64,000 bases of DNA from Desulfurococcales archaeon (GCA_015523295.1 WAKQ01000014.1:16477-80476), one strand, 5' to 3'; positions 1 through 64,000 are shown, counted from the first letter of the stretch. Translations and numbers: made by a program. Notes: generated by a model not told the origin, from the sequence alone.

Positions 1-13
1 TTTCAGACTTGCG

Positions 14-511
14 ATGGCTGAAGGTCCTTTAGCCATGGAGCCTGTGAGAGGGGTTAAGGTGGTGCTCCATGATGCTATAGTACATGAGGATCCTGCACAT
101 AGGGGACCGGCTCAAATATATCCAGCCGTTAGGAACCCCATCTACGCAGGCATGTTATTATCTAAACCGACGCTGCTGGAGCCAATACAGAAGCTCGATA
201 TAAGATGCCCTAATGAATTTATGAGTGCAGTCATTTCAGTCATAACGAGGAAGAGGGGTAAGGTTCTTGACGTGGTTCAACATGGTGCTAGTCAGGTCAG
301 GATAACTGCAGAGATACCGGTAGCAGAGTCGATGAACCTGGCAAACGAGTTAAGATCAGCAACGGCAGGAAGGGCTTTCTGGGGCACAGAATTCAGTAGA
401 TGGGCTCCAGTACCAGACTCTATGCTCATGGACTTAGTCAAGAAGATAAGGCAGAGAAAAGGACTGAAGCCTGAGCCTCCCAGAGCCCAGGACTTTATCT
501 CACCTTTCTAA
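14..511 (+). CDS. fusA: Translation elongation factor 2, C-terminal part (gene begins upstream of window)
   Basis: Matches EF-2 domain IV/V: '[35 protein letters not shown]', '[10 protein letters not shown]', '[19 protein letters not shown]', '[12 protein letters not shown]'. Confidence 0.95.
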
Positions 512-577
512 AGGTGGCAAATTCAGCAAGTTTTTAAACCTAAATTAAGAGCTCAGCCGGCTTGATTACAATCAATG

Positions 578-1552
578 TTAAACGATTTTGTTGATAAGCA
601 GCCACTTTACAGTTTTCCTGAGAGCTTCCTCGGAACTCATTTTCGGAGACCAACCAAGGGATGTAATTTTGCTAATATCAAGAAGCATGAACTTAACGTC
701 CCCAACCCATCCCCTACCGTCAGGAGTAGCGGGTTTATAAACATACTTAACGTCCTTCAAGCCCAGCTCTTCAACTACAATATTAGCTATCTCAGTAACG
801 GTTATCCAGTCTTTATTCCCAAGATTGAACACGTCATGAAGCTTACTACTGGCTACATAGTTAGCCCCTAAATCCATTCCGTGTAGGAGGTCGTCCACAT
901 GTAAATATGATTTCTTCTGTGTACCATCGCCTAAAATCTCGAGCGTTTTACTATTTTTCTTCAGTTTTTTGATAAAGTCTACAATGACCCCATGGCTTTG
1001 TCTGGGACCTACTATGTTAGCGAACCTGAATATTGCAGCCTTAATCCCATAGAGCCTGCTGTAGGTCGTTATAAGGTTTTCAGATGCGAGTTTCGCGGCG
1101 CCGTAGACTGAGATAGGTTCTAATGGATGGTAGTCTTCTGGAGTTGGAAATATCTTGGCATCGCCATAAACTGTTGATGAGCTGGCGAAAATAAGTAGTG
1201 GAACGTCATTAATGCGGCATGCCTCCAAGACATTAAACGTTGAAACTATATTTTCTTCGAAGTGAATACGAGGGTTGGATATCGATGTCCTGACCTCGGG
1301 GTTGGCTGCTAGGTGATACACTACATCAGCGCCTTTGAATTCTTTAACCCACTCTTCACTGGATTTCTTAAGATCGGCTTTTACAAGGGTAGCTCTTCCG
1401 CTGTCTAAAGCCTTTTCTAGGTATTCAATCTTGCCAGTGGATAGGTTGTCAAGCACTTTAACCTTTAAGCCTTTTCCAATCAAGCGATCCACAAGATTAG
1501 ATCCTATAAAGCCGGCTCCACCAGTCACTACTGCCCTATGACCTTCTCTCAC
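578..1552 (-). CDS. NAD-dependent epimerase/dehydratase (UDP-glucose 4-epimerase-like, SDR)
   Basis: 'VTGGAGFIGSNLVDRL' Rossmann motif, 'SSSTVYGD', 'SVYGAAKLASE' YxxxK, 'FRFANIVGPRQ'. Confidence 0.93.
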   Translation of the reverse strand: MREGHRAVVTGGAGFIGSNLVDRLIGKGLKVKVLDNLSTGKIEYLEKALDSGRATLVKADLKKSSEEWVKEFKGADVVYHLAANPEVRTSISNPRIHFEENIVSTFNVLEACRINDVPLLIFASSSTVYGDAKIFPTPEDYHPLEPISVYGAAKLASENLITTYSRLYGIKAAIFRFANIVGPRQSHGVIVDFIKKLKKNSKTLEILGDGTQKKSYLHVDDLLHGMDLGANYVASSKLHDVFNLGNKDWITVTEIANIVVEELGLKDVKYVYKPATPDGRGWVGDVKFMLLDISKITSLGWSPKMSSEEALRKTVKWLLINKIV

Positions 1553-2549
1553 TCTTCTTCCCCTCTAACGAGGAGGTGATGGCTGTTGCTATTATATCCG
1601 TGAGCTCAAGGGCTTTATCCAGTGTGCTTTCTTCTGGTTTCTTAAACTTAATGACTAGATGGTTACCTCTTAAATCTATAATAAGCTTCTCACTTAAGTC
1701 CTTAGGTATTGCAGCGATTACCTTTACAAAGCTGACGTCAACGCTTCTCAAGCATACCCTGATAACGTGACCTAGATCTGTCTCTTGAACAAGTATGGCC
1801 ACACCGTCATTCCTGCAGACTTTAACAAGCAAGTCATAGGCAATAGGCCTTAGTAAGGCATAATTTTGTTTAATAAAATCTCGTGATATTTTACTTGAAA
1901 TTACTAGCACTTTAAGCTTGCCGTAAGGTATGTACTCCCTTCTTTCAATGACTTGCTGAGCAAGCTCCATTGCTTTATCATATTTCTCTGCCTCTCTTAC
2001 CAGGTCTTCGGTAAGCTTTACGCTTTTTGATTTTATACTGTCTAAGGCAAATAAGTACATCACTTTCCTGAAGTCTTTAGACATGTAATTCATTTTCAAT
2101 GCCTTCATCATTGCCTTTCCTGTCTTCGACAGTTTCTCGAAATTGCCGCTGTTAATCAATGTTATATCCTTAAGAAGCTGCTCTGGAATCTCTACATCTT
2201 CGTTAAGCGTTTGAATGTACTCCAGCACGCTTTCGGTTAGGGAATTCACATTGGAGAACCTCATCATGACGTCGCCGTTACCGTTACCATCATATTTCAT
2301 CACCACTCCCAGTCTTCGCTCTGGAACATACGTAAGTGCTATAGAGTCTGTTATAATGGCGCCGTCCTTATGAGATATTCCAACGGCATAAGACCGACTT
2401 ATGAGTAATTTTTTCCTCTCTGAGGGGGAGGGAAACTCAATATATACCTTGAACCCCTTTCTGAGGAGGGCGATAGCAAGTGCTGCTGTAGCTACAGCCT
2501 CATCCCAGCCCCAACCTGAATATATTGTAGTATTGTTCCCTAAAGTCAT
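1536..2549 (-). CDS. Degenerate DHH/RecJ-like phosphoesterase family protein (tentative)
   Basis: N-terminus 'TIYSGWGWDEAVATAALAIALLRKGFKVYIEFPSP' resembles the first DHH-family motif; overlaps the epimerase start by 17 nt. Confidence 0.45.
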   Translation of the reverse strand: MTLGNNTTIYSGWGWDEAVATAALAIALLRKGFKVYIEFPSPSERKKLLISRSYAVGISHKDGAIITDSIALTYVPERRLGVVMKYDGNGNGDVMMRFSNVNSLTESVLEYIQTLNEDVEIPEQLLKDITLINSGNFEKLSKTGKAMMKALKMNYMSKDFRKVMYLFALDSIKSKSVKLTEDLVREAEKYDKAMELAQQVIERREYIPYGKLKVLVISSKISRDFIKQNYALLRPIAYDLLVKVCRNDGVAILVQETDLGHVIRVCLRSVDVSFVKVIAAIPKDLSEKLIIDLRGNHLVIKFKKPEESTLDKALELTDIIATAITSSLEGKKSERRS

Positions 2550-2728
2550 ACGATACCCACCTTAACCGGCAATATTATTCATCGATTCCACCGGATATTG
2601 ACGAGCTTCACATCGCTCAACTCTTTAAGCAATGAATACGCATTAAAATCTTTTCCCATGCAATCCTTAGAGTTGAGTTAAGCTAAATCTTTTTTATACA
2701 CTTAGCTTTATCTTAAGGGTTTGATGAA

Positions 2729-4810
2729 ATGGATGCGATGCCGCTAATACTGGGGGCAGGAGCTTTAGGGATACTATATGCATTGTTCCTTGCTTGGTAT
2801 GTGTTGCGACAGCCTAAAGGAAGTGGAAAAATCGTGGAAATACATCAGTATATCAAGGAGGGAGCAAAGGCCTATCTCAAACACCAATATGCTGTGATAC
2901 TCACCATAGCTACACTTATAATGATCATATTGCTTCCCATCAACGTTTTGATGGGCATAAGCTACATTATTGGTGCCCTCTCATCGGTTATAGCTGGCTA
3001 TGTGGGCATGTGGATAGCTGTTAATGCCAACGTGAGGACAACATACGCGGCTAAAGAGAAGGGGGTCGGTAAAGCTCTGAGAATAGCCGTTAATGGAGGG
3101 ATGGTTCTAGGCCTCATGGTTGTCGGGGTCGGTACACTGCTCATCGCTGTCCAGTTAATTCTCTATGGGGCGACTACCGAGGCTGTAAAATCAATAATTG
3201 GCTATAGCTTTGGAGCGTCAACAGTAGCTCTGTTCGCAAGAGTAGGGGGCGGTATTTACACCAAAGCAGCAGACGTCGGTGCAGATCTTGTAGGGAAGGT
3301 GGAGGAGGGGATCCCTGAAGACGATCCGCGAAACCCCGGCGTAATCGCAGACAACGTAGGAGACAATGTAGGTGATGTAGCTGGAATGGGCGCAGATCTA
3401 TTTGAATCATTCGTGGGTTCAATAATATCTACTATGGTCATAGCAGCAACTGCGATTTACGTCTATGTGAAGAGCGGATGGATTAACTGGGCAATATTAC
3501 CTTTAACCGTAGCTGCTGCAGGTATATTTTCATCTATAATTACTTCATTCTTCATAAGGGTTAAAGAGGGAGGCGATCCGTCAAAACCTCTAACATTGTC
3601 GACGATAATATCAGGAACTCTTATAGCGATATTCACATATCCTCTAGCCACTTCACTTCTAGGGGCAGATGCAGGACTTCGCGCCTTTATAGTGGTAGTG
3701 CTTGGATTAATAGCAGGCATAATAGTTGGTTTAACAAGTGATTACTTCACTAATCCATCGAAAAGGCCGGTTAGGAAGGTCGCATTTATGTCTCAGTCCG
3801 GTGCTGCCTTAACTATCCTCACCGGCTTAGCCTATGGCTTTGCCAGCGTTCTAATACCTGCTATAGGTATCGCCATTGCCGAGCTTGTAGCGTATCTAAT
3901 GCTAGCACCCTATGGTTTTTGGTTCGGGATCTATGGTGTCGCGCTAGCTGCAGTGGGCATGCTTTCACTTGCGGGTATAGTCGTAAGCGCTGATGCCTAC
4001 GGACCCATAACCGATAATGCTGCAGGTATAGCTGAACAGGCAGGCCTTGGCGAAGACGTAAGAGCCATAACCGATAAGCTAGATGCAGCTGGTAATACCA
4101 TGAAATCTGTATCGAAGGGATTTGCCATAGGTTCCGCAGCTCTAACTGCTCTAGCCTATATCGCCGCCTACTCCAGCACAATCCTAGACGTTACAGGCCT
4201 AAGCCTTGAGAAAGTTAAGGAACTAATGAGCTTCCTTAACGCGACAGTAATAAGCGGTTCTCTAATTGGCATGGCACTTCCAGCTATCTTCACCACTGTC
4301 GTTATATTAGCTGTAAGCGATGCTGCATTTGTACTAATCGAGGAGATCAGGAGGCAGTTCAAGGAGAAGCCAGGCATCCTTGAATTTAAGGAAAAGCCAG
4401 ATTATGGGAGAGCTGTCGCCATAGTCACTTCATACGCTATAAAGAGGTTGATAACTCCAGGCCTTCTGGCCATAATTTCACCATTGCTAATTGGATTCTT
4501 TCTAGGTCCTTATGGGTTAGCTGGTGCCTTGGTAGCCGCTACAATCACAGGCCTAATGCTAGGCCTCTTCCAAGGCAACGTAGGTAATACTTGGGATAAC
4601 GCCAAGAAATATGTTGAAGAAGGCCATTACGGAGGAAAGGGCAGTGAGACGCATAAGGCAGCCGTTATAGGGGACACTGTAGGAGACCCCTTGAAAGATG
4701 CGTCAGGTCCTTCAATCAATATACTCATTAAGCTCATGAGCGTGGTCTCAGTGATATTTGTGCAAATACTGGTGCATTATAATCTGCTTACCTTGCTTTC
4801 AATTCATTAA
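2729..4810 (+). CDS. hppA: Membrane-bound H+-translocating pyrophosphatase
   Basis: 'GGGIYTKAADVGADLVGKVEEGIPEDDPRNPGVIADNVGDNVGDVAGMGADLFES', 'GNTWDNAKKYVE', 'AAVIGDTVGDPLKDASGPSINILIKL'. Confidence 0.97.
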   Translation: MDAMPLILGAGALGILYALFLAWYVLRQPKGSGKIVEIHQYIKEGAKAYLKHQYAVILTIATLIMIILLPINVLMGISYIIGALSSVIAGYVGMWIAVNANVRTTYAAKEKGVGKALRIAVNGGMVLGLMVVGVGTLLIAVQLILYGATTEAVKSIIGYSFGASTVALFARVGGGIYTKAADVGADLVGKVEEGIPEDDPRNPGVIADNVGDNVGDVAGMGADLFESFVGSIISTMVIAATAIYVYVKSGWINWAILPLTVAAAGIFSSIITSFFIRVKEGGDPSKPLTLSTIISGTLIAIFTYPLATSLLGADAGLRAFIVVVLGLIAGIIVGLTSDYFTNPSKRPVRKVAFMSQSGAALTILTGLAYGFASVLIPAIGIAIAELVAYLMLAPYGFWFGIYGVALAAVGMLSLAGIVVSADAYGPITDNAAGIAEQAGLGEDVRAITDKLDAAGNTMKSVSKGFAIGSAALTALAYIAAYSSTILDVTGLSLEKVKELMSFLNATVISGSLIGMALPAIFTTVVILAVSDAAFVLIEEIRRQFKEKPGILEFKEKPDYGRAVAIVTSYAIKRLITPGLLAIISPLLIGFFLGPYGLAGALVAATITGLMLGLFQGNVGNTWDNAKKYVEEGHYGGKGSETHKAAVIGDTVGDPLKDASGPSINILIKLMSVVSVIFVQILVHYNLLTLLSIH

Positions 4811-4900
4811 TTTTTTAGTATAAAGTTAAATTATTTTTAATGTGTAATTTTAATGAAAAATACCCTTTAAAATGGAACATCCTGTTCCCTGAAAGGAAAG

Positions 4901-5458
4901 TTAAAGATCTAAACCTTCAATAGCCTGTTTCACATTCTTGAAGTAATGTTTTATTTCATCTAGCCGAGTTAAGAGATCTGCTTCTGACTTGATGGTTGAT
5001 GGAACATACCTACCTGTAACGATCGCATGTCTCTCCATAGAACCTTTAAACAGCTGTAGGAAGTTAACTGCGGTGTATTCATCTAGGATGCCTAAGTGTA
5101 CCGCCACTCCAAGCTCGTCAAGCACTAGGAGCTTAGGTTTAAAGGTAGAGAGGATTTTAGGCAGTTCAAAAAGGATGAAGCCGTAAGAGAAAGCCATATT
5201 GACTGATGCCGCATAATTGCCTAAATCGTTGGGATTCACAAATTCTTTAGTCCCGAAATTCATCCAGATTAGCTTTCCCTCCAAGGGCATCCCTCTACTG
5301 GAAAGCCTCCTCATCAATGTTCTTTCCCCAGAATCCCATGATTTCATGAACTGCACTATGGCTACCCTCCATCCACGTCCAAGAGCTCTTAATGCTGTGC
5401 CAACAGCTGCGCTTGTCTTGCCTTTACCTTTACCGTAAAACACTAACAGCATAGGCAT
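4901..5458 (-). CDS. cobO: Cob(I)yrinic acid a,c-diamide adenosyltransferase (CobO/CobA type)
   Basis: P-loop 'FYGKGKGKTSAAVGTALRALGRGWRVAIVQFMK', 'LLVLDEL', 'AIVTGRYVPSTIKSEADLLTRLDEIKHYF'. Confidence 0.85.
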   Translation of the reverse strand: MPMLLVFYGKGKGKTSAAVGTALRALGRGWRVAIVQFMKSWDSGERTLMRRLSSRGMPLEGKLIWMNFGTKEFVNPNDLGNYAASVNMAFSYGFILFELPKILSTFKPKLLVLDELGVAVHLGILDEYTAVNFLQLFKGSMERHAIVTGRYVPSTIKSEADLLTRLDEIKHYFKNVKQAIEGLDL

Positions 5459-5527
5459 CCCTTCATAATTTACTGTTCCCGCATTTTAGAAACAAATTTA
5501 TAAGGAAATTAGCTGGTCGATGGGACC

Positions 5528-5770
5528 TCATCCTTCCAGGCCTGCTTTTTTGCTGAAATCAAAGATGGTTAACGAAACAACCTTCCCCTCTTTAATCCTT
5601 ACCACTATATCGTTTTCCGTAAGGAATGATTCATCCGCATCCTCTACATCATAGCCAAAATTGATATATAGGATATCGTTTTGCTGATCATACTCCAACC
5701 ATATGTGGTTAAGGTCCCCGATCCGTAGCTCCTTAGGACTCTCTTCACTCACGACTGAACCCTCATCCAC
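5528..5770 (-). CDS. DUF2283 family protein
   Basis: 'IWLEYDQQNDILYINFGYDVEDADESFLTENDIVVRIKEGKVVSLTIFDFSK' fits the DUF2283 pattern. Confidence 0.75.
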   Translation of the reverse strand: MDEGSVVSEESPKELRIGDLNHIWLEYDQQNDILYINFGYDVEDADESFLTENDIVVRIKEGKVVSLTIFDFSKKAGLEG

Positions 5771-5816
5771 ATAAGGTACTAAAGTTTATATTCGTGTCTC
5801 AAAAACCTTGACGCAG

Positions 5817-5960
5817 GTGCATAGGTTGAGAATAGCTAAGTCTGTATTACTAAAGTGTGAGGAGAGGTGTTCAGAGGAATGCATGAATAAAAAAGGTGAT
5901 AAATACACCCTCTGCTTCACGGAATGTTTCAAGCAGTGTCAGGCTAGTCAACAAGAATAG
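5817..5960 (+). CDS. Small Cys-rich protein with twin CX3CX3C motifs (not in the supplied ORF track)
   Basis: Hand translation from GTG 5817 (alternatives TTG 5808, TTG 5826): VHRLRIAKSVLLKCEERCSEECMNKKGDKYTLCFTECFKQCQASQQE*. TATA-like 'gtttatattc' about 27-32 nt upstream. Ends 6 nt short of the convergent ahcY stop. Confidence 0.55.
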   Translation: MHRLRIAKSVLLKCEERCSEECMNKKGDKYTLCFTECFKQCQASQQE

Positions 5961-5966
5961 CAGAGT

Positions 5967-7220
5967 TCACGTGCCTAGTTCCCATGACCTTAGGTATTTA
6001 CTCTGTTCCTCAGTGAGCTTGTCTATCTTTATATTCATTGATTCTAATTTGCGTAAGGCTATTTCTTCATCAATCTCCCTAGGAAGTGTGTAAACGTGAT
6101 GCTCTAGCTTCCCTCGATTTTCCTTGATATACTTCACAGCAAGCGCTTGATTAGAAAAGCTCATATCCATAACCTCACTTGGATGACCCTCAGCAGCAAC
6201 AAGATTAACTAATCTCCCTTCACCAATTAAATAGAGCCTTCTCCCATCGCTTAACCTGTACTCCATGACGTTTCTCCTGATCTCCCTCTTATAGGTTGAT
6301 ATTCTCTCCAAGGCCTTCACATTCACCTCAACATTAAAATGACCGGCATTAGCCAGAATGGCTCCATCCTTCATTCTCTTCAAGTGTTCTTCGCCTATAA
6401 CGTTTATATCGCCTGTGGCTGTGACGAATACATCCCCAACTTCCGCCGCTTCCTCCATCTTCATAACCCTAAAGCCATCCATTACGGCCTCTAACGCCCT
6501 TATGGGGTTGACCTCAGTAACTATTACATGAGCTCCCATACCTCTAGCCCTAAGGGCTATCCCTCTACCTACCCATCCATAGCCAGCAACGACGAACTGC
6601 TTTCCTGCAAGGAGGATATTAGTGGCTCGGAGGATTCCATCAATAGTTGATTGCCCAGTACCGTATCTGTTGTCGAACAAGTATTTTGTCAGTGAATCGT
6701 TAACTGCTATGACTGGGTACTTAAGTCTACCTTCTCTATCTAAGGCTTTAAGCCTGATGACGCCTGTTGTGGTTTCTTCAGTGCCTCCCCACAACCTTTC
6801 AGCAATATCAGGTCTTTTGCTGTGTAAAAATGCATGAAGGTCAGCGCCATCATCTAAAATAATGTCGGGCCCTACTGAAGCAACCTCCTTAATGCATTCA
6901 TAATATTCTTCGCCAGACTCCCCTCTCCATGCGAATACGTTAATCCCTTCTTTAGCTAGGTAGGCAGCAATATCATCTTGCGTGGATAGCGGATTGCTTC
7001 CCGCCAGCCACACTTCAGCACCGCCAGCCTTTAATGTCAGTGCAAGTACCCCGGTTTCCTTGGTAACGTGAAGCACCGCCGAAATTCTAATGCCTTTGAA
7101 AGGCTTCTCCTTCTCAAATGCTTTATAAAGCCCCATCAATACGGGCATATGTTGCTGAGCCCATTCAATCTGCTTCTCCCCTTCCGGTGCAAGACTCTCG
7201 TCTGCAACTCTGAAAGGCAT
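5967..7220 (-). CDS. ahcY: Adenosylhomocysteinase
   Basis: '[16 protein letters not shown]', 'LDDGADL', '[28 protein letters not shown]', '[36 protein letters not shown]', '[18 protein letters not shown]'. Confidence 0.97.
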
Positions 7221-7350
7221 CTATTTAGCACCTCTGTCTCTAAACTCACGCTTAAATAATTAATATATAATCTCTAGTATCCTCAAAAAGGGTTAACACT
7301 AACCTCTTCTCAGATATATTTATTTAAAAACTCCTCCCTAGAAATTAGGG

Positions 7351-8163
7351 ATGTTTATGCGCATATCTCTAATCCAGTTGAACGTTATTGATGGTGATGT
7401 CAGAAGGAATATCGGAAAAGGCCTGAAAATGCTGTTAAGGGCGGTGAAAGACGCGGATATCATCGTCTTCCCAGAACTATGGACAACAGGATATGATAGG
7501 GAAGCAATTCAAAGATATGCCGAGAGCGTTGAAGAGGGGTGGTCCATAAACCTTCTTACAAGTATTGCCGCGGAGTATGGTGTATTCATAATATCCACGA
7601 TACCCCTCAAGGAAGAGGACGGATTATATGATGCATCGGTTCTGCTTGGTCCTTCAGGGGTTATCGGAATTTACAAAAAGCTACATTTATTCAGACCTTA
7701 TCATGAGGATAAGATATTCAAGTACGGTGATAGGCTGGGCTTATTTGACACTCATTACGGCAAAATAGGGGTCGCTATATGTTATGATTTGAGGTTCCCT
7801 GAGTTGTTCAGGATCCTGGCTAAGGGGGGTGCACGTATGATTTTTGTCCCAGCATCTTGGGGTGCCCCTAGGGCAATTCAATGGAGGGCCTTATTAAGGG
7901 CTAGGGCAGCTGAGAATGAGGTTTTCATTGCTGGGGTAAATAGGGTTGGTAAAAGCAGGGTAACTCATGAGGGATATAACGGTGACTCAAGTGTATATGA
8001 TCCTTTCGGATATGAGATAGTTCATTCGGAGGGTAATGAACAAGTACTGACGGCTGAGATAGATCTAAGGAATGTAGACATTGTCAGACAGCAACTCCCG
8101 TTATGGAGGGATAGGAGGCTGGATAAGTATGGGATCCGTTCCGATTGGGGACTCAGCGACTAG
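7351..8163 (+). CDS. Carbon-nitrogen hydrolase (nitrilase superfamily)
   Basis: Glu-Lys-Cys triad contexts 'VFPELWTTGYD', 'YKKLHLF', 'GVAICYDLRFPELFR'. Confidence 0.93.
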   Translation: MFMRISLIQLNVIDGDVRRNIGKGLKMLLRAVKDADIIVFPELWTTGYDREAIQRYAESVEEGWSINLLTSIAAEYGVFIISTIPLKEEDGLYDASVLLGPSGVIGIYKKLHLFRPYHEDKIFKYGDRLGLFDTHYGKIGVAICYDLRFPELFRILAKGGARMIFVPASWGAPRAIQWRALLRARAAENEVFIAGVNRVGKSRVTHEGYNGDSSVYDPFGYEIVHSEGNEQVLTAEIDLRNVDIVRQQLPLWRDRRLDKYGIRSDWGLSD

Positions 8164-9652
8164 GAAGAGTGAAGTAAGGAGTAACTGGATAGTAGTTAAG
8201 GCTTCAGCAATTCTCCTATTATTTTTAGTAGCCTCATTCATATATTTTGAATATGTACAAGCATCTAGAATCAATGATTATATATCGGATGAATGTTGGT
8301 ATGTGAGCGCTGCCAGGAATATTCTGAGGGTGATCTTTGGTGTATCTCCTCAAGCAAGTCATGATGGCTATGTTGAAGTTACAGTTCAGTTAGATTATCC
8401 AGCAACGAGCATGCAATATAGCGAGTGGGTTGCAGAAGTTAAAGACTATGTCTTGGGGCTTGGCGGGCGGGTGATCAGAGATAATAGCTATTACACATAT
8501 AAGGAAGGGGGGAACTTCTTACCTGCAGTATGTGTTGATGTTCCGGAATCGAAGCTCGATTATCTAAATAGAATCCCGCATATGGTGAAATACGCTACTG
8601 GTTACTGCTATCCAAATGCTAGAGATATCTTGGACTACATGAATTATGAGCACCCTCCCCTTGTTAAATACCTTATAGGTCTTATGATGGAGGTGAGAGA
8701 TTGCCCCATTATGTGGCGATTGCCTCCTATGATTGCAGGTTCTTTAATTCTTGTACTAATATTTATGGTGTTCAGAGAGGTCCTTGGTAAAGAGATTGGT
8801 AGCGCATTAGGAGTTGTTGCAGCATTGTTAACTGCGCTTGATCATACGTTTCGAGCACTCTCTATGGTGGCAATGCTGGATATCTTCGTTGCTTTTTTCA
8901 CTTACTTGACGTACTACGCTACCATTAAACGCTCTGCGCTTCTCTCTTCACTGGCTTTAGGATTCGGTTTCTCAAGCAAGTTCAGTGGGGGTTTTCCAGG
9001 CATCCCTGCATTAATTGAGCTCATAAAGAGAAAGGAAGTTCCTGCAAAGGTGATCCTCTACTTGTTTTACGTTCCTTTAGCAATCTTCTTGATCCTTTCT
9101 CTACCTGAAATACTTAAGAATGGATGGTGGGGATGGTGGGATGCATCAGTGGCAGGTGCGCTTAAGTGGCACTTAAGCCAGAAGACTACAGCAGGCCCGC
9201 CTCAGGCGATGCCCTGGGATTGGTTAATAGGAAGGAATTCATTCGTTCTTCATTATGCCTATGATGCATCACAGGGTAAATGGGTACCTGATATAGTTGC
9301 CTCAGGAAACCCCATACTTTATTTATTAACATTAGCTCTCTCAGTCTTTATGCTTCCACATGTACTGAGATTGCCCGATAAAGGGTCTGCCTATAGCTTC
9401 ACGTGGTTGACTTACCTGATGTATTATTTAATATATTTCTTGGGGACTAAGACACAATACAGTTTCTACTTTGTACAGATAGTCCCTCTGTTATACACCC
9501 TCCTAATTATGGAACTTTACTATCTCTTGCGAGACGTTAAGCGCATCAAGGAGATCGCAGCAAAATGGATGGAGTGGTTTAAAGCTTTCGTTGACTGGCT
9601 GGGGGGTAGAGCATCAATTAACGTGCATGTCGAAGTAATATACAGGGAATAG
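8129..9652 (+). CDS. GT-C family glycosyltransferase (dolichyl-phosphate-mannose-protein mannosyltransferase-like), polytopic membrane protein
   Basis: Multiple TM helices; 'DECWYVSAARNILR' near the N-terminus; 'NYEHPPLVKYLIGL'; 'FSSKFSGGFPGIPALIEL'. ORF track opens at 8081 but ATG 8129 is the more likely start; overlaps the upstream gene by 35 nt. Confidence 0.75.
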   Translation: MGSVPIGDSATRKSEVRSNWIVVKASAILLLFLVASFIYFEYVQASRINDYISDECWYVSAARNILRVIFGVSPQASHDGYVEVTVQLDYPATSMQYSEWVAEVKDYVLGLGGRVIRDNSYYTYKEGGNFLPAVCVDVPESKLDYLNRIPHMVKYATGYCYPNARDILDYMNYEHPPLVKYLIGLMMEVRDCPIMWRLPPMIAGSLILVLIFMVFREVLGKEIGSALGVVAALLTALDHTFRALSMVAMLDIFVAFFTYLTYYATIKRSALLSSLALGFGFSSKFSGGFPGIPALIELIKRKEVPAKVILYLFYVPLAIFLILSLPEILKNGWWGWWDASVAGALKWHLSQKTTAGPPQAMPWDWLIGRNSFVLHYAYDASQGKWVPDIVASGNPILYLLTLALSVFMLPHVLRLPDKGSAYSFTWLTYLMYYLIYFLGTKTQYSFYFVQIVPLLYTLLIMELYYLLRDVKRIKEIAAKWMEWFKAFVDWLGGRASINVHVEVIYRE

Positions 9653-9697
9653 GCTTTACGGGAAAGTCACACTTATTAATTCATCCATGAAACACCA

Positions 9698-12619
9698 TTG
9701 GTGAAGTTCATTTTGACAGGAAAGAGATACATCTATCCCTTCGAGGAAGGTGATTGGAAAAATAAGAAGTTGTTAGGAGGTAAAGGTGCCTCATTAGCAC
9801 AGATGACGCAGTTAGGGCTCCCGGTACCTCCTGGGTTTACCATAACGACAGAAGCCTGTAGAGATTTCTATGCACCTAGAAGGGCAGAAATTGAGGAGAT
9901 TGTTAAGGAATTAGAGCGGAATCCACCACCTCAGAAAAGAGATGAATTGATTAGGAAAATCTGGGACATTATTAACTCCTTAGACCTGCCTTCCGGGCTT
10001 ATGGATGAAGTTAAAGAGAACATGAGGAAGCTCGAGGAGAAGACGGGTAAGAAATTTGGTTCGCCTGAAAATCCTTTACTGGTGTCTGTAAGGTCGGGCG
10101 CCGCAGTTTCAATGCCAGGAATGATGGATACCGTGCTTAATCTCGGTCTAAACGATGATGTAACTCCGGGGTTAGCCAGGCTCGCTAATAATGAATGGTT
10201 TGCGTATGATGCCTACAGAAGATTCCTGCAGATGTTCGGCAGAATAGTGCTAGAAATAGAAGAGGAGCTCTTCGATAAGGAGTTTGATAAACTCGATGAA
10301 GAGTTTAGAAAAGAGGCCGAGGCTAGGTTCCAAGACGAAATTGAGGAAGTCAAGAAAAGATATCCGAAGTACTCATTGAGGTTAGATGCGCAGCCACCTA
10401 GAGAAGTAGCTCCCAATACATGGTCTCTGTCCATTAAGTACCTGAAGGAGCTTGTTGATTCCTTTAAGAAAATAATAAAGGAGAACTGGGGAGAATTCCC
10501 GCAAGACCCGTGGGAGCAATTAAGGCTGGCTGTAAAAGCGGTCTTCAGATCTTGGATGAATCCTAGGGCTATATATTATAGGATTGCTAACAAGATCACG
10601 CCGGAAGTAGCTGACTGCACAGCTGTAAACGTAGTTATGATGGTATTCGGTAACATGGGATGGGATTCAGGTACTGGCGTTTACTTCACGAGGGATCCCG
10701 CAACAGGCGAAAACAAACCCTATGGAGAGTTCCTTCCGAATGCACAGGGAGAGGATGTTGTGGCAGGTATAAGGACGCCTTTAAGCCTTGATGAATTGAA
10801 AGCTAGGATGCCTCAAGTCTACGATGAGCTGATAACTGCTGGTAAAAAGCTTGAAAAACTTAACAAGGATGTCATGGACATAGAATTTACCATTGAGAGA
10901 GGCAAGCTCTACTTCCTACAGAACAGAAGAGCGAAGATGACGCCAGTTGCGAGAGTTAAGACAGCCGTTGAGATGGCTGATGAAGGGCTGATAACGAAGG
11001 AAGAGGCCATCCTTAAAGTGTCCCCTGAAGTAGTTCTAAGGCTCCTTTATCCCAGGATAGATCCAAAGGCGAAGGCAGAGCCGATAGCTAAAGGGCTAGC
11101 TGCATCGCCTGGCGCGGTAAGCGGTCAGGTGGTTTTCCACCCAGATGATGCAGTTGAGTGGGCCAAGAGAGGAAAGAAGGTAATATTAGTGAGGGTGGAG
11201 ACGAAGCCAGATGATGTTCATGGCTTCTATGCATCAGTGGGTATCCTCACCTCAAGAGGAGGAATGACATCCCACGCAGCAGTAGTTGCCAGAGGAATCG
11301 GTAAGCCTGCGGTCGTAGGTGCTGAGGCCATTAAAGTAGACTACGATACGAAGACATTCAGGGTAGGCGATATCGTTGTCAAGGAGGGTGACTGGATCAC
11401 AATTGATGGGAATACAGGAAATGTATATCTCGGTAAAGTGCCTACTGTGGAGCCTGAGCTGATACCGGAGCTTCAGACTCTTCTCTCATGGGCAGATGAC
11501 ATCAGAAAACTGGGTGTTAGAGCTAATGCAGACGTACCTGAAGACGCAAGCATAGCAAAGAAGTTCGGTGCTGAGGGCATAGGTCTACTACGTATTGAAA
11601 GGATGTTCAGAAAGCCTGAAAGGCTTGAAGCGTTAAGGAATGTCATACTTTCAGAGAACAAGGAAGAAAGAGTAGAGCATTTAAAGAAACTTGCAGCACT
11701 CATAAAGCCTGACTTTAAGGAAATGCTGAAGATTATGGACGGCTTGCCTGTAGTGATAAGGTTAATAGATCCGCCTCTTCATGAGTTCTTACCTGCTCCT
11801 GAAGAACTTCTAAAGGAATTATATGAAACTAGAGTCGCGTATTACCAACTAAAGAGTTCAGAGGCGGTTAAGGAGATAGCTCCAGACATCCTAGAGGAAT
11901 ACGAAGACAGAATAAACAGGCTTGAGAAGTTATACAAGCGTGTCATGGCTCTGAAAGAGCATAACCCGATGATGGGACATAGAGGTGTAAGAGTTGGAGT
12001 CACCTATCCAGAGATCTACTACTATTTAAGCAGGGCAATGCTGGAAGCTACAGCAGAACTTATCAAGGAAGGTTACAATCCTAAACTCGAGATAATGATT
12101 CCTCAGGTAAGCCACATTAATGAGATCAGATACGTCAAGCAGAATGCTATTCTACCCGCGATAGAGGATGTTGAGAAAGACTACGGCATTAAACTCCCAG
12201 TTAAGGTAGGAACCATGATTGAGACTGTAAGGGCTACTCTTACAGCATCAGAAATAGCTAAGGAAGTAGACTTCTTCAGCTTCGGCACTAACGACTTGAC
12301 GCAAGCAACCTTTAGCTTCAGTAGAGATGATGTTGAGAACAAGTTTATGCCTCAATACCTTGAGCTAGGTATTTTGAAAGCGAATCCGTTCCAGACACTT
12401 GACACTGAAGGTGTAGGGAAATTAGTCGAGATGGCTACGAAAGCAGGTAAGGAGGCAAACCCAGAGCTTGAGGTAGGGATATGTGGCGAGCATGGAGGTG
12501 ACCCTGCATCCATAGAGTTCCTACATAAAGCAGGGTTAGACTACGTTAGTGCGTCTCCATTCAGGATAGTAGTTGCTAGGTTAGCGGCTGCACATGCAGC
12601 TATAAAGTATGGCAAATGA
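9698..12619 (+). CDS. ppdK: Pyruvate, phosphate dikinase
   Basis: 'GGKGASLAQMTQLGLPVPPGFTITT', 'VSVRSGAAVSMPGMMDTVLNLGLND', catalytic His 'LTSRGGMTSHAAVVARGIGKPAVVGAE', 'NPMMGHRGVRVGVTYPEIY', 'GICGEHGGDPASIEF'. Start TTG 9698 or GTG 9701. Confidence 0.97.
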   Translation: MVKFILTGKRYIYPFEEGDWKNKKLLGGKGASLAQMTQLGLPVPPGFTITTEACRDFYAPRRAEIEEIVKELERNPPPQKRDELIRKIWDIINSLDLPSGLMDEVKENMRKLEEKTGKKFGSPENPLLVSVRSGAAVSMPGMMDTVLNLGLNDDVTPGLARLANNEWFAYDAYRRFLQMFGRIVLEIEEELFDKEFDKLDEEFRKEAEARFQDEIEEVKKRYPKYSLRLDAQPPREVAPNTWSLSIKYLKELVDSFKKIIKENWGEFPQDPWEQLRLAVKAVFRSWMNPRAIYYRIANKITPEVADCTAVNVVMMVFGNMGWDSGTGVYFTRDPATGENKPYGEFLPNAQGEDVVAGIRTPLSLDELKARMPQVYDELITAGKKLEKLNKDVMDIEFTIERGKLYFLQNRRAKMTPVARVKTAVEMADEGLITKEEAILKVSPEVVLRLLYPRIDPKAKAEPIAKGLAASPGAVSGQVVFHPDDAVEWAKRGKKVILVRVETKPDDVHGFYASVGILTSRGGMTSHAAVVARGIGKPAVVGAEAIKVDYDTKTFRVGDIVVKEGDWITIDGNTGNVYLGKVPTVEPELIPELQTLLSWADDIRKLGVRANADVPEDASIAKKFGAEGIGLLRIERMFRKPERLEALRNVILSENKEERVEHLKKLAALIKPDFKEMLKIMDGLPVVIRLIDPPLHEFLPAPEELLKELYETRVAYYQLKSSEAVKEIAPDILEEYEDRINRLEKLYKRVMALKEHNPMMGHRGVRVGVTYPEIYYYLSRAMLEATAELIKEGYNPKLEIMIPQVSHINEIRYVKQNAILPAIEDVEKDYGIKLPVKVGTMIETVRATLTASEIAKEVDFFSFGTNDLTQATFSFSRDDVENKFMPQYLELGILKANPFQTLDTEGVGKLVEMATKAGKEANPELEVGICGEHGGDPASIEFLHKAGLDYVSASPFRIVVARLAAAHAAIKYGK

Positions 12620-12634
12620 TCGCTTGAAACTAAC

Positions 12635-13114
12635 CTACGAATTTTTGAGGAACTCATCCACATGTGGCTTTTCTTTAACTACCCGAAAAATCAAACTTGT
12701 CATACTTCTCTTTATTCTCGGATCCTTTATCAGCCTCTTTATGAAGGAGTCTAATTCATCAACGCTTCTAAAGCTTGTGATTAAGGCAACATCATACTCA
12801 CCCGTAATATCATATACCCCCCTTACATTATCTTCGCTGGCAAGCTCTTTCTCAAGCTCTTCAATATACTGTCCATCCACTTGAAGAAGTGTTATTGCAT
12901 TAATTTCATAGCCTAAAAGTGAATAGTTAAACAACGCCGTATAGCCTTTCACTATTCCCTCCTTTTCAAGTCTTCTTATTCTTTCCGAAACCGTTGAAGG
13001 TGATCTGTTAAGCTCCCTAGCAAGATAGCGAACGCCTTCTTTACCGTGCGTAGCGAGATGTTTAAGTATCTTTCTATCAAGATCGTCCAATTTAAGGCCT
13101 TTAGAGGAGGGCAC
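12635..13114 (-). CDS. Lrp/AsnC family transcriptional regulator
   Basis: 'LDDLDRKILKHLATHGKEGVRYLARELNRSPSTVSERIRRLEKEGIVKGY' HTH plus a C-terminal RAM-like domain. Confidence 0.93.
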   Translation of the reverse strand: MPSSKGLKLDDLDRKILKHLATHGKEGVRYLARELNRSPSTVSERIRRLEKEGIVKGYTALFNYSLLGYEINAITLLQVDGQYIEELEKELASEDNVRGVYDITGEYDVALITSFRSVDELDSFIKRLIKDPRIKRSMTSLIFRVVKEKPHVDEFLKNS

Positions 13115-13171
13115 TTTTTCACCTATGTCTTCATAATGCCTTAAACTATATAAACATGTCCAGCTTACAAC

Positions 13172-14551
13172 ATGAAATGTTTTATAATATGTTCAATGTC
13201 TAATCACATTAGTGGTCAAATAAACGGTGTCTTGGCAATGGATGATAAGGACATGAATAAAGAAGCAGAGGTTGAGATGCACTATATAGATATTGTAGGG
13301 CGGTTAAGGTCAGTCACCGTGCCATATAACGTGGCTTTCGAAGGTGAGGTGTTGATAGATGCATCTTCTGTTAATATGCTTGAGATCTATAAAAGCGACC
13401 TTCAGCTTCTTCCAGATAGTAAAACATTGGCGAAATTGCCATGGGACTATAACGTATACAGAGTCATGACTAATATGGTTTTAGATGGCAGTAGGTTCTG
13501 GGGTGATAGTAGGTGGGTTGCAGAGAGAACGGAGAAATTTGCTAAGGATTTAGGTTATGAAGTTCTTATGGGGTCTGAGATTGAGTTCTTTGTGCATAAG
13601 GTTAGGTATGTATCCGATAGCCTCAGACAATATGTTCGCATCTATAATGACGAACAGGCACCCTATGGCAGCTATAGTAGGAAAGAGGCATATCAAGTAC
13701 CAGACATTGGTGGCCCTGCATATATGGTTCGCAGGAAAGCTTCGGAATATCTAAGGAATATGGGTATAATTGTCAGGAAACAGCATCATGAGGTAGCACC
13801 TAACCAAGCAGAAATAGTTACTCCATCAGGAACCGTTAAGAAGGTAGGAGACTACATAATCACAGTCAAATATGTGGTCAAGAAGGTCGCTTCTGATAGT
13901 GGATACGTCGCTAACTTCATGCCAAAACCTATACCAGAGGAAAACGGGTCAGGGATGCATGTGCATCTTAGCTTGTGGAAACAAGGTTCAAATGCTTTCT
14001 GGGATGATGGACGTCTCAGCCAGATCGGTAGATACTTTATAGGTGGTGTTCTAGAGCACGGGAGATCGTTAGCAGCGCTAGTGGCTCCTACAGTTAATTC
14101 CTATAAGAGGTTAGTAGCAGGTTATGAAGCTCCTATCTACCTAGCGTGGGGCGTAGCAAACAGATCGGTGGCTATTAGAGTGCCCAAAACTAGCAAGCCA
14201 GGCAGTATAAGGATTGAGTTCAGAGTACCTGACCCTCTGGCTAACCCATATCTAGCCCTTTCGGCTATAGCTTTGGCTGGGCTCGACGGCATGCGAAAGA
14301 AGATAGATCCAGGCGACCCAGTTTCCTATAATGCATACAAACTGGAGATCAACTCAGCAGAACTCAAGAGGAAAGTATTACCTAGGAACCTGCTGGAGGC
14401 TATAGAGGAACTTGAGAGTGACCATGAGTACTTGCTTCCAGCATTCCCGAGAGAACTCATCAGCAGATATTTAGAGGTGAAAAGAGAAGAGGCCGTCAAA
14501 GTTATGTCGATCCCTTCCCCGGCAGAATTTTCAGCCTATCTCTCATGGTAG
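13172..14551 (+). CDS. glnA: Glutamine synthetase family protein
   Basis: 'MGSEIEFFV', 'HHEVAPNQAEI', 'NFMPKPIPEENGSGMHVHLSLWK', 'NSYKRLVAGYEAPIYLAWGVANRSVAIRVP', 'RIEFRVPDPLANPYLALSAI'. True start probably downstream of 13172 (for example ATG near 13238). Confidence 0.88.
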   Translation: MKCFIICSMSNHISGQINGVLAMDDKDMNKEAEVEMHYIDIVGRLRSVTVPYNVAFEGEVLIDASSVNMLEIYKSDLQLLPDSKTLAKLPWDYNVYRVMTNMVLDGSRFWGDSRWVAERTEKFAKDLGYEVLMGSEIEFFVHKVRYVSDSLRQYVRIYNDEQAPYGSYSRKEAYQVPDIGGPAYMVRRKASEYLRNMGIIVRKQHHEVAPNQAEIVTPSGTVKKVGDYIITVKYVVKKVASDSGYVANFMPKPIPEENGSGMHVHLSLWKQGSNAFWDDGRLSQIGRYFIGGVLEHGRSLAALVAPTVNSYKRLVAGYEAPIYLAWGVANRSVAIRVPKTSKPGSIRIEFRVPDPLANPYLALSAIALAGLDGMRKKIDPGDPVSYNAYKLEINSAELKRKVLPRNLLEAIEELESDHEYLLPAFPRELISRYLEVKREEAVKVMSIPSPAEFSAYLSW

Positions 14552-14579
14552 GAATCGCTTAGAACTCTGAGGAGGCGAC

Positions 14580-14915
14580 CTAGCATATCTTTGTTCCTGG
14601 CCTCACAGGCTTTTCAACGGTTAAAAGCACAGGTGTCTCCCCTTTTTCACATCCAGCAGCAAGTAACATACCATTTGACTCATAACCCATCATAACCTTA
14701 GGCTCTAGGTTAGCAACAACCACCACATATTTTCCCTTCAGATCTTCTGGTTCATACCATTTAGCCAAACCTGCAATTATCTGTCTCTTTTCTCTTCCTA
14801 AATCGACAGTTAGCTTTATGAGCTTCTTAGCTCCTGGAATCCTTTCAGCGCTTTCGACATAACCCACTCTCAAATCAATCTTAGAGAACTCAGAATAACT
14901 CACCTTATCACTCAA
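14580..14915 (-). CDS. tRNA-binding (EMAP/MetG C-terminal-like OB-fold) protein
   Basis: 'FSKIDLRVGYVESAERIPGAKKLIKLTVDLGREKRQIIAGLAKWYEPEDLKGKYVVVVANLEPKVMMGYESNGMLLAA' is the MetG-C/EMAP signature. Confidence 0.92.
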   Translation of the reverse strand: MSDKVSYSEFSKIDLRVGYVESAERIPGAKKLIKLTVDLGREKRQIIAGLAKWYEPEDLKGKYVVVVANLEPKVMMGYESNGMLLAAGCEKGETPVLLTVEKPVRPGTKIC

Positions 14916-14963
14916 GGTGAAACACCGATGATAGGTTTAATGAAGAAATTAAAGCTTTGTTAC

Positions 14964-15422
14964 TCACTGTGCGTTGTCTTCCTCAGTTTCAGTCGCTTCA
15001 TCTTTTTGTGAGGAGGTCCTGGAGTTTATCATCGGTCTGAACTTAACTACATAGGGAACAACGCCATCTAATGTAGGGGCTGTTCTTCTTACGGTTGCCA
15101 CGACCTTCATGCCGGTCTTAATACTTTCCGGGGTTACATCTGTGAGTTGTGCGAGCATCCTAGCGTCACCTAATTTTATTATACCAACTGCGAGTGGGGC
15201 CTGGTCTTCAAAACCTTTTATTGGTATATTTAGCACTGTATATGTCAGTAGTTCACCCGTTTTAGGAAGCTCCTCCCTTACTATATTTTTCGATCCACAT
15301 CTAGGACAAGCAGCTTTCGGCGGGAAGGAAACATACCCGCAATCTAAGCATCTTGTAGCAGTTAATTTCAGTAACGTTGTTCTTAATCTCCAAATCCTTT
15401 GGATGGTCGTCATTTTCATCAC
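14964..15422 (-). CDS. DUF35 OB-fold/zinc-ribbon acyl-CoA-associated protein
   Basis: Zinc ribbon 'CLDCGYVSFPPKAACPRCGSKNI' followed by an OB-like region; last gene of the thiolase operon (ATGA overlap). Confidence 0.9.
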   Translation of the reverse strand: MMKMTTIQRIWRLRTTLLKLTATRCLDCGYVSFPPKAACPRCGSKNIVREELPKTGELLTYTVLNIPIKGFEDQAPLAVGIIKLGDARMLAQLTDVTPESIKTGMKVVATVRRTAPTLDGVVPYVVKFRPMINSRTSSQKDEATETEEDNAQ

Positions 15423-16582
15423 CTCGTAAGGATGAGTGTGGTTATATTAGATCCTACTCCTCCTACGTTCTGGGTCAATCCAACCTCTCCTCCAACCTGA
15501 AGACCGGGGAAATCCCCTCTTAATTGCATAGTTATCTCACTCGCTTGATAGACTCCAGTAGCACCTACTGGGTGACCTCTTGATTTAAGACCTCCTGAAG
15601 GGTTGAGAACAGGCTTATCTCCCGGTCTAAACCTCCCTTCTGCCCACATTTTAGGTGCTTTCCCTTTTTCCGCAAACCCTATTTCTTCTATTGAAAGGGC
15701 TGCTATAATGCTGTAGGCATCATGTATCTCAGCCACATCTACATCCTTGACATCTTTCTTAGCCATCTTGAATGCCCGGAGGGCAGATAGTCTAGAGGCA
15801 TAAAGACTGTCAAGTTCAAATCTGGATGAAAGGTCCGGGCTATCTAGGGCATTACCTACTCCGCTGATTTTAACTGGTGTATCATTTAAGGATTTGTAGT
15901 CTTTTGATGCCAGCATTAATGCCGCGGCCCCATCACTTAGGGGGCATGAGTCGTAGAGCCTTATAGGATCAGCTATTACAGGTGAGTTCATAGCTTCCTC
16001 TAATGTAACCTTTTTACGGAGTTGGGCAAAGGGATTCTGATAACCATTTTCATGCATCATTACTGCCCACCATGACATTTCCTCTCTGCTTATCCCGTAC
16101 TTATCCATGTAGTATCTCATAATTAACGCGTTAAGACCTGCAAAGCTTATCCCGTAAATTAATTCGTAGTCTGCGTCTGCAGCATAAGCTAAACCTCTGG
16201 TCGTATCAGGAGTGGGCCTTTCAAGAAGTTTCTCAACCCCTACCACTAGCACCTTATTAAAAAGACCTGAAGCAATTAATGAGTAGCCAGCCACTATTGC
16301 GGCCCCACCAGAACCGCATGCACCCTCAACTTTAAAACCGCTTATTCCACGTAGACCTGAATGGTCGGCTATTAGGGCGGCCAGGTTCTCCTGCTCGACA
16401 AGACTGCTTAGCATGTTGCCTACAACGATAGCCTCAGGTCTTTCACCTCCTGCATCCTCTATGGCCTTTAATGCAGCCTCTGATGCCAGGTCTCTTAATG
16501 AGAGGCTCATATGCCTACCTACCTTTGTCATACCTACACCTACTATGTAAACGTCTCTCACAACAACCACCCCGTAGTACAT
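15419..16582 (-). CDS. Thiolase family protein (archaeal acetyl-CoA acetyltransferase-like)
   Basis: 'VEGACGSGGAAIVAGYSLIASG', 'VDVAEIHDAYSI', 'NPSGGLKSRGHPVGATGVYQ', 'QNVGGVGSN'. Confidence 0.93.
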   Translation of the reverse strand: MYYGVVVVRDVYIVGVGMTKVGRHMSLSLRDLASEAALKAIEDAGGERPEAIVVGNMLSSLVEQENLAALIADHSGLRGISGFKVEGACGSGGAAIVAGYSLIASGLFNKVLVVGVEKLLERPTPDTTRGLAYAADADYELIYGISFAGLNALIMRYYMDKYGISREEMSWWAVMMHENGYQNPFAQLRKKVTLEEAMNSPVIADPIRLYDSCPLSDGAAALMLASKDYKSLNDTPVKISGVGNALDSPDLSSRFELDSLYASRLSALRAFKMAKKDVKDVDVAEIHDAYSIIAALSIEEIGFAEKGKAPKMWAEGRFRPGDKPVLNPSGGLKSRGHPVGATGVYQASEITMQLRGDFPGLQVGGEVGLTQNVGGVGSNITTLILTR

Positions 16583-17367
16583 TGCATTATCATTACGTAA
16601 ACGCCTCCTGAACTCGCCTCACCTATAAATAGAACTTCTTCAGAGTCGTTACATTTTTCGAGGGCTTTAATAATTGAAAAGGCAGCGGCCAGATTCCCCT
16701 TATAACCGGCATTAATCACTTCTAATGCGGGGCTAATATCAATGTCTTTCAGCTTTAGTGATGATATAGCTTTAAGCAATATTTTAGGTTTCCTCATATA
16801 GCCGCTTATGATCTTTACATTATGTTTACGGGATTTCCTGCGATGAATAAATTTCTTGAGAATACCGGGCATTTTGCTAAGCGTTACTTCCGAGAGGAGA
16901 TCGGATAAAGCTCTTTCATCAGTGAGAGAGGTACGCAGGAATCCCATCGCCTCTTTCCTGATCTCGTGTGCCACTATCTTGATTGGGCCTCTTTTTCTAA
17001 ACTGAATGGCTGCTGCACCTGCAGGGGGTTCAGACCTCACAACAGTCATGACGGAGGGGACAGAGCTCAGAGAGTATTCCAGCGCATCATCTAGGGAAGA
17101 GAATACTGAAACAGTAGATGTGGGGGCTTCTATCAAGTCAGCTACTATATGGAAATCCACGTCTTTCTCCCCATTGTCATCCACAAAAACCATCCGAACT
17201 CCGTTGGGGAGTTCCATCCCGCTGAGGACTTCGTAAGCCATAGAGATTTTATCCTCATCCTTGGATGGTGCTGGTAATTCCTTTCCATCTACCACCTTCT
17301 TGCTTGCGGGTAGGTAAGCAGTCCACTCCCGAATGAATACCATAAGATCAGCACACCTATAAACCAA
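16558..17367 (-). CDS. Short, divergent HMG-CoA-synthase/thiolase-fold-like protein (tentative)
   Basis: 'TAYLPASKKVVDGKELPAPSKDEDKISMAYEVL' parallels the archaeal HMGS N-terminus ('Y.P....V......P.KDEDT..MA'); first gene in a HMGS-thiolase-DUF35 type operon; no catalytic 'ACxxGT' Cys motif visible. Confidence 0.45.
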   Translation of the reverse strand: MVYRCADLMVFIREWTAYLPASKKVVDGKELPAPSKDEDKISMAYEVLSGMELPNGVRMVFVDDNGEKDVDFHIVADLIEAPTSTVSVFSSLDDALEYSLSSVPSVMTVVRSEPPAGAAAIQFRKRGPIKIVAHEIRKEAMGFLRTSLTDERALSDLLSEVTLSKMPGILKKFIHRRKSRKHNVKIISGYMRKPKILLKAISSLKLKDIDISPALEVINAGYKGNLAAAFSIIKALEKCNDSEEVLFIGEASSGGVYVMIMQCTTGWLL

Positions 17368-17460
17368 GATTTTGCTCTCCTTTTATTGTTTGAGTTAATC
17401 TAAGCTGAGTGATGCCTTATATGGGAAACGGGTAGAAACTAATTGATTAGAGGGTCTTGA

Positions 17461-18504
17461 TTGAGTGCAAAAAGTAAAGCGACATATGCTGCAGGCATAG
17501 CGATAGGGATGCTATTATATCTAGTGATATTTATATTTGTGTATAAGGGTGACCTTAGAACTTTCTTAACTATAATCTCGAGGGGGAATCCCGAAAGCGT
17601 TCTTTTCGCATATCTGGCTAGAGTTGCCTACCTGTTCTTCGAGGCAATGATTTGGTGGTCGATACTAAGGATATTCGGTAAGGTGAGCATCCTTAAGACC
17701 TGCGAAGTAATGTTTGCAGCAATATTCGTGGAGTTTATCTTGCCGGTGGGAGGGGCAACGGAAGTCGCAAGGTACCTTCTTGCTGTGAAGCTCAAGCTTA
17801 CAGATCGTGAAGGTGCTGTAGCATCGATCTTCGTTCACAGGCTAATAAACTCAATAACTATTCTGCTAACCACCTTAGTTTCCCTTATCTTAGTGAGCGC
17901 TCCTTATCCTCTTTTCCTAAGCTTATTCATACCTGCCTTGATATTGGTTACAGGTAATGTAGCCCTCTACATCTTACCTAAATATAAGTGGGTTGAAAGA
18001 TATGCTGATAAATTCCTAAATCGGGTTGGTATGAGTATTGAAGGTATGTCCGAGAACTACAAGTTCAGGGTCAGTCAAGTGAAAAAAGCATACCCTCTCC
18101 TAGCTTTAGCGTTTGCCTTCGCCTTTTTAGAAAGAATGGCTAATGGATTGTACGGTGTTGAAATAGCCTCAATAGCTGGGATAAACTTGCCTTTCCCTAG
18201 CTCCCTACTCTCCTTCGATTCGCTATACACTATCATGTGGCTCTTCCCAGCAATTACTCCCGGAGGGATAGGTATTTTCGAGTTTATCCAGACAGGCCTC
18301 CTCTCATATCTTGGAATTAGCGTGGATGCAGCAGCAACAATAAGCATTATATCAAGACTCTACTACGTTATAGGGGAATATCCGTTATTCGTCATTTCTG
18401 CAGTAGGGCTTGGATTTAAGTCAAAGGATCTCTTAAAACAATTAACAAGATATAGGGGTAATGCCAGACAAGGTGAGGAGAATAAAAAGCTTCTAGGGCA
18501 GTAG
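17461..18504 (+). CDS. Flippase-like / lysylphosphatidylglycerol synthase TM-region family (UPF0104) membrane protein
   Basis: Polytopic; 'FVEFILPVGGATEVARYLLAVKL', 'FPAITPGGIGIFEFIQTGLLSYLGIS' are typical of the family. Confidence 0.8.
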   Translation: MSAKSKATYAAGIAIGMLLYLVIFIFVYKGDLRTFLTIISRGNPESVLFAYLARVAYLFFEAMIWWSILRIFGKVSILKTCEVMFAAIFVEFILPVGGATEVARYLLAVKLKLTDREGAVASIFVHRLINSITILLTTLVSLILVSAPYPLFLSLFIPALILVTGNVALYILPKYKWVERYADKFLNRVGMSIEGMSENYKFRVSQVKKAYPLLALAFAFAFLERMANGLYGVEIASIAGINLPFPSSLLSFDSLYTIMWLFPAITPGGIGIFEFIQTGLLSYLGISVDAAATISIISRLYYVIGEYPLFVISAVGLGFKSKDLLKQLTRYRGNARQGEENKKLLGQ

Positions 18505-18571
18505 TCGAACATGCATCTCCATTTGAGACTCACCAACCTTTTGTTTACAGGGATAATTTGAGTTTATCTAT

Positions 18572-19108
18572 GTGCTTAGCATTATGTTAGAGGTGTTGGG
18601 AATGCCGGTTGACGAGCACAGAAAAATAAGTGCAGATTATAGAGTGAATTTTTGTTTAGTCGTCACGAGCGATGCAGTGATTAGAGGTGAAAGACAGGAT
18701 AAAATAACCCCCTTAGTTGATGCCTTAGTTAAGGAATCAGGAAATAAATTAATTGGTGCAGTCGTCGTCCCTAATGACTTAAAGGAGATCAAGGACAAGG
18801 TTAAGGAGTTCTCAAGGAAATGTGACATAGTTCTCGTTACCGGAGGTACTGGTCTAAGTGATAGGGATATTTCCGTGGAAGCTGTGTCAAGTGAATGCAT
18901 GAAGGAGATGCCAGGTTTTGGAGAGCTTTTCCGGTACTTGACATTCAAGAAACATGGTACAGCAGCATTAATGAGTAGGGCAATGGCCTGCAGAATTAAT
19001 TACTCGCTAGTATTCGTAACACCTGGATCCCCAGATGCTGTTAATATGGCTTTAAGGGATCTCATACTACCTGAATGCAAGCATATGGTTTTTGAGTTAA
19101 GGAGGTAG
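18572..19108 (+). CDS. moaB: MoaB/MogA-like molybdopterin adenylyltransferase
   Basis: 'VVTSDAVIRGERQDKITPLV', 'DIVLVTGGTGLSDRDISVEAV', 'MPGFGELFRYLTFKKHGTAALMSRAMA', 'VFVTPGSPDAV'. Confidence 0.92.
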   Translation: MLSIMLEVLGMPVDEHRKISADYRVNFCLVVTSDAVIRGERQDKITPLVDALVKESGNKLIGAVVVPNDLKEIKDKVKEFSRKCDIVLVTGGTGLSDRDISVEAVSSECMKEMPGFGELFRYLTFKKHGTAALMSRAMACRINYSLVFVTPGSPDAVNMALRDLILPECKHMVFELRR

Positions 19109-19109
19109 A

Positions 19110-20348
19110 TTATTCCGCTGATTCCTCAACTTGTTGAGGAACTATTGCATACTTCTTCATAAACTCCATTATGTCATCCTCCAAGATCCTTGGATACATC
19201 AAGAGAACTGAATCATCTTTATCAGCGATGAGACGGGATAGATTATAAGGAGTTACAGCCACCCACTCACCGGATTTCTTTATCGCTAGTATTGAAGCTC
19301 CAAGATCTTCTAGCTGTTCTTGGAGATCCTTGACTCTAATAGTTGTAGCGAGTTTATATGACCTAACTTTTTCCATGCTTGATTCCACTATCCGTGATAG
19401 TACATCCCTGTAGATGTCTTTTGCTGGCAATGTGAGGGAATAGGTCATAGCATCTGTTATATCCTCCAACCTCGTAACTAGCATTAATAGACTATATCTA
19501 TCCTTATTATCGAATTTGGGTGTGTCAACAATTCGTTCGGAGACCCGTAGCCTGAGAGTGTCAACAAACATCTCTATTTCCATAACCTCCTCAACCATGC
19601 TTGGGTCTTGAGCCTTTAGTTGATAGTGCACTAAATCGTTAAGTAGCTTCACAATATCTATCATGGAGTCAATATCTGAGAGTATTGGCATGATATCTGC
19701 GGGTGGTTTTTCACCAACTAGCTCTGGTAGTCTAAGATCATGGAGTAACTCATTGATATTTTCCTTAACTCCTGTAACGTATATCTTATCTGAGGAGGTT
19801 ATCTTAAGTTTCTCATTGGGCATAAGAATCCACTTCCCTCCCCGAAGAACTGCAATACTTTCAACAGCATATTCCTCATTTATCCATCCCACTGTTTTCC
19901 CTTCCAGATCTTTCCCATTAATCTTGGAGGTCACTACATCACTCAAGTAAATAAAGTAGTTATAAATCTCTTTTTTGGGGCTGTAACCCATCAGTGAAAG
20001 GTAAGCGAGATCTTTGAGCGAGTCGGTAATCTTATCGATGCCTGCCACATAAACGTAGAGTGGGATAGATCCTAAAGCATTATCTACATCATGACCTACT
20101 GTCAGCGCTACATGTACTAAAATCTGATATGCTGTGCTATCTAACATGTGTTCAAGCTCGATTATATGCTTAGCAATTGATCTTTCACCGGCTAGAAATG
20201 AATACGTGCCTAGGTCGACGGCCACATTAACATACGAGTTCATCTCCCCAAGCGCCTTACTTACTGGAACAGGCTTGTACTTCAGAGGTTCAGGTTTGAA
20301 GTGAAGCTTCCTATGTAATTCCTCATTTTTTTCAGGCCAGTTACTCAC
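19110..20348 (-). CDS. PhoU-like / TrkA-C domain regulatory protein
   Basis: Repeated PhoU-like helices plus TrkA-C-like segments ('EEYAVESIAVLRGGKWILMPNEKLKITSSDKIYVTG' and 'LGASILAIKKSGEWVAVTPYNLSRLIADKDDSVLLMYP'). Confidence 0.75.
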   Translation of the reverse strand: MSNWPEKNEELHRKLHFKPEPLKYKPVPVSKALGEMNSYVNVAVDLGTYSFLAGERSIAKHIIELEHMLDSTAYQILVHVALTVGHDVDNALGSIPLYVYVAGIDKITDSLKDLAYLSLMGYSPKKEIYNYFIYLSDVVTSKINGKDLEGKTVGWINEEYAVESIAVLRGGKWILMPNEKLKITSSDKIYVTGVKENINELLHDLRLPELVGEKPPADIMPILSDIDSMIDIVKLLNDLVHYQLKAQDPSMVEEVMEIEMFVDTLRLRVSERIVDTPKFDNKDRYSLLMLVTRLEDITDAMTYSLTLPAKDIYRDVLSRIVESSMEKVRSYKLATTIRVKDLQEQLEDLGASILAIKKSGEWVAVTPYNLSRLIADKDDSVLLMYPRILEDDIMEFMKKYAIVPQQVEESAE

Positions 20349-20427
20349 CTTTCCTTACATACCTCCTCTAATAGGTGTGCTTACTAAGGATTAAAAATTG
20401 TTCCTGCCTTACGCCAAGATCAGTTTA

Positions 20428-21042
20428 TTATATATGGTAATGCCGTAGAACATCTTTTAAGATCTTCTCCTTATCTCTGAAAAAGTAGCTTTCCAGAATT
20501 CTCATTCTTTCCGACTTCCCCCCGATATGAGCTATTACCACCGATTCATTTACCCGGATCTCAAGAAGTGTGTATGTTAGTTCCCAGCTGGTTGGAGGGA
20601 TGCCTGAATCTAAGCAGAGAGCCTTGAGAAATTCTTTAAAGAGAGTCATGATCTCATCATTTTCTAATAAGGGTTGCCTAGGTAGTCTTTTACAGGCGTC
20701 TTCAAAGCTTTTTACGTAGGAGCAAGGCTCAGGACCTGCTCTTCTTAGTTCTATGGAGAACGCCTTGCTGTTGCTTAGCAGTTCCTTTAACTTGCTTGCA
20801 TCAAGAACGAAATCTCCCAGCCCACACCTATTATGTGGGATTATGGGCGCATCGACAGGTGCTGAGGCTGTTAGGGTGAACCTTCTTGCCCTTCTAATTG
20901 TTAAGAAACGAGGTAAAGGACTATTTAATGCTGAAGGCAAGTAACAGTCAATCATATATTTTCTATGTTTAGCCTTTGGACACTCGTCAAATGAAGCAAT
21001 TGCGACAGGATACCATAGTAGATATCCACTACTTTTCATCAC
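20428..21042 (-). CDS. Hypothetical protein, no family recognised
   Basis: Single 204-aa ORF filling the gap; no recognisable motif. Confidence 0.5.
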   Translation of the reverse strand: MMKSSGYLLWYPVAIASFDECPKAKHRKYMIDCYLPSALNSPLPRFLTIRRARRFTLTASAPVDAPIIPHNRCGLGDFVLDASKLKELLSNSKAFSIELRRAGPEPCSYVKSFEDACKRLPRQPLLENDEIMTLFKEFLKALCLDSGIPPTSWELTYTLLEIRVNESVVIAHIGGKSERMRILESYFFRDKEKILKDVLRHYHI

Positions 21043-21188
21043 TTTGGCATCTATAAACGTTGAGAACCCCTTAAGGGATCAGGTCTTAAAGTTAAAGTAT
21101 TTTCTTGTATTGCGGCGATTATTATCTATTGCGGGGGGATTTAATATATGTGGTTATTAACTGATATCTAATATCGTGGAATAGGTGG

Positions 21189-22706
21189 TTGATGATTTTG
21201 AGGGGGGAGAATGAAGTCTACTTGCCGGAAAGGCTCTATCTAATAGCAGAGACTGTATGTCGAGAGAAGAGAAAGCTGAATGCCCGAGAACTTTCTGCCC
21301 TCATAGGGAAAAAACAAGAGGACATTATGAGGGATCTTGCAGAGCTTGAGAGCAAAGGCTTAATCAGAGTATCCTATAAAACTACCTACCTTCTAAGGCT
21401 TTCTGAGTTGGGTATCAAATACCTGGAGAGCGGATTGCCGGAAGAGCGGATCATCAATATTTTGAGAACGCATGGGGGTAGGGCTTCCCTCCAAACGCTT
21501 ATGAAAGAATCAGCGTTGACGTCTAAGGAGTTTTCGGCTGCCCTCGGTAGGCTTCGGAAAGCAGGGGCTGCTATGATCTCATCTCATGAGGTTATCCTCA
21601 ATGAACGTGGACTAACTGCTTTTGAGGAGTCTATTCGCAGAATTAAGGAAACTATGAATAAACTTAAAGAGCCACTCCAAGCCAACAGTGTGGGCGAGCT
21701 TAAGGAGTTGAAGTATCGTGGGATTATTGAGATAACGCCCGTTAAGGAAGTATTTGTAGAACCTACTCCGGCCCTTCTCGATCTATGCAGTAGAAGCCTG
21801 ATTAAAAAGGCAATAGTTGTGACGAAGTTAACGTCAGATCTAATAACTAGCGGAAAATGGAGAGAGGTTAGACTTAAGGAATTCAACCTTGATATCGATG
21901 TTCCTACTAGAAAAATGAGAAAGCCTCACCCCTACCTAGAGTTTCTGGAGAGGGTAAGGGAGATTATAGTCGGGATGGGCTTTAGAGAGGTTAAGGGACC
22001 TCATGTTGAGACAGCTCTCTGGAACTTCGACGTATTATTCGTCCCTCAATACCATCCTTCAAGAAGGGATAGCGATGTTTACTATGTTGCAAACAATGTT
22101 GATGTTGACGAGGATCCATTAGTTATTTCTAAGGTGAAGGAAATCCATGAGAAACGGCTGAAGTATAGATGGGATCCCAGACAAGCCCTAAGCTTGGTCC
22201 TGAGGACGCATACCACACCGGTGTCTGTGAAAACTATTTGGAAGGAGGGTGCAGGCGAGTATAGAGCTTTCTCTCTCGACAGAGTCTTCAGGCCTGACAC
22301 CCCCGATGCAACACATCTTATGGAATTCCACCAGCTTGAAGGAATTATAGTAAGCAAGAGGGTGACATTCAGAGACCTCCTCGGAATATTTAAGGAGTTA
22401 GCTAACGCTTTAGGCTTAGGTGAAGTTAGATTTCGCCCTGCCTACTTCCCTTTCACGGAGCCAAGCGTGGAGGGCTATATCCGTCACCCACGTCTTGGAT
22501 GGATAGAGGTTTTCCCAGGTGGCATGTTTCGAAGAGAGGTGTTAAAACCTCTGGGCTTACCTGATGAATACAAGGTAGCTGCTTGGGGTATAGGCATAGA
22601 TCGTATAGCTATGATGGTTCTAGGAAAGGATGATATCAGAGATCTTTATACCAATGACCTTCAGGTCATCAATTTAACTAACTTAGGGAAGGTGGTGATA
22701 CAGTAA
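21189..22706 (+). CDS. pheS: Phenylalanyl-tRNA synthetase alpha subunit
   Basis: 'GFREVKGPHVETALWNFDVLFVPQYHPSRRDSDVYYV', 'RTHTTPVS', 'RFRPAYFPFTEPSVEGY', 'GIGIDRIAMMVLGKDDIRDLY'; N-terminal winged-helix repeats. Confidence 0.97.
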   Translation: MMILRGENEVYLPERLYLIAETVCREKRKLNARELSALIGKKQEDIMRDLAELESKGLIRVSYKTTYLLRLSELGIKYLESGLPEERIINILRTHGGRASLQTLMKESALTSKEFSAALGRLRKAGAAMISSHEVILNERGLTAFEESIRRIKETMNKLKEPLQANSVGELKELKYRGIIEITPVKEVFVEPTPALLDLCSRSLIKKAIVVTKLTSDLITSGKWREVRLKEFNLDIDVPTRKMRKPHPYLEFLERVREIIVGMGFREVKGPHVETALWNFDVLFVPQYHPSRRDSDVYYVANNVDVDEDPLVISKVKEIHEKRLKYRWDPRQALSLVLRTHTTPVSVKTIWKEGAGEYRAFSLDRVFRPDTPDATHLMEFHQLEGIIVSKRVTFRDLLGIFKELANALGLGEVRFRPAYFPFTEPSVEGYIRHPRLGWIEVFPGGMFRREVLKPLGLPDEYKVAAWGIGIDRIAMMVLGKDDIRDLYTNDLQVINLTNLGKVVIQ

Positions 22707-24355
22707 TGCCCATGGTTGAAGTATCTATTTCTGACTTAGAACGCCTCTCCAAGATATCACTAAGCAGCGATAAGGTGGTGAGTTTTATGGAACTCATGAA
22801 AGCCGAGATCGAGAGTATAGAAGGTGACCTACTAATTTACGAGGCCAGCCATGATAGGCCAGATCTCTTTTCAGCTGAAGGCCTTGCTAGAGCTCTCTCC
22901 TTTTTAGCCGGTACGAGAGAGCCCGTCAAGTATCAAGTTAAACCCTCAGGGACATACCTGGATGCATCAAACTCTCCCTCCTACAGGCCCTATGCGTTCA
23001 TGGCGATAGTAAAGAATGTAAAGCTGGATGAGGAAGCCATAAAGCAGTTAGTCCAGCTACAGGAGAAGCTACACCTTAGCTATGGTAGAAACAGGGAGCT
23101 TGTCTCCATAGGTTTTTATGATTTAGATAAGATTCGTCCACCCTTCAAATATCTAAAGGTGAATGAAGCCGAATACATACCATTAGATCATTCAGAAACT
23201 ATGAAGCTTTCAGATGTGCTGACACTTACGGAGAAGGGGAAGGAATTCTCACATCTTGTTAAGAGAGGGGAATATCCAGTCCTAATGGACTCTGACGGCA
23301 GGATATTCTCATTCCCTCCGATACTTAATGGTGAGGAAAGTAGGGTTACTGAGGCGACAACCAATATCCTAATAGATGTCACTGGGAAAGAGCCCTATCT
23401 AATGCTTAAGGTGCTTAATGTCTTGGTTACTTCAGTGGCTGAAAGATCTAAGGAGCCCCTCATAGAGAGTTTAAAGATCTTAGGTGTTAATGAAGAGCTT
23501 CCCTCAGTGACCCCTCAACTGGATGGATGCGAGATTCAACTTCATATCAGTGAAATAGAGAACCTGCTAGGGCTGAAAATAGGCCCCAGCAAAATAGGTG
23601 AACTCCTTGGTAGAATGGGTTTTATCGTTGAGGAAGGGGATATAAGTTCAAAAAGTCTTAGTGTGTGGGTGCCGCCTTACAGAGTTGATGTTATTGATGA
23701 AGCAGACATAATTGAGGACATCGCTATTAGTTACGGATATAATTCTTTAGGAACTACATTGTTACCTCCGACACATTCTGGGAGTGAATTACTTATTGAG
23801 AGGTTCGCCAGGCACTTAAGGAAGATTCTCTTAGGTATGGGACTACAGGAGGTCGTGAACTTTATGATGGTTGATTCTGGACTCCTTGATAAAGTCTCTG
23901 ATGAGGAGTATATCAAAGTTTCCAACCCAAAGATGAGGACTTATTCAGCGTTAAGGAATTCATTAACTCCTTCCCTCTTACTTACGGCCTCAGTGAATGC
24001 AGAGAAGTTTGAGGATTTTGAAGTCTTTGAAATAGGTGATGTTGTAAAGAGGACGGACAATAAGTTCTCAAGTAGGAAAATATTAGGTATACTCCTTACT
24101 GGTGAGAGATATACCTTGACTGACGGATTAGTCATTGTTAAAACATTACTTCAAGCACTTGGTAAGAACTTTAAGGCTGTAAGGACTGAGGCTAAGGCGT
24201 TTATTGAGGGAAGAACAGCATCCATAGTAGTAGGTGAGGACGTCATTGGGGTCATTGGTGAAGTTCACCCGGAAATCCTCAATGAGGTCCGTATACCGAA
24301 ACCCTCTATTATTGTGGAAATCGATCTTAGTAAGCTCCTTAATGCCCTGAGCTAA
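22706..24355 (+). CDS. pheT: Phenylalanyl-tRNA synthetase beta subunit
   Basis: Directly overlaps pheS; 'IYEASHDRPDLFSAEGLARAL', B5 'LLGRMGFIVEE..VWVPPYRVDVIDEADIIEDIAISYGY', 'VVNFMMVDSGL'. Confidence 0.97.
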   Translation: MPMVEVSISDLERLSKISLSSDKVVSFMELMKAEIESIEGDLLIYEASHDRPDLFSAEGLARALSFLAGTREPVKYQVKPSGTYLDASNSPSYRPYAFMAIVKNVKLDEEAIKQLVQLQEKLHLSYGRNRELVSIGFYDLDKIRPPFKYLKVNEAEYIPLDHSETMKLSDVLTLTEKGKEFSHLVKRGEYPVLMDSDGRIFSFPPILNGEESRVTEATTNILIDVTGKEPYLMLKVLNVLVTSVAERSKEPLIESLKILGVNEELPSVTPQLDGCEIQLHISEIENLLGLKIGPSKIGELLGRMGFIVEEGDISSKSLSVWVPPYRVDVIDEADIIEDIAISYGYNSLGTTLLPPTHSGSELLIERFARHLRKILLGMGLQEVVNFMMVDSGLLDKVSDEEYIKVSNPKMRTYSALRNSLTPSLLLTASVNAEKFEDFEVFEIGDVVKRTDNKFSSRKILGILLTGERYTLTDGLVIVKTLLQALGKNFKAVRTEAKAFIEGRTASIVVGEDVIGVIGEVHPEILNEVRIPKPSIIVEIDLSKLLNALS

Positions 24356-26468
24356 TTAACCGTTTTGCCTCCTCAACCACCATTTTTGCTGTGCTTTTAC
24401 CGAAGCCTGGAAGGGAAGATATACGCTCTGGGTTAGCCTTTGCAAGTTCAATAACGCTTCTTATGCCAGCGGAAAATAGGGATCTTGCTCTCACCCTTCC
24501 AACACCCTTAACCCTGACTAAATCGATCAGCTCCTCCTTAACTCCATGCTTTACCCTTACTGCTAGTTTTGCTAGCTCTATGCTATGTTTCTTGAAATGC
24601 TTGACCTCGCAGATCCTTGAATAAGCATAGAGTAGCCATTCGGCTGTCTCCACTATGTTTCTAAGGTCGCCTGCCCCTATCTTAAATGTCTCTAGTATCT
24701 TATCTTCAGGTAGCTCCTCTATCCATGCATTTAATATCTTGCCCAGTTTGAATGCCCTCAGCCAATCATAGTATCCCACACCCTCCATAGGGGGCGGTAT
24801 GATACCGTCCTCTAAAGCAGCATTTGCTTCCTCCTCAAACTCTCTAAACCTAGTTACCCTAGCCCTGCAGAAGTCGGGCGTCATTGCCACTCCTACTAGA
24901 TAATAAAGGGGGTGGGCTTCCTTAACGTCTCTCAAAGCCTCTAACATCATTACTGCTGAGAGAGGATCTATATAAAGCCTTGAAACAGTGACACCCAGCT
25001 TTGTGGGTTTCAATTTAGTTCCCTCTACTTTCACCATGCCCATATCAATGAGCCTATTGATTGTATATTCGACAGCTCTTTCACCCGTCTCCCGACCCAA
25101 TTGCTTAAATGCCAGCGTCTTACTCATTAGGTTAAACAGCTCACTGAATGTACGCGTATCTCTAGAAGCAACCATGGCCAGAATATGTATTCTTAAAGCT
25201 CTTTCACCTATAAGTGCGGATCTCACATCCTCAGGCTCACCCAAGATATACTTCATCGCGTATGTCCTGTCTGGAGCGTCCGCTATTATAGCCTCGCCGT
25301 AGGGATCATATTGAGGTCTTCCAGCCCTGCCCGCCATTTGCTTATACTCTGAGACCGATATTGGACGCATGAATCCGCCTTCATATCTCTTTGTGTAGAT
25401 TAGAACGCGTCTAGCGGGCATATTAATACCAGCTGCTAAAGTAGGTGTGGCAACAACGAGTTTTATGTTTCCATTCCTGAAATTTTTCTCAATGAGGCTT
25501 CTAGACTCCAGTGAAAGACCTGCATGGTGATAAGCTAGTCCTTTGCTAAGGAGCGGCTTAAGAGCATTTTTCTCTACTGAGGGTACATTGCTTTTACTAA
25601 GTTCATTGATAAGGACAGAACTCGTAAGTGAGTCACCCTTAATTTCTTCAGATAGCTTCTTAGCAAGGGACTCAGCTCTACTACGAGAGTGAACGAATAT
25701 TATTGATTGATATCTCCCTTCAAGCGTTTTCTTTAGGATATGCTTGGGGAGGTTTCCTTCTACTTTTTCCTTCTTACCATCCTCAAATACTATCGCCTTC
25801 TTTGGCCTGAAGTAGTAGCCTTCGACCAGTTTTACAGGCCTCCAGTTGCTTATGATCAATTCAGAGCCTAGCCATGCAGCAAGTTCCTCTGGATTCCCTA
25901 TAGTGGCTGAGAGGCCTATAAGCTGAGCGCCAAGTCTCAAAGCTTTAACGGTCAGCAACTCCACTATAGGTCCACGGCCGACATCTCCTATCATATGAAA
26001 TTCATCTATCACAACCGTACCCACATCGCTAAGCCATGAAGGCTTAAGCCTGAAGATTGAGTCCATCCTTTCGTAAGTAGCAACTATCACGTTATACTCG
26101 CTCAGCCACTCGCCGGGCTCATCATAATCTCCTGTAGTTAACCCAACGCTTAACCCTATTCTTGACCAGTAGCTGAACTCGTTCGCCTTCTCAGAAGCAA
26201 GAGTTTTAAGGGGGGTTATGTAAACACCCTTTAATCCTCTGAAGAAGGAATTCAGAAGCGCTAACTCGGCTATTAAGGTCTTGCCGCTAGCAGTAGGGGA
26301 CATGATTATCATGTTAATGCCTTTAAGAAGTCCTTTCTCTAAAGCGGCTGCCTGAGGAGGGGTTAAGGATGTTATCCCCCTCTCCCTCAGGCCCTCAATT
26401 ACCGCTTCAGGCAAAGGGATCAGTTCCACAGGGGGTCTTGAGTGATGGAACTCTTTCAGAGGCATCAC
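24339..26468 (-). CDS. hel308: ATP-dependent DNA helicase Hel308
   Basis: 'SPTASGKTLIAELALL' Walker A, 'VVIDEFHMIGD', 'QLIGLSATIGN', 'YHHAGL', 'KLVVATPTLAAGINMPARRVLIY', 'QMAGRAGRPQYD', C-terminal HhH 'LVRVKGVGRVRARSLFSAGI'. 3' end overlaps pheT by 17 nt. Confidence 0.96.
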   Translation of the reverse strand: MMPLKEFHHSRPPVELIPLPEAVIEGLRERGITSLTPPQAAALEKGLLKGINMIIMSPTASGKTLIAELALLNSFFRGLKGVYITPLKTLASEKANEFSYWSRIGLSVGLTTGDYDEPGEWLSEYNVIVATYERMDSIFRLKPSWLSDVGTVVIDEFHMIGDVGRGPIVELLTVKALRLGAQLIGLSATIGNPEELAAWLGSELIISNWRPVKLVEGYYFRPKKAIVFEDGKKEKVEGNLPKHILKKTLEGRYQSIIFVHSRSRAESLAKKLSEEIKGDSLTSSVLINELSKSNVPSVEKNALKPLLSKGLAYHHAGLSLESRSLIEKNFRNGNIKLVVATPTLAAGINMPARRVLIYTKRYEGGFMRPISVSEYKQMAGRAGRPQYDPYGEAIIADAPDRTYAMKYILGEPEDVRSALIGERALRIHILAMVASRDTRTFSELFNLMSKTLAFKQLGRETGERAVEYTINRLIDMGMVKVEGTKLKPTKLGVTVSRLYIDPLSAVMMLEALRDVKEAHPLYYLVGVAMTPDFCRARVTRFREFEEEANAALEDGIIPPPMEGVGYYDWLRAFKLGKILNAWIEELPEDKILETFKIGAGDLRNIVETAEWLLYAYSRICEVKHFKKHSIELAKLAVRVKHGVKEELIDLVRVKGVGRVRARSLFSAGIRSVIELAKANPERISSLPGFGKSTAKMVVEEAKRLISSGH

Positions 26469-26551
26469 CTAATCTTGGCATTATAAGGTTTAAATCACCT
26501 CCTTCAAAATTTACTTAGAGTAATTAAATTGCTATCCCGACATTATAGTGG

Positions 26552-27178
26552 GTGAGGATTTTGAGTAAGACCTTTACTGGAATATCATATATCTTGCAAG
26601 GAATACCATACGTCAATATTATAGGGCTTTTTCTAGTACCTATATCGTGGATTATTGAAGGTGCTGAGAAGAGGAGAAAGCTATGGGTTCTCACGGGGAT
26701 CTTAGGTTTGCTGACTATAGGGCTTTTCGCAGTGGGTGTCGCTTTGACGTTAACAGCTCTATACCCCGAGATTATGAAATTTGCATCTAACCCACATGTA
26801 AGGGTTGGAAATTTTACAGCTGGGGAACTAAGAAAGTTGGTTAGCAGTATGACACCAAACATGCTTGGAGGAGGCATAGTTCTAGGAGCTTCCGTAATTA
26901 CGGGAATCGCGTATTTTATATTGATGATAGTGTCGCTGTTTCAGGCAGGGGATGTCTACCTAACAAACACGGTTAAGATTGGAGCGGTACTTTTCATAGT
27001 AGGTTTTCTTTTTGCTCTCTCAGGCAGCGCCTACCTCCTAGCTGCAACGCCTGGCCTTCACAGCAGTCACGCTTCTGTTATTTCAGAAATATATTTATTT
27101 TACTTAGCTGCATTCTTCACAAGCCTCCTCGCCTCCATCGTTACAGGTATTGGGTTTCTAATAGCTCGAAATCCCTAG
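26552..27178 (+). CDS. DUF996-like polytopic membrane protein
   Basis: 'GISYILQGIPYVNIIGLFLVPISWIIEGAEKRRKLWVLTGILGL' with 5 or more TM helices. Confidence 0.6.
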   Translation: MRILSKTFTGISYILQGIPYVNIIGLFLVPISWIIEGAEKRRKLWVLTGILGLLTIGLFAVGVALTLTALYPEIMKFASNPHVRVGNFTAGELRKLVSSMTPNMLGGGIVLGASVITGIAYFILMIVSLFQAGDVYLTNTVKIGAVLFIVGFLFALSGSAYLLAATPGLHSSHASVISEIYLFYLAAFFTSLLASIVTGIGFLIARNP

Positions 27179-27303
27179 CATCTCATAACCCCCAGCCTAA
27201 TCGCTGTAAAAACATTAAAGGCGATTTAAGATGGGATCTTGGATGAGCGAGGCAGTGATGCTGAGCGGATGCGATGATGGCCGGCGGGCTTTAGCGATCT
27301 CCG

Positions 27304-28641
27304 GTGAGGATGGTGAAGGCAGCAATAGTATTTGCCTATTGGAAAGGAATAAAGTATAGCGTTAACGTGTTGGTAGGCGCTCTGGAGAAGCAGTTATCGA
27401 ATGATATAGACATCTACATGGCGGGGAAAGACGAGTTACTAGATACGCTAGTTGGTCTTTCTAGGAAATATGGTAGGGGTAGAGTGATTTACGCCCAAAC
27501 CCTTCTCACGACAGAATTGCCGTCTATTCTCTCATGGATCAGGAGGGCTAATAATGTAGCTGGAAAACTGGGCATTATTAGGATAGCTGGTGGACCTCAT
27601 CCTTCTGGAGACCCTTACGGTACGATAATGGCTTTAGGTTATGACTATGCTTTTGTCGGAGAGTCTGAAGAGACCTTCCCAGAGTTCGTCTCAGGGATTA
27701 TGGAAGGAGACCTTAATATAACGTCGATTAAGGGAATAGCCTATAGAGATGGCTGTAAGGTGAAGGTAACGGGCAGAGGTTTCCTTAAGAGCTTGGATGA
27801 GTATCCGCCATTCGGGCATCAACACAGGCTATTTAACCCGATAGAAATAAGCAGAGGATGTCCTTTCGCATGCAAATACTGTCAGGTCAGTTATGTCTTC
27901 AGTTCACTCCCTAGACATAGGTCAGTTGCCAATATCGTCTCATGGGCTAAGTTCCTCATTTCCCGTGGGATAAAGGACATTAGGTTTATAACGCCTAACT
28001 CTCTAGGTTACGGCTCGAAGAACAGACAGGTTAACTACACTGCTCTCGAGGAATTAGTCTCAGAACTTCAGAAGATAAGATGTCTCGGAGGTAAAGTTTA
28101 CTTAGGAAGCTTCCCTTCCGAAATAAGACCTGAGCAAGTTGACGAAGACATTGTGAAGCTTTTGAAGGGTGCAGTGGATAATAGGAGAGTAGTTATAGGT
28201 GCACAGTCAGGCTCTTCAAGAATTCTGAAGGTGATGAATAGAGGGCATGAACCCGATGATGTTATCGAAGCTGTCCGCCTGCTTCGAAAAGGAGGTTTTG
28301 ATGTTGACGTAGACTACATTTTCGGTCTTCCAGGAGAAACCGAAGTTGACAGGGATGAGACATTAAAGCATATGACTAGAGTGGCGGAAATGGGTGCAAG
28401 AGTTCATGCCCACGTGTTTATGCCTTTGCCAGGAACCCCACTTTCTTTCGCCCCTCCTGGAAGGTTAGATGCTCATACACTTAAGGCAATTCATTCCCTG
28501 TTAGGTAGGGGTAAGGTTTTCGGGACCTGGAAAGCTCAAGAAAGAATTGCTTTTCAGATCAGCGATCTTAGAGATAAGGGGGTTATAATAGTAACCCCCT
28601 CACGCGCTGAAGCCTTAGCTACTCGCTATTTTCAATGTTAA
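27304..28641 (+). CDS. B12-binding-domain/radical SAM protein (resembles TIGR04013/MJ_1487 family)
   Basis: 'EISRGCPFACKYCQVSYVFSSLPRHRSV' CX3CX2C; N-terminal cobalamin-binding-like Rossmann region; 'VDYIFGLPGETEVDRDET'. Confidence 0.8.
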   Translation: MRMVKAAIVFAYWKGIKYSVNVLVGALEKQLSNDIDIYMAGKDELLDTLVGLSRKYGRGRVIYAQTLLTTELPSILSWIRRANNVAGKLGIIRIAGGPHPSGDPYGTIMALGYDYAFVGESEETFPEFVSGIMEGDLNITSIKGIAYRDGCKVKVTGRGFLKSLDEYPPFGHQHRLFNPIEISRGCPFACKYCQVSYVFSSLPRHRSVANIVSWAKFLISRGIKDIRFITPNSLGYGSKNRQVNYTALEELVSELQKIRCLGGKVYLGSFPSEIRPEQVDEDIVKLLKGAVDNRRVVIGAQSGSSRILKVMNRGHEPDDVIEAVRLLRKGGFDVDVDYIFGLPGETEVDRDETLKHMTRVAEMGARVHAHVFMPLPGTPLSFAPPGRLDAHTLKAIHSLLGRGKVFGTWKAQERIAFQISDLRDKGVIIVTPSRAEALATRYFQC

Positions 28642-29257
28642 ATCCTCTCAGTTCAATCTTCCTGTAAGGGGAATATGGGCATATCTCTTTATATGGGCAT
28701 CTTCTACATTTATTTGGAGTTACCCAGGTAGGCTCAGGGAACACGCCCTCGGAGATGTTCTTCAGTAACTCTATATACCTTAGCAGTAGGACCTCATCAT
28801 AGGGAATCTTCACAGCCTTGTCTATATACCTCACTATCAACTCAGGTTCGTAGTTAGTTGATGCTTTAAACATCAGTGCGTAAGTCATCAGTTGCAGTGC
28901 ATCGCTTAGCCATGCACCATGGAAAACTAATGGACTGCTTCCTCTAGGGGCTTTATGGCTCTTAAACTCCTCTATAATCACCTTCCTCTCTTTCTCAATC
29001 ACTCTGAAGGAGTCAGGTTTACCGACGATTGTTATCCCAAGCCTCTCTACAGGTACCTTTATGAGCCTCTCATTAACCCAGCCAAGCCTTATAAGAGCAT
29101 GGATTGTGTGGAGAAATCTTCCCCACAATGCTTTCAATCTGATGGTCAAGGGCGCTTTCAAAGCTAAGTAGCGGTCGAAGAAGTACATGGTTGGGCAGTA
29201 GCCTACCTTCCTGACATCACTAGGTCTAACCTTATGAACCACATTCCTCAGCTCCAT
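28619..29257 (-). CDS. Cas4/RecB-like PD-(D/E)XK nuclease with 4-Cys Fe-S site (stand-alone)
   Basis: N-terminal Cys 'VGYCPTMYFF', 'TIVGKPDSF' (D), 'KVIIEEFKSHK' (ExK), 'DALQLMTYAL' (QxxxY), C-terminal 'CRRCPYKEIC'. Confidence 0.82.
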   Translation of the reverse strand: MELRNVVHKVRPSDVRKVGYCPTMYFFDRYLALKAPLTIRLKALWGRFLHTIHALIRLGWVNERLIKVPVERLGITIVGKPDSFRVIEKERKVIIEEFKSHKAPRGSSPLVFHGAWLSDALQLMTYALMFKASTNYEPELIVRYIDKAVKIPYDEVLLLRYIELLKNISEGVFPEPTWVTPNKCRRCPYKEICPYSPYRKIELRGFNIENSE

Positions 29258-29970
29258 GGGAGGTTAAGCTTTCTCGTTAATCTTCCACCAACCCAATGAC
29301 TTTTCATATGCGTCTTTCTTTTAATCGCCCATGAGATTCTATCCTTCAAACCCCTGAGACTATAGGATGGTATTGGTTTCAGATGCCCCTTCCTTATAGC
29401 TTCGAGAACTTCATCTCTTGTCGGGTTCTCAGTAAAGATGATATTGCGTGTGCTTCCCACCATGCTGATCACGTGTGCATCAGAGTTAGAAAGTTTAGGT
29501 ATGCTCCAATTATTGAGGAGGAAAGATGTGAGCGCATTGGTTACCGGATCGCTGCTCCCGTTAAAGCATTCCACCCCATCCCAGAGAGGCAGCCAAACTC
29601 TCCTCCCTATACCCAGTCTCAGCACGTCGAAAGGATGCGCGGGGATTAGAAGGCAGTTATCCTTGTCCGCCCTCTCCCTTAAAGCGTAGGGATCTACCTC
29701 AATTTTTGTTGGCTGAGGGCATAGGAGAAGGACATCGCCCCACATGCTTCTCACCTCCGCGCCGAAAATTACTGCTACACCCTTAACACCTGCCTTCTCA
29801 GCTATTACTGAACCGACGAAGGTGTTATGGTCTGTTATTGCGATTGCAGAGAGTCCGACCTTTCTAGCGTACTTCACAATATCTTTAGGATGTGCTTCAC
29901 CATCGCTTGCAGTGGAATGGATATGGAAATCACCGTGGAGCATTTTCTTTAAACCTCTTCCTAATCTCAC
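29248..29970 (-). CDS. PHP-domain phosphoesterase
   Basis: 'DFHIHSTASDGEAHPKDIVKYARKVGLSAIAITDHNTFVGS', 'IPAHPFD', 'LSNSDAHVISMVG'. Confidence 0.9.
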   Translation of the reverse strand: MRLGRGLKKMLHGDFHIHSTASDGEAHPKDIVKYARKVGLSAIAITDHNTFVGSVIAEKAGVKGVAVIFGAEVRSMWGDVLLLCPQPTKIEVDPYALRERADKDNCLLIPAHPFDVLRLGIGRRVWLPLWDGVECFNGSSDPVTNALTSFLLNNWSIPKLSNSDAHVISMVGSTRNIIFTENPTRDEVLEAIRKGHLKPIPSYSLRGLKDRISWAIKRKTHMKSHWVGGRLTRKLNLPWS

Positions 29971-31351
29971 TCCACTTCACTAAGTAGGTAAGTGCCTTAA
30001 CGGCATCTTCAGGTGTTTTAAATGATGGGACCCTGGCTTCTCTCTCAAACATTAACAGGTTCTTTTCTGTGTAGTCGCCTCCAGGTGCAGCTATAACGAT
30101 CGGCTTCCCTAAACCACCTCTGAAGTTCTTTAAGACATTAAGAAAGCCCACAGGATCAAATGCAGGCGACTGCATTATGCCTATCACAACCAAGGCATCA
30201 ACCTTCTCATCCTTCAACAAAGCCTTTATCGAGATCTCATACCTTTCTGGAGGAGCATCACCAAGAACGTCAACTGGATTATTAACAGAGGCGGCAGGCG
30301 GTAAATTCTCCTGTAAAAACTGCCTTGTATCTGTACTTAAATCAGCTATTTCCATGCCGTTAAGCTCAGCAGCATCAGTTGCTAATACACCAGCTCCTCC
30401 CCCATTTGTTACTATACCTACTTTTCTTCCCTTAGGGGGAGGCAACCAGCTGAGGGCCTTAACAGCAGTAACTAGTTCACTCAACTCATTAACTATTAAT
30501 CCACCAAATTGCTTTATTGCAGATTCATACACGTGGTAGGAACCTGCTAGAGAACCTGTATGTGATGCGACCGCCTTTATGCCCCTTAAGGACTTACCCG
30601 CTTTTAACACGACCACTGGCTTGCCCTTAAGGACCGCTTCACGGATGGAGTTCACGAAGGCCTTCCCATCCTCAACACCCTCAACATACACTGAGATAAC
30701 CTTGGTTTTAGGGTCATGGGCTAGATATTCGATTAATTCCCACTCCTTAACATCGGCTGCATTACCGTAACTAACAAATTTGCTTAACCCAATTCCAGCC
30801 TCGGCAAACCAATCAAGAACAGCAGCTCCTAAAGCGCCTGACTGCGATATGAACGACACGCTTCCGGGCACGGGCTTCATTTGCCTATCAGAGGGGTTAA
30901 AGATAGTATCTAGTCCGCTATAAGGATCGTAAATACCTAGACAATTAGGTCCTATGAGTCTCATACCGTAACTTCGAGCTATCTTCACAACAGCTTTCTC
31001 GAGTTCAGCACCTTCTGAGCCCGTCTCTTTAAAGCCGGCACTAATAACTAATACAGCCTTAGACCCCTTATCTCCACAATCTTTGATAACTTGAGGAACA
31101 CTTCTTGCAGGAACGGCAATGACTACTAGTTCAGGTGGTTCAGGGAGATCTAAACAGGAACCGTAACACCTAACCCCTAAGACTTCCTCGTATTTAGGAT
31201 TTACAGGGTATATTGCTCCCCTAAACTTCTCAACAAGATTCTCCATTATAGCCCTTCCAACACTCCCCTTTTTAATAGAAGCACCGACTACCGCTACTGA
31301 CTTAGGGGTGAAGAAATATTTGAATTTCTCGTTGTGAGCCTCCTCCAACAC
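29930..31351 (-). CDS. ADP-forming acyl-CoA (acetate-CoA) ligase, alpha subunit
   Basis: CoA-binding 'FFTPKSVAVVGASIKKGSVGRAIMENL', 'LIGPNCLGIYD', 'VSFISQSGALGAAVLDW', phospho-His context 'AVASHTGSLAGSYHVYE'. Confidence 0.93.
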   Translation of the reverse strand: MLEEAHNEKFKYFFTPKSVAVVGASIKKGSVGRAIMENLVEKFRGAIYPVNPKYEEVLGVRCYGSCLDLPEPPELVVIAVPARSVPQVIKDCGDKGSKAVLVISAGFKETGSEGAELEKAVVKIARSYGMRLIGPNCLGIYDPYSGLDTIFNPSDRQMKPVPGSVSFISQSGALGAAVLDWFAEAGIGLSKFVSYGNAADVKEWELIEYLAHDPKTKVISVYVEGVEDGKAFVNSIREAVLKGKPVVVLKAGKSLRGIKAVASHTGSLAGSYHVYESAIKQFGGLIVNELSELVTAVKALSWLPPPKGRKVGIVTNGGGAGVLATDAAELNGMEIADLSTDTRQFLQENLPPAASVNNPVDVLGDAPPERYEISIKALLKDEKVDALVVIGIMQSPAFDPVGFLNVLKNFRGGLGKPIVIAAPGGDYTEKNLLMFEREARVPSFKTPEDAVKALTYLVKWSEIRKRFKENAPR

Positions 31352-31370
31352 CCAATCGCCTATTCAAAGG

Positions 31371-32894
31371 TTGAATGATAGAATATATTTATTCAGCTTT
31401 GAAATAAATTTATTACATTCCCCCGAATTGAGTTCATGGGACTCATGTTTGTTAAGGAACCGGCGCATAGAGAGCCATCCCATTCTCCACTTTCAGAGAG
31501 GTAAGGAGGTCACAATATTCTTTGAAGGAACACCTATCAAAGCTTTTGAAGGCGAGTCATTGGCGGCAGCACTATACGCTTCCGGGATTGACGTGTTTAG
31601 ATGGACACCTAAATTAGGTAGGCCCAGAGGGCCATTCTGTATGGTTGGTAAATGTGGTTCTTGTATGGTAGAAGTAAACGGTGTGGCGGTGAGGTCATGT
31701 ATAACTCCTGTGAGAGAAGGGATGAATATTAGGAGGCTTAGGGGCTTGCCCACCCTCCCTAAGAACCTTGATAGGATGATCGAGAAAGAGAATTCTGATA
31801 ACCCTTTTGAAGAGGTTAAGACTGATGTTCTTATTGTGGGCGGTGGGCCTGCCGGGATGGCGGCTTCAGAGGTGCTGGCCTCCAATGGTATGAATGTCTT
31901 TCTCGTAGACGATCAGATAAGACTAGGTGGGCAACTAATTAAGCAGACGCACATCTTCTTCGGTTCTCAGGAACTCTTCGCCGGTAAAAGAGGTTTTAGG
32001 ATAGCGGAGGAGTACGAGGCTAAGTTGAGGTCTCTGAAAAACCTGCATATTTTGCTTCAGACTACTGCAATTGGCGTCTTCAAAGAGGGGGTCCTCCTAT
32101 TAAACAAGGGTAAAGGCCTAATTATTAAACCAAAATATGTAGTCCTCTCGGCTGGGGCTTTCGAGAATTACCTCCTATTCGAGAACAATGACCTCCCAGG
32201 TGTTATGGGTGCTGGAGGTGCTCAAACACTCATGAATTTATATGGTGTATTGCCCGGCAGAGAGGTCGTAGTTGTCGGCTCAGGCAACGTAGGGTTGATA
32301 ATCACATATCAGCTTCTCCAAGCTGGTGCCAAGGTTAAAGCAATAGTTGAGGCAGCACCGAGGATAGGGGGGTGGTTTGTTCATGCAGCTAAAGTAAGGA
32401 GGTACGGTGTCCCCATACTCCTAAGACATACTGTGATCGCTGCGGAAGGAAAGGATAGGGTGAGGGCGGCCATAATTTCAGAAGTTGATGAAAGGTGGGA
32501 GCCTGTGAAAGGAACCGAGAAAAGAATAGAATGTGACACCATCCTTCTTGCAGTCGGCCTAACACCTAACACCGAGCTCGTACGTCAGTTCGGCGTCAAA
32601 ACTGTTTATGTTCCTGAGCTAGGAGGGCTTGTTCCAGTCCGGAATAAATATTTGGAAACAAACATCCCTAACGTATTTGTCGCAGGTGATGTTGCTGGGG
32701 TTGAGGAGGCAACTACAGCGTTTATCGAAGGATGGATAGCTGCATATTCTATACTAATCAAGGAAAAAGGCCCACAATCTCAATATGTTAAGAAAAGGAA
32801 TGAGTATATCCGAATGCTTGATGAATATAGGTCTTCTCCAGTGAGTGCAAGAGTAAGATCCGGGTTAAGGCATGTGGAGGTGGGTGGTTCTTGA
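31371..32894 (+). CDS. FAD/NAD(P)-binding alpha subunit with N-terminal [2Fe-2S] domain (HcnA/sarcosine oxidase-alpha/dye-linked proline dehydrogenase-alpha-like)
   Basis: 'GTPIKAFEGESLAAALYASGIDVFRWTPKLGRPRGPFCMVGKCGSCMVEVNG', 'VLIVGGGPAGMAASEVLASNGMNVFLVDDQ', 'VFVAGDVAGVEEATTAFIEGWIAA'. Real start probably a TTG around 31449. Confidence 0.88.
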   Translation: MNDRIYLFSFEINLLHSPELSSWDSCLLRNRRIESHPILHFQRGKEVTIFFEGTPIKAFEGESLAAALYASGIDVFRWTPKLGRPRGPFCMVGKCGSCMVEVNGVAVRSCITPVREGMNIRRLRGLPTLPKNLDRMIEKENSDNPFEEVKTDVLIVGGGPAGMAASEVLASNGMNVFLVDDQIRLGGQLIKQTHIFFGSQELFAGKRGFRIAEEYEAKLRSLKNLHILLQTTAIGVFKEGVLLLNKGKGLIIKPKYVVLSAGAFENYLLFENNDLPGVMGAGGAQTLMNLYGVLPGREVVVVGSGNVGLIITYQLLQAGAKVKAIVEAAPRIGGWFVHAAKVRRYGVPILLRHTVIAAEGKDRVRAAIISEVDERWEPVKGTEKRIECDTILLAVGLTPNTELVRQFGVKTVYVPELGGLVPVRNKYLETNIPNVFVAGDVAGVEEATTAFIEGWIAAYSILIKEKGPQSQYVKKRNEYIRMLDEYRSSPVSARVRSGLRHVEVGGS

Positions 32895-33412
32895 TGGATA
32901 ACCCAGATGCTTCCACAGATTCAGAAGTGAAAGTAACAGGCGTTTTAAATCCTGATAAATTGAAAGAGCTAGGATATATCCCATCCAAGCAGAGACTACT
33001 CAAGGGACCAGTAGCTATATTTGAGTGTGTTGAACCCATACCGTGTAACGTATGTGTGTTTTCCTGTCCATTCAAGGCGGTGGTAATGGATAAAATAACA
33101 GACATGCCTAAAGTGGATTTTAACAAATGTACTGGCTGTGGATTGTGTGTAGCTCAATGTCCTGGACAGGCTATATTTATTGTGGATTATTCCCCTAAGG
33201 GAGAGACTGGTGTTCTAACCCTACAGTACGATCTTACTCAGCCACCTGACAAGGGTGAAGAAGTCATTCTACTCGATAGAAAAGGGGAGGAATTAGGTAA
33301 AGGGAGAGTTCTCAAGGTCTATAAACATAAAAGAAGTGAGGCCTTTGTAGTGACCATTGAAGTATCTAAAGAATTTCTCATGAATGCTAGGGCAATAAAG
33401 GTTCGGAGGTGA
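32891..33412 (+). CDS. 4Fe-4S ferredoxin-domain protein (dehydrogenase subunit)
   Basis: 'CVEPIPCNVCVFSCPFKAV' and 'CTGCGLCVAQCPGQA'; ATGA overlap with upstream gene. Confidence 0.9.
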   Translation: MMDNPDASTDSEVKVTGVLNPDKLKELGYIPSKQRLLKGPVAIFECVEPIPCNVCVFSCPFKAVVMDKITDMPKVDFNKCTGCGLCVAQCPGQAIFIVDYSPKGETGVLTLQYDLTQPPDKGEEVILLDRKGEELGKGRVLKVYKHKRSEAFVVTIEVSKEFLMNARAIKVRR

Positions 33413-33416
33413 TATT

Positions 33417-33707
33417 ATGCCAAGATTTGTATGCCTATGTGAAGAGGTGACACTCGAAGATATTGAGAAGGTGATCAAGGAGGAAAAGATTAAGGATTTG
33501 GAAACTCTTAAGCGCAGGTTACATGTGGGTATGGGTTACTGCGGAGGTCGTTACTGTATAAACCTGCTTCTCAAACTTTACCCTAAGCTCTTCAATAAAT
33601 CTCCAAGGTATCGGACAGCTGATGAGCTGCATATACCTACGGCAAGACCCCCTGTAAGGCCTGTGAGGTTAAATAACTTTAAGGGTGAAGCTCTTGAGAA
33701 GAGCTGA
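33417..33707 (+). CDS. BFD-like [2Fe-2S] protein (dehydrogenase subunit)
   Basis: 'FVCLCEEVTLEDIEKVI...LKRRLHVGMGYCGGRYC' = CXC...CX4C BFD-type motif. Confidence 0.88.
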   Translation: MPRFVCLCEEVTLEDIEKVIKEEKIKDLETLKRRLHVGMGYCGGRYCINLLLKLYPKLFNKSPRYRTADELHIPTARPPVRPVRLNNFKGEALEKS

Positions 33708-34833
33708 GATAGCCATTGTGGGTGGCGGGATTACAGGTTTGTCTGCAGCTTACTATCTCTCGCTGATGGGGATTGATAACATCAGCATATATGAAGCCAA
33801 ATATATTGGCTATGGAAGTACGGGAAGATGTGCAGCCGGCATTAGGGCATCATTCACTTCAGAAGTCCATGTGACATTAATGAAGGAGGCGATAAAAGGC
33901 TGGAAGAAGTGGAGCGAGGAAATCGATGGCGTGAAATTCTATCAGGACGGATATCTTTGGCTGTTAACCAATGATAAAGAGGTACGCCTTCATAAAGAGA
34001 TCATGAGTTTGCATAACTCCCTTGGAGTGCCTACTAAACTCGTCGACAGGGAAGAAGTAAAGGAGATAGCCCCTAACATTGTGCTATCCGATGTTATGGC
34101 CGCTCTCTATGATCCTACAGCCGGTAAGTCCAGCCCCTTTGATACGACACTGGCTTTGAGGAGATTGTTGCTTAAGCGGGGTGTTAAAATCCATGAATAT
34201 ACTAAAGTTCTACGTATGATACGCGCAGGTTCTAAGATCAAATCCATAACGGTTGAAGGAGTAGGTGAGCAAGAAGTTGAATACGTGGTTATAGCAGCGG
34301 GCTTTTGGAGTAGAGAGCTATTGCAGCCTCTCGGGTATGAAATACCCATTATAGGAGATCCCCACCACCTTATGATAACGGAGAAGGTGTCACCACTTGT
34401 TAAGCCACTAGTGATTCATAAAGCATCAGGTTCTTACCTTAATCAGTTACCTACTGGCAAAATAATACTTGGCGCTGAGTATCCAGTGAGAGAAAATGAT
34501 TTAGAGCTCAGAATAGGCTTCATAATTAAAGCTGTGAAGATGATGTCCAGATATTTCCCATCTATATTGAATGCCAACCTTCAAAGGATATGGATAGGAT
34601 ACTATCTAAAGACACCTGATCATCATCCACTGATCGGATTTCTGCCAGGCCTTGAGAATGCTGTAATAGCCACTGGTTTTAGCGGCCATGGCTATATGAT
34701 GTCCCCAATTATTGGTGAGGAGATAGCTAATTTAGTAGTTAAAGGTCGTCCCAGGTTGAAAGCTACTGAAAAATTAAGGCCTTCTAGGTTTGAGGAGGGG
34801 GAGATGCTTGAGGAGAAAGCAATATTTGGCTAA
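33685..34833 (+). CDS. FAD-dependent amino-acid oxidase/dehydrogenase beta subunit (DadA/SoxB-like)
   Basis: 'IAIVGGGITGLSAAYYLSLMGI', 'YIGYGSTGRCAAGIRA', 'TPDHHPLIGFLPGLENAVIATGFSGHGYMMSPIIGEEIANLV'. Confidence 0.9.
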   Translation: MKLLRRAEIAIVGGGITGLSAAYYLSLMGIDNISIYEAKYIGYGSTGRCAAGIRASFTSEVHVTLMKEAIKGWKKWSEEIDGVKFYQDGYLWLLTNDKEVRLHKEIMSLHNSLGVPTKLVDREEVKEIAPNIVLSDVMAALYDPTAGKSSPFDTTLALRRLLLKRGVKIHEYTKVLRMIRAGSKIKSITVEGVGEQEVEYVVIAAGFWSRELLQPLGYEIPIIGDPHHLMITEKVSPLVKPLVIHKASGSYLNQLPTGKIILGAEYPVRENDLELRIGFIIKAVKMMSRYFPSILNANLQRIWIGYYLKTPDHHPLIGFLPGLENAVIATGFSGHGYMMSPIIGEEIANLVVKGRPRLKATEKLRPSRFEEGEMLEEKAIFG

Positions 34834-34843
34834 TCCAAACCAT

Positions 34844-36127
34844 CTAATATAGGAAACGAGGCTTCCCTTGATAGGGACTCTTCAGAAGTCTTACCTTAAC
34901 AATTTCGCCTTTATCGTAGCCTTCCACATCTTCATTTATTACTAATAAACCATTTCCCTTTAACAGGGTGGAAAGAATTCCCGAACCTGTTAACCTTAAG
35001 GGTTCAGCGATAAGCTCTCCACCATCCTCATATACTGCAACCCTATAGTAAGATCTGAAGCCGACTGCATTAGCTATTGGACGAGATAATCTAGCCTCTA
35101 CTACAGGTTCAGGAGGTAATTTTAAGCCTGTTATTTTAGAAAGGATAGGTTTGAAGAAGTTTTCAAGGCCGACCAAGCACGCTACAGGAAGCCCGGAAAG
35201 CATGAGGACAGGTTTCCCCTTAATTACAAAGGCACCAGCAGTTCTTCCCGGCCTTAAGTTCACCCCATGGAAGACCAGTCGTGAATTGGGGAGACTTGCT
35301 AGAGCATCGGGGACTAAGTCTTTACCGCCAACAGAAGTGCCCCCAGTAATTATGACTATATCAGATTTATCCAATGCCCTGTCCACGTTTCGAGATATCT
35401 CCTCTTTATCATCCCTTATTACACCATAAGTTAAAGGTTCTCCTCCCAGTTCCTTAACATAAGCTGCTATTAAAGGACCTGTCGAGTTCGGCAATTTTCC
35501 ATCTGGATTGGTTACTGGATCATATACTTCGTTACCCGTATTTATTATTGCAACCCTTATCTTTCTGAAGACGTGAACTTTCTCTATGCTTGATTGGGCT
35601 AATGCAGCAACATGCCAGGGTCTAACGATCTCCCCTCTCTCAAGAAGTACGTCTCCCTTCTTGAAATCCTCCCCTCTGAAGCTGATGTTCCTGAACCGAG
35701 CAACACTTTTAAATATATACACTATGTCTCCATCGATCTTCGAGAACTCGAAGGGAACAACAGCATCCGCCCCATAAGGAATTGGCGCACCGGTGAAAAC
35801 TATTATAGCCTCTCCTTCCTTAAGCCCAGGTGGATTTTCGCTACCCGCCTCTACACGTCCAGCAAGTTTAAGAGGTATTGGGTTTGACTCACTAGCGCCT
35901 GAAATGTCCATATATTTAACCGCAAGCCCATCTACAGCAGCCCTATCATATGGGGGAAAATCCTTAGATGCCGTAACCGTCCTTGAGGAGATCCTCCCAA
36001 CTGAGTGGAGCGCTTCTACCTCCTCCTCACTTACACTAATATTCACAGCCTCAAGCAGTTTCCTTCGCGCATCGTCTACATTCTCAAAAGATGTAAACCC
36101 AATTAACTTTATTCTACGACCCTCCAT
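34844..36127 (-). CDS. moeA: Molybdopterin molybdenumtransferase
   Basis: 'SKDFPPYDRAAVDGLAVKY', 'EAIIVFTGAPIPYGADAVVPFE', 'IINTGNEVYDP', 'VIITGGTSVGGKDLVPDAL', 'VFHGVNLRPGRTAGAFVIKGKPVLMLSGLPVACLVGLENF'. Confidence 0.95.
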   Translation of the reverse strand: MEGRRIKLIGFTSFENVDDARRKLLEAVNISVSEEEVEALHSVGRISSRTVTASKDFPPYDRAAVDGLAVKYMDISGASESNPIPLKLAGRVEAGSENPPGLKEGEAIIVFTGAPIPYGADAVVPFEFSKIDGDIVYIFKSVARFRNISFRGEDFKKGDVLLERGEIVRPWHVAALAQSSIEKVHVFRKIRVAIINTGNEVYDPVTNPDGKLPNSTGPLIAAYVKELGGEPLTYGVIRDDKEEISRNVDRALDKSDIVIITGGTSVGGKDLVPDALASLPNSRLVFHGVNLRPGRTAGAFVIKGKPVLMLSGLPVACLVGLENFFKPILSKITGLKLPPEPVVEARLSRPIANAVGFRSYYRVAVYEDGGELIAEPLRLTGSGILSTLLKGNGLLVINEDVEGYDKGEIVKVRLLKSPYQGKPRFLY

Positions 36128-36941
36128 ATTTTCTTAACCTCCCTAGTATGTTGTTTAGAAGTGCTATGAGGGGTTGTAGCTTCCTCACAACGGCTGTGTA
36201 AGAGCAGTCTCCCTCACAACTCATATTCGCCTTCAGGGGTGTGAGCGTTATGTAACCATTCTCTAAATAGAACGTATCAGTTTTATCTTCAGTAACCCTA
36301 TCGCCCACAAGCCAGTAATACTCTCTTCCCCTGGGATCTACTCTTCTTTCAAAACGCTGTTGGAACCTAATCCTCTGTGTTTTTTCAGGCAGTATAGCTG
36401 ATATCGGGTTCGGCGTTTTAGGTAAGTTAATACTTAAAGTGTCAATGCCCTCTATCCATCCATTCTCAAGAAAGTACTTAGCGACTGTCTTAACGACGAG
36501 CCTAATCATGAAGGAGTAGTCGGGTCTTTCGAACTCTTCATCGCTTCCAACGTCAGCAGATATGGCTACGGAAGGATAGCCGAAAAGCCCGGCCTCGACG
36601 GCAGCCTGTACAGTACCTGAATAAAGGATGTTTTGCATTGAGGTGTTTTCCCCGATATTTACACCTGAAAAGACGATATCTGGCTTATAATTGAAGATTT
36701 TTAACGCGGCATGAAATGCATCGACAGGAGTGCCATTAACTACCTTAATCTCGAAGTTGTACATATTGATACTGCGTACGAAGAGAGGCTTATGTAATGT
36801 TAGTGAATGACCACCGCCTGATTTAGGTATCTCTGGTACTATGGCGAGAACATCACCCACTTCTTTTAGGGAATTGTACATTAGTGGGAGGCCCCTAGTC
36901 ATAAAACCATCATCATTAACTAAAAGTATCTTGAAAGCCAT
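36114..36941 (-). CDS. surE: 5'/3'-nucleotidase SurE
   Basis: 'ILLVNDDGFMTRGLPLMYNSLKEVGDVLAIVPEIPKSGGGHSLTL', 'VNGTPVDAFHAAL', 'DIVFSGVNIGENTSMQNILYSGTVQAAVEAGLFGYPSVAIS'. Confidence 0.96.
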   Translation of the reverse strand: MAFKILLVNDDGFMTRGLPLMYNSLKEVGDVLAIVPEIPKSGGGHSLTLHKPLFVRSINMYNFEIKVVNGTPVDAFHAALKIFNYKPDIVFSGVNIGENTSMQNILYSGTVQAAVEAGLFGYPSVAISADVGSDEEFERPDYSFMIRLVVKTVAKYFLENGWIEGIDTLSINLPKTPNPISAILPEKTQRIRFQQRFERRVDPRGREYYWLVGDRVTEDKTDTFYLENGYITLTPLKANMSCEGDCSYTAVVRKLQPLIALLNNILGRLRKYGGS

Positions 36942-37058
36942 TTTCCCACCCTTACTACAGACATATGTTGGACTTATAAAGAAACCAATACTGATACCTC
37001 ATCGCTTTTCTGCTGATAATTGTTTGCTATAGCTTATTAAAGTGTTAAGATCAAGCTC

Positions 37059-38126
37059 TTGGATAAGAGGGAAATGATTAAGGATCTAGAAAAGTTTGCT
37101 GCAGCTCTTAAAGAGGCTATTCTTAATGAGGGAGGTATTGAACAGCCTCTAAACGAAGGCAGTGAAATGCGCGACGTTCCTGTAAAGTACGAATATCTTA
37201 GAAGACCTTATATTGAAACACAAATTTACGCACTTGATGCAGCATCCGCTACACTGCATACAGGATTTGGAGAGGTGTCTGTGGTTGCAGGCGCTTTGAT
37301 ATCTGCAGGCAGCGTATTCTCGTATCCAAGCATCTCCAGTCCGCCTCCTTCAAAACCGCCTTTTATTGGAGCTCTCTATAGTGGAAATCTGGACTTCATT
37401 AATGATAAATACATAGAGCTAAGGCATCCTTACAAGCTAGATCCATTTCTCCCTGAGGGTGTAATAGCTCATGATCTAAGGATAAATTTAGAGAATTACT
37501 TAATAGAGAAAGTGACTGAGTTCGGGGAGAAGGGAATTGTCCTAATAGATGGTCCAGCTACTTACCCGTTTCATCAAGTTGAAAGCGGGAGCAAGTGGAG
37601 CATGGAGCTAGGTCTTCTAAACGAAAAACGTGTTCAAGTGATGAGGAAGATTGCATCGAAGGGGTTCACCCCAGTCTGTGTTGTTAAAAGAATATGGGGT
37701 TCTACCTATCTTCCTCCCGCTGAGGAGCTAGGGTTAAAAGACGTTGAATATATCCTTAGATTACAAGAAGGAACCCTACCCAAGAGACCCATCATTATAG
37801 GGCCATGGGAATTCAGGGAGAGGGTAGGTGTCCCAGACAGATTGATGGCGTACGTGTTAACCCCCCTCAATATTTATTCGCCTTCTTTCTCAGTGGTGAG
37901 GATGGAGATGTTACGGGATATAGCGGAGAGTTCTGAAGTCAGATTCAAGGAATTGGCATCTATAATATCCTATAATGCATTGACATATGCGGTTATAGAG
38001 CCTATACAACTTCTTAAAGCTGACAAGATTTCTAAGGAATTAGTAAGGCGTCTTACCTCAATCCTAGAAGCAGTATTGAGGAGGGAAGGGCTGATGATTC
38101 TTTATGGAGGTGCTCAGATTGAATAG
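37059..38126 (+). CDS. nurA: NurA 5'-3' nuclease
   Basis: 'IYALDAASATLHTGFGEVSVVAGALIS', 'IVLIDGPATYPF', 'VCVVKRIWGS'; overlaps herA by 23 nt. TTG start. Confidence 0.85.
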   Translation: MDKREMIKDLEKFAAALKEAILNEGGIEQPLNEGSEMRDVPVKYEYLRRPYIETQIYALDAASATLHTGFGEVSVVAGALISAGSVFSYPSISSPPPSKPPFIGALYSGNLDFINDKYIELRHPYKLDPFLPEGVIAHDLRINLENYLIEKVTEFGEKGIVLIDGPATYPFHQVESGSKWSMELGLLNEKRVQVMRKIASKGFTPVCVVKRIWGSTYLPPAEELGLKDVEYILRLQEGTLPKRPIIIGPWEFRERVGVPDRLMAYVLTPLNIYSPSFSVVRMEMLRDIAESSEVRFKELASIISYNALTYAVIEPIQLLKADKISKELVRRLTSILEAVLRREGLMILYGGAQIE

Positions 38127-39936
38127 CTCTTCTGGCTTGATCAAGAAAAGGTTAGCAGATGCTGAGAGGAAGGCCAAGGCGTTGGGCGACCTTATAGGTC
38201 GAGTAAGCAGGAAGATGTTCTCCAAAACAACTGGCGATGGATCATCCACGATTATTGAAGTAGATGTACTTACCTACTACAGTTTAGGGGATAAGCTCGG
38301 CGTAGGGAACTTTCTAGTGGCAATTGACATTCGTTCAGGTAAGGCCGTTGGTCTAAAAGTGACTTCAATCTCAAGAGCAGATATGGCGTCTGCAATTGAT
38401 TCGTTTCAACCCCTCCCACTAAGCCCTGATGTAGGAGGGCTCTTTACTCCAGCCTTCATAGAAGCCGATACCCTTCTTGATGAGGATGGTATTCCCTTCA
38501 CAACACCCATAGAGCCCCAGTCCCCAGTCATCATCCCACAAAACCCGGAGCTAATAGCTAATGTTACGGGACTTCCCAAAGAAGGAATAACTCTAGGTAC
38601 TCTCCACACTGGATCACATCCCGTTGCTGGAGGGAAAATACGACTTAAATTGCCTAGGAGGGAGTTCTTCAAACATATATTAGTAATTGGAACTACAGGC
38701 TCTGGAAAAACCACATTCATAAAAAACCTGATATATACCTTAAGAAATGAGTGGCCCGATGTTAAAACATGCATAATAGATGCTGCAGGAGATTATACAC
38801 AAATTATCCTGCCACCAATATCTAAGGAGCCAGCTACGGAAGTATTGGCCAATAAAGGAAAGACCCTTCAGGAGATTACTGTCCTACTTCCTGTGAAACG
38901 GAGAGATAAAGACCTAAGGGCTTTAGCGTCTCAATACGTTATAGAGAGGTTAAGTGAGATAGCTAGAGCTTTCTTTAATGAGGAGTTACAGATCGGGGTA
39001 ATTCATGATAGTCTATCTCCCTTATTATCCGTGGAGACGAAGGCGTGCTTGTCTAACCAATGCTTCACCATTAACGTAGTGCCTATATCTCCTTCTTACC
39101 AGCAAGTAAAGGATCATCTTGAAATTTTCCCTCTCTTCTCAAGACAGGCTAAGGTTTATCTGCAGAATGTTGTCAATTATTTGGAAGATGTAGAAGGTGG
39201 TGTGGCAAACTTTACTCACCTACACAAGGCATTAGAAGCACATGCATCGAAGATTATGGAAACCCTAAAAATTCATAGGAGAACAGTGGAAAATATTGAA
39301 AGGGCTGTGAACTTTATCGCCAGTTCTGAGGAGATAGACTCCATGTTGGGAAGGAGGCCTATAGGAATGCCTAGAGCTGATGACCTGATGGAAAGCGCAT
39401 CCGGACCAATAGTTCTCGACCTTGACTATGCTGCTATGAGAGGGGCCCATTACTTAACACTCAACATGATAGCCTATGAGTTCATGAGAGAAATTTATTC
39501 ATGGAAGAAATCGGGAGAAGGTATGCTAACGCCCATACTGATGGTTTTAGATGAGGCTCACAGGTTCTTCCCTTCTGAAGGAACCACTAAAGAAGAAGTT
39601 GAGCTGCTTGCAGACTTCATCTCTAGGGTTGCAAGGCTTGGAAGATCTAAGGGAATGGGGCTCATCTTTTCAACGCATTCACCTAAAGATGTTCACAAAA
39701 TAGTTATTCAATTAACTAATACTAAAATTATATTCAGGAGCGAGAGGGAATTCCTTGAAATGCTTGACGTTCCTCAGGAGCTCCTCAGACTTATGGAACT
39801 TATTCCCGACAGGGTAGCGCTTGCCAGGAGCTCAACCTTCAGGACAGGTCATGCTATGTTCCAGACGCCTGAGCCTCTCTTAGGTCATTTTGACTTAGGA
39901 AGGCTCTCCGTAGGTGGTAGCGGTGGAGGAGAATAG
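38104..39936 (+). CDS. herA: HerA hexameric DNA translocase/helicase
   Basis: HAS-like N-terminus; Walker A 'VIGTTGSGKTTFIKNLIY', 'PILMVLDEAHRFFPSEG', 'ISRVARLGRSKGMGLIFSTHSPKDV'. Confidence 0.93.
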   Translation: MEVLRLNSSSGLIKKRLADAERKAKALGDLIGRVSRKMFSKTTGDGSSTIIEVDVLTYYSLGDKLGVGNFLVAIDIRSGKAVGLKVTSISRADMASAIDSFQPLPLSPDVGGLFTPAFIEADTLLDEDGIPFTTPIEPQSPVIIPQNPELIANVTGLPKEGITLGTLHTGSHPVAGGKIRLKLPRREFFKHILVIGTTGSGKTTFIKNLIYTLRNEWPDVKTCIIDAAGDYTQIILPPISKEPATEVLANKGKTLQEITVLLPVKRRDKDLRALASQYVIERLSEIARAFFNEELQIGVIHDSLSPLLSVETKACLSNQCFTINVVPISPSYQQVKDHLEIFPLFSRQAKVYLQNVVNYLEDVEGGVANFTHLHKALEAHASKIMETLKIHRRTVENIERAVNFIASSEEIDSMLGRRPIGMPRADDLMESASGPIVLDLDYAAMRGAHYLTLNMIAYEFMREIYSWKKSGEGMLTPILMVLDEAHRFFPSEGTTKEEVELLADFISRVARLGRSKGMGLIFSTHSPKDVHKIVIQLTNTKIIFRSEREFLEMLDVPQELLRLMELIPDRVALARSSTFRTGHAMFQTPEPLLGHFDLGRLSVGGSGGGE

Positions 39937-40001
39937 CTATAGGGTGACTTCCTTACTAGCCCACTTATTAAGTGGGATTTTCAATATATCTATTTAGCTA
40001 G

Positions 40002-41870
40002 GTGAGGCTTGTGGCTTGCGGGATTGTTGCAGTAGTCGCTTCGAGGAAGGGAGCTCTCAGAAAGCCGTTAGGTGAGGTAATCAGGGAATCTCTTAAGTCG
40101 CTTGAGTATAGAGGTTATGATTCTGTCGGTTTCGCTATAATTACTGATAATGGTCTAGTGGTTAGAAAGTCTAAGGGAATGATAGACTCTGTTACCGCGA
40201 AATTAGGTTTCAGCGAGTTTGACGGCTTGGTAGGTATAGGCCATACCCGATGGGCTACACACGGTCCACCAAGCGATAGAAATTCGCATCCCCATACTGA
40301 CTGCACTGGAAAGATTGCTGTAGCTCACAACGGAATTATAGAGAATTGGAATGAGCTCAAGGAAATGCTTGTCAGGAAAGGTCACGTATTCAAGTCAGAC
40401 ACTGATACTGAGGTCATCCCACACCTGATGGAGGAGTTTAAAAATAAGGGGATGGAGCCTTACGAAGCCTTTAAGGCAACTATATCGCTGTTGAAGGGAG
40501 CTTATGCAATAGCTGCTATTGACATTGATGCAGGCAATAAGGTGTTCTTCGCCAGGAAGACATCTCCCTTGATAGTCGGTATTGGCGATGGCGCAAACTT
40601 CCTAGCTAGTGATATTCCAGCATTTCTCAGATACACTAGGAAGATAATAGTTGTAAGTGATGATGAGGTGGGGTACGTGACCTCTAGCAGTGTTTTTATC
40701 GAGAAGCTAATCAAGAAGGGGGATAAGGGTATATGGATTAGTATTGACATAGGTAAACGTTTGAGAACCGTAGAATGGACCCCTGAAATGGCTATGAAGG
40801 GCGGATACCCTCATTTCATGCTTAAAGAAATTCATGAGCAACCGCAAGCACTGGCCTCCACTATATCTGGACTCGGAGAAAAGCTGGATGATGTTGTCAA
40901 GGTTATCTCCGCTGCTAATAAGGTAGTGTTAGTTGGTGCCGGGACTTCCTATCATGCGTCATATTTGGGAGCGATCTTCCTAAATAATCTGGGCGAGGTA
41001 TTTGCGCAGCCAATAATCTCATCTGAGATGAAATGGCATATCAAATCCCTAAGCGAGGGTGATGTGATGATAGCAGTGAGTCAGTCAGGGGAAACTATAG
41101 ATACACTGCTTGCTGCAAGGGAAGCCAAGGACAGGGGTGTTAAGGTCATCGCCTTATCAAATGTAATAGACTCAGCTATTCCTAGGGAGGCCGATCTTGT
41201 AGTATACACACGAGCGGGTCCGGAGATAGGGGTGGCGGCCACTAAGACATTCACTACCCAAGTGCTTGTTTTATCCGTTATAGCAGTAAAGGTTGCCAAA
41301 TATAGGGGAATCGTTAATGAAGGAGCTTCAGAAGCTCATCTCAGAGCTATACGGTCTCTACCTGAGACCGTGAATAAAATAATAAGCAAGTATGAGGCCA
41401 AGTCTAAGGACGTGGCTAAGTTAATGGCAAGTAAGAGAAGTGCTTTCTTCCTTGGAAGAGGGTATGGACTGCCAGTATCTATGGAGGGCGCCCTCAAACT
41501 AAAGGAGGTAGCCTATGTTCACGCTGAAGCTTATCCTGCAGGCGAGTCTAAGCATGGCCCAATAGCATTGGTTGAGGACGGTTTCCCTATAGTCTTCACG
41601 GCCGTAAGTCATGAAGAGGCTGAACTCATTAAAAGTAATGTGGAGGAAATGAGGGCTAGATATGCATGGACCATCGCTGTAACTCCTAAAGGGGATGAAG
41701 GGCATCTCAAAAATGTTGAAGAGAGATTTACAATGCCCGAACTCCCCGTTACTGCAGCCTCAGTAGCTTACGTGGTACCCCATCAGTTAATAGCCTACTA
41801 CACATCCATAATCAGGGGATATGACCCAGATAAGCCAAGAAACCTAGCTAAAACCGTAACTGTTGTTTGA
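40002..41870 (+). CDS. glmS: Glutamine-fructose-6-phosphate aminotransferase (isomerizing)
   Basis: 'CGIVAVV', 'SLEYRGYDSVGFAI', 'GIGHTRWATHGPPSDRNSHPHTDCTGKIAVAHNGIIENW', two SIS domains 'GAGTSYHASYLGA' and 'GRGYGLPVSMEGALKLKEVAYVHAEAYPAGESKHGPIAL', C-terminal 'DPDKPRNLAKTVTV'. Start may be GTG 40011. Confidence 0.97.
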   Translation: MRLVACGIVAVVASRKGALRKPLGEVIRESLKSLEYRGYDSVGFAIITDNGLVVRKSKGMIDSVTAKLGFSEFDGLVGIGHTRWATHGPPSDRNSHPHTDCTGKIAVAHNGIIENWNELKEMLVRKGHVFKSDTDTEVIPHLMEEFKNKGMEPYEAFKATISLLKGAYAIAAIDIDAGNKVFFARKTSPLIVGIGDGANFLASDIPAFLRYTRKIIVVSDDEVGYVTSSSVFIEKLIKKGDKGIWISIDIGKRLRTVEWTPEMAMKGGYPHFMLKEIHEQPQALASTISGLGEKLDDVVKVISAANKVVLVGAGTSYHASYLGAIFLNNLGEVFAQPIISSEMKWHIKSLSEGDVMIAVSQSGETIDTLLAAREAKDRGVKVIALSNVIDSAIPREADLVVYTRAGPEIGVAATKTFTTQVLVLSVIAVKVAKYRGIVNEGASEAHLRAIRSLPETVNKIISKYEAKSKDVAKLMASKRSAFFLGRGYGLPVSMEGALKLKEVAYVHAEAYPAGESKHGPIALVEDGFPIVFTAVSHEEAELIKSNVEEMRARYAWTIAVTPKGDEGHLKNVEERFTMPELPVTAASVAYVVPHQLIAYYTSIIRGYDPDKPRNLAKTVTVV

Positions 41871-41880
41871 GGAGTGAGCT

Positions 41881-43029
41881 ATGAAAGCGGTTGTTCTAGC
41901 AGGGGGAAGTGGTTCAGGCCTTCAAGCTATAACCGGCGGTAAACCTAAGGTGCTAATTAAAATATTGGGTAAGCCATTCTTAGAGAGGGTTCTGCTGAAT
42001 CTTAGGGAGGCAGGTGTTGACAAAGCTGTGATAGTTAGTGACAGACCGCCGGCACTGGAAGATATAACCTATCGTTTAGGAAGGCTAATGGAGTTCGAGG
42101 TCAGAAACCAGGTTGGAAGGGAAGTAGTAGGTGCAATAATGACTGCTGAAGATATCTTAGCGGAAGGTGCACTTCTGGTCTATGGAGATACTCTCGTCCC
42201 CAGCGAAGCTTACTTACTGACGTTTAGCCATAGCGTAGAATCAGGGGAACCTACAATCCTCATAGTGCCTAACGAAGATGTCAGACTCTATGGAGCTGTC
42301 CTTGTCGACGAGCTGGGAAATGTAGTGTCCTTTCAAGAAAAGCCACAGAAAAGTGTTGAAGGCGCTTATGCTTTTGGAGGTATAGCGATGCTAAATCAAA
42401 AGCTTGTGGAACTCCTTGAAAGCACAGGGAGCTTGGAAGGAGCCATAAACAGATATGTCTCAGATATCGGTAAGGTAAGGACCGTCTTATGGAGTGGGGT
42501 CTGGGTTGATTTGGGCTATCCAGTTAACGTGCTTGAGGCTATGTACTACATTATGAAGGACTTAAAGGGATCATTTATAGAATCTGGTGCAGAGGTTTCG
42601 CCAAAAGCTATTATTGAGGGGCCTGTCTACATAGATAAAGGAGCGACTATCGATCACTACGCCGTCGTTAGAGGCCCAGCTTATATAGGGAGGGACTCAA
42701 TGGTAGGGTCGCATACCTTCATTAGACCTTACACAGATATCGAAGACCGGGTCACTGTTAGTAGCTATGATGAGCTTGTGTGGTCTATTATAAGCGAGAA
42801 CGCTACTATAGGACGTGCCTCTTTCCTAGGTTACAGCATTGTGGGCGTAGGAGCCATTGTTGAACCTGGTGTAATAACTAAACTGCTCGCATCACCAGGT
42901 GAGGAAGGGATTAAAGCCATCAAGGTTATGAAAGGGAGAAAGCTTTACTTCAAGGCTGGTGCTGTTATAGCTGCTAACTCTAGAGTTCCATCACAGACGA
43001 TACTTGAACCAGGCATCCTCTATAAGTGA
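41881..43029 (+). CDS. Sugar-phosphate nucleotidyltransferase with C-terminal left-handed beta-helix (archaeal GlmU-like)
   Basis: 'MKAVVLAGGSGSGLQAITGGKPKVLIKILGKPFLERVLLNL', 'VYGDTLV', 'VWVDLGYPVNVLEA', hexapeptide repeats from about 'AIIEGPVYIDKGATIDHYAVVRGPAYIG'. Confidence 0.88.
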   Translation: MKAVVLAGGSGSGLQAITGGKPKVLIKILGKPFLERVLLNLREAGVDKAVIVSDRPPALEDITYRLGRLMEFEVRNQVGREVVGAIMTAEDILAEGALLVYGDTLVPSEAYLLTFSHSVESGEPTILIVPNEDVRLYGAVLVDELGNVVSFQEKPQKSVEGAYAFGGIAMLNQKLVELLESTGSLEGAINRYVSDIGKVRTVLWSGVWVDLGYPVNVLEAMYYIMKDLKGSFIESGAEVSPKAIIEGPVYIDKGATIDHYAVVRGPAYIGRDSMVGSHTFIRPYTDIEDRVTVSSYDELVWSIISENATIGRASFLGYSIVGVGAIVEPGVITKLLASPGEEGIKAIKVMKGRKLYFKAGAVIAANSRVPSQTILEPGILYK

Positions 43030-43053
43030 GGAATTAAAAAATGTATAAAGCAT

Positions 43054-43641
43054 TTACAAACCTGTAGTCTTCTGCTTCCTACGTAGCTTCATCGCTTCAA
43101 GAATGAGTTTAATCACGTCATCCCTTACCTTAATACCGGAGGCCTTCAAGAGCTTCTCAGGGTCCGAATCTTCTCCACCAAGGCTTTCTATAAGTTCAGC
43201 TGTCTCCCATGGAAATAAGATCCATTTAGTCGTCTTCATGATGTAATAGTCAGGCCTAACTATTGACCTAGGTTTATAGAACAGCGCAGCTGACTTTAGG
43301 TCTTTAGCCCCCCTAAGCCTAGCTTGTTCAGCGACTATCTGAAGCGTCCTACCTGAGTCAACCACATCATCCACTATAAGTACTGATTTACCTCTTACGT
43401 CAGCAACAAGCGGTTGAGTAATTATCGGCTTCTCAGCCTTCTCCTCTAATCCACGATAGAATTTAACCTCAACTACACTCAAGTCCTTGACATCCATGAC
43501 ATCCGCAACTACCCTGGCAACAATATAGCCCCCTCTTAACACGCCAATTATCGCGTCAGGGATATAGTCTCTCAATATTCTAACAGCGAGTTTAGCGGAG
43601 TAAAGATGAATATCATCCCATGAAGGGGCAAGGAAATCCAT
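43054..43641 (-). CDS. Purine phosphoribosyltransferase-like protein
   Basis: 'PDAIIGVLRGGYIVARVVADVMDV', PRPP loop 'VLIVDDVVDSGRTLQIV', 'WILFPWE'. Confidence 0.9.
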   Translation of the reverse strand: MDFLAPSWDDIHLYSAKLAVRILRDYIPDAIIGVLRGGYIVARVVADVMDVKDLSVVEVKFYRGLEEKAEKPIITQPLVADVRGKSVLIVDDVVDSGRTLQIVAEQARLRGAKDLKSAALFYKPRSIVRPDYYIMKTTKWILFPWETAELIESLGGEDSDPEKLLKASGIKVRDDVIKLILEAMKLRRKQKTTGL

Positions 43642-43750
43642 ACTCTCACTTATTTTATTAACACATCTATATTCTTAAAAAGCTTGATATCTCCTCTTCA
43701 GAGGCACGATTTTTAAGTTTAGTCTAATTAAAGCATCCAGGGGTTTAAGG

Positions 43751-45139
43751 GTGGTTGAAGTTAATGATGGGCCAGATTTACATGAGGCGCTCTCGAAAGT
43801 GAATTCCGTGGCTATTGTTGGAGCTACACCTAAGGAGGGTAAGATCGGGAATCTTCTATTAAAGAATGTGACTAGTTCTGGATTTAAGGGTAGGGTTTAC
43901 CCTGTTAATCCGAATTATCAAGAGATCTTAGGGCTGAAGACCTATCCCTCACTCTTAGCTTTACCTGAGGTGCCAGACGTAGTGGTTGTAGCTGTGCCGG
44001 TGAAGGCCGTGCCGCAGGTTCTTGAAGATGCCATTAAAAAAGGGTGTAAGGTAGCGGTGATTATAACTTCTGGTTTTAAGGAGGCGGGAAATGTTGAAGC
44101 ACAAAAAGCTCTTGAGAAGGTTATATCCTCACATAAAATTAGAGTTATCGGCCCTAACTCAGCGGGAATATCCTTAATGGGCAATAAGCTTCACGCCAGC
44201 ATAGAAGTGCTTCCAGAGGCAGGTAGCGTTGGTTTGGCTATGCAGTCAGGGGCTATGGGGGGTGTTGTCATATCGAGACTTAAGGAGCTTTCCTCGGGGA
44301 TTTCGTTCTTCATGAGTATAGGAAATGCGGCCGATGTAGGCGTTGAGGAGATATTCGAATACGCTAGTAGGGATGAGGGAACACAAGCGCTAATTGCGTA
44401 TATTGAATGGGTGAGGGATGGTAGGAAATTCCTAAGAGCTGGCAAATTTTTATCCCTTCATAAACCTCTTTGCATTTTGAAGGGTGGCAGAGGAGAGAAA
44501 AGTCTGAAAGCGGTTGCATCACACACTGGAGGATTAGCAGGTTCATATGCAATCTTCAAGGCAGCGGTAAGAAAGGTAGGTGCCTACTTAGCTGATGACG
44601 TTGATGACCTCGTCGAAGTCTGTGAGGTCTTACGTAGGTTAAACCCTATAAGGAAAGGCAGGGTGTTAATAGTGAGCAATTCTGGTGGTTTAGCGATAGT
44701 CACAGCCTCCCAGTTGGAGGAGCAAGGTATTGAACTGCCAGAACTTCATGATCTGCTGAAAAATAAAATAGTGGACAAGGCAGAAAAGAAGTTTTCGGGT
44801 TCCAACCCCATAGATTTCGGCGGCGATGCCTTTATGCATCAGGTAGTGAAAGCTTTTACACTATCAGAACTTAAGGAGTTCTATGACTTAGGCATTCTCG
44901 TCTACGTTCCTACAGCTGCTGAAGGGCCTTCAGACATAACTAAGGCCATTTATCAAGCATCCAAGGAATTCTCCATTCCTATCATAGCATACTTTGATGG
45001 AGAGGGCGCTCGCGAAGCCGCTAAGGAGGTCTCTAAGGTTGTTCCTGTGGTAACTTCATCGAAGAATGTTGGGAAGGCTGTCAGGGCTCTTGTTGAAAGA
45101 TATGCCTTCATTACCAACGCGTTGAACGCTGGTAAATGA
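43751..45139 (+). CDS. ADP-forming acyl-CoA ligase, alpha subunit (second paralogue)
   Basis: 'VNSVAIVGATPKEGKIGNLLLKNV', 'VIGPNSAGISLMGNKL', 'VGLAMQSGAMGGVVI', 'AVASHTGGLAGSYAIFKAAV'. Confidence 0.92.
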   Translation: MVEVNDGPDLHEALSKVNSVAIVGATPKEGKIGNLLLKNVTSSGFKGRVYPVNPNYQEILGLKTYPSLLALPEVPDVVVVAVPVKAVPQVLEDAIKKGCKVAVIITSGFKEAGNVEAQKALEKVISSHKIRVIGPNSAGISLMGNKLHASIEVLPEAGSVGLAMQSGAMGGVVISRLKELSSGISFFMSIGNAADVGVEEIFEYASRDEGTQALIAYIEWVRDGRKFLRAGKFLSLHKPLCILKGGRGEKSLKAVASHTGGLAGSYAIFKAAVRKVGAYLADDVDDLVEVCEVLRRLNPIRKGRVLIVSNSGGLAIVTASQLEEQGIELPELHDLLKNKIVDKAEKKFSGSNPIDFGGDAFMHQVVKAFTLSELKEFYDLGILVYVPTAAEGPSDITKAIYQASKEFSIPIIAYFDGEGAREAAKEVSKVVPVVTSSKNVGKAVRALVERYAFITNALNAGK

Positions 45140-45151
45140 TGTTCCTTTTCT

Positions 45152-47095
45152 TTGTGCATTAATAAAACAAGATTAAATGTTATTAGGGAAGTACTACAGA
45201 TTCTTTTGGTGTGTCTTTTGCAAAAGGAATTGAATCCGCTTAAGGCACCTGCGGGAACCAGAATAGCCCTTATGGGTAATGAAGCTATTGCGAGAGGGGC
45301 AATAGAATCGGGGACTTACGTGATCACTGGCTATCCAGGCACCCCATCGAGTGAGGTGTTAATGACTATACATGAGTTCGGTAAGGGACTGGATCTATAT
45401 GCTGAGTGGGCAGTTAATGAGAGAGTGGCCTTTGAGATTGCTTTAGGGGCAGCTATAGGCGGCGCTAGAGCATTAGTTACTATGAAGGCTCCAGGAGCTA
45501 ATGTGGCATCCGATCCTATACTGTCGGCAGCATATTCAGGAGTGGATGGAGGTCTGGTCCTGCTTATAGCCGATGACCCAGGTCCAATAACTACACAGAC
45601 TGAACAAGACAGCAGATGGTTTGCAGAACTCTCAAAGCTACCAATGCTCACGCCTTCTAATCCCCAAGAAGCTAAGGACTTCGTTATAGTAGCTCATGAA
45701 CTTAGTGAGAAGCTTAAACTCCCCGTCATCCTTAGGACGACAACTAGGGTTAACCATACTGTAGCACCAGTAGTTACTGGTGATATTAGGCCTCCATGCA
45801 AGTACGTGAACTTCGTCAGGGATCCTCCAAGATATGTCAGGGCAGGTATGGCGTGGAATAGGGAACGGCATGCATGGCTGCTGGGGCAGTTGAGCAAAGT
45901 AGAGGAGGAACTTGCAGGATTTAGGGTAAATAGAGTAGAGGGTTCGGGAACTCGATGCGTAGTGGCTGAGGGGGTAGGTTATGAGTATGTTATTGAGGGG
46001 CTGGAGAGATTGAAGTTAAGAGATAAGGTTAAGGTTATTAAACTAGGTCAGATCTATCCACTGCCTAAGGAGTTCCTCAGACATGCCTTAAATAGTTGTG
46101 AGAAGGTGTTGGTCGTTGAGGAACTAGATCCTTATCTTGAAGGAAAGATCAAGGAGCTTGCTTACGAATCAGGGCTCAAACTTAAGATTGTAGGGAAAAT
46201 GGAGGGCCTGCTCCCCGAAGTAGGGGAATTAGGGGTGAACCCTGTTGTCGACGCCTTGAAGAGGTTCCTTAATTTATCGTTACAGGTTGAAACATCCATT
46301 AGTCCCCTTGCAGCCCCACCACGGCCCCCGCCCTTATGCCCTTCATGCCCTCACCGTAATACTTATCTAGGGCTAATATTCGGCATTTTGAAGGCAGGGT
46401 ATAGGAGAGAAGAAGTCCCGATATTTGGGGATATCGGTTGCTACGCGCTCAGCGTTAACCCACCGCTTAATGCAATCTGGACAGAACATAGCATGGGAGC
46501 AAGTATAGGTATGGCTATGGGTCTAAAGCTGAGCGGCTTCAAGGGACCTGTTGTAGCTACGATAGGTGACTCAACATTCTTCCATGCGGGATTACCTGCT
46601 TTAGCTGAAGCCATACATAAGAGAGTGGATATGCTAGTGTTAATCCTCGACAATGAAGTAGTAGCTATGACAGGACATCAATCCACCCTCACATGGGGTA
46701 GGACTGAGATGGGTAGACCTACTAAGCCATTGAAGATAGAGGAAATAGTTAGAGGTATGGGGGCTGACAATGTGGCAATCGTTAATCCTTACGATATAGA
46801 CAAGCTAGTAGCGACTGTGAAGGAATACCTGAGGAAGCCTGGAGTTAATGTAATAATAGCGAGAGCTCCTTGTGCGCTCCACGCTGCGAGACTCTACGGC
46901 GTCCAGAAAAGATACACTGTGATTCCTGAAAAGTGTAAGGAGTGCATGGCATGCATTAAGATAACTGGATGCCCCGCCCTTTATATAGGCGAAGATCATA
47001 AGGTACACATAATGATTGAGGACTGTCTAGGTTGTGGATTGTGCGCTAAATACTGTCCTTTTGATGCGATAGTTGAGGTGAAGAGTAATGAGTGA
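45152..47095 (+). CDS. iorA: Indolepyruvate:ferredoxin oxidoreductase alpha subunit
   Basis: 'MGNEAIARGAIESGTYVITGYPGTPSSEVL', TPP region 'GDIGCYALSVNPPLNAIWTEHSMGASIGMAMG', C-terminal 'CKECMACIKITGCPALYI' and 'CLGCGLCAKYCPFDAI'. Real start probably near 45220 (TTG). Confidence 0.95.
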   Translation: MCINKTRLNVIREVLQILLVCLLQKELNPLKAPAGTRIALMGNEAIARGAIESGTYVITGYPGTPSSEVLMTIHEFGKGLDLYAEWAVNERVAFEIALGAAIGGARALVTMKAPGANVASDPILSAAYSGVDGGLVLLIADDPGPITTQTEQDSRWFAELSKLPMLTPSNPQEAKDFVIVAHELSEKLKLPVILRTTTRVNHTVAPVVTGDIRPPCKYVNFVRDPPRYVRAGMAWNRERHAWLLGQLSKVEEELAGFRVNRVEGSGTRCVVAEGVGYEYVIEGLERLKLRDKVKVIKLGQIYPLPKEFLRHALNSCEKVLVVEELDPYLEGKIKELAYESGLKLKIVGKMEGLLPEVGELGVNPVVDALKRFLNLSLQVETSISPLAAPPRPPPLCPSCPHRNTYLGLIFGILKAGYRREEVPIFGDIGCYALSVNPPLNAIWTEHSMGASIGMAMGLKLSGFKGPVVATIGDSTFFHAGLPALAEAIHKRVDMLVLILDNEVVAMTGHQSTLTWGRTEMGRPTKPLKIEEIVRGMGADNVAIVNPYDIDKLVATVKEYLRKPGVNVIIARAPCALHAARLYGVQKRYTVIPEKCKECMACIKITGCPALYIGEDHKVHIMIEDCLGCGLCAKYCPFDAIVEVKSNE

Positions 47096-47702
47096 GGTAG
47101 TAAATATACTTATAGCTTCAGTAGGTGGTCAAGGAGGTTTAACACTTTCAAGAGTTATAGCCTTAGCAGCGGTAGCGGATGGCAAGTCTGTGAGAACTGG
47201 TGAAACTTTAGGAATGGCTCAAAGATTTGGATCTGTTGTCAGTTATGTACGGGTAGGCAAAGAGGTGCATGCACCCATGTTTGGTTATGGTGAAGCCCAC
47301 GCTATTCTAGGTTTAGAACTTATTGAGGTTTCGAGAAATCTGCATTACCTTAGTAATGGGGCATCTCTCTTCACTGCTGACGAGTTAAAGCCTCCAATCA
47401 GTTCGTCACTAGGTATAGCTGATAACCCTAGGAAGGCTGACTTAATAAAGGAAATATGTAGTAAAGCTAGAAAAGTGAAAGGCAAGGTCTACGTAGTCTC
47501 AGCTAAGGAATTAGCTGCTAAGTTAGGTAATCCACGTGCGATGAACATGATTGTTCTTGGTGCATTTAATAGGGAGTTTAAAATTTTAAGCGATTCCGCT
47601 ATTGAAAAAGCAATAACGCAGCTCCTCCCTGGGAAGAAAGGTGAAACATCAATAAAAGCATACTACGTAGGGAAAAGCCTTAATATAGTCCCAATATGTT
47701 GA
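47088..47702 (+). CDS. iorB: Indolepyruvate:ferredoxin oxidoreductase beta subunit
   Basis: 'ILIASVGGQGGLTLSRVIALAAVADGKSVRTGETLGMAQRFGSVVSYVRVG'; overlaps iorA by 8 nt. Confidence 0.95.
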   Translation: MSEVVNILIASVGGQGGLTLSRVIALAAVADGKSVRTGETLGMAQRFGSVVSYVRVGKEVHAPMFGYGEAHAILGLELIEVSRNLHYLSNGASLFTADELKPPISSSLGIADNPRKADLIKEICSKARKVKGKVYVVSAKELAAKLGNPRAMNMIVLGAFNREFKILSDSAIEKAITQLLPGKKGETSIKAYYVGKSLNIVPIC

Positions 47703-47719
47703 GGTAATCAGGCGATTTA

Positions 47720-48583
47720 TTGATGCCCTTAAACTCAAAGGTAATTGCCTTTATTCCAGGAAACCATTATATACCTCTAACCCTTTCAGGAACATATTGT
47801 GAACTGAACTGCCCATATTGTAGAGGGATTTACCTTAAAGGAATGACCGATGTGTCAACTCCTGAACTTCTTAGAAAGATCTTAAAAATTCAATATGAGA
47901 GGGGTGTTAGGGGGTTCCTACTCAGTGGGGGCTTCAACCGTGAAGGGTACCTGATTATCAGTGAGGAACAACTTAAAACCGTGGCGGAATTTAAAAAAGA
48001 ACATAGTGATACAGTTATATCAATACACCTCGGCCTAGCACCAAAGAAGTTAGTTGAAAGTGTTTGGTCATCAAATATTGACTACGTGGATTATGAAGTA
48101 CCTCCAAGTAACAGGTATTTACGTGTAATGAAGAACCTCCCATCAAAGAATGTTGATGACTACATAGAGCTTCTTGATTTCATGCTCGGGTTGGATAGAA
48201 GTTTCTCTGTGCCTCATATGGTTGTGGACTCAATAACATCCACTCAAGAAGAGGAGATGAGGGTCATGAATCTAATAGCGGGGCTCAAACCAACACAGTT
48301 CACAGTATTGGTTGAGATCAGAGGGAATGCCTTACCTAATAGATATGAAAGAGTGCGCAATACCTTGAAAGAAGCTAGGAAGTTGTTCCAGAAGGTGTCC
48401 TTGGGTTGTATGAGGTCACCAGGATTTAAGATATATGACAGGGAGTGGATCCTTGAGGGTCTTATAGATAGAATAGCCGTTCCAAGACCTGCTCTGATCA
48501 AGGAATTAAAGCTGCCTCTCGTATACGCATGTTGCGGCGTACCCGATGATAAGTTGAGTCTTTTCCCACTTCAAAACTTTTAG
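47720..48583 (+). CDS. Radical SAM protein, biotin-synthase-like; candidate archaeal lipoyl synthase subunit (LipS1/LipS2 type)
   Basis: 'GTYCELNCPYCRGIYLKGM' (CX3CX2C), 'RGFLLSGGFNREGYL', 'VRPALIKELKLPLVYACCG'-like C-terminal CC; located beside lplB/lplA and a second radical SAM gene. Confidence 0.6.
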   Translation: MMPLNSKVIAFIPGNHYIPLTLSGTYCELNCPYCRGIYLKGMTDVSTPELLRKILKIQYERGVRGFLLSGGFNREGYLIISEEQLKTVAEFKKEHSDTVISIHLGLAPKKLVESVWSSNIDYVDYEVPPSNRYLRVMKNLPSKNVDDYIELLDFMLGLDRSFSVPHMVVDSITSTQEEEMRVMNLIAGLKPTQFTVLVEIRGNALPNRYERVRNTLKEARKLFQKVSLGCMRSPGFKIYDREWILEGLIDRIAVPRPALIKELKLPLVYACCGVPDDKLSLFPLQNF

Positions 48584-49257
48584 CCATGCATGCAGATCAT
48601 ATTGATGCTATCGGTCAACTCGCCTAATTTGCTGATCATTATTAAGCTGGGCAGATTTAGAAGGACGTCATCCCTCCTGAGCAATACAGGATAACCAACT
48701 GTTTTGAAGGCATCTAAATCCCATTCACTGTCTCCCACATACATGAACTTCTTAAGAGGAATACCCGTTAACGAGGACAGCTTTCTTAGGATCTCCCCTT
48801 TCCTTAACGGGTTAACTATTTCGATGCCTCCTGGAAGGAGATATCCATTTTCATCGAAAAGAAGCTTATTTGCGTAAACGTAATCTATGCCAAGTATTTC
48901 CCCTATATGATTTGCTAGTATGTCTATCCCGCCGCTAACTATAGCGGTTTTAAGTCCAAGGGATTTTATATATGTGACCACCTTGAAGGCATCTTCATCA
49001 ATTTCAAGGCTAAGAAGGACTCTCTCTATTTCATCCTTCTTCACTTTCCCTCCAGCAGCCTTCAAAATTGCTTCAGTATCCAGCTTCATCCATTCTTTGT
49101 AATCAATGTCGCCTTTCCGGAACCTTTCCGCATTTCTATATTCGTCTACTATTGAGATGGAACCGAAATGAATGTGGAGTGCTCTCCATGAAGACCTACA
49201 TTTAGTTAGCACTCCATCCATGTCGAAAGCTATCATTCTCAATGCCTTGCACAACAT
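48580..49257 (-). CDS. HAD-superfamily phosphatase (phosphoserine phosphatase-like)
   Basis: 'MIAFDMDGVLTKCRSSWRAL' (DXDG), 'KTAIVSGGIDILANHIGEILGIDYVYANKLLFDENGYL', 'FMYVGDSEWDLDAFKTVGYPVLL'. Confidence 0.9.
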   Translation of the reverse strand: MLCKALRMIAFDMDGVLTKCRSSWRALHIHFGSISIVDEYRNAERFRKGDIDYKEWMKLDTEAILKAAGGKVKKDEIERVLLSLEIDEDAFKVVTYIKSLGLKTAIVSGGIDILANHIGEILGIDYVYANKLLFDENGYLLPGGIEIVNPLRKGEILRKLSSLTGIPLKKFMYVGDSEWDLDAFKTVGYPVLLRRDDVLLNLPSLIMISKLGELTDSINMICMHG

Positions 49258-49556
49258 TTTAACGCCTCTTTAAGGGTGAGCTCGATAGCCCTAATTAACT
49301 CTTCCTCGTTATATCCTATTACCTTAGCTTCAAGAATCAAGTCACTCACAAGCTCTGTAATCTCTGATACTTTTCTAACATCCTTTCCGTTAAGGACACT
49401 GGAGATCTTGTCAATTGCTTCAGGAACTTCAGCAAAGAAGTCTCCCTCAAGAAGGAAGGAGACAACCCTGCATTCCTCGTCATCTATTGCTAACTTAATA
49501 GCTATCATCTTTGAAGATGGTTTCTTTAACCTCTTAACGAAGGACTTCAACGTCAT
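49239..49556 (-). CDS. lplB: Lipoate-protein ligase accessory domain (LplB)
   Basis: 'MIAIKLAIDDEECRVVSFLLEGDFFAEVPEAIDKISSVLNGKD' is LplB/LplA-C-like; immediately follows lplA. Confidence 0.88.
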   Translation of the reverse strand: MTLKSFVKRLKKPSSKMIAIKLAIDDEECRVVSFLLEGDFFAEVPEAIDKISSVLNGKDVRKVSEITELVSDLILEAKVIGYNEEELIRAIELTLKEALKCCARH

Positions 49557-50330
49557 TTAAGGCCTCAGCCTCCTCCACTCACTTGAGATATACTTCCACT
49601 TAAGGGAACTAGCTAGACTCAGCTCTTCCTTAGTGTACGTTCCTCTCTTCAGCTCAACATTTAGCGCCTTTCTGAACCCATCGACTAATGCCTTAAGCGC
49701 CTCACTTTTTGTAATTTTCCTACCGAGAGCAATGGATAATGTAGTAACTCTATCATATATTGTTTTAGCAGATTTCCCGGTCATCTTCTCTCTTGGGGCT
49801 TTCAAAACCGATGAAAGCATCTTAAGATCTGTAGCATACATGAAAGTACCGTGCTGAAGAACTGCACCCAGCTTCCTTGCCTGTGCATTACCAGAGAACT
49901 TCTTTCCATTAACTATACCATCATTCAGCGGTTTAAACTCGGCTGGAAGGCCTAGTAACCTAGCGGCCTCTATAACACCTCCACTAAGATAGCGAAATGA
50001 ATCAACGTAGTCTGCCGGGATCTCATCTAAGCTAGTAATTATGGAGTAGGTGATCTCGCCCTCCGAGTCATGATATACGGATCCCCCACCAGAAATTCTC
50101 CTAACTATGGGGATCTTGAAGTGCTCAGCTTGCTCAATATTAACTGAGTCAGTGAGAGACTGAAAATAACCTATGCTTATAGTAGAGGGTGTGAATACAT
50201 AAAGTCGTAAAGTGGAGGGGGATTTTCCTAGAGCTTTGAGATATAAGAGTGTTTCATCCATCGCCATATTATAGAATCCATCACCTTCATCTATAATCAA
50301 CCTGATGGTCTCCATGGGACAGCCCATCAC
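49557..50330 (-). CDS. lplA: Lipoate-protein ligase catalytic subunit (LplA)
   Basis: 'IIDEGDGFYNMAMDETLL', 'IPIVRRISGGGSVYHDSEGEITYSII', 'LNDGIVNGKKFSGNAQARKLGAVLQHGTFMY'. Likely start ATG near 50315 (METIRLII) with upstream GGTGA. Confidence 0.94.
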   Translation of the reverse strand: MMGCPMETIRLIIDEGDGFYNMAMDETLLYLKALGKSPSTLRLYVFTPSTISIGYFQSLTDSVNIEQAEHFKIPIVRRISGGGSVYHDSEGEITYSIITSLDEIPADYVDSFRYLSGGVIEAARLLGLPAEFKPLNDGIVNGKKFSGNAQARKLGAVLQHGTFMYATDLKMLSSVLKAPREKMTGKSAKTIYDRVTTLSIALGRKITKSEALKALVDGFRKALNVELKRGTYTKEELSLASSLKWKYISSEWRRLRP

Positions 50331-50361
50331 CTTTAATTGCTGACTACTAAAAACTTTTAGA

Positions 50362-51324
50362 GTGGGGCCATTGCGGATAAGAGTGTCTCTAGGTACGCTT
50401 GCGACCCTTAAAGTCGGGTATGCTAGAACAGATGCCTTACCTGGAATTGCTTATATTATGCAATATAGTGATGTGGGATGCTCAGCCCTCTGCTCTTTCT
50501 GCTCCCAATCATTTGCCTTCAATACACGGAAAGATACTCTCTCTCGTGTAATATGGCCTGAAATGGAGCTGAGTGTATTCATTGACCTGCTAAGGTCTTC
50601 AAATATTCAGAGAGTATGTCTTCAAACAATTATAAAGAAGGGTTTTATCGAGGAAGCCCATCACATTGTGAGGGCTTTATCGAGAACTGGCGCTAAGGTC
50701 TCATTATCAATAACTCCTATTCCCTCAGCAGAGCTAGTCTCTTTTAAGAAAGAGGGCGTTGATTATCTTGGTGTAGGCCTGGACTCAGCGTCAAAGCATA
50801 CCATGGAAAAAATCCTCAAGCCATATGGATGGGAACTTTATTGGACCTTCATAAGTGAAGGTGTTAAGATCTTCGGACGTAGAAAGGTGGTAACTCATCT
50901 GATAGTAGGTGTTGGAGAGTCACCTATTGATCTCCTAGATACTATAACAAGGCTTAGGGATGAGGGCTCTGAAGTCTCCCTTTTCTCTTTCACTCCGTTG
51001 AAGGGTTCATTGATGGAGAGACTTAAAAGACCGCTGATGAGATATTATAGATTTATTCAGCTCGCCACTTACTTGATCATGAAAGGTTATGAATGGAAGG
51101 AGTTTGTAACAATGCGTAAGGGAAGGCTTTATATAAGAAAAAAGTACGTAGAAAATGAAGAGGTGCTTTATTCAGCTTTAATGACTAGAGGTTGCCCAGG
51201 ATGCAATAGGCCTTTCTATAATGAATCCCCTAGGGAAGAGCCTTATAACTTCCCTAGCAAGGCAATAATCGAGGATTGGAAAACTGTACTCCGCACAGAA
51301 CTTAATGATATTTTCATAGACTAA
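50362..51324 (+). CDS. Radical SAM protein, biotin-synthase-related; candidate archaeal lipoyl synthase subunit (LipS1/LipS2 type)
   Basis: 'QYSDVGCSALCSFCSQSFAFN' (CX3CX2C), C-terminal 'RGCPGCNRPFYNESPREEPYNFP'; divergent from lplA. Start GTG 50362 or TTG 50371. Confidence 0.65.
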   Translation: MGPLRIRVSLGTLATLKVGYARTDALPGIAYIMQYSDVGCSALCSFCSQSFAFNTRKDTLSRVIWPEMELSVFIDLLRSSNIQRVCLQTIIKKGFIEEAHHIVRALSRTGAKVSLSITPIPSAELVSFKKEGVDYLGVGLDSASKHTMEKILKPYGWELYWTFISEGVKIFGRRKVVTHLIVGVGESPIDLLDTITRLRDEGSEVSLFSFTPLKGSLMERLKRPLMRYYRFIQLATYLIMKGYEWKEFVTMRKGRLYIRKKYVENEEVLYSALMTRGCPGCNRPFYNESPREEPYNFPSKAIIEDWKTVLRTELNDIFID

Positions 51325-51331
51325 ACCCGTG

Positions 51332-52210
51332 TCACTTTGTACTAGAGGATACGCGAGAGCCGTAATAGGCGTTAAGGTAATCACTAAATTTCCTAAGATA
51401 GCCCTTCAGCACAATCTCAGGGGCTTGAGAGTGTCTAACTATTGAAATGGTCCAATTAGTCAGACTCCTTGTGCTTTCCTCATCCATTGTGAAGACTTTC
51501 GAGTGAAACTCTTGCAAATACTCGCTTAACGTGCTCAAGATTTTATCCTTTTCTAGGACTAGACCAAGTTCTTTAGCTATAAAGTAGGCATAAACTAAAA
51601 GTATGATATTAGCGAAGGCCTGCAGATTTAGGATGTTGCTCAATCTACTTAGGCGCCTCTTTGTTGCCAGAGCTGTTTCTCTGAGCGTTGTCTTAATGTT
51701 TAGTCGAATTCCTGAAATGTTTCTTCGTATTATGCTGTTGACGAGATCCTGTGTGGCTTTCATAGATGGGAAGTAAGTCCTAAATTTATCCTCAACCACG
51801 CTTCTCAGGTTAGCCCCCAGCGACTCTATAATGTTCCAGTTGGGAAATCCTCCCCTTTTAAGCATTTTAAGTATTCTAAAGCCTGTTGTCAGTACCTCAG
51901 AGAAAAGAATTAAAGCTTCCTCCAACCCCTCCAGGATTTCCTTTCTTCTATCTCTAAATTCGATGTACTGCATTATATAATGGACGTATTCCATAATTCC
52001 TGTCTTGATTGAGATCATAAGGCTTCCTCCGTCATAAGTGTTTATTATGAGTTCATTCCCTTCTACGCTTACTTTGGAAACATTACTTAGGTCTAAAGTC
52101 AATGATGTCTTCCCTTCATAGCTTTTCACTACTATCCTTCCTTTTAGAATGGTGAGTTCACAGGTGAATTCACTACCTCCCCATATACAAGTACTTAGCA
52201 TGGCTGTCAC
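51332..52210 (-). CDS. Hypothetical protein: N-terminal beta-rich (PH/GRAM-like?) region followed by helices
   Basis: N-terminal beta-strand-like pattern 'CELTILKGRIVVKSYEGKTSLTLDLSNVSKVSVEGNELIINTYDGGSLMISIKTGI'; GTGA overlap with upstream gene. Confidence 0.6.
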   Translation of the reverse strand: MTAMLSTCIWGGSEFTCELTILKGRIVVKSYEGKTSLTLDLSNVSKVSVEGNELIINTYDGGSLMISIKTGIMEYVHYIMQYIEFRDRRKEILEGLEEALILFSEVLTTGFRILKMLKRGGFPNWNIIESLGANLRSVVEDKFRTYFPSMKATQDLVNSIIRRNISGIRLNIKTTLRETALATKRRLSRLSNILNLQAFANIILLVYAYFIAKELGLVLEKDKILSTLSEYLQEFHSKVFTMDEESTRSLTNWTISIVRHSQAPEIVLKGYLRKFSDYLNAYYGSRVSSSTK

Positions 52211-54378
52211 TTCCTATAAAGCATTCCTCCTTTTACGGTTACATCTTTCCGATATGTAACATAAAGTCTCAGAAACCAGAGAAGAGCGTCTTTAGTGAAG
52301 GGTAGCTCATCTATCGGGGCTCTGCCGTTACTTACTTCTAGTTTCCAGTCTAGGAAGTCGAAAACCATGGGGATTATGGATGCTCTTAACTTTATGAGAA
52401 AGGCATTGTTAACTAAAGTAAATACTCGTTTAAGAGTATCAGGAGCTATTCGGGATAGATGCATCAGCACTTCATAAGATGGTTTTTTATTCTCTATATA
52501 GGCTCTAAAGCTCCCAATTTCATCACTTAATACATTTAACCTTCTTTCTAAATCATCAACTAAACTCACAATATTGGTTATCCCCTTAATTTCATAACTG
52601 GCTAGCTCAGCCCTTACTCTACTTAAATCCATGTATGCTTTTTCAAACACTTTCAGATACTCTTCAGCAAAGACCCGGGTTTTCTCGTTGATTAGCTTTG
52701 TAGCAAGATGAATGGGCGGCATACTCTCGGGAATGTCCTTTGATACTTCTACCATATTTCTCAACTGTTTTAAGGCAAAAGATTCCTCTACTTGAATGAA
52801 ATCCTCCTCTTTTAGGAGTTCCTTGAGGAAGGCCTTTAAATCAGTCAACCTCCTGTAAGATTCACTTACCCTAATCCTGACTGACTGGAGAATCCTGCTA
52901 GAAACATTGAGTAGTTCACTTACCTGGGTTAGTGGTGATTCAGTATCCCTGCAAACATTCTCATCAACTGTGAAATCAATACCTAGAAAGTTCCTCACTT
53001 CTCTAAGCCAGGCTTTAAGTGCTTCAAACAATGCATTACAGGACTCTCTCGATATTCTTTTGAGTATCTCTATCCTCAGAGGAAGTTCACTTGCTGAACC
53101 TATATTTGATAGGAGAGCTAACTCTTTTACATCTATGAATTCGTTTCCAGAATGCATTTTAATATAAGGTGATGCTTTCCTTAAAATTTCTACAGCGCTT
53201 CTATATTCTGAGAGTATGACGTTTTCAATATCATCCAATGTATTAGAAACTATCCTGCACTTTCTTTCAATTGCCTTTAAACTGCCATAGCTTTTCTTAC
53301 CGCTCCTGAAATCCTCCATCAACTCCTTTACGTATTCCTCTAACTCCTCAATTCTGGCCTGTGACTCTATCAGTTTGGCAGTCCTTATACCTGCACTCTG
53401 CAAAAGTGAAATTGCCTTCCTTAATTCCTTAATCTTAGTCTTTACGTTTCTATGAATTTCTGCTATATTTGACCTAAGTCTAGCTTTCTCAGCAATAAGA
53501 AAGTGTAAATCTTTAACGCCTACTGCTGAAATCGGTAGAGCTATACCTAAAATTAAAGATAGCATATTATGGTAGGATATTATCTGCTTATCCGATAGGA
53601 GGGAGTAGGAGAAGATAATCACTGTGAAAATATAGACTAAAGCTGGAATTGTTGATGCTATGGAGTGTTCGAGGATTTTAGCTGGCGTCCTAGGTTCTTT
53701 AAAGTGAATACTCCCTAGGAGGGCTATTACCCCACCAATGAGGAATCCTATTATCCAGGAAATATAGTATATGAGGACCGCATAAGAATAACCTAGCGAA
53801 GTAATACTCACAAAACCCGTAACGATATGCGGAACCCTTCCTAAGTCAGTTGCCGTGTTAGCAAGGCCTACTATAGGGATTAAAGAGAAAATCGATGTAA
53901 GGATTAAGCCACCAAGCGATTTTCTGGAAATAACTAATGCTACGGAGAGAGAGGCTATTCCTGTGACTATCCTTATATCCAATCCCCATAGGCCCAGGAG
54001 AAGCGCCATCAAATAGGCTATTTGAGGAAGCAGTTCTATAGTCTTAAGCTCCTTTATAACGTTCCAAACCCCTGCAAGGACTGGGAGAAATGAAGAAGCT
54101 AGAAGGAATTCGCTTGCAATGGAAGGTTGAGGTGCGTTATAAGTGGCAACTGAATACCCCATAAGCAGGAGAATCCCATAGGATATATATGTCAGGAGGA
54201 GAGGAGCGCTTTCGCCCTTGGGAGAGTATCGGTATATTATCCCTGAACCAATAATCAGTACTGCTAATGAAGCGACAAGCGCGAGGTTAAGGGGGTTATG
54301 AAATAAGCCGAACTTAATTGCGAGAGCGATGAGCCATAGAGAGAGCATTACTGAGATAACTAGAGGGCCTTTCCTCAT
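52207..54378 (-). CDS. Large membrane protein: N-terminal polytopic TM region, C-terminal long helical/coiled-coil region
   Basis: About 290 N-terminal residues dominated by hydrophobic helices; remainder charged and helical ('HRNVKTKIKELRKAISLLQSAGIRTAKLIESQARIEELEEYVKELMEDF'). ATGA overlap with upstream gene. Confidence 0.7.
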   Translation of the reverse strand: MRKGPLVISVMLSLWLIALAIKFGLFHNPLNLALVASLAVLIIGSGIIYRYSPKGESAPLLLTYISYGILLLMGYSVATYNAPQPSIASEFLLASSFLPVLAGVWNVIKELKTIELLPQIAYLMALLLGLWGLDIRIVTGIASLSVALVISRKSLGGLILTSIFSLIPIVGLANTATDLGRVPHIVTGFVSITSLGYSYAVLIYYISWIIGFLIGGVIALLGSIHFKEPRTPAKILEHSIASTIPALVYIFTVIIFSYSLLSDKQIISYHNMLSLILGIALPISAVGVKDLHFLIAEKARLRSNIAEIHRNVKTKIKELRKAISLLQSAGIRTAKLIESQARIEELEEYVKELMEDFRSGKKSYGSLKAIERKCRIVSNTLDDIENVILSEYRSAVEILRKASPYIKMHSGNEFIDVKELALLSNIGSASELPLRIEILKRISRESCNALFEALKAWLREVRNFLGIDFTVDENVCRDTESPLTQVSELLNVSSRILQSVRIRVSESYRRLTDLKAFLKELLKEEDFIQVEESFALKQLRNMVEVSKDIPESMPPIHLATKLINEKTRVFAEEYLKVFEKAYMDLSRVRAELASYEIKGITNIVSLVDDLERRLNVLSDEIGSFRAYIENKKPSYEVLMHLSRIAPDTLKRVFTLVNNAFLIKLRASIIPMVFDFLDWKLEVSNGRAPIDELPFTKDALLWFLRLYVTYRKDVTVKGGMLYRK

Positions 54379-55421
54379 TTTCTAAAACCCCCTAGCCTTT
54401 GAAGAAATTCTTCGAAACCACGTAAAATTCTATATTCTCGAGCGTAAACCGTTATATCATGGTAGTAATCTCTTCGGCTTAGGAAGAAAGATGCGCACTC
54501 CCTCAGTAGATCATTAATGAATGACGTATGCTCTTCTGCTATACCAATATTTAAAATATTGTCTGATGCGGCAGTTTTAGAAGCCAGGGAGATCCATCCT
54601 TCATGCTTGGAAGCCCATTCTATTTCGCTATCGGCTATAAATCTTTGAGGCCCTTCTATAATTAGAAATGCCTTTCTTGCTTGGAAGTGAGTTCCCCAGT
54701 TTATGAATTTAGCGAACTCGATAAAGCCGGCTAAGTCTCTGAAAATATCCGGAGACCTTGTTGAGAAACATGTAAGCTGAAGCAATCTAGACTTTCTATC
54801 ATGTTCTCCACCAAAATCCAACGCCTTGGGAACATTTGACATGCACCATTTACGGAGAGAATGGATTTCATGACTAGAGAGGTAGTTTTCTAGCCTGTTT
54901 AGAGGGATCAAGTAAATGACATCAACTAACCCCTCCGTCAGTAATGCAGCTATGAAAGATAAAACGTCGAGTTTTTTATCGGGCTTCCATAAAGGATCAA
55001 CCTCTATAACGGCGTGAACAAAGGCTTCCCTATTCACTTCTCTTAAGTCCTTTAAGCTATAGTATATGAGTGCTTCTCCTACTGTTAAAGGTGGAAGGGC
55101 TATTAAAATATGTTTAAGGTCCGAAATCATCAAAGACTCCATCTTTCTAAGTGAATCGCTAAGCTTTTCAGGAGTTATTGATACCCAAAAATCATTTTTA
55201 ATTTCAGGAACCTGAATATGATAAGTGTCTGTGTCTGTACTAGGTTCCTGAGTGTCGCTATTTAGAATGAGGGAAGCAGCTCTCTTTCCTGTTGGCTTCG
55301 GTAAAAGGTGTGATTTTTCTTGGGATGTTATCGTCAAGGTTTCATAGTCAACCAGTTCTATATTCTCTATTAGCCTATCTATGTAGTCGGAAACTACACT
55401 AATCTCCACGCTCATGCCCAT
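54375..55421 (-). CDS. Candidate degenerate FtsZ/tubulin-superfamily protein lacking GTP-binding loops (hypothesis)
   Basis: 'FVHAVIEVDPLWKPDKKLDVLSFIAALLTEGLVDVIYLIPLNRL' parallels FtsZ 'LTVAVVT.PF..EG......A...L......DTL(I/V)VIPN(D/E)(R/K)L'; 'ARKAFLIIEGPQRFIADSEIEWASKHE' parallels the C-domain 'GALI...GP.DLTL.E'; 'ASDNILNIGIAEE' parallels 'PNA.IIWGA.IDE'. No GGGTGTG loop. Confidence 0.35.
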   Translation of the reverse strand: MGMSVEISVVSDYIDRLIENIELVDYETLTITSQEKSHLLPKPTGKRAASLILNSDTQEPSTDTDTYHIQVPEIKNDFWVSITPEKLSDSLRKMESLMISDLKHILIALPPLTVGEALIYYSLKDLREVNREAFVHAVIEVDPLWKPDKKLDVLSFIAALLTEGLVDVIYLIPLNRLENYLSSHEIHSLRKWCMSNVPKALDFGGEHDRKSRLLQLTCFSTRSPDIFRDLAGFIEFAKFINWGTHFQARKAFLIIEGPQRFIADSEIEWASKHEGWISLASKTAASDNILNIGIAEEHTSFINDLLRECASFFLSRRDYYHDITVYAREYRILRGFEEFLQRLGGFRK

Positions 55422-55476
55422 ATTAAATTGCAGATGATATTATTAAAGGTCTCAACTATGGTGCGGACTACTTAAG

Positions 55477-55965
55477 CTACTCAATCATCCCAACGTCAGA
55501 ACTGCCCTGTCTTAATCCCTTCCCCGCAAATTTCTGGAGACCCTCTCCTCCCTTTAGGAGGAGCACCGCAAGGTTTTTAGCATGTTTAGCTGCCCTGTCT
55601 TTAGCTATTTTGGCAAGTTCGTCAGGATTTTCGCTTTCATCCTCATGTACCGTTACATCAAGTACATGTTTGTTAGTTAGGAGCTGAACTAATTGAAGGG
55701 ACATTGATGCAACCCCGTATGAAATCTTATCCGTCACCGTCTTTCCAACCCATGCTAATGTGATGACACCATCACATCCTTCCTCCTCAATCAGTTTTTT
55801 AGCGGCTACTGGGACATCCTTGATTCCTGGCACGGTATATCTAACTATCCTCACGTTAGGTAACTCTCTAGTTAAGACTTCCTGAGCTATCATTCCCATA
55901 TCAACTCTCGAGAAGGTTGTATCCACTATCCCGACCTTAAGCATCTTGACCTCCAGAAATGACAT
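55477..55965 (-). CDS. ribC: Archaeal-type riboflavin synthase
   Basis: 'VGIVDTTFSRVDMGMIAQEVL', 'RYTVPGIKDVPVAAKKLIEEEGCDGVITLAWVGKTVTDKISYGVASMSLQLVQLLT'. Confidence 0.92.
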   Translation of the reverse strand: MSFLEVKMLKVGIVDTTFSRVDMGMIAQEVLTRELPNVRIVRYTVPGIKDVPVAAKKLIEEEGCDGVITLAWVGKTVTDKISYGVASMSLQLVQLLTNKHVLDVTVHEDESENPDELAKIAKDRAAKHAKNLAVLLLKGGEGLQKFAGKGLRQGSSDVGMIE

Positions 55966-56105
55966 GCTACGGGTAGATTAAAACCCTATAGTGCCTTAAT
56001 CTCTAAATATAGCTATATAAGAATAAAATAATAAGAGAATAAGAAAAAAGCTATACAAAAACTTTATTTACACTATTTTTGTATGGTTACATTTTTGAAT
56101 TGCCT

Positions 56106-57374
56106 TTAGATCCATCCTCTTAATTTCATAGCGTTATAGACTCTCTCGACGGCCAGTACGAAGGCGGCGTCCCTCATGGTCACGAGTTTGTCTGGGTGCT
56201 GAGCCTTTAGCTTCTCCCATCTATCAGCTGTTCTATGGAAGTTGTTCCTCATGATCTTTGCGAGTTTCTCTCTTGTCTCTTCCTCATCCCAGAAGTAGTA
56301 TTGTAGATCCTCAACCCATTCTAAGTAGGACATTACCACACCTCCAGCATTAGCTAGGATGTCAGGCACAGCGGCAACGAAGTCTTTCCTGCTATATAAC
56401 TTCTTCTCAGCTTCAGGAGTTGTAGGCCCGTTAGCTGGCTCAACTATAAGCTTAGCCTTCACTTTATCTGCATTCTCTGCTGTAATGACATTCTCAATGG
56501 CTGAGGGAAGTAGGATGTCAGCTTCAACGAAGAGCGGTGCCATAGAGTCGTTGATCTTCTGGCCTTTGGGGTAGTTTATGACCTTCCTGGTTTCATTCTT
56601 CACTTTCATAGCAAGTTCTACATCGATTCCCTCGGGGTCATATACAGTGCCAGAGGTATCGCTGATTGCTACTACCTTGGCGCCCCATTTAGTTGCCCAG
56701 TAAGCTGCCCACTGCCCAGCATTTCCAAATCCATGGATCGAGATGGTCTTACCTTCAAAGCCGCCGAGCCATTTCTCAGCAGCTTCCTTAGCAACTACGA
56801 TTGCACCAAAGCCGGTTGAGTACATCCTCACGGGATTGCCCCAGAGCTCAGGAGGCTTGGCTGTGAAAGCACCTGGGACATTGTAACCTTTAAGCTTGCT
56901 TATCTCGTCAACCATCCAAGCCATTATTTGCGGGTTGGTGTTGACGTCAGGGGCAGGTATATCCTTCTCGGGACCGATTATCGGAGCTATAGCTCTTGCG
57001 TAACCCCTGCTCAGTTGCTCGAGCTCCTTCATGCTAAGCTTTTTCGGATCCACCCTAACAGCTCCTTTGCCTCCGCCGTAAGGGATGCCCGCCAATGAAT
57101 TCTTCAAAGTCATTCCAGTAGCTAGAGCTATGTCTGTTTCCAAGGTTACTTCAGGATGGAATCTTATGCCTCCCTTATAGGGCCCTAATGCATTATTGTG
57201 CTGGACCCTGTAGCCCTCGAAAATCATGAGTTTGCCGTTGTCCATACGCACGGGTATCTTAACTGTTAATATTCTATCGGGTTTGCTAAGGTACTCATAT
57301 ACTTCCTCAGGTAAGCCAGCTAGATTCACTGACTCTTTCAAAACACCTAGTAGCCATTCTAGATATGATGGCAT
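56106..57374 (-). CDS. gdhA: Glutamate dehydrogenase
   Basis: '[70 protein letters not shown]', '[32 protein letters not shown]'. Confidence 0.98.
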
Positions 57375-57517
57375 ATGTATTTCACCATAATATATGTATT
57401 CTGGGGAATTTATACTTTATTCTATTTGCTTTAATCAATCTCTTATAAGTTTAGAAATACTAAAATAACACCATATGTAGCATAATGTTATTTATGGTGG
57501 TAATGAAGTGTTAAGTT

Positions 57518-58240
57518 ATGAGGGAGGAAATGGGACTGCTTAACCTGCTATGCTATCCTTCAGGGAGTATGAAGTGTATCGAAAACAGGTGGAAAACACT
57601 CCGGGGTATAGGAGTGAGAAGGCTTCTGAGCTGTGGTAGAGTCTCTATAGGGAGATACAGGGTTTTAGGTAAAGGTCATTCATCTGTGGTTTTAGCTGCA
57701 GAGATGGAGGAGGGCTTAAAGGTAGCTGTGAAGGTTTTGAGAAGTGATTCGAAAAGAGAGGATCTTTTATTAGAATGTCGCTTTATGAGGCGGGCCTACC
57801 CAGTTGCTCCTAAGGTCTATGCCTGCGTTAATTCGATGATAGTGATGGAGCTTCTTGACGGGTTTCATTTAAGTGAGTTCCTGGATAATGTAGGCAACTG
57901 TAAGGAGTTCATGCTATTGGTGGCTAAGATTTCAGAAGCTGTGAACTGGCTGGACAGGATAGGAGTAAATCATAAAGAACTTGTCAATCCTCTAAAGCAT
58001 GTTTTCATCCTTCATGACGGCAGAATCAAAATTATTGACTATGAAACTGCTTCATCAGGCTTTGGTTGTAACTTGTGTAGTTTTCTCTCATGGGTTTTTC
58101 GTCACTCTAGAACCAAGATTGACTGTTTAAGATCTAATCCTTCGTCGATGGATGTAATTAGACGCTTGCTCAAAAATTATAAGAATGGAAGGCTGGATAT
58201 GTTCCAATCCATTATTAAGATCCTAATTGGCCTCACCTAA
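57518..58240 (+). CDS. Archaeal predicted Ser/Thr protein kinase (COG2112-like)
   Basis: 'VLGKGHSSVVLAAEMEEGLKVAVKVLRSDS', 'DRIGVNHKELVNPLKHVFILHDGRIKIIDYETAS'. Confidence 0.8.
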   Translation: MREEMGLLNLLCYPSGSMKCIENRWKTLRGIGVRRLLSCGRVSIGRYRVLGKGHSSVVLAAEMEEGLKVAVKVLRSDSKREDLLLECRFMRRAYPVAPKVYACVNSMIVMELLDGFHLSEFLDNVGNCKEFMLLVAKISEAVNWLDRIGVNHKELVNPLKHVFILHDGRIKIIDYETASSGFGCNLCSFLSWVFRHSRTKIDCLRSNPSSMDVIRRLLKNYKNGRLDMFQSIIKILIGLT

Positions 58241-58958
58241 TGAGATACACTCTTATGTTTTTACCGACTTTACCGTGGGAAAGAAAATCCTTTAATTCCT
58301 TTGCATTTCTCGAGCTTAGGGCCGACCTAAGCCTGCTTAAGGCTATATAATCCTCTTCAAGGAAAGGCCCCTCACGTAGGATAAATAATTTACAGTCTAG
58401 GGAAATTATGCCCCCGCCTAAACCGCCATCCAGGAGTAGGTTAATTAAGGTTCTAATGTCGTGAGGTGAGGGCATACATCCATAGGGATGTGTGTGTGCT
58501 GATGCGACAGCCTTGACATTGGGTATTATCACTTTATTTACATCCCCTTCAAGCTCTAAGGCCCTCCCATCTCTTAATATGATAAACATATACTCAATCC
58601 CTTCTGCTCTAGTTCTCACAGCTGGACTAGTTAAGTGGGATGTAGCAAGCCTTATGAATAGGTCAGAGGCTTTTTTATAAAGTCTTTGAAGTTCTTCACC
58701 CCTATCACAGGAGGTTATCGAGTAGTGTCGGAGAAGTCCTCTGTCTACGGCCTCATCAAGCTCGTATCCCCCTTCTGGTGGCTCTTCACAAGATCTATAG
58801 CAGATCAGGGCCTCATCATCCTCTAAAGCGACTTTAAGGTCTCTACATCCCCACACGCCAGCTAGCGTCTCGAGAGCGTTGATCATCAGGTTAAGCATGG
58901 CAAGCTTTCTGGTCTTAGCAGATGTTACTTCAAACTCTGCATGTCGCCTTATATCCAA
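58233..58958 (-). CDS. Conserved hypothetical with JAB1/JAMM-like 'HTHPYGCMPSPHD' motif
   Basis: 'VKAVASAHTHPYGCMPSPHDIRTLINLLLDGGLGGGIISLDCKLFILREGP' resembles JAMM HxHPxxxxxxSxxD with one residue fewer. Confidence 0.5.
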   Translation of the reverse strand: MDIRRHAEFEVTSAKTRKLAMLNLMINALETLAGVWGCRDLKVALEDDEALICYRSCEEPPEGGYELDEAVDRGLLRHYSITSCDRGEELQRLYKKASDLFIRLATSHLTSPAVRTRAEGIEYMFIILRDGRALELEGDVNKVIIPNVKAVASAHTHPYGCMPSPHDIRTLINLLLDGGLGGGIISLDCKLFILREGPFLEEDYIALSRLRSALSSRNAKELKDFLSHGKVGKNIRVYLIR

Positions 58959-59034
58959 TACTGCCCCCCTCAGAATATCTTCAAGTGATGGATGTCGCCA
59001 ATAGAATTAAAGCCTTAATGGCTGATTTAATTAG

Positions 59035-59721
59035 GTGGCAGGGACGGATACTTCAAAAGATTATAGACTCCTGCTCGTAAAGGATGCTGTAGAGAGGCTG
59101 GATAGGATCGTCCGTGTGTGGAGTCTTAACTACCCTATACGTAAATCAAAAGTTACTGAACTAGTTAAAAAAGTTAGAGGGACGGTGGATTCCCTCCTAT
59201 ACTCTTACCTGCCTCTCACCTACCTAGTGAAGCATGATGCTTTAAGCGCGCTCCGCGAGTTAGGTGAAAGATTAGCGCAAGAACTCCTCCCTCCTAAAGG
59301 GGCTGTGCTTGATAAGAGAACTAAGTTTTATGTGGCGGAGATAAGATACGCATTACTTCAGATAATAAATTTGCGGCCGAGGCTCCTGTTAGGGGAGGAG
59401 AATAGGCCTGAATATGCTGTTGACATTGTTGGAGTGGAGATTGCGTCAGTATCGAAACATCCAAGCACGTCTAAACTCTTCATAACTAAGGCAGGGACTC
59501 AGAAATTCGGTCTAACGATAGTGACGAACATTGAAAACGTTAGGAAGGGTGAGGTAAGGGCGGCAGCTATACTCCCCCCAAGGGAATTTTTTGGAGTAGT
59601 GAGTGAGGCCATGTACTGCAGTGAGCCAATACCTAGGGATTACGTAGGCAAGAGACCACCTTCAACACTCTTAGATGTTAAGGCAATAGCCTCAGTAGTG
59701 GAGGCTATACTTAAGCAATGA
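59035..59721 (+). CDS. Predicted RNA-binding protein with C-terminal EMAP-like domain (COG2517-like)
   Basis: 'VGVEIASVSKHPSTSKLFITKAGTQKFGLTIVTNIENVRKGEVRAAAILPPREFFGVVSEAMYCSEPI'. Confidence 0.8.
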   Translation: MAGTDTSKDYRLLLVKDAVERLDRIVRVWSLNYPIRKSKVTELVKKVRGTVDSLLYSYLPLTYLVKHDALSALRELGERLAQELLPPKGAVLDKRTKFYVAEIRYALLQIINLRPRLLLGEENRPEYAVDIVGVEIASVSKHPSTSKLFITKAGTQKFGLTIVTNIENVRKGEVRAAAILPPREFFGVVSEAMYCSEPIPRDYVGKRPPSTLLDVKAIASVVEAILKQ

Positions 59722-59725
59722 GGAT

Positions 59726-59788
59726 AAGTCAGACAGCCGCCACCACTTCATAGCTAAGGCTCAGCTAAAGACAGAACTCATCACACTC
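59726..59788 (-). ncRNA. C/D-box small guide RNA (archaeal sRNA), predicted
   Basis: Minus strand: C box GTGATGA (59784-59778), 13-nt guide, D' CTGA (59764-59761), 6-nt spacer, C' GCTATGA (59754-59748), 15-nt guide, D CTGA (59732-59729). TATA-like CATAAAAATT centred about 29 nt upstream of box C. Lies in a convergent intergenic gap. Confidence 0.65.
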
Positions 59789-59835
59789 AACTACTTAACG
59801 CCAACTCAATTTTTATGATTTAGATCCCTTCATCC

Positions 59836-60222
59836 CTAATACTTGTAAAGCTCCATCTGTTGCGTAATATAAGGATCTAACAACTCCGCCTTCCTTAATA
59901 ATCGCCTGAAAACCTCATGGAAGTCCTTAAGGTTAACGCTACCGTAACCGCTCAGCTTTAGATTAAGTTCAGCTACCTTAGAAAAATCGCGCTTATCTAT
60001 TAAGCCATTATCATAGGCTATTGATGCTATATATGTTAAGTCTAGTTCAGGTATGGAGATCCCCTTAAGCATTAGCAAACCCCTGAGTAATTCCCTGAGG
60101 GCTTCCTTACCCCTCAGCATAAGCTTTGCATTATTCGATATTCCACTATATATTCTCAGGGCCTTTACAAACAGCTTCAGGGCGTCAGAGTATGAACCTC
60201 TTACCATGTAGAAACCCGTCAT
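59836..60222 (-). CDS. Hypothetical helical protein
   Basis: 128-aa ORF, 13 nt downstream of the SIS gene; no recognised family. Confidence 0.55.
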   Translation of the reverse strand: MTGFYMVRGSYSDALKLFVKALRIYSGISNNAKLMLRGKEALRELLRGLLMLKGISIPELDLTYIASIAYDNGLIDKRDFSKVAELNLKLSGYGSVNLKDFHEVFRRLLRKAELLDPYITQQMELYKY

Positions 60223-60235
60223 CTGGTTATGAGAG

Positions 60236-60838
60236 TTAGATCTCTATATTCGCATGTTTTTTCTTTAAGTCTTCCTCGGTTTTCCCAAGCATTCTCATTA
60301 GCTCCGCAACGATCGAATCCAGTACTACAAGTGCTGTAATTTCAAAGAGCGTCCCTAAAGGAGCTAGGGGCTCGTAAATCCCTATTAATTGTCTCACATT
60401 GTAATCGTCTTCAGAGCTAACCTTAGTTCTTCCAGGCACCCTTATCACGAGGTCTGAAATCCTCCCGAGTGGGGAATCCGGATATGTTGTAAGAGATACT
60501 ACGGCAGCGCCTATATCCTTAGCTACTTCTGCAGCGGAGACTACGAGCTTTGTGCGTCCAGAGCCCGAGATGGCGATAACTACATCTCCTGGTTCGAGGG
60601 CAGGTACTATGGTCTCACCGAGTACGTAAACAGTGAAACCCATATGCATTAATCTCATCGCAAAAGCCTTGCCTACAAGACCGGATCTTCCAGCACCTAT
60701 TACCAGAACTTTTTTACCTTCTTTATACACTCTCCCCAGAAGCCTGACAAATTGACTTATTTCTTCGCTACTCAGACGCTCTAATGCTTGAGTGAGGAAT
60801 GAGGTTATCAACGCATATGACTCCTTGAATACTTCCAC
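60236..60838 (-). CDS. hxlB: SIS-domain sugar isomerase, 6-phospho-3-hexuloisomerase-like
   Basis: 'VLVIGAGRSGLVGKAFAMRLMHMGFTVYVLGETIVPALEPGDVVIAISGSGRTKLVVSAAEVAKDIGAAVVSLTTYPDSPLGRISDLVIRVPGR', 'PLGTLFEITALVVLDSIVAELM'. Confidence 0.9.
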   Translation of the reverse strand: MEVFKESYALITSFLTQALERLSSEEISQFVRLLGRVYKEGKKVLVIGAGRSGLVGKAFAMRLMHMGFTVYVLGETIVPALEPGDVVIAISGSGRTKLVVSAAEVAKDIGAAVVSLTTYPDSPLGRISDLVIRVPGRTKVSSEDDYNVRQLIGIYEPLAPLGTLFEITALVVLDSIVAELMRMLGKTEEDLKKKHANIEI

Positions 60839-61097
60839 TCGTTCCCTTGCTAAACATGATGTTGACCGGTTTTTAAGTTTGCGTGATAAAGTTATCTTTA
60901 AGAGCCTCGAAGCTATTCTACTTTGCTAGCTCCTCAGATGATGAGGGAGGTGATCTCTGAGCATCCTTATAATTTGGGAGTAAGAAGTCTTCTTGGGAGA
61001 GGTGATGACGCTCCCTACTCTCTCTGAAGAGAGACGTTGTTTAAGCATTACCCTTGTTTGTATAGGGAGTGGAGATGTGGAATCACTAATCTGGTGA

Positions 61098-61796
61098 TTG
61101 GGGGTAAGGTTGTTGAGTAAGGGTGAGCTCTTAGAGCTTCTTAAGGGATTAAATGAGGGCGGAGGTTGCCTAAGCTCCGAGGAGTTGAAGGACATCTTTA
61201 AGAAATATGCAACTCTGCTTCCAGAGGGAGTCACATATAAGGGGATTGACGGAGAGTTATGTGTTAGGTCGTTAGTTCCTCTAGCCTTAAATGGGCTATC
61301 GCTTGGTTTATCAGCGTATACCGTCTCCAAGTACCTTAACTGGAAGGATTTTGAGGTTCTTGTTAAGCACTACCTAGAGTTGAGCGGATATGAGGCAGTA
61401 AGATCGGTGAGACTTAAGAACAGGAGATATGAGATAGATGTTCTAGCTACTGACTCGATTAGAGGATTAGGGCTAGCTATAGATTGCAAACATTGGTCAC
61501 CGGGGTACTCTAAACGAGGCAAGCTAGGGGCTGTGGCTGAGCTGCATAGGAGTAAAGTCGAGTTATTAGCTAGCGAATGTAATAAGCACCTAACGTCCAT
61601 CCCCGGATTAAGGGGGTGTAAGTGGTTGCTGCCAGTAGTGGTTACACTTACAGGTTCAGTTAGGGGGTATTTCAGAGGGAGCTTTATAGTCCCTGTAGAG
61701 AGTCTAAGGGACTTTATAGTGAGGCTTGATTTCTATGTTGACCTTCTGAGTGGAGATGAAGGTATGGTGCTCAACCCATGCTTCTCGGAGGGCTAA
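61098..61796 (+). CDS. Mrr-like PD-(D/E)XK restriction-endonuclease-fold protein
   Basis: 'FEVLVKHYLELSGYEAVRSVRLKNRRYEIDVLATDSIRGLGLAIDCKHW' (D...xDCKxW). Start probably TTG 61110/61113. Confidence 0.78.
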   Translation: MGVRLLSKGELLELLKGLNEGGGCLSSEELKDIFKKYATLLPEGVTYKGIDGELCVRSLVPLALNGLSLGLSAYTVSKYLNWKDFEVLVKHYLELSGYEAVRSVRLKNRRYEIDVLATDSIRGLGLAIDCKHWSPGYSKRGKLGAVAELHRSKVELLASECNKHLTSIPGLRGCKWLLPVVVTLTGSVRGYFRGSFIVPVESLRDFIVRLDFYVDLLSGDEGMVLNPCFSEG

Positions 61797-62044
61797 GAAG
61801 TGTTTGCGGGTGTCCCAGTAGAATTTGACGGTGTATTGGTTGAAGGGTTAGTCACAGTTACAACCGGCTGGAAGCTCGTTGTGTTCGTGATAGATGTTGA
61901 GTTTGTGAGTGACTGCTTCGCGACCTGAAGCCCATACCATCCAAGCACTATAGCCACTACCATCAATGCAATGAGGACTAAAGCACCTGCTAGATATCTT
62001 CCTTCCTCACCTTTCTTCCCACTACTCATGACTCTTAACCACAC
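61793..62044 (-). CDS. Small single-TM protein with Ser/Thr/Asn-rich extracytoplasmic tail
   Basis: 'YLAGALVLIALMVVAIVLGWYGLQVAK' TM then 'QSLTNSTSITNTTSFQPVVTVTNPSTNTPSNSTGTPANTS'. Likely start MSSGKKG. Confidence 0.65.
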   Translation of the reverse strand: MWLRVMSSGKKGEEGRYLAGALVLIALMVVAIVLGWYGLQVAKQSLTNSTSITNTTSFQPVVTVTNPSTNTPSNSTGTPANTS

Positions 62045-62130
62045 ACGTTTTGTGTGCCGGAAATATAAGTTAAGCGGTGGATGCGGACTGGCTTAAGGCA
62101 TCAATATATTAGGCATGCAAAACAAACCTC

Positions 62131-63309
62131 TTGAGGAATGATGTCATGATAAGCTTCGCTCAAGCGCTGCTCTACATAGTCATTCTAGAGGTAGTAGTGT
62201 TCACATGGTTAAGTACGGATAAATCATTGAAGGATAAATTAGAGGCTAAAGGCATATCGATCTCTCCACTAATGCTCATGGTGGATGTAGGTAGAGTTCC
62301 TAGGCTTAAGAAAATCACGTCCTCCCCCATTACTAAAACGCTCTTCTTTAGTGCTGGCTTAATCAATTTCGTTGCGTTACTCGCATTATTCTACTGGCAG
62401 GTCCTGCCCTCACTCTACCATATCTTCTACACTTTAATTTATGGTGTGGGGGAGGCTACCTCGCCATTTGTTCCTGTAATTCCAGGGGTTACTATAGGGC
62501 TGGATGCTTTTCCCTACATACTTATAACCTTAGCTCTAGGTGTCGCTGTCCACGAGTTCTTCCATGCATTAGCCGCCTACTCAGTAGGGTGGAGAGTTGA
62601 CGCATGGGGAATTGGGATCCTCTTGATATTTCCGCTTGCTTATGTCAAGCCGAATGAAGATGACTACAATAGGGCTGACCTTAAAGCAAAGGCAACTGTA
62701 TTGACGGCCGGGGTATTAGCGAATACATTGCTCTTTCTCTTAGCCGTACCTTTACTGCCTGCGATAGCTTCCCAGATCTCGACAGCCCCTACAATCGTCG
62801 GCATAATGAGTAATTCACCTCAACTCCCAGCGGTTAAGGCAGGAATTCATGCACCTTCCGTCATCATATCTGTTAACGAAACGCAGGTTAAAACCATCAG
62901 TGAGTTCATCCATATTCTCCAGCCCTACAGGAACGCTACGGTACTGATAAAGCTTAAGCTAGTCCCAGCTAAGATTGTTAACGGGCAGGTTCTCTATAAC
63001 GCCTCTAACGCCGTGACTTACACGATTGTGAAGCCCTCTGGAAGCATGATAGGTATCTACCTTCAAGACCTCCCTGTTTACGGGACTAACCCGTTAGCAA
63101 TAGAAGGGGTTAGGTTCACCTACTGGCTGGAAATAATAAACATATCCTTAGGCCTCATTAATGCTGCCCCCCTCTACATATCAGACGGAGGCAGGTTAAT
63201 CAGTGAGCTCCTTAAAGGTAAGCCTGGATATTTAAACCATTTAATACAAGGTGGGACGCTCATTGCAATAGCGATACTAGCCACTGTAGGATTCCTTAAC
63301 TTTACCTGA
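62131..63309 (+). CDS. Site-2-protease-type membrane metalloprotease (peptidase M50)
   Basis: 'ALGVAVHEFFHALAAYSVGWRVDAWGIGILL' (HExxH), 'INAAPLYISDGGRLI' second metal ligand region, PDZ-like insert. Confidence 0.92.
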   Translation: MRNDVMISFAQALLYIVILEVVVFTWLSTDKSLKDKLEAKGISISPLMLMVDVGRVPRLKKITSSPITKTLFFSAGLINFVALLALFYWQVLPSLYHIFYTLIYGVGEATSPFVPVIPGVTIGLDAFPYILITLALGVAVHEFFHALAAYSVGWRVDAWGIGILLIFPLAYVKPNEDDYNRADLKAKATVLTAGVLANTLLFLLAVPLLPAIASQISTAPTIVGIMSNSPQLPAVKAGIHAPSVIISVNETQVKTISEFIHILQPYRNATVLIKLKLVPAKIVNGQVLYNASNAVTYTIVKPSGSMIGIYLQDLPVYGTNPLAIEGVRFTYWLEIINISLGLINAAPLYISDGGRLISELLKGKPGYLNHLIQGGTLIAIAILATVGFLNFT

Positions 63310-63312
63310 GCT

Positions 63313-63927
63313 TTAGAAGTGCTTCATGCATGAGAGAACATTTTTATGGATTTCTATCATACTTATGTCCTCCAGAGCCTCCGCCATATCAAGTGCCTTA
63401 TAAGGCGTTATTGAGGCCACTACCACACCATGATTGAGCAGCACCACTGCCTTACACCCTTTTATCGCCCTCGCTACTGCCTTAGCAAGTTCGGGGGAGC
63501 CTGCAGGAAGTGAGGGCACAGTACTCACGCAGTCCCCCAACAGCTCACCCTCAACGTACTTAGTTGGGTCTATGGAGAGGCCAGCAGAATAAAGGGCTAG
63601 GGTCTTCGGGTTATGGGTATGGAGTACTGCCTTAATGTTTTCATCAGTGAGATAGATAGCCTGATGCATTCTCCACTCCATAGATGCCTTCTTACCGCTT
63701 AAAGAGAGCTGAGGACCTAAATCGAAGGGGACATATACCATGTCCTCCGGAGTCAGGACGTGCTTCGGCACTTGCGAGGGTGTTATATAGAAGCCGTCAC
63801 CCCATCTAAAACTTGCGTTACCCCCTAGCAGATCCACTAACCCACGTTCATGAGCTAGTCTCATAACATCCCCTAAAGCAGCAAGAAGTTTCCCGAGCCT
63901 CTCATTCTCCTCAGACACACCTACCAC
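63313..63927 (-). CDS. Class II aldolase/adducin family protein
   Basis: 'GLVDLLGGNASFRWGDGFYITPS', 'MHQAIYLTDENIKAVLHTHNPKTLALYSAG', 'AVVLLNHGVVVAS'. Confidence 0.92.
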   Translation of the reverse strand: MVGVSEENERLGKLLAALGDVMRLAHERGLVDLLGGNASFRWGDGFYITPSQVPKHVLTPEDMVYVPFDLGPQLSLSGKKASMEWRMHQAIYLTDENIKAVLHTHNPKTLALYSAGLSIDPTKYVEGELLGDCVSTVPSLPAGSPELAKAVARAIKGCKAVVLLNHGVVVASITPYKALDMAEALEDISMIEIHKNVLSCMKHF

Positions 63928-64000
63928 CCGATTAAATGATCAAGGTTACACTAAATTTTAATGGTGCGGCCCCCGGAACATCCGCCCCTTACCCCCTAAC

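Follow-up and report, generated by a model that had tools for sequence, protein, structure and literature searches.

A predicted tubulin-fold protein without GTP-binding loops heads a conserved membrane operon in one family of Sulfolobales

The 348-aa protein P0001, encoded within the 64,000-nucleotide stretch of archaeal DNA analysed here (GCA_015523295.1 WAKQ01000014.1:16477-80476, hereafter the window), is probably a tubulin-fold pseudo-GTPase that represents the counterpart of the FtsZ-like protein FtsZl1; it would act independently of GTP as a scaffold or adaptor, with its neighbour P0002 anchoring it to the membrane. The computed evidence comprised a predicted fold, missing nucleotide loops, a conserved operon, homology between P0002 and D3, the membrane partner of FtsZl1, and no full-length FtsZl1 in the P0001-bearing genomes searched. 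Apart from a few divergent FtsZl1 proteins, FtsZ is usually said to be missing from Crenarchaea. In one whole GTDB family, a protein of predicted tubulin fold with no GTP machinery would be kept as part of a conserved membrane operon, having gone unnoticed in sequence searches. The features discussed below are listed in Table 1.

Table 1 Features of the P0001 locus, in window coordinates.
Feature	Coordinates	Strand	Basis or remark
P0001, predicted tubulin/FtsZ-fold protein without GTP-binding loops, 348 aa	54375..55421	-	ORF, family, AlphaFold2, Foldseek, dN/dS
P0002, 723 aa, multi-TM N-terminus, coiled-coil-like part, C-terminal domain	52207..54378	-	homologous to D3
P0003, 292 aa, beta-rich N-terminus, helical remainder	51332..52210	-	third operon gene in all spanned loci
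TATA-like stretch TTTAATAATA, about 25 nt before the P0001 start codon	55438..55447	-	read from sequence
T1-loop position, residues 34-39, QEKSHL after S1 (28-33), no GxGG	55305..55322	-	DSSP of model; alignment
T4 'tubulin signature' position, residues 110-113, PPLT, between S4 and H4, GGGTGTG absent	55083..55094	-	DSSP of model; alignment
T7/H8 position, residues 204-211, H7 then S7	54789..54812	-	DSSP of model; alignment

The P0001 ORF lies exactly where an earlier note, made from the sequence, had placed it, and every segment quoted there for the protein is present in the translation. Relatives (~340 aa) occur in 23/31 species genomes of the window's own GTDB family, a group of hot-spring archaea within the Sulfolobales. 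They are mostly 316-364 aa long and share between about 12% and 32% identity with the window protein. No residue is invariant across the family and two, L123 and N152, are nearly so. Between close pairs of relatives dN/dS was 0.08-0.21, indicative of purifying selection and therefore of a working gene. Pfam, NCBIfam and PDB sequence searches with P0001 or the family profile returned nothing useful, and none of the 23 members had a Pfam match. No convincing relative was found outside the family among 229 genomes of the class Thermoproteia. The class-wide search gave two weak profile matches in other families (E 0.002 and 0.01), and these, like the matches in other families of the order (E > 0.03), were short or frame-broken and were judged to be chance. 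A scan of genome contigs with P0001 alone gave no match; in a contig scan with a close subgroup, the relatives carrying names were uncultured Sulfolobales/Desulfurococcaceae MAGs.

AlphaFold2, run on the 23-member family alignment, predicted P0001 with a mean pLDDT of 84.7 and a pTM of 0.83; all five alignment-based models had mean pLDDT values of 80-85, and prediction from the single sequence, with no alignment, was poor (pLDDT 34.8). The best 50 Foldseek matches of the model in the PDB were exclusively FtsZ, CetZ, TubZ or tubulin (E 1.5e-11 to 1.1e-9, probability 1.00), the closest being M. jannaschii FtsZ (1w5e), B. cereus TubZ (4ei7) and Methanosaeta CetZ (3zid), at 10-12% structural identity. 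Alignments covered nearly the entire protein, as the earlier note had anticipated for residues of about 100-340, with TM-scores mostly of 0.47-0.62 and of 0.37 in one case. In the Foldseek viral library, the matches named for cell division were FtsZ-like phage proteins, and the top match was of the phage FtsZ type (E 3.3e-11). At the level of the predicted fold, the resemblance to FtsZ/tubulin exceeds chance (best E 1.5e-11).

DSSP of the model gave the element order of FtsZ/tubulin (S1..S6-H7-S7-H9-S8-H10-S9-S10 plus two C-terminal helices), the names of strands and helices being assigned by us from standard FtsZ topology. The predicted two-domain tubulin fold thus comprised an N-domain (S1 28-33, S2 48-54, S3 66-70, H3 84-97, S4 104-109, H4 113-129, S5 134-140, H5 147-162, S6 168-172), the core helix H7 (183-203) and a C-domain (S7 212-221, H9 230-242, S8 250-257, H10 264-274, S9 278-285, S10 290-297). 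The segment IALPPLTVGEALIYY, quoted in the earlier note, falls on the S4-T4-H4 of FtsZ, reading S4, PPL and H4 in the model, and 'FVHAVIEVDPL...DVIYLIPLNRL' corresponds to S5-H5-S6-T6. The C-domain matches of the earlier note fared unevenly: 'KAFLIIEGPQRF..IEWAS' was indeed S8-H10, but SDNILNIGIAEE was off by one strand, being S10 in the model and lying just after S9 ('EGWISLASKT').

Judged from this model and the alignment, P0001 has none of the elements that bind nucleotide (T1, T4) or hydrolyse it (T7/H8). At the structurally equivalent places, GxGG (T1) and GGGTG(S/T)G (T4) were absent in 23/23 family members, and no tubulin GTP-loop motif occurred anywhere in these sequences. The loss of the glycine-rich loops GxGG and GGGTGTG, noted earlier for the window protein, is therefore family-wide and extends to T7/H8. 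The T4 place reads ARESS, SRVQA or ATPRP in other members. In the P0001 model, H7 runs almost straight into S7, and there is therefore no room for H8 or a T7 loop. The T7 loop of FtsZ carries a catalytic acid; in the 23-member alignment the T7/H8 segment was variable and held no conserved acid.

Profile comparison did not reproduce the structural result. In hhalign, the P0001 family scored inside the shuffled-control range against FtsZ and FtsZl1 and gave no signal against thaumarchaeal FtsZ; the positive controls were recovered, FtsZ being matched by FtsZl1 at 90.7% and by thaumarchaeal FtsZ at 99.6%. P0001 also gave no significant match to PF00091 or PF13809. The profile-profile tubulin match expected in the earlier note was thus not obtained at the available alignment depth, although distant FtsZ relatives were found. 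Given these null results we do not claim sequence homology. They limit the claim of common descent for P0001 and FtsZ, which rests on fold and gene order, and leave the fold assignment resting on one predicted model, with moderate TM-scores of 0.5-0.6.

P0001 is the first gene of a three-gene operon, in which its end overlaps the start of P0002 by 4 nt and the end of P0002 overlaps the start of P0003 by 4 nt. The order P0001-P0002-P0003 was found in 17/17 fully spanned loci (L136 contains just the start of P0003); two further loci start within P0002 at a contig end. The 17 include genus g8, whose three proteins are so divergent that BLAST scarcely recognises them. P0002 begins with a hydrophobic region (~residues 6-291) containing about ten candidate TM segments, continues with a long stretch of coiled-coil character and has a conserved domain at its C-terminus. 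Many coiled-coil proteins, and the coiled coil of FtsZl1 (77%), also matched P0002, which we put down to coiled-coil noise. P0003, whose secondary structure was judged by eye, has two near-invariant Cys (C8 and C17) within its beta-rich start. From the nucleotide sequence, the operon may own a promoter at the TATA-like stretch and have a leaderless message.

Searching the order with Pfam Tubulin models identified divergent FtsZ-like GTPases in other Sulfolobales families, with no match listed for genomes of the window's own family. This included D1, an FtsZl1 protein of ~880 aa with an intact GGGTGSG and a match to PF13809 Tubulin_2 (E 2.4e-17), which we take to be the FtsZl1 family of Makarova and Koonin. 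Its gene lies in a run of the order D2 - D1 - D3 - 290-360-aa gene, where D2 is about 315 aa with a TM segment at both ends and D3 is 690-870 aa, multi-TM and coiled coil. Families f3, f4 and f11 have the D2-D1-D3 run, as do several genomes from other orders. D3 adjoins the ~880-aa FtsZl1 gene in most loci with both on one contig; in f3 a 330-aa opposite-strand gene separates the two, and in one genome (G053) they lie on separate contigs. Nine genomes from other families had full-length FtsZl1 but no genome of the window's own family did, so that it was absent from every P0001-bearing genome searched. Few crenarchaeal cases of FtsZl1 are known (PMC2875224), with two Sulfolobales mentioned (PMC9723716), and its membrane-remodelling role was proposed from gene context alone (PMC2875224). 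Including other orders of the phylum, the run is more widely spread than these published cases.

The two kinds of operon are linked through their membrane proteins. P0002 and D3 aligned in hhalign at 99.6% (E 5.8e-25) over 425 columns that included the C-terminal motif. Across 211 genomes, the D3 profile (E <= 1e-6) returned solely D3s and own-family P0002s, aligning to the C-terminal domain of the latter. P0003 gave a weak match (51%) to D13, the gene after D3 in the f3 FtsZl1 operons, 9% to a gene at L183 and nothing to D4/D19, and D2, the first gene of the FtsZl1 operon, was not found near P0001. Given the homology of P0002 and D3 and the lack of full-length FtsZl1 in the own family, P0001 appears to occupy the place of FtsZl1. 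The term 'paralogue' in the earlier note is therefore not fully apt: P0001 looks like the counterpart of FtsZl1, because the own-family genomes yielded no full-length FtsZl1 and P0001 sits at the same operon place. We also considered P0001 and P0002 as one split ~1070-aa protein of the SSO1376 type (N-terminal TM plus FtsZ domain). This was dropped because the partner comparison points to the ~880-aa FtsZl1 without an N-terminal TM, followed by D3.

Compared with FtsZl1 (PF13809 Tubulin_2; Makarova & Koonin 2010, PMC2875224), including D1, P0001 has a similar predicted fold, a similar first position before a homologous membrane/coiled-coil gene (D3/P0002) in a membrane-linked operon, and a host order in which canonical FtsZ is likewise absent. 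However, P0001 has 348 aa against ~880, is without GxGG, GGGTGSG and the long C-terminal coiled coil, and has no similarity to FtsZl1 at the profile level. FtsZl1 combines an FtsZ domain and a coiled coil in one protein, whereas P0001 stands alone and the coiled-coil and membrane parts reside in P0002. FtsZ, CetZ and TubZ differ from it in their GTP loops and T7/H8. For the FtsZ of Nitrosopumilus maritimus (Nmar_1262), absence of the GTP-binding motif and of the T7 loop has likewise been reported; this protein did not polymerise when expressed in yeast, and its host also has Cdv proteins (PMC3684127). Like P0001, it is an archaeal FtsZ-type protein reportedly without these elements, but in thaumarchaeal FtsZ relatives a T1-like GLGGAG persists, and both PF00091 and hhalign against FtsZ (99.6%) recognise them. 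P0001, in contrast, has lost T1 too, is recognised by neither and is encoded in a membrane operon. A GTP-loop-less FtsZ is thus already known, whilst the P0001 family, its operon and the link to the FtsZl1 locus appear new, as they were not found in the open-access literature searched.

In the arrangement we favour, P0001 would belong to the FtsZ/tubulin fold as a divergent member without its nucleotide-binding and hydrolysis elements, which have been lost, and would be encoded first in a translationally coupled three-gene operon. P0002, with its multi-TM region, long cytosolic coiled coil and conserved C-terminal domain, would be its membrane anchor and P0003 an accessory protein. The operon would be the counterpart of one that, in other Sulfolobales and related archaea, pairs a P0002-like membrane protein with a GTP-loop-bearing FtsZl1, and P0001 would either descend from the FtsZl1 subunit or have taken over from it. 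We suggest that it acts at the membrane as a static, GTP-independent scaffold or adaptor, not a dynamic GTP-driven filament, and that it may self-assemble through tubulin-like interfaces or else cap or bridge P0002 coiled coils. A further-reaching version, in which an ancestral FtsZl1 system was stripped of its GTP switch, the protein reduced to the fold alone and then kept by purifying selection as a permanent scaffold in a nucleotide-free, membrane-anchored tubulin-fold assembly, is possible but rather doubtful. If true, it would amount to a cytoskeletal system of the tubulin superfamily that works without GTP. P0001 would be a natural experiment in how the tubulin fold is used once its nucleotide switch is gone, be it for assembly or as adaptor or scaffold, and it ties to the barely studied FtsZl1 membrane operon of some other Sulfolobales.

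Several alternatives were weighed against this reading. It is very unlikely that the shallow alignment led AlphaFold to an artefactual tubulin-like model: the 23 sequences, the poor single-sequence prediction and TM-scores of 0.5-0.6 would allow for one, but the five alignment-based models (mean pLDDT 80-85), the pTM of 0.83 and the near full-length Foldseek alignments (E ~1e-11) speak against it, as do the same assignment made by eye from the sequence and the P0002-D3 homology, which points independently to the tubulin superfamily. We also regard it as unlikely that the fold arose by convergence, or from another nucleotide-fold protein, with the adjacency to P0002 a coincidental re-use of the membrane platform. 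The missing sequence signal to any FtsZ family, with hhalign scores within shuffled controls, is what such an origin would leave; yet the best 50 PDB matches were exclusively tubulin superfamily, over both domains and in the same element order, and P0001 sits at the FtsZl1 position beside a homologue of the FtsZl1 membrane partner.

The remaining two accept the fold and differ in function. P0001 might bind nucleotide or another ligand in a rebuilt pocket and polymerise dynamically, its loops being replaced rather than lost. This is compatible with a nucleotide-fold core retained in the model and with long-term purifying selection, but the T1, T4 and T7 positions carry no conserved replacement motif across the family, and the near-invariance of just L123 and N152 also weighs against such a pocket, making it quite improbable. 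It is also unlikely that P0001 forms no part of a membrane scaffold and instead works as a soluble regulator, antagonising or chaperoning another cytoskeletal protein in the way that ARC3 acts on FtsZ2 in plastids. Accessory proteins with FtsZ-type domains provide the precedent: eukaryotic Misato (PMC4510148) and ARC3 (as cited in PMC4593956) have a tubulin/FtsZ-like domain in an accessory, not filament-core, role. These belong to other lineages and have other partners, so that the resemblance is one of kind only. Against a regulator, the Pfam Tubulin search listed nothing in genomes of the own family and P0001 therefore has no obvious FtsZ target, and it is strictly coupled to P0002 and P0003, with 4-nt overlaps.

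The operon-like D2-D1-D3 run occurred at L172, L173, L174-L175, L176, L177, L178, L180, L181 and L183. At L173 (G138:C1:1433540-1436139, Sulfolobales f11), FtsZl1 is split by an in-frame TAG into ORFs of 417 and 454 aa beside open D2 and D3, and the gene is possibly a pseudogene; it may be likened to the transposon-broken FtsZl1 copy reportedly present in S. solfataricus. A second FtsZl1-like form with N-terminal TM segments and GGGTGSG (1016 and 1051 aa, split in L186) was found at L184, L185 and L186, adjoining in the latter two a 769-829-aa membrane protein (D28); it is similar to the SSO1376 type already described. At L066 (G182:C33, Sulfolobales f9), an ORF of 437 aa is tubulin-like (PF00091, E 1e-13) and has its signature altered to GSGGTGAGGG.

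P0002 and P0003 gave no Pfam match to the von Willebrand A protein or P-loop GTPase known from described FtsZl1 operons. About 2 kb upstream lies a small protein-kinase-like ORF (window 57518-58240, +; PF07714, E 3e-9), whose adjacency to the operon is kept in some genera only; protein kinases accompany FtsZl1 operons too (PMC2875224). A 241-aa ORF without a Pfam match (window 58233-58958, -) carries HTHPYGCMPSPHD, an H-x-H-x7-S-x-x-D pattern resembling the JAMM/MPN metalloprotease motif. A Mrr_cat-type restriction endonuclease-like ORF (window 61098-61796, +; PF04471, E 3.9e-6) is conserved near the operon in several genomes of the own family.
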